From Candidatus Thorarchaeota archaeon (GTDB lineage Archaea > Asgardarchaeota > Thorarchaeia > Thorarchaeales > Thorarchaeaceae): a stretch of DNA of 6,272 nucleotides. Shown here in pieces: positions 1-6,272 of the stretch. Location of the stretch: positions 1-6,272 of the forward strand of contig JAEORN010000068.1 of the NCBI GenBank assembly GCA_016840825.1, written 5' to 3'. The translations under genes and the position numbers were made by a program. The first letter of the stretch is position 1. The number at the start of each line of letters is the position of its first letter. The notes beneath the pieces were generated by a model that was not told the origin of the DNA, ran no database searches, and was given only the letters and a program-made list of their open reading frames with translations.

Positions 1-3000
1 CCGTCAGAATCCAGCATGTTAGGGTCGGTATGGCTATTGAATATCTCATCATTATCAGCGATACCGTCATCGTCTGAATCTTCATCTAGTGGATTAGTAT
101 CATAGACGTTTACCTCATCCCCATCACTAAGATTGTCGAAGTCAGAATCTGGATTCTCTGGGTCTGTTCCTGCATCAATCTCTTCCTTGTCATTTAAACC
201 ATCATCATCAGTATCTGCATTTGTGGCATTTGTATGGTAGACTTGCCATTCTTCCCAATCTGATAGATTATCTCCATCAGTATCAGAATTATTGACGTCT
301 GTTCCGAGTTCGAGTTCTACCTTATCGTTGATCATGTCCCCATCAGTATCTGCAAGGTTAGGGTCACTTCCATACTGATTTACCTCATCGCCATCACTCA
401 GTAAATCTCCATCGCTGTCCCAATTTGTTGGATTGGTGAGTGTCACATAGGTTTCGTCATAGTCACTTATCCCATCTGAATCGGAATCTGTTCGTGCTGG
501 ATTAGTGTGATAGACCATATATTCATCATAGTCACTAATACCATCATCATCTGAATCCATGTCTAGTGGTGATGAACCAGCCAGTTTGACCTCTACGCCA
601 TCACTGAGCAAATCGCCATCTGTATCACTATTTGTCGCGTTACTGTGATAACCGTACACCTCAAGCCCGTTTGAGAGGCCATCTCCATCCATGTCAAGGT
701 CATAGTCAGATGTACCGTTCATGAAGGTGCTATATAGAGCTGGGTCTGTACCGAGGTCATTTACTTCAAATCCGTCATACAGTGCATCTCCATCAGAGTC
801 CATGAGCAATGGGTCAGTACTATACGTGATGACCTCCTCGTAGTCGTTTAACTGATCCCCATCGCTGTCTGCTTCTAATGGGTCAGTCGAGTATGTATTT
901 ACTTCGAGCCCATCTGATAGTCCGTCATTGTCCGAGTCTGCATCTCCAGGTGATGTATCATAGACATAGACTTCGTCGCCGTTCCCAATCCCATCACCAT
1001 CAGAGTCGACATCATAGTCCAAATCGAAACCGTTCGTCATGTCAGTGAGTGGGTCTGTCATGGTTACATTGAGCTCAATATAGTCATCTAAGAGGTCACC
1101 ATCCGTATCGTTTAGGAGTGGGTTTGTACCAAAGTCATGATACTCCTGTCCATCTAGAAGTAAATCGTCATCTGTATCTTCATCTAATGGATCTGAGCCA
1201 ACAGCAATCTCATCTGCATCATCTAGTTCGTCACCATCACTATCAGGATCATTAGGATCTGTTTCATCATTGTCTACAATTCCATTCCTGTTCAGGTCCT
1301 CGTACCCATCCAGGAGCCCGTCACCGTCAGTATCGTCGTTTGTGGCATTCCACCCTGCAGAAATCTCCAAGCCATCTCGAATGAGGTCATCATCACTGTC
1401 CCAGTCGGTGGGGTCTGTATCATAGGTGCGAAGTTCTTCGATGTTAGTAAGTCCATCATTATCCTTATCGTCTGCACCGTCAAGGATTCCATCATCATCC
1501 GAATCATTATCTAATGGATCGGTCTTGACGTCTAGGATCTCTTCGGAGTCTGTGAGTTGGTCATTATCTGAGTCTGCAACAAGTGGGTCGGTGTAGATGG
1601 CTGGATTGGAGTCACCGGTCAGTCCATCAGGGTCATTTATACCATCATAATTCATCTCTTCGAGATTGGTAAGATTATCATTATCGAGGTCTTCTTCCCA
1701 ATCATATATGCCATCATCATCTGTGTCATTATAGGTCGGATCAGTGTGGGTCGCGAATACTTCGAACCAGTTGGGGAGCTGGTCGCCATCCTCATCATCG
1801 TAATAGTCAGAGACCCCTACAACGCCTCCTGAGTCCCATAGAGTCGGGTCTGTATATGTGATGTACAATTCGATTCCATTGGATAGGTCATCCCCGTCCA
1901 AGTCCTCATCATAATCGGTTATCGAGTCATCATCACTATCTTTATCGTTAGGGTCAGTGCCAAGGATATTCACTTCGTCCCCGTCTTTGACCTGGTCATC
2001 ATCTGTATCAGGGTTTCTTGGGAGGGTGTTCGTTACAAATAGCTCGTCGTAATTTGTTAGTCCATCGAGGTCAGAGTCCTCTAAATCATCCGTTAATGCA
2101 TCACCATCGGTGTTGGGGTTTGTTGGGTCGGTCTTTGTGAGATAGATTTCCTGACCATTCGTGAGGTTGTCACCATCATCGTCCCAGTCGTAGTCTCCGA
2201 TAATGGTATCAAAGAAGTTGGCATCCAGAGCCACTGAGGCATTCCAGTATTTTATCTCGTCAGGGTCTCGAATACCATCTAGGTCAGAGTCTGCACGGGT
2301 CGCGTTTGTGCCGTAGGTATTGATTTCAAGTCCATCACTCAAGGTATCGCCGTCAGTATCTGACTTGGTCGCATTGGTGAAATACACAAGAACCTCGTCA
2401 TCATCAGTGACTCCGTCTAGGTCAGTATCTACAGAATTGGGGTCTGTCTTGTAGATATCAACCTCATCACCATCAAGCAGCGAATCCCCGTCGCTATCCG
2501 GATTAGTGGCGTTAGTCTGATAGGTCATGACTTCTCTGTAATCGTTGAGATTATCGTGATCCGTATCTGTGTCAGATACGTTAGTACCATAGGTATAGTA
2601 TTCATCGTAGTCATTGAGCTGATCACCATCAGTATCGGCTTTGGTGGGATTAGACTTGACGATAGTGACCTCTTCCCAGTCACTCAACTGGTCATTGTCG
2701 GTGTCTGGATTCGTGGGTGAGGTCTTCCAAATCTTGACCTCTTCCCCATCAAGTAAGAGGTCATCGTCAGAGTCCGGGTCATGCACATCAGAGCCTACCT
2801 GAATTTCCTTCCAGTTGGCTAGGTTGTCGCTGTCCTCGTCATCGTAATAGTCCGAAATGGAATCATTGTCTGTGTCCACATCATTTGGATCTGTAAGGGT
2901 AGTCCTGACTTCCTGCAGGTTCGTTAGGCCATCACCATCATTATCATCCTGTGCATCATTGATACCATTGTTGTTCGTATCAGAATCAAGCGGGTCAGTC

Positions 3001-4514
3001 AGAGTGATATTGTTCTCCTCATAGTCAGTGAGCGCATCGGAGTCTGTGGATTGGGCATTCGGGTCAGTTCCTAGATAGACTTCCTGCCAGTCTGTTAGCT
3101 TGTCATTATCACTGTCTGAATCATTTGGATCAGTACCATAGGTGACCACCTCTGCGAAGTCGGAGAGCTTGTCATTATCGCTGTCAGGATTATTCGGATC
3201 AGTGCCATACGTCAGCACTTCATCCCCATCTTTTAATCCATCATTATCCGTGTCCGAGTCATTGTAGAGCGTTCCCTCAATGTTATTCTCCCGAGCATCT
3301 GCGAGTCCGTCCTTATCGAAGTCCCGACCATATGCTGAGAGACCTCCTAAGGTATTCGTGATGAAGAACTCGTCAGTAGAGTCTGCATCAAGGTCTCCAA
3401 TGTCAAGAAGCCCACTCTGAGCATTAATCTGGGTCGAGGATACAAAGTATCCTGTTGCGTTATAGATGGTTGTCGGTCCGCCATTCTCTGCAACAAGGAG
3501 TTGAGGTTGTACAGTCCCGCCAATGTTTGCAGTCAACAGGTTGCTAATGGAGGCAGATAGTGTCTTGTTCCACTGAAGATCTGCAGTAGTATTATAGATA
3601 CGGACCTCAGCACCTGCGGTTCCCACGATGAGTTCGTTACCAGCAGCTGCCATCAGGTCCGCCACATCAATCGCAGTGACCGCATCACCCAGCGTAAGGG
3701 AGTGTATGGTGGTCCCATTGATATCAATTACTTTCAGATGTCCACCTGCATCACCATAGATGATGTCTGTAGTGCCAGTTCCCTTGATGTAGGCGAGTTT
3801 CACGATATTCAGAGAGTCAGTGGCCTGTGTGTTAAAGGCAACAGTGCCATCATGATCAAGGTAGGTCACATTGTTCAGTAGCGAACCTGCAAGGACCTCT
3901 TCATTGGCATCCACATCTGCATTTGCAGCATCCAGGTGTCTAATTGCAGAGTTACTGGTGAAGTTCCAGTTCTGAGTTCCTCCCAGTTCAAGGGCATACA
4001 CCCTGTTATTCTCAGTCCCAGCAATGAGTTCATCGAACCCGTCATTATCTACATCCGCTCCCACAACAGTGCGTACCCCACTGGGGAGAGCGATATCAGC
4101 AATGATACTTGTATCGACCTTGACAACGAGTACTCCGTCCGCTGTTCCAATCAACACCTCACTATCTGCAACTGCATCTGTATTCACCTCTGCGAGGGAA
4201 TATGCGGTTGTACTAAGGTTCAACTGAGATATCTTGAAACCGTTGTCATCAAAGAAGAACAACGTCCCATTGCTCGTGATTACAGCGACCTCCTGCTTAG
4301 CATCGAGGTCATAATTTCCAACAGCAATATCGACTATCTGCGACCCTGTCGTATTCTGCCAGACCAGTGCGGTTTCGAATGGAGCAATATCTGCGAGGGT
4401 CATAGGTCCTGTCTGTAGGTCAAACTGAGCATCAGTCGGTCCTGATACAGTTCCCTGTAGTCCAAAGACCACACAGACGAAGAGTGCTGCAAGTATGAGT
4501 TGGTACGATTTCAT
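1..4514 (-). CDS. Giant secreted beta-propeller and thrombospondin type 3-repeat protein (C-terminus outside window)
   Basis: The frame runs without a stop from ATG 4514 to the left edge; 1504 residues are visible and the end is missing. In order it has a Sec signal peptide (about 1-25), a short linker, eight FG-GAP/VCBS-like propeller repeats (about 59-397) and about 41 thrombospondin type 3-like units (398-1504). Those units are built on D-[ST]-D-x-D-x-[LI]-x-D-x-x-E followed by a TDP linker. In known families such Asp-rich loops bind calcium and stiffen an extended rod, and propellers bind ligands or sugars. I infer a calcium-dependent surface stalk or adhesin that presents its N-terminal head away from the cell. 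No catalytic site is visible. Cys occurs only in the signal peptide, so disulfides are absent. The overlap with the ATPase gene indicates a shared operon. An anchor (transmembrane helix, PGF-CTERM or similar) would be expected at the unseen end. A very large secreted enzyme with its catalytic domain beyond the edge is the alternative. Confidence 0.93.
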   Translation of the reverse strand, partial: MKSYQLILAALFVCVVFGLQGTVSGPTDAQFDLQTGPMTLADIAPFETALVWQNTTGSQIVDIAVGNYDLDAKQEVAVITSNGTLFFFDDNGFKISQLNLSTTAYSLAEVNTDAVADSEVLIGTADGVLVVKVDTSIIADIALPSGVRTVVGADVDNDGFDELIAGTENNRVYALELGGTQNWNFTSNSAIRHLDAANADVDANEEVLAGSLLNNVTYLDHDGTVAFNTQATDSLNIVKLAYIKGTGTTDIIYGDAGGHLKVIDINGTTIHSLTLGDAVTAIDVADLMAAAGNELIVGTAGAEVRIYNTTADLQWNKTLSASISNLLTANIGGTVQPQLLVAENGGPTTIYNATGYFVSSTQINAQSGLLDIGDLDADSTDEFFITNTLGGLSAYGRDFDKDGLADARENNIEGTLYNDSDTDNDGLKDGDEVLTYGTDPNNPDSDNDKLSDFAEVVTYGTDPNDSDSDNDKLTDWQEVYLGTDPNAQSTDSDALTDYEENNITLTDPLDSDTNNNGINDAQDDNDGDGLTNLQEVRTTLTDPNDVDTDNDSISDYYDDEDSDNLANWKEIQVGSDVHDPDSDDDLLLDGEEVKIWKTSPTNPDTDNDQLSDWEEVTIVKSNPTKADTDGDQLNDYDEYYTYGTNVSDTDTDHDNLNDYREVMTYQTNATNPDSDGDSLLDGDEVDIYKTDPNSVDTDLDGVTDDDEVLVYFTNATKSDTDGDTLSDGLEINTYGTNATRADSDLDGIRDPDEIKYWNASVALDANFFDTIIGDYDWDDDGDNLTNGQEIYLTKTDPTNPNTDGDALTDDLEDSDLDGLTNYDELFVTNTLPRNPDTDDDQVKDGDEVNILGTDPNDKDSDDDSITDYDEDLDGDDLSNGIELYITYTDPTLWDSGGVVGVSDYYDDEDGDQLPNWFEVFATHTDPTYNDTDDDGIYDWEEDLDNDNLTNLEEMNYDGINDPDGLTGDSNPAIYTDPLVADSDNDQLTDSEEILDVKTDPLDNDSDDDGILDGADDKDNDGLTNIEELRTYDTDPTDWDSDDDLIRDGLEISAGWNATNDDTDGDGLLDGYEDLNRNGIVDNDETDPNDPDSDGDELDDADEIAVGSDPLDEDTDDDLLLDGQEYHDFGTNPLLNDTDGDLLDDYIELNVTMTDPLTDMTNGFDLDYDVDSDGDGIGNGDEVYVYDTSPGDADSDNDGLSDGLEVNTYSTDPLEADSDGDQLNDYEEVITYSTDPLLMDSDGDALYDGFEVNDLGTDPALYSTFMNGTSDYDLDMDGDGLSNGLEVYGYHSNATNSDTDGDLLSDGVEVKLAGSSPLDMDSDDDGISDYDEYMVYHTNPARTDSDSDGISDYDETYVTLTNPTNWDSDGDLLSDGDEVNQYGSDPNLADTDGDMINDKVELELGTDVNNSDTDGDNLSDWEEWQVYHTNATNADTDDDGLNDKEEIDAGTDPENPDSDFDNLSDGDEVNVYDTNPLDEDSDDDGIADNDEIFNSHTDPNMLDSD
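12..1244 (-). repeat. Distal, mostly regular TSP3-like zone with two insertions
   Basis: Units 25-41 average about 24 residues and most are 22 or 23. Units 27 and 31 are longer, with the related inserts LTDMTNGFDLDYDV and YSTFMNGTSDYDL just before the next loop. They stand four units apart. The array is still continuing in phase when it meets the left edge, so the total number of units is unknown. Confidence 0.85.
1245..2291 (-). repeat. Irregular middle zone of doubled and interrupted TSP3-like units
   Basis: Units 15-24 cover 349 residues at uneven length. Several place a second Asp-rich loop directly after the first without the TDP linker: LTDDLEDSDLDGLTN (unit 16), ITDYDEDLDGDDLSN (18), IYDWEEDLDNDNLTN (20), ILDGADDKDNDGLTN (22). 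Unit 15 carries an extra segment around ALDANFFDTIIGDYDWDDDG. Unit 19 opens with the degenerate DSGGVVGVSDYY, which lacks the usual Asp spacing. Unit 20 has an extra Gly/Asn/Pro-rich loop (NYDGINDPDGLTGDSNP). The zone may be a bend, a joint or a binding site within the rod. Confidence 0.8.
2292..2774 (-). repeat. Seven consecutive TSP3-like units of exactly 23 residues
   Basis: Units 8-14 fill 483 bases, which is exactly seven times 69. Typical openings are DSDDDLLLDGEEV (unit 8), DTDGDQLNDYDEY (10), DSDGDSLLDGDEV (12) and DTDGDTLSDGLEI (14). There are no insertions or losses, so this is the most regular stretch and probably the straightest section of the rod. The linker is SP, NP, NV, NA, DP, NA and NA in turn, so only one of the seven units keeps the standard TDP. 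Confidence 0.88.
3324..4340 (-). other. FG-GAP/VCBS-like beta-propeller domain, eight repeats
   Basis: Eight repeats with a spacing of about 44 residues start near residues 59, 105, 148, 192, 236, 280, 325 and 368. Each has the form 'hydrophobic-x-x-[AG]-[DN]-x-D-x-D-x-x-[DE]-[EL]-[IV]-x-G-T-x-x-G-x-[IVL]-x-[IVL]-[YFD]'. Examples are VVGADVDNDGFDELIAGT (150-167) and AEVNTDAVADSEVLIGTADG (108-127). Repeat 3 has a full DxDxDG calcium loop (154-159). Repeats 1, 4 and 8 keep partial loops, and repeats 5 to 7 have lost the acidic residues, so calcium binding is uneven along the ring. The count fits one seven- or eight-bladed propeller, the fold of integrin alpha heads and many microbial surface proteins. 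Confidence 0.85.
4440..4514 (-). other. Sec-type signal peptide of the giant protein
   Basis: The start is MKSYQLILAALFVCVVFGL: one Lys, then a hydrophobic core of about 15 residues (4-19). The polar stretch QGTVSGPTDAQ follows. Cleavage is plausible after VSG (residue 25) or TDA (29). Cys14 sits within the hydrophobic core rather than in a clear lipobox, so a lipoprotein is less likely. The segment directs the protein outside the cell. Confidence 0.85.
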
Positions 4515-4530
4515 CACTCACTTTCTCCTC
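4512..4530 (-). promoter_or_regulatory. Shine-Dalgarno site and overlapping stop/start at the ABC ATPase-giant protein junction
   Basis: GAGGAG lies at 4530-4525 on the minus strand, inside the last codons of the ATPase gene. It is followed by AAAGTGAGTGATG. The ATPase stop TGA (4516-4514) shares one base with the ATG at 4514-4512. A GTG at 4517-4515 is in frame with that ATG; it would give the common GTGA four-base overlap and a more usual seven-base spacing, against ten for the ATG. The two starts differ by one residue. Either way, the giant protein's translation should be coupled to that of the ATPase. Confidence 0.8.
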
Positions 4531-5491
4531 TTGGTTTCTTTTTCCAAGGTTTCACCTGAAAGTAATCGAAGAAGTCTGCTTCGACGAGGCGAACTTCCTC
4601 AAAAGGCAGGTTGTTCGCATTCAACTCTTTGATTATCGGAAGGACATTATCCATGGGATTATCTATGAAGAGCTTCAATGCATTTCGACCTGCTTTAGCA
4701 TAATATTTCACACCCGGTAACGTAGTCACTCTATCTACCAACCAAGATGATAGGTTAGGCAACAAGACTTGTAGTGCCTCTCCCTTTCCAGGGAGGGTTG
4801 TGATGAGCTCTTGGGGTGTTCCAAATTGACTCACTAGTCCATCTTCTAGAAGGGTAACTCGTGTACAATAGTCTACAATCTCAAGATCATGGCTGATGAT
4901 TACCATCGTTGTGCCCAGCTCGAAATTCAGCATCTTGAGATAGTTTAGGGTCTCGTGACGAAGGTGAGCGTCTAGACCTGTGGTGGGTTCATCTAACAGC
5001 AACACAGGAGGGTCATGGATCATTCCAAGACAGATAGAGACCCGCTTTCTCTCTCCACCAGAGAGCTTGGAACTGGTCTTGGTCATGAGGTCCTCATCAA
5101 ATCCCAGAATTTCTAGGATGTTGCGAGCACGTTTCTCAATCTCCTTTGGTTTGAGTCCATAACAGCGTCCAAAGAACTGAGCATTCTCCAGCGCACTAAA
5201 GTCCCAATACATACTGAGATGTTCTATCTGCGGAACATATCCAACAAGGAGTGATATCAGATACCGTTTCTTGGTGACATCATAACCACCAACATATGCT
5301 TGGCCATCAGTTGGATCAATCTGACCGGTGAGTACTCTGAGGACCGTTGTTTTTCCTGCACCTGAGGCTCCTATGATACCGAGGAATTCCTTTTTGTTGG
5401 CATAGAAAGACACTCCTTTCAATGCATAGAAGTCACCAAAGGCAACCTTGAGGTCCTGAATGTCAATCTCTCGTTCCGGACGCGTGGACAT
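4514..5491 (-). CDS. ABC transporter ATP-binding protein, DrrA/NatA/GldA-type exporter family
   Basis: This complete 325-residue nucleotide-binding subunit should hydrolyse ATP on the cytoplasmic face to power a membrane permease. All core motifs are intact: Walker A GASGAGKTT (41-49), Q-loop Gln88, signature LSGGERKR (143-150), Walker B LLLDE (164-168) with Glu168 as catalytic base, D-loop GLD (172-174) and switch His201 in ISHD. About 95 residues follow the ATPase core. The stretch LPGVKYYAKAGRNALKLFI and the ending NNLPFEEVRLVEADFFDYF match the pattern of the C-terminal domain of drug, sodium and gliding-type exporter ATPases (DrrA, NatA, GldA), in which 'psLEDvF' is usual. The sequence after that ends in a basic tail, KPWKKKP. 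The ATG is fixed by a strong Shine-Dalgarno site. No permease is encoded in the window, so the substrate cannot be named; the single-helix protein upstream may be a partner. The family is certain; the subfamily is likely. Confidence 0.95.
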   Translation of the reverse strand: MSTRPEREIDIQDLKVAFGDFYALKGVSFYANKKEFLGIIGASGAGKTTVLRVLTGQIDPTDGQAYVGGYDVTKKRYLISLLVGYVPQIEHLSMYWDFSALENAQFFGRCYGLKPKEIEKRARNILEILGFDEDLMTKTSSKLSGGERKRVSICLGMIHDPPVLLLDEPTTGLDAHLRHETLNYLKMLNFELGTTMVIISHDLEIVDYCTRVTLLEDGLVSQFGTPQELITTLPGKGEALQVLLPNLSSWLVDRVTTLPGVKYYAKAGRNALKLFIDNPMDNVLPIIKELNANNLPFEEVRLVEADFFDYFQVKPWKKKPRGESE

Positions 5492-5492
5492 T

Positions 5493-6272
5493 TCAGATAC
5501 CTCCTACTCGGTCACTAACACTCTCGAATTCTTTTCGAGCCCGATCTAAGTCCGCAAGGAAACCTCTGAGTGCCTCAACCTTCTGAATACGGTCTATATC
5601 TTCACGATTGATGAGTTCATTCATCATTGATATTGTCGCGAGGTACATGTTGAGAGTATTATCAATGTCTTGAGATAGTATTGTATCAATTTCAGGTATC
5701 CTGTATCTACGTCTTCTCTTAGACCTGTTCCAATAGAGAAGTGCCATCAGACTACCAAATATTCCAATCGATGTGACATATGCCACCTGAACCAATGTTA
5801 AGAGCGGCCCAGGACCATTTGTGGTATTCGTAGTATCTGGCTTATAGAGTTCGAATGTGATACTTGCATAGGTGCCCGCATATTCCTCCCTGAGGATGAT
5901 GAAGATTCCACTCACAACTCCCTCATCTTCCCAATATGCTGGTACAAACTGTGAAGAGTATAGGCCATTCCCAACAAATCCTGCGATGAAAAATGAGAGG
6001 CTCCCGTTTGGTAATTCAAAAGCAATAGCTACAAAGAGATCATTCACAGGGTTTCCATAATAATCACTGACATCCAGATTCAGGTAGACACTTTTTCCTA
6101 CTTCATACCTTGTAGTGTTCTCAGCAAGGCTTGTGACAGTTGTTAATGTATTGAGAAGTAAGTATTCCACAAGATTATCGAGTACTATTGAATTATTGCA
6201 CTTTACCAAGTTCTTATTCATAAAGACACGTGAAGATCCAAATAGTACAATTTCTGGTGCACTATCATCCAC
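5493..6272 (-). CDS. C-terminal part of a single-pass membrane protein with an extracellular beta-rich domain; GldG/IFT52-like N-terminal remnant (5' end outside window)
   Basis: The frame is open to the right edge, so the true start lies outside; 259 residues are visible. Residues 7-40 (EIVLFGSSRVF, then NSIVLDNLVEYLL) resemble the last strand and helix of GldG/IFT52-like or DUF4350-like domains, where a 'G-S/D-S' turn is followed by an 'N..LV.YLL' helix; this is a weak, by-eye match. Residues about 55-143 are beta-rich and look like an Ig- or macroglobulin-like extracellular domain (VYLNLDVSDYYGNPV, then GLYSSQFVPA). A Thr/Asn/Gly/Pro linker (146-156) leads to one membrane helix (about 157-181), then the basic stretch RSKRRRRYR, which predicts an outside N-terminus and a cytoplasmic C-terminus. 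Residues 192-255 are charged and helical, possibly coiled-coil. The stop TGA lies one base before the ABC ATPase start, so the two are probably co-translated and may form one complex. The exact function is unknown. Membrane topology is well supported; the GldG/IFT52 link is tentative. Confidence 0.8.
   Translation of the reverse strand: MDDSAPEIVLFGSSRVFMNKNLVKCNNSIVLDNLVEYLLLNTLTTVTSLAENTTRYEVGKSVYLNLDVSDYYGNPVNDLFVAIAFELPNGSLSFFIAGFVGNGLYSSQFVPAYWEDEGVVSGIFIILREEYAGTYASITFELYKPDTTNTTNGPGPLLTLVQVAYVTSIGIFGSLMALLYWNRSKRRRRYRIPEIDTILSQDIDNTLNMYLATISMMNELINREDIDRIQKVEALRGFLADLDRARKEFESVSDRVGGI
5499..5505 (-). promoter_or_regulatory. Shine-Dalgarno site of the ABC ATPase gene, inside the upstream coding sequence
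   Basis: The minus strand reads AGGAGGT here, followed by seven bases and then ATG at 5491-5489. The site lies within the last codons of the upstream gene (Val-Gly-Gly-Ile), whose stop TGA occupies 5495-5493. Only base 5492 separates the stop from the ATG. This strong site fixes the ATPase start and points to coupled translation of the two genes. Confidence 0.85.
5730..5804 (-). other. Transmembrane helix with basic stop-transfer sequence
   Basis: Residues about 157-181 of the partial upstream protein form a hydrophobic stretch (LLTLVQVAYVTS, then GIFGSLMALLYW), followed at once by NRSKRRRRYR. The positive-inside rule places the small C-terminal helical domain in the cytoplasm, on the same side as the ABC ATPase encoded next, and the beta-rich domain outside. 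Confidence 0.85.

Follow-up and report, generated by a model that had tools for sequence, protein, structure and literature searches.

Results

The window, a 6,272-nucleotide stretch from a Candidatus Thorarchaeota archaeon (assembly GCA_016840825.1, contig JAEORN010000068.1), carries three genes, all on the minus strand: the end of a gene for a subtilase-like membrane protein with a GIFT domain (S8-GIFT), an ABC ATPase gene (ATPase 2), and the first two thirds of a gene for a giant calcium-box surface protein, hereafter the giant (Table 1). Because the window is cut at both ends, the upstream permease as well as the membrane segment and cytosolic domain of the giant lie out of view. A scan of the window against Rfam gave zero matches at gathering cut-offs.

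Table 1. Genes and sequence features of the window
Feature	Positions	Strand	Remarks
S8-GIFT protein, C-terminal 259 aa	5493..6272	-	5' end cut at window edge; S8-subtilase/GIFT one-pass membrane protein; 61% identity over the overlap with the 1456-aa relative at L004
End of IFT52-type GIFT domain, APEIVLFGSSRVFMNKNLVKCNNSIVLDNLVEYLLLNTL	6146..6260	-	matching family-profile block aligns to the IFT52 structure 5fms
Probable S8-GIFT transmembrane segment	5739..5795	-	hydropathy 1.76, residues 160-178
S8-GIFT basic stretch and helical tail after the transmembrane segment	about 5496-5738	-	
ABC ATPase 2, 325 aa	4514..5491	-	PF00005 E 1.3e-26; Walker A, signature, Walker B and H-loop intact
Shine-Dalgarno-like GAGGAG of the giant, within the ATPase gene	4525..4530	-	10 bases upstream of the giant ATG
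GTGATG: ATPase stop TGA (4516-4514) and giant start ATG (4514-4512)	4512..4517	-	one base in common
Giant TSP3 surface protein, N-terminal 1504 aa counted from the ATG	1..4514	-	3' end beyond the window; 57% identical in the common part to the L014 protein, which is complete (2264 aa)
Giant N-terminal signal-like hydrophobic segment	4443..4514	-	hydropathy only; relatives start similarly
Giant beta-propeller head	3330..4382	-	borders approximate; Pfam Beta-prop_CGLA 28.4 bits vs cut-off 26.8; also in relatives
Calcium-box (TSP3) stalk	3..3323	-	48 boxes visible; modal spacing 23 residues

The overlap between the ATPase stop and the giant start, together with the Shine-Dalgarno-like site inside the ATPase gene, had been proposed in a sequence-only reading of this DNA, and both are present as described. 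An alternative GTG start for the giant lies at 4517; the ATG is the better choice because most relatives begin with MK at its equivalent. The pairing, which had been expected to recur in several genomes if it was not an accident of one, does recur. At all 19 readable junctions (the window and 18 relatives: L003, L004, L007, L008, L009, L014, L052-L059, L113, L115, L117 and L119), ATPase 2 is followed by a giant-type open reading frame with a hydrophobic N-terminus, a likeness judged by eye in L008 and L119, where the sequence past the junction is shortest. The overlap of the two genes is equally constant (19/19), measuring one base in the window and four in the 18 relatives (ATGA or GTGA in 17, TTGA in L119). 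Calcium repeats are seen past 14 of the 19 junctions; in L003, L004, L008, L117 and L119 the sequence stops at the stalk or short of it. A Shine-Dalgarno-like match precedes the giant at 11 of the 12 junctions inspected, L008 having none. These counts cover loci readable beyond ATPase 2 and leave out eight of the 14 close loci described below, further genomes and a few contig ends. The pairing of ATPase 2 with the giant is thus conserved, more than chance would give.

In the relatives the operon reads, in order, an ABC-2 permease (PF12698), ATPase 1 (about 560 aa), S8-GIFT (about 1450 aa), ATPase 2 and the giant, and in many loci a divergently transcribed gene stands ahead of the permease. The permease therefore lies three genes upstream of the window ATPase, ahead of ATPase 1 and the S8-GIFT gene. 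The earlier impression that a surface protein had taken the permease's place does not hold; the permease only appeared to be missing because the window edge hides it and a second ATPase. Several loci also have a TPR gene downstream, though not always as the next gene. The Walker A, signature, Walker B and H-loop motifs of ATPase 2 are invariant across 11 aligned sequences, and the Walker B region of ATPase 1 reads LLMDEP in all four Thorarchaeotal copies.

ATPase 2 has FFDYF, a fit to FxDxF, at its C-terminus, a position corresponding to the usual end of DrrA-type ATPases. This motif was considered as a docking site for the giant's tail and rejected, since FxDxF is also found there in seven of eight divergent ATPase 2 proteins whose genes have no giant next to them. 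FxDxF is, going by the title of PDB 9pue, a motif bound by the alpha-adaptin appendage.

In the S8-GIFT protein, a hydrophobic leader and a membrane segment accompany the degenerate subtilase domain and a GIFT domain of the IFT52 type. The 1456-aa L004 copy matches Pfam Peptidase_S8 at 120.4 bits (cut-off 21.8) and also IFT52_GIFT. A structure model of 1011 residues is of middling quality (pLDDT 72, pTM 0.47). The window copy has a second hydrophobic stretch, residues 79-97, that reaches 1.61; its equivalent in the L004 model forms beta strands.

Proteolytic processing of the giant by this protein was an early lead, set back by tabulation of the active site. Active Peptidase S8 enzymes have an Asp, His, Ser triad and an oxyanion Asn, and the S8-GIFT family departs from this set. 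The oxyanion Asn is replaced by Asp in all 53 distinct copies, and the nucleophile Ser by Ala, Thr, Gly, Leu or Phe in 48, whereas control S8 proteins retain both Asn and Ser (17/17). That S8-GIFT is nonetheless a protease cutting or releasing the stalk under ABC control is improbable on these grounds, even with a subtilase fold scoring 120 bits, the name 'S8 family serine peptidase' given by NCBI to many relatives, and a Ser kept in 5/53 copies, His in 46/53 (lost in seven) and Asp in 52/53 (lost in one); the Thr found at the nucleophile position in 13/53 could also serve as far as sequence goes. Judged by these residues, the proteins so annotated are probably not proteases in this family, and processing of the surface protein by the ABC-linked subtilase-like protein is disfavoured because of its degenerate active site.

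The visible part of the giant matches Pfam TSP3_bac over 21 stretches (E 2e-35, 120.7 bits, cut-off 25), and its leader spans residues 6-24 (Kyte-Doolittle 2.23); leaders and membrane segments were called by hydropathy throughout. Seven relatives are complete (L009, L014, L052, L053, L057, L058 and L059), with lengths of 2233-2275 aa counted from the overlapping start, or 2244-2277 if an earlier in-frame start is taken in three of them; an eighth copy, in G209, was left out for an in-frame TAG near its end. The original figure of more than 1500 residues is therefore correct for the 1504 visible and only a lower bound for the protein. All seven share one architecture: a hydrophobic leader, then a beta-propeller and 71-76 calcium boxes (modal spacing 23 residues), a membrane segment of hydropathy 2.00-2.52 followed by basic residues (7/7), and a cytosolic domain. 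A single membrane segment with basic residues after it indicates that the protein crosses the membrane once and has about 120 residues on the inner side. The giant is accordingly single-pass, membrane-anchored and mostly extracellular; it would be exported via Sec, with its tail oriented to the cytosol. Its earlier description as a secreted protein needs correcting in this sense. Anchoring by the ABC complex, another role suggested for it, is not needed, as the giant has its own membrane segment.

The stalk is nearly constant in length, at 1692-1727 residues in all seven. Six pairs compared in register show 62-67% stalk identity, against 27-32% when shifted by one repeat. The repeats are thus orthologous position by position, with almost no change in how many there are. 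The length is not wholly frozen: aligning the window protein with L014 leaves 43 gap positions in 1525 aligned columns. Mean pairwise identity (21 pairs) falls from 75% in the tail to 67% in the stalk and 48% in the propeller, and identity averaged per 100-residue window is nearly as high where the stalk begins (0.83) as in the tail (0.85).

Bacterial ABC systems export giant calcium-repeat adhesins, and the operon linkage would fit a type 1 secretion-like export of the giant by the ABC complex. Such an arrangement is very improbable here. Type 1 secretion adhesins have no N-terminal Sec-type signal, whereas the giant has, by hydropathy, a hydrophobic N-terminus; every complete copy (7/7) has a C-terminal membrane segment followed by basic residues, the permease is of the ABC-2 type, and the core occurs without an adjacent giant. 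The earlier argument that the ABC complex is unlikely to export a protein that has its own signal-like segment is upheld.

The C-terminal domain of the giant, a single Ig domain of about 120 residues, has a predicted fold like the COPI gamma-appendage and gamma-adaptin ears, that is, the ear-type Ig fold of COPI/adaptin appendages. Identity to these structures is 10-14% in the ear matches quoted, and no adaptin or COP appendage family appears among the seven Pfam matches of the complete L014 giant up to E 0.1. Ig-like folds are common, and many matches of the tail score within 2 Z units; the domain might on this account be no more than a generic Ig plug on the cytosolic side, with the giant a free-standing adhesin lacking any partner there. 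We think this quite unlikely, given that the tail is on average more conserved than the head and that an invariant block, FELQPGAEGELVG, runs through seven sequences. The tail may instead bind a cytosolic partner.

A search of genome contigs with the ATPase returned 21 loci. Fourteen are close, at 75-89% identity (11 labelled Thorarchaeota, two 'archaeon' and one Lokiarchaeota), and seven distant ABC ATPase loci (L015-L021, 23-33%) were dropped. The Lokiarchaeota label is probably a labelling or binning matter, the operon at that locus being Thorarchaeota-like. The same ATPase gave zero tblastn matches among plasmids at an E limit of 1e-40. Searching proteins with the tail region of the giant yielded nothing below 1e-5 among 355 candidates, a result uninformative on spread.

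S8-GIFT matches at E up to 1e-100 in 63 of 227 genomes of the phylum to which the Thorarchaeotal genome G001 belongs. In several genomes a permease and ATPases accompany divergent copies, which are 25-34% identical to L004, and no TSP3 giant follows ATPase 2 at any of the eight divergent loci with a visible flank (L061, L063, L064, L065, L066, L069, L087 and L088); the flank is 387 bases only at L069, and a ninth divergent locus, L070, shows zero flank. At L067, L068, L071, L089 and L090 the S8-GIFT gene has no similar ABC gene in the DNA examined around the locus. Strong matches to the giant's tail are absent from all genomes of these divergent loci. Since the core occurs in these divergent Asgard genomes with no giant beside it, it either predates the giant or has a broader distribution, and the giant appears to have been added in Thorarchaeota.

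These observations also bear on whether the genes share anything beyond their expression. ABC-2 permeases with DrrA-like ATPases often transport lipids, glycans or drugs, and the core might export an envelope lipid or glycan, the giant being a separate structural protein placed last for dosage or as a glycan carrier. Such a division is possible, and only somewhat less likely than the assembly proposed below. It accords with drrA and RbbA among the best NCBIfam matches of the ATPases, every one below its cut-off, with the divergent genomes in which no giant adjoins the core, and with the 28-37 N-glycosylation sequons in each giant. However, none of the Pfam-scanned operon proteins, in a scan mostly limited to the operon, matches a glycosyltransferase family, and the fixed gene order, the overlap at every junction and the conserved cytosolic tail suggest more than dosage. 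The giant may be coupled to the ABC module in function as well.

Discussion

We tentatively propose that the five-gene Thorarchaeal operon builds a single assembly at the cell surface, whose ABC/pseudoprotease module serves to hold, gate or sense the stalk, a reading that we consider quite possible, if short of probable. The giant would be exported through Sec and remain anchored in the membrane, its tail facing the cytosol. The ABC-2 core and its pseudoprotease/GIFT partner would form a membrane machine of earlier Asgard origin with no part in exporting the giant, which in Thorarchaeia would have become the core's dedicated surface partner. ATP-driven movement, passed on via S8-GIFT, might hold, gate or sense the stalk, which would itself be an adhesin or tether, while a cytosolic partner would be recruited by the ear-like tail.

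A bolder and unlikely extension is that the assembly unites an IFT52-type GIFT domain, a Site-1-protease-like subtilase and a COPI/adaptin-ear-like domain as an Asgard tether or attachment machine, in which a long, calcium-dependent stalk of almost constant length is tied across the membrane to cytosolic adaptors and moved or gated by the ABC pair. If true, modules that eukaryotes later employed in membrane traffic and cilia would be found together in one Thorarchaeial membrane assembly.

Thorarchaeota are relatives of the ancestors of complex cells, and the Asgard cell surface and its links to eukaryote-like cytosolic proteins are poorly known. The operon offers a defined five-protein set, conserved in the Thorarchaeia examined, that combines a giant extracellular stalk and a cytosolic ear-like domain with an ABC machine and its GIFT partner. 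It opens binding and imaging tests of GIFT-type ABC function and bears also on bacterial gliding (GldAFG). The suggestion that the pairing marks an undescribed envelope system is plausible: a literature search, with subscription journals mostly outside its reach, found no description of the operon. An older paper on the GIFT domain is reportedly that of Beatson and Ponting, 2004. The accessible part of PMC6393860 holds nothing on the Thorarchaeal operon. The giant/ABC/pseudoprotease operon is conserved, and its putative cell-surface assembly has apparently gone unstudied.

Its components resemble several known systems in part. Archaeal appendage-like IG domains linked to ESCRT, one of them joined to a GOLD domain via a transmembrane linker, are described in the available portion of PMC10936438, and adaptor-complex domains of Asgard archaea, unfused to each other, in that of PMC10307638. 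The likeness of the giant's tail to these IG domains and to the COPI/adaptin ears is one of predicted fold, and the tail differs from those ears in being joined to a giant surface stalk. The stalk itself recalls CglD and MtsD in its long runs of TSP3-type calcium boxes, the repeats carrying the likeness: the window giant scores 218.2 and L014 306.7 against the CglD model (NCBIfam NF033765, cut-off 400), both below it, and the NCBIfam MtsD model gives 34 against a cut-off of 800.

S8-GIFT departs from Site-1 protease (MBTPS1) in its degenerate active-site residues, in its link to ABC genes, in a further domain similar to the beta-sandwich found in glucodextranase and phosphorylase-type enzymes and, as the large rmsd indicates, in the arrangement of its domains. 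CspC and CspA of Clostridioides are, according to the portion of PMC12880746 available, subtilase-family pseudoproteases used for sensing. S8-GIFT is likewise a putative subtilase-family pseudoprotease. It matches the CspC and CspBA models weakly, far under the cut-offs (25.3 vs 675 and 30.1 vs 1250), and these matches reflect the common subtilase fold; unlike S8-GIFT, CspC and CspA are soluble spore proteins that have no ABC partner.

GldG of the bacterial gliding machinery is a GIFT protein. GldA, GldF and GldG are needed for gliding in Flavobacterium, whose cells move with the giant adhesin SprB (PMC9127263 and PMC5682007, each in the part accessible). Like GldA-GldF-GldG and SprB, the Thorarchaeal operon combines an ABC system and a GIFT-type auxiliary membrane protein with a giant surface protein. 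Unlike GldAFG, it has two ATPases, a fused putative pseudo-subtilase and a membrane-anchored giant encoded in the same operon, and its host is an archaeon. The NCBIfam match lists of the operon proteins contain no GldF or GldG model, and we make no claim of GldAFG membership because both ATPases score below the GldA cut-off of 402.6 (ATPase 2 131.7, ATPase 1 103.3). By analogy, the gliding set may nevertheless serve as the nearest working comparison for the Thorarchaeal operon.

Conservation and interruption of the operon

Among the 14 loci that carry a 75-89% identical ATPase 2, 8 are masked for approximately 6.4-6.9 kb directly after the ATPase 2 gene, as are other loci, and the contents of these stretches lie outside the counts. 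In L010 the corresponding masked stretch spans 4.3 kb and runs to the contig end. Runs of exactly 100 N occur at two further loci, one within the gene of the giant calcium-box protein and one at the end of an S8-GIFT frame; both have the appearance of normal gaps in the assembly and not of masked sequence.

In-frame stops interrupt the S8-GIFT gene of genomes G006 (L006/L024; TAG) and G013 (TAA) and the giant gene of G209 (L055/L100; TAG), and may reflect sequencing error, pseudogenes or something else. The title of locus L011 reads Lokiarchaeota, yet the ATPase 2 encoded there shares 77% identity with that of the window, and protein P0087, on a 41370-base contig that matches the contig of L058 in length, also bears a Lokiarchaeota name. 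These copies may be mislabelled, misbinned or transferred.

Neighboring genes and related domains

Upstream of the permease, many loci encode a divergently transcribed protein of approximately 780 residues with one hydrophobic segment, for which a Pfam search returned no match. A domain weakly similar to the tail of the giant occurs in proteins of approximately 800 residues with cysteine-rich N-termini (L105-L108, L111).

ATPase 2 is followed directly by a gene for a small GTPase-like protein at two loci of divergent Asgard genomes. Three other proteins recur in divergent genomes close to the S8-GIFT gene (L064, L066, L067, L068, L090 and, for part of the set, L089): one of approximately 1030-1090 residues, missing from L089, where the contig ends, one of 124-141 residues, longin-like by eye, and one of 274-309 residues, TPR-like by eye.

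Coordinates of features in related loci
Feature	Locus and positions	Remark
Stand-alone S8 protein	L078:6716-9661
Stand-alone S8 protein	L074:8588-11482
Stand-alone S8 protein	L079:6653-9352
Stand-alone S8 protein	L085:7683-10574
Run of 100 N	L113:12022-12121
Run of 100 N	L115:16210-16309
Small GTPase-like gene	L061:2806-3339	strand as ATPase 2; P-loop GDPAVGKTSLI, by eye
Small GTPase-like gene	L063:7081-7605	strand as ATPase 2; P-loop GDPAVGKTSLI, by eye
Divergently transcribed ~780-residue protein	L004:222-2573	and equivalents

Stand-alone S8 proteins

Stand-alone S8 proteins of approximately 900-980 residues, whose active site is intact, are also found in genomes encoding the S8-GIFT family. 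These proteins give DUF4350/GIFT-type matches, which exceed the cut-off in L078 and L085 only, and the L085 protein additionally matches MBTPS1_4th weakly. In their make-up, the four tabulated proteins and similar ones recall the eukaryotic Site-1 protease.
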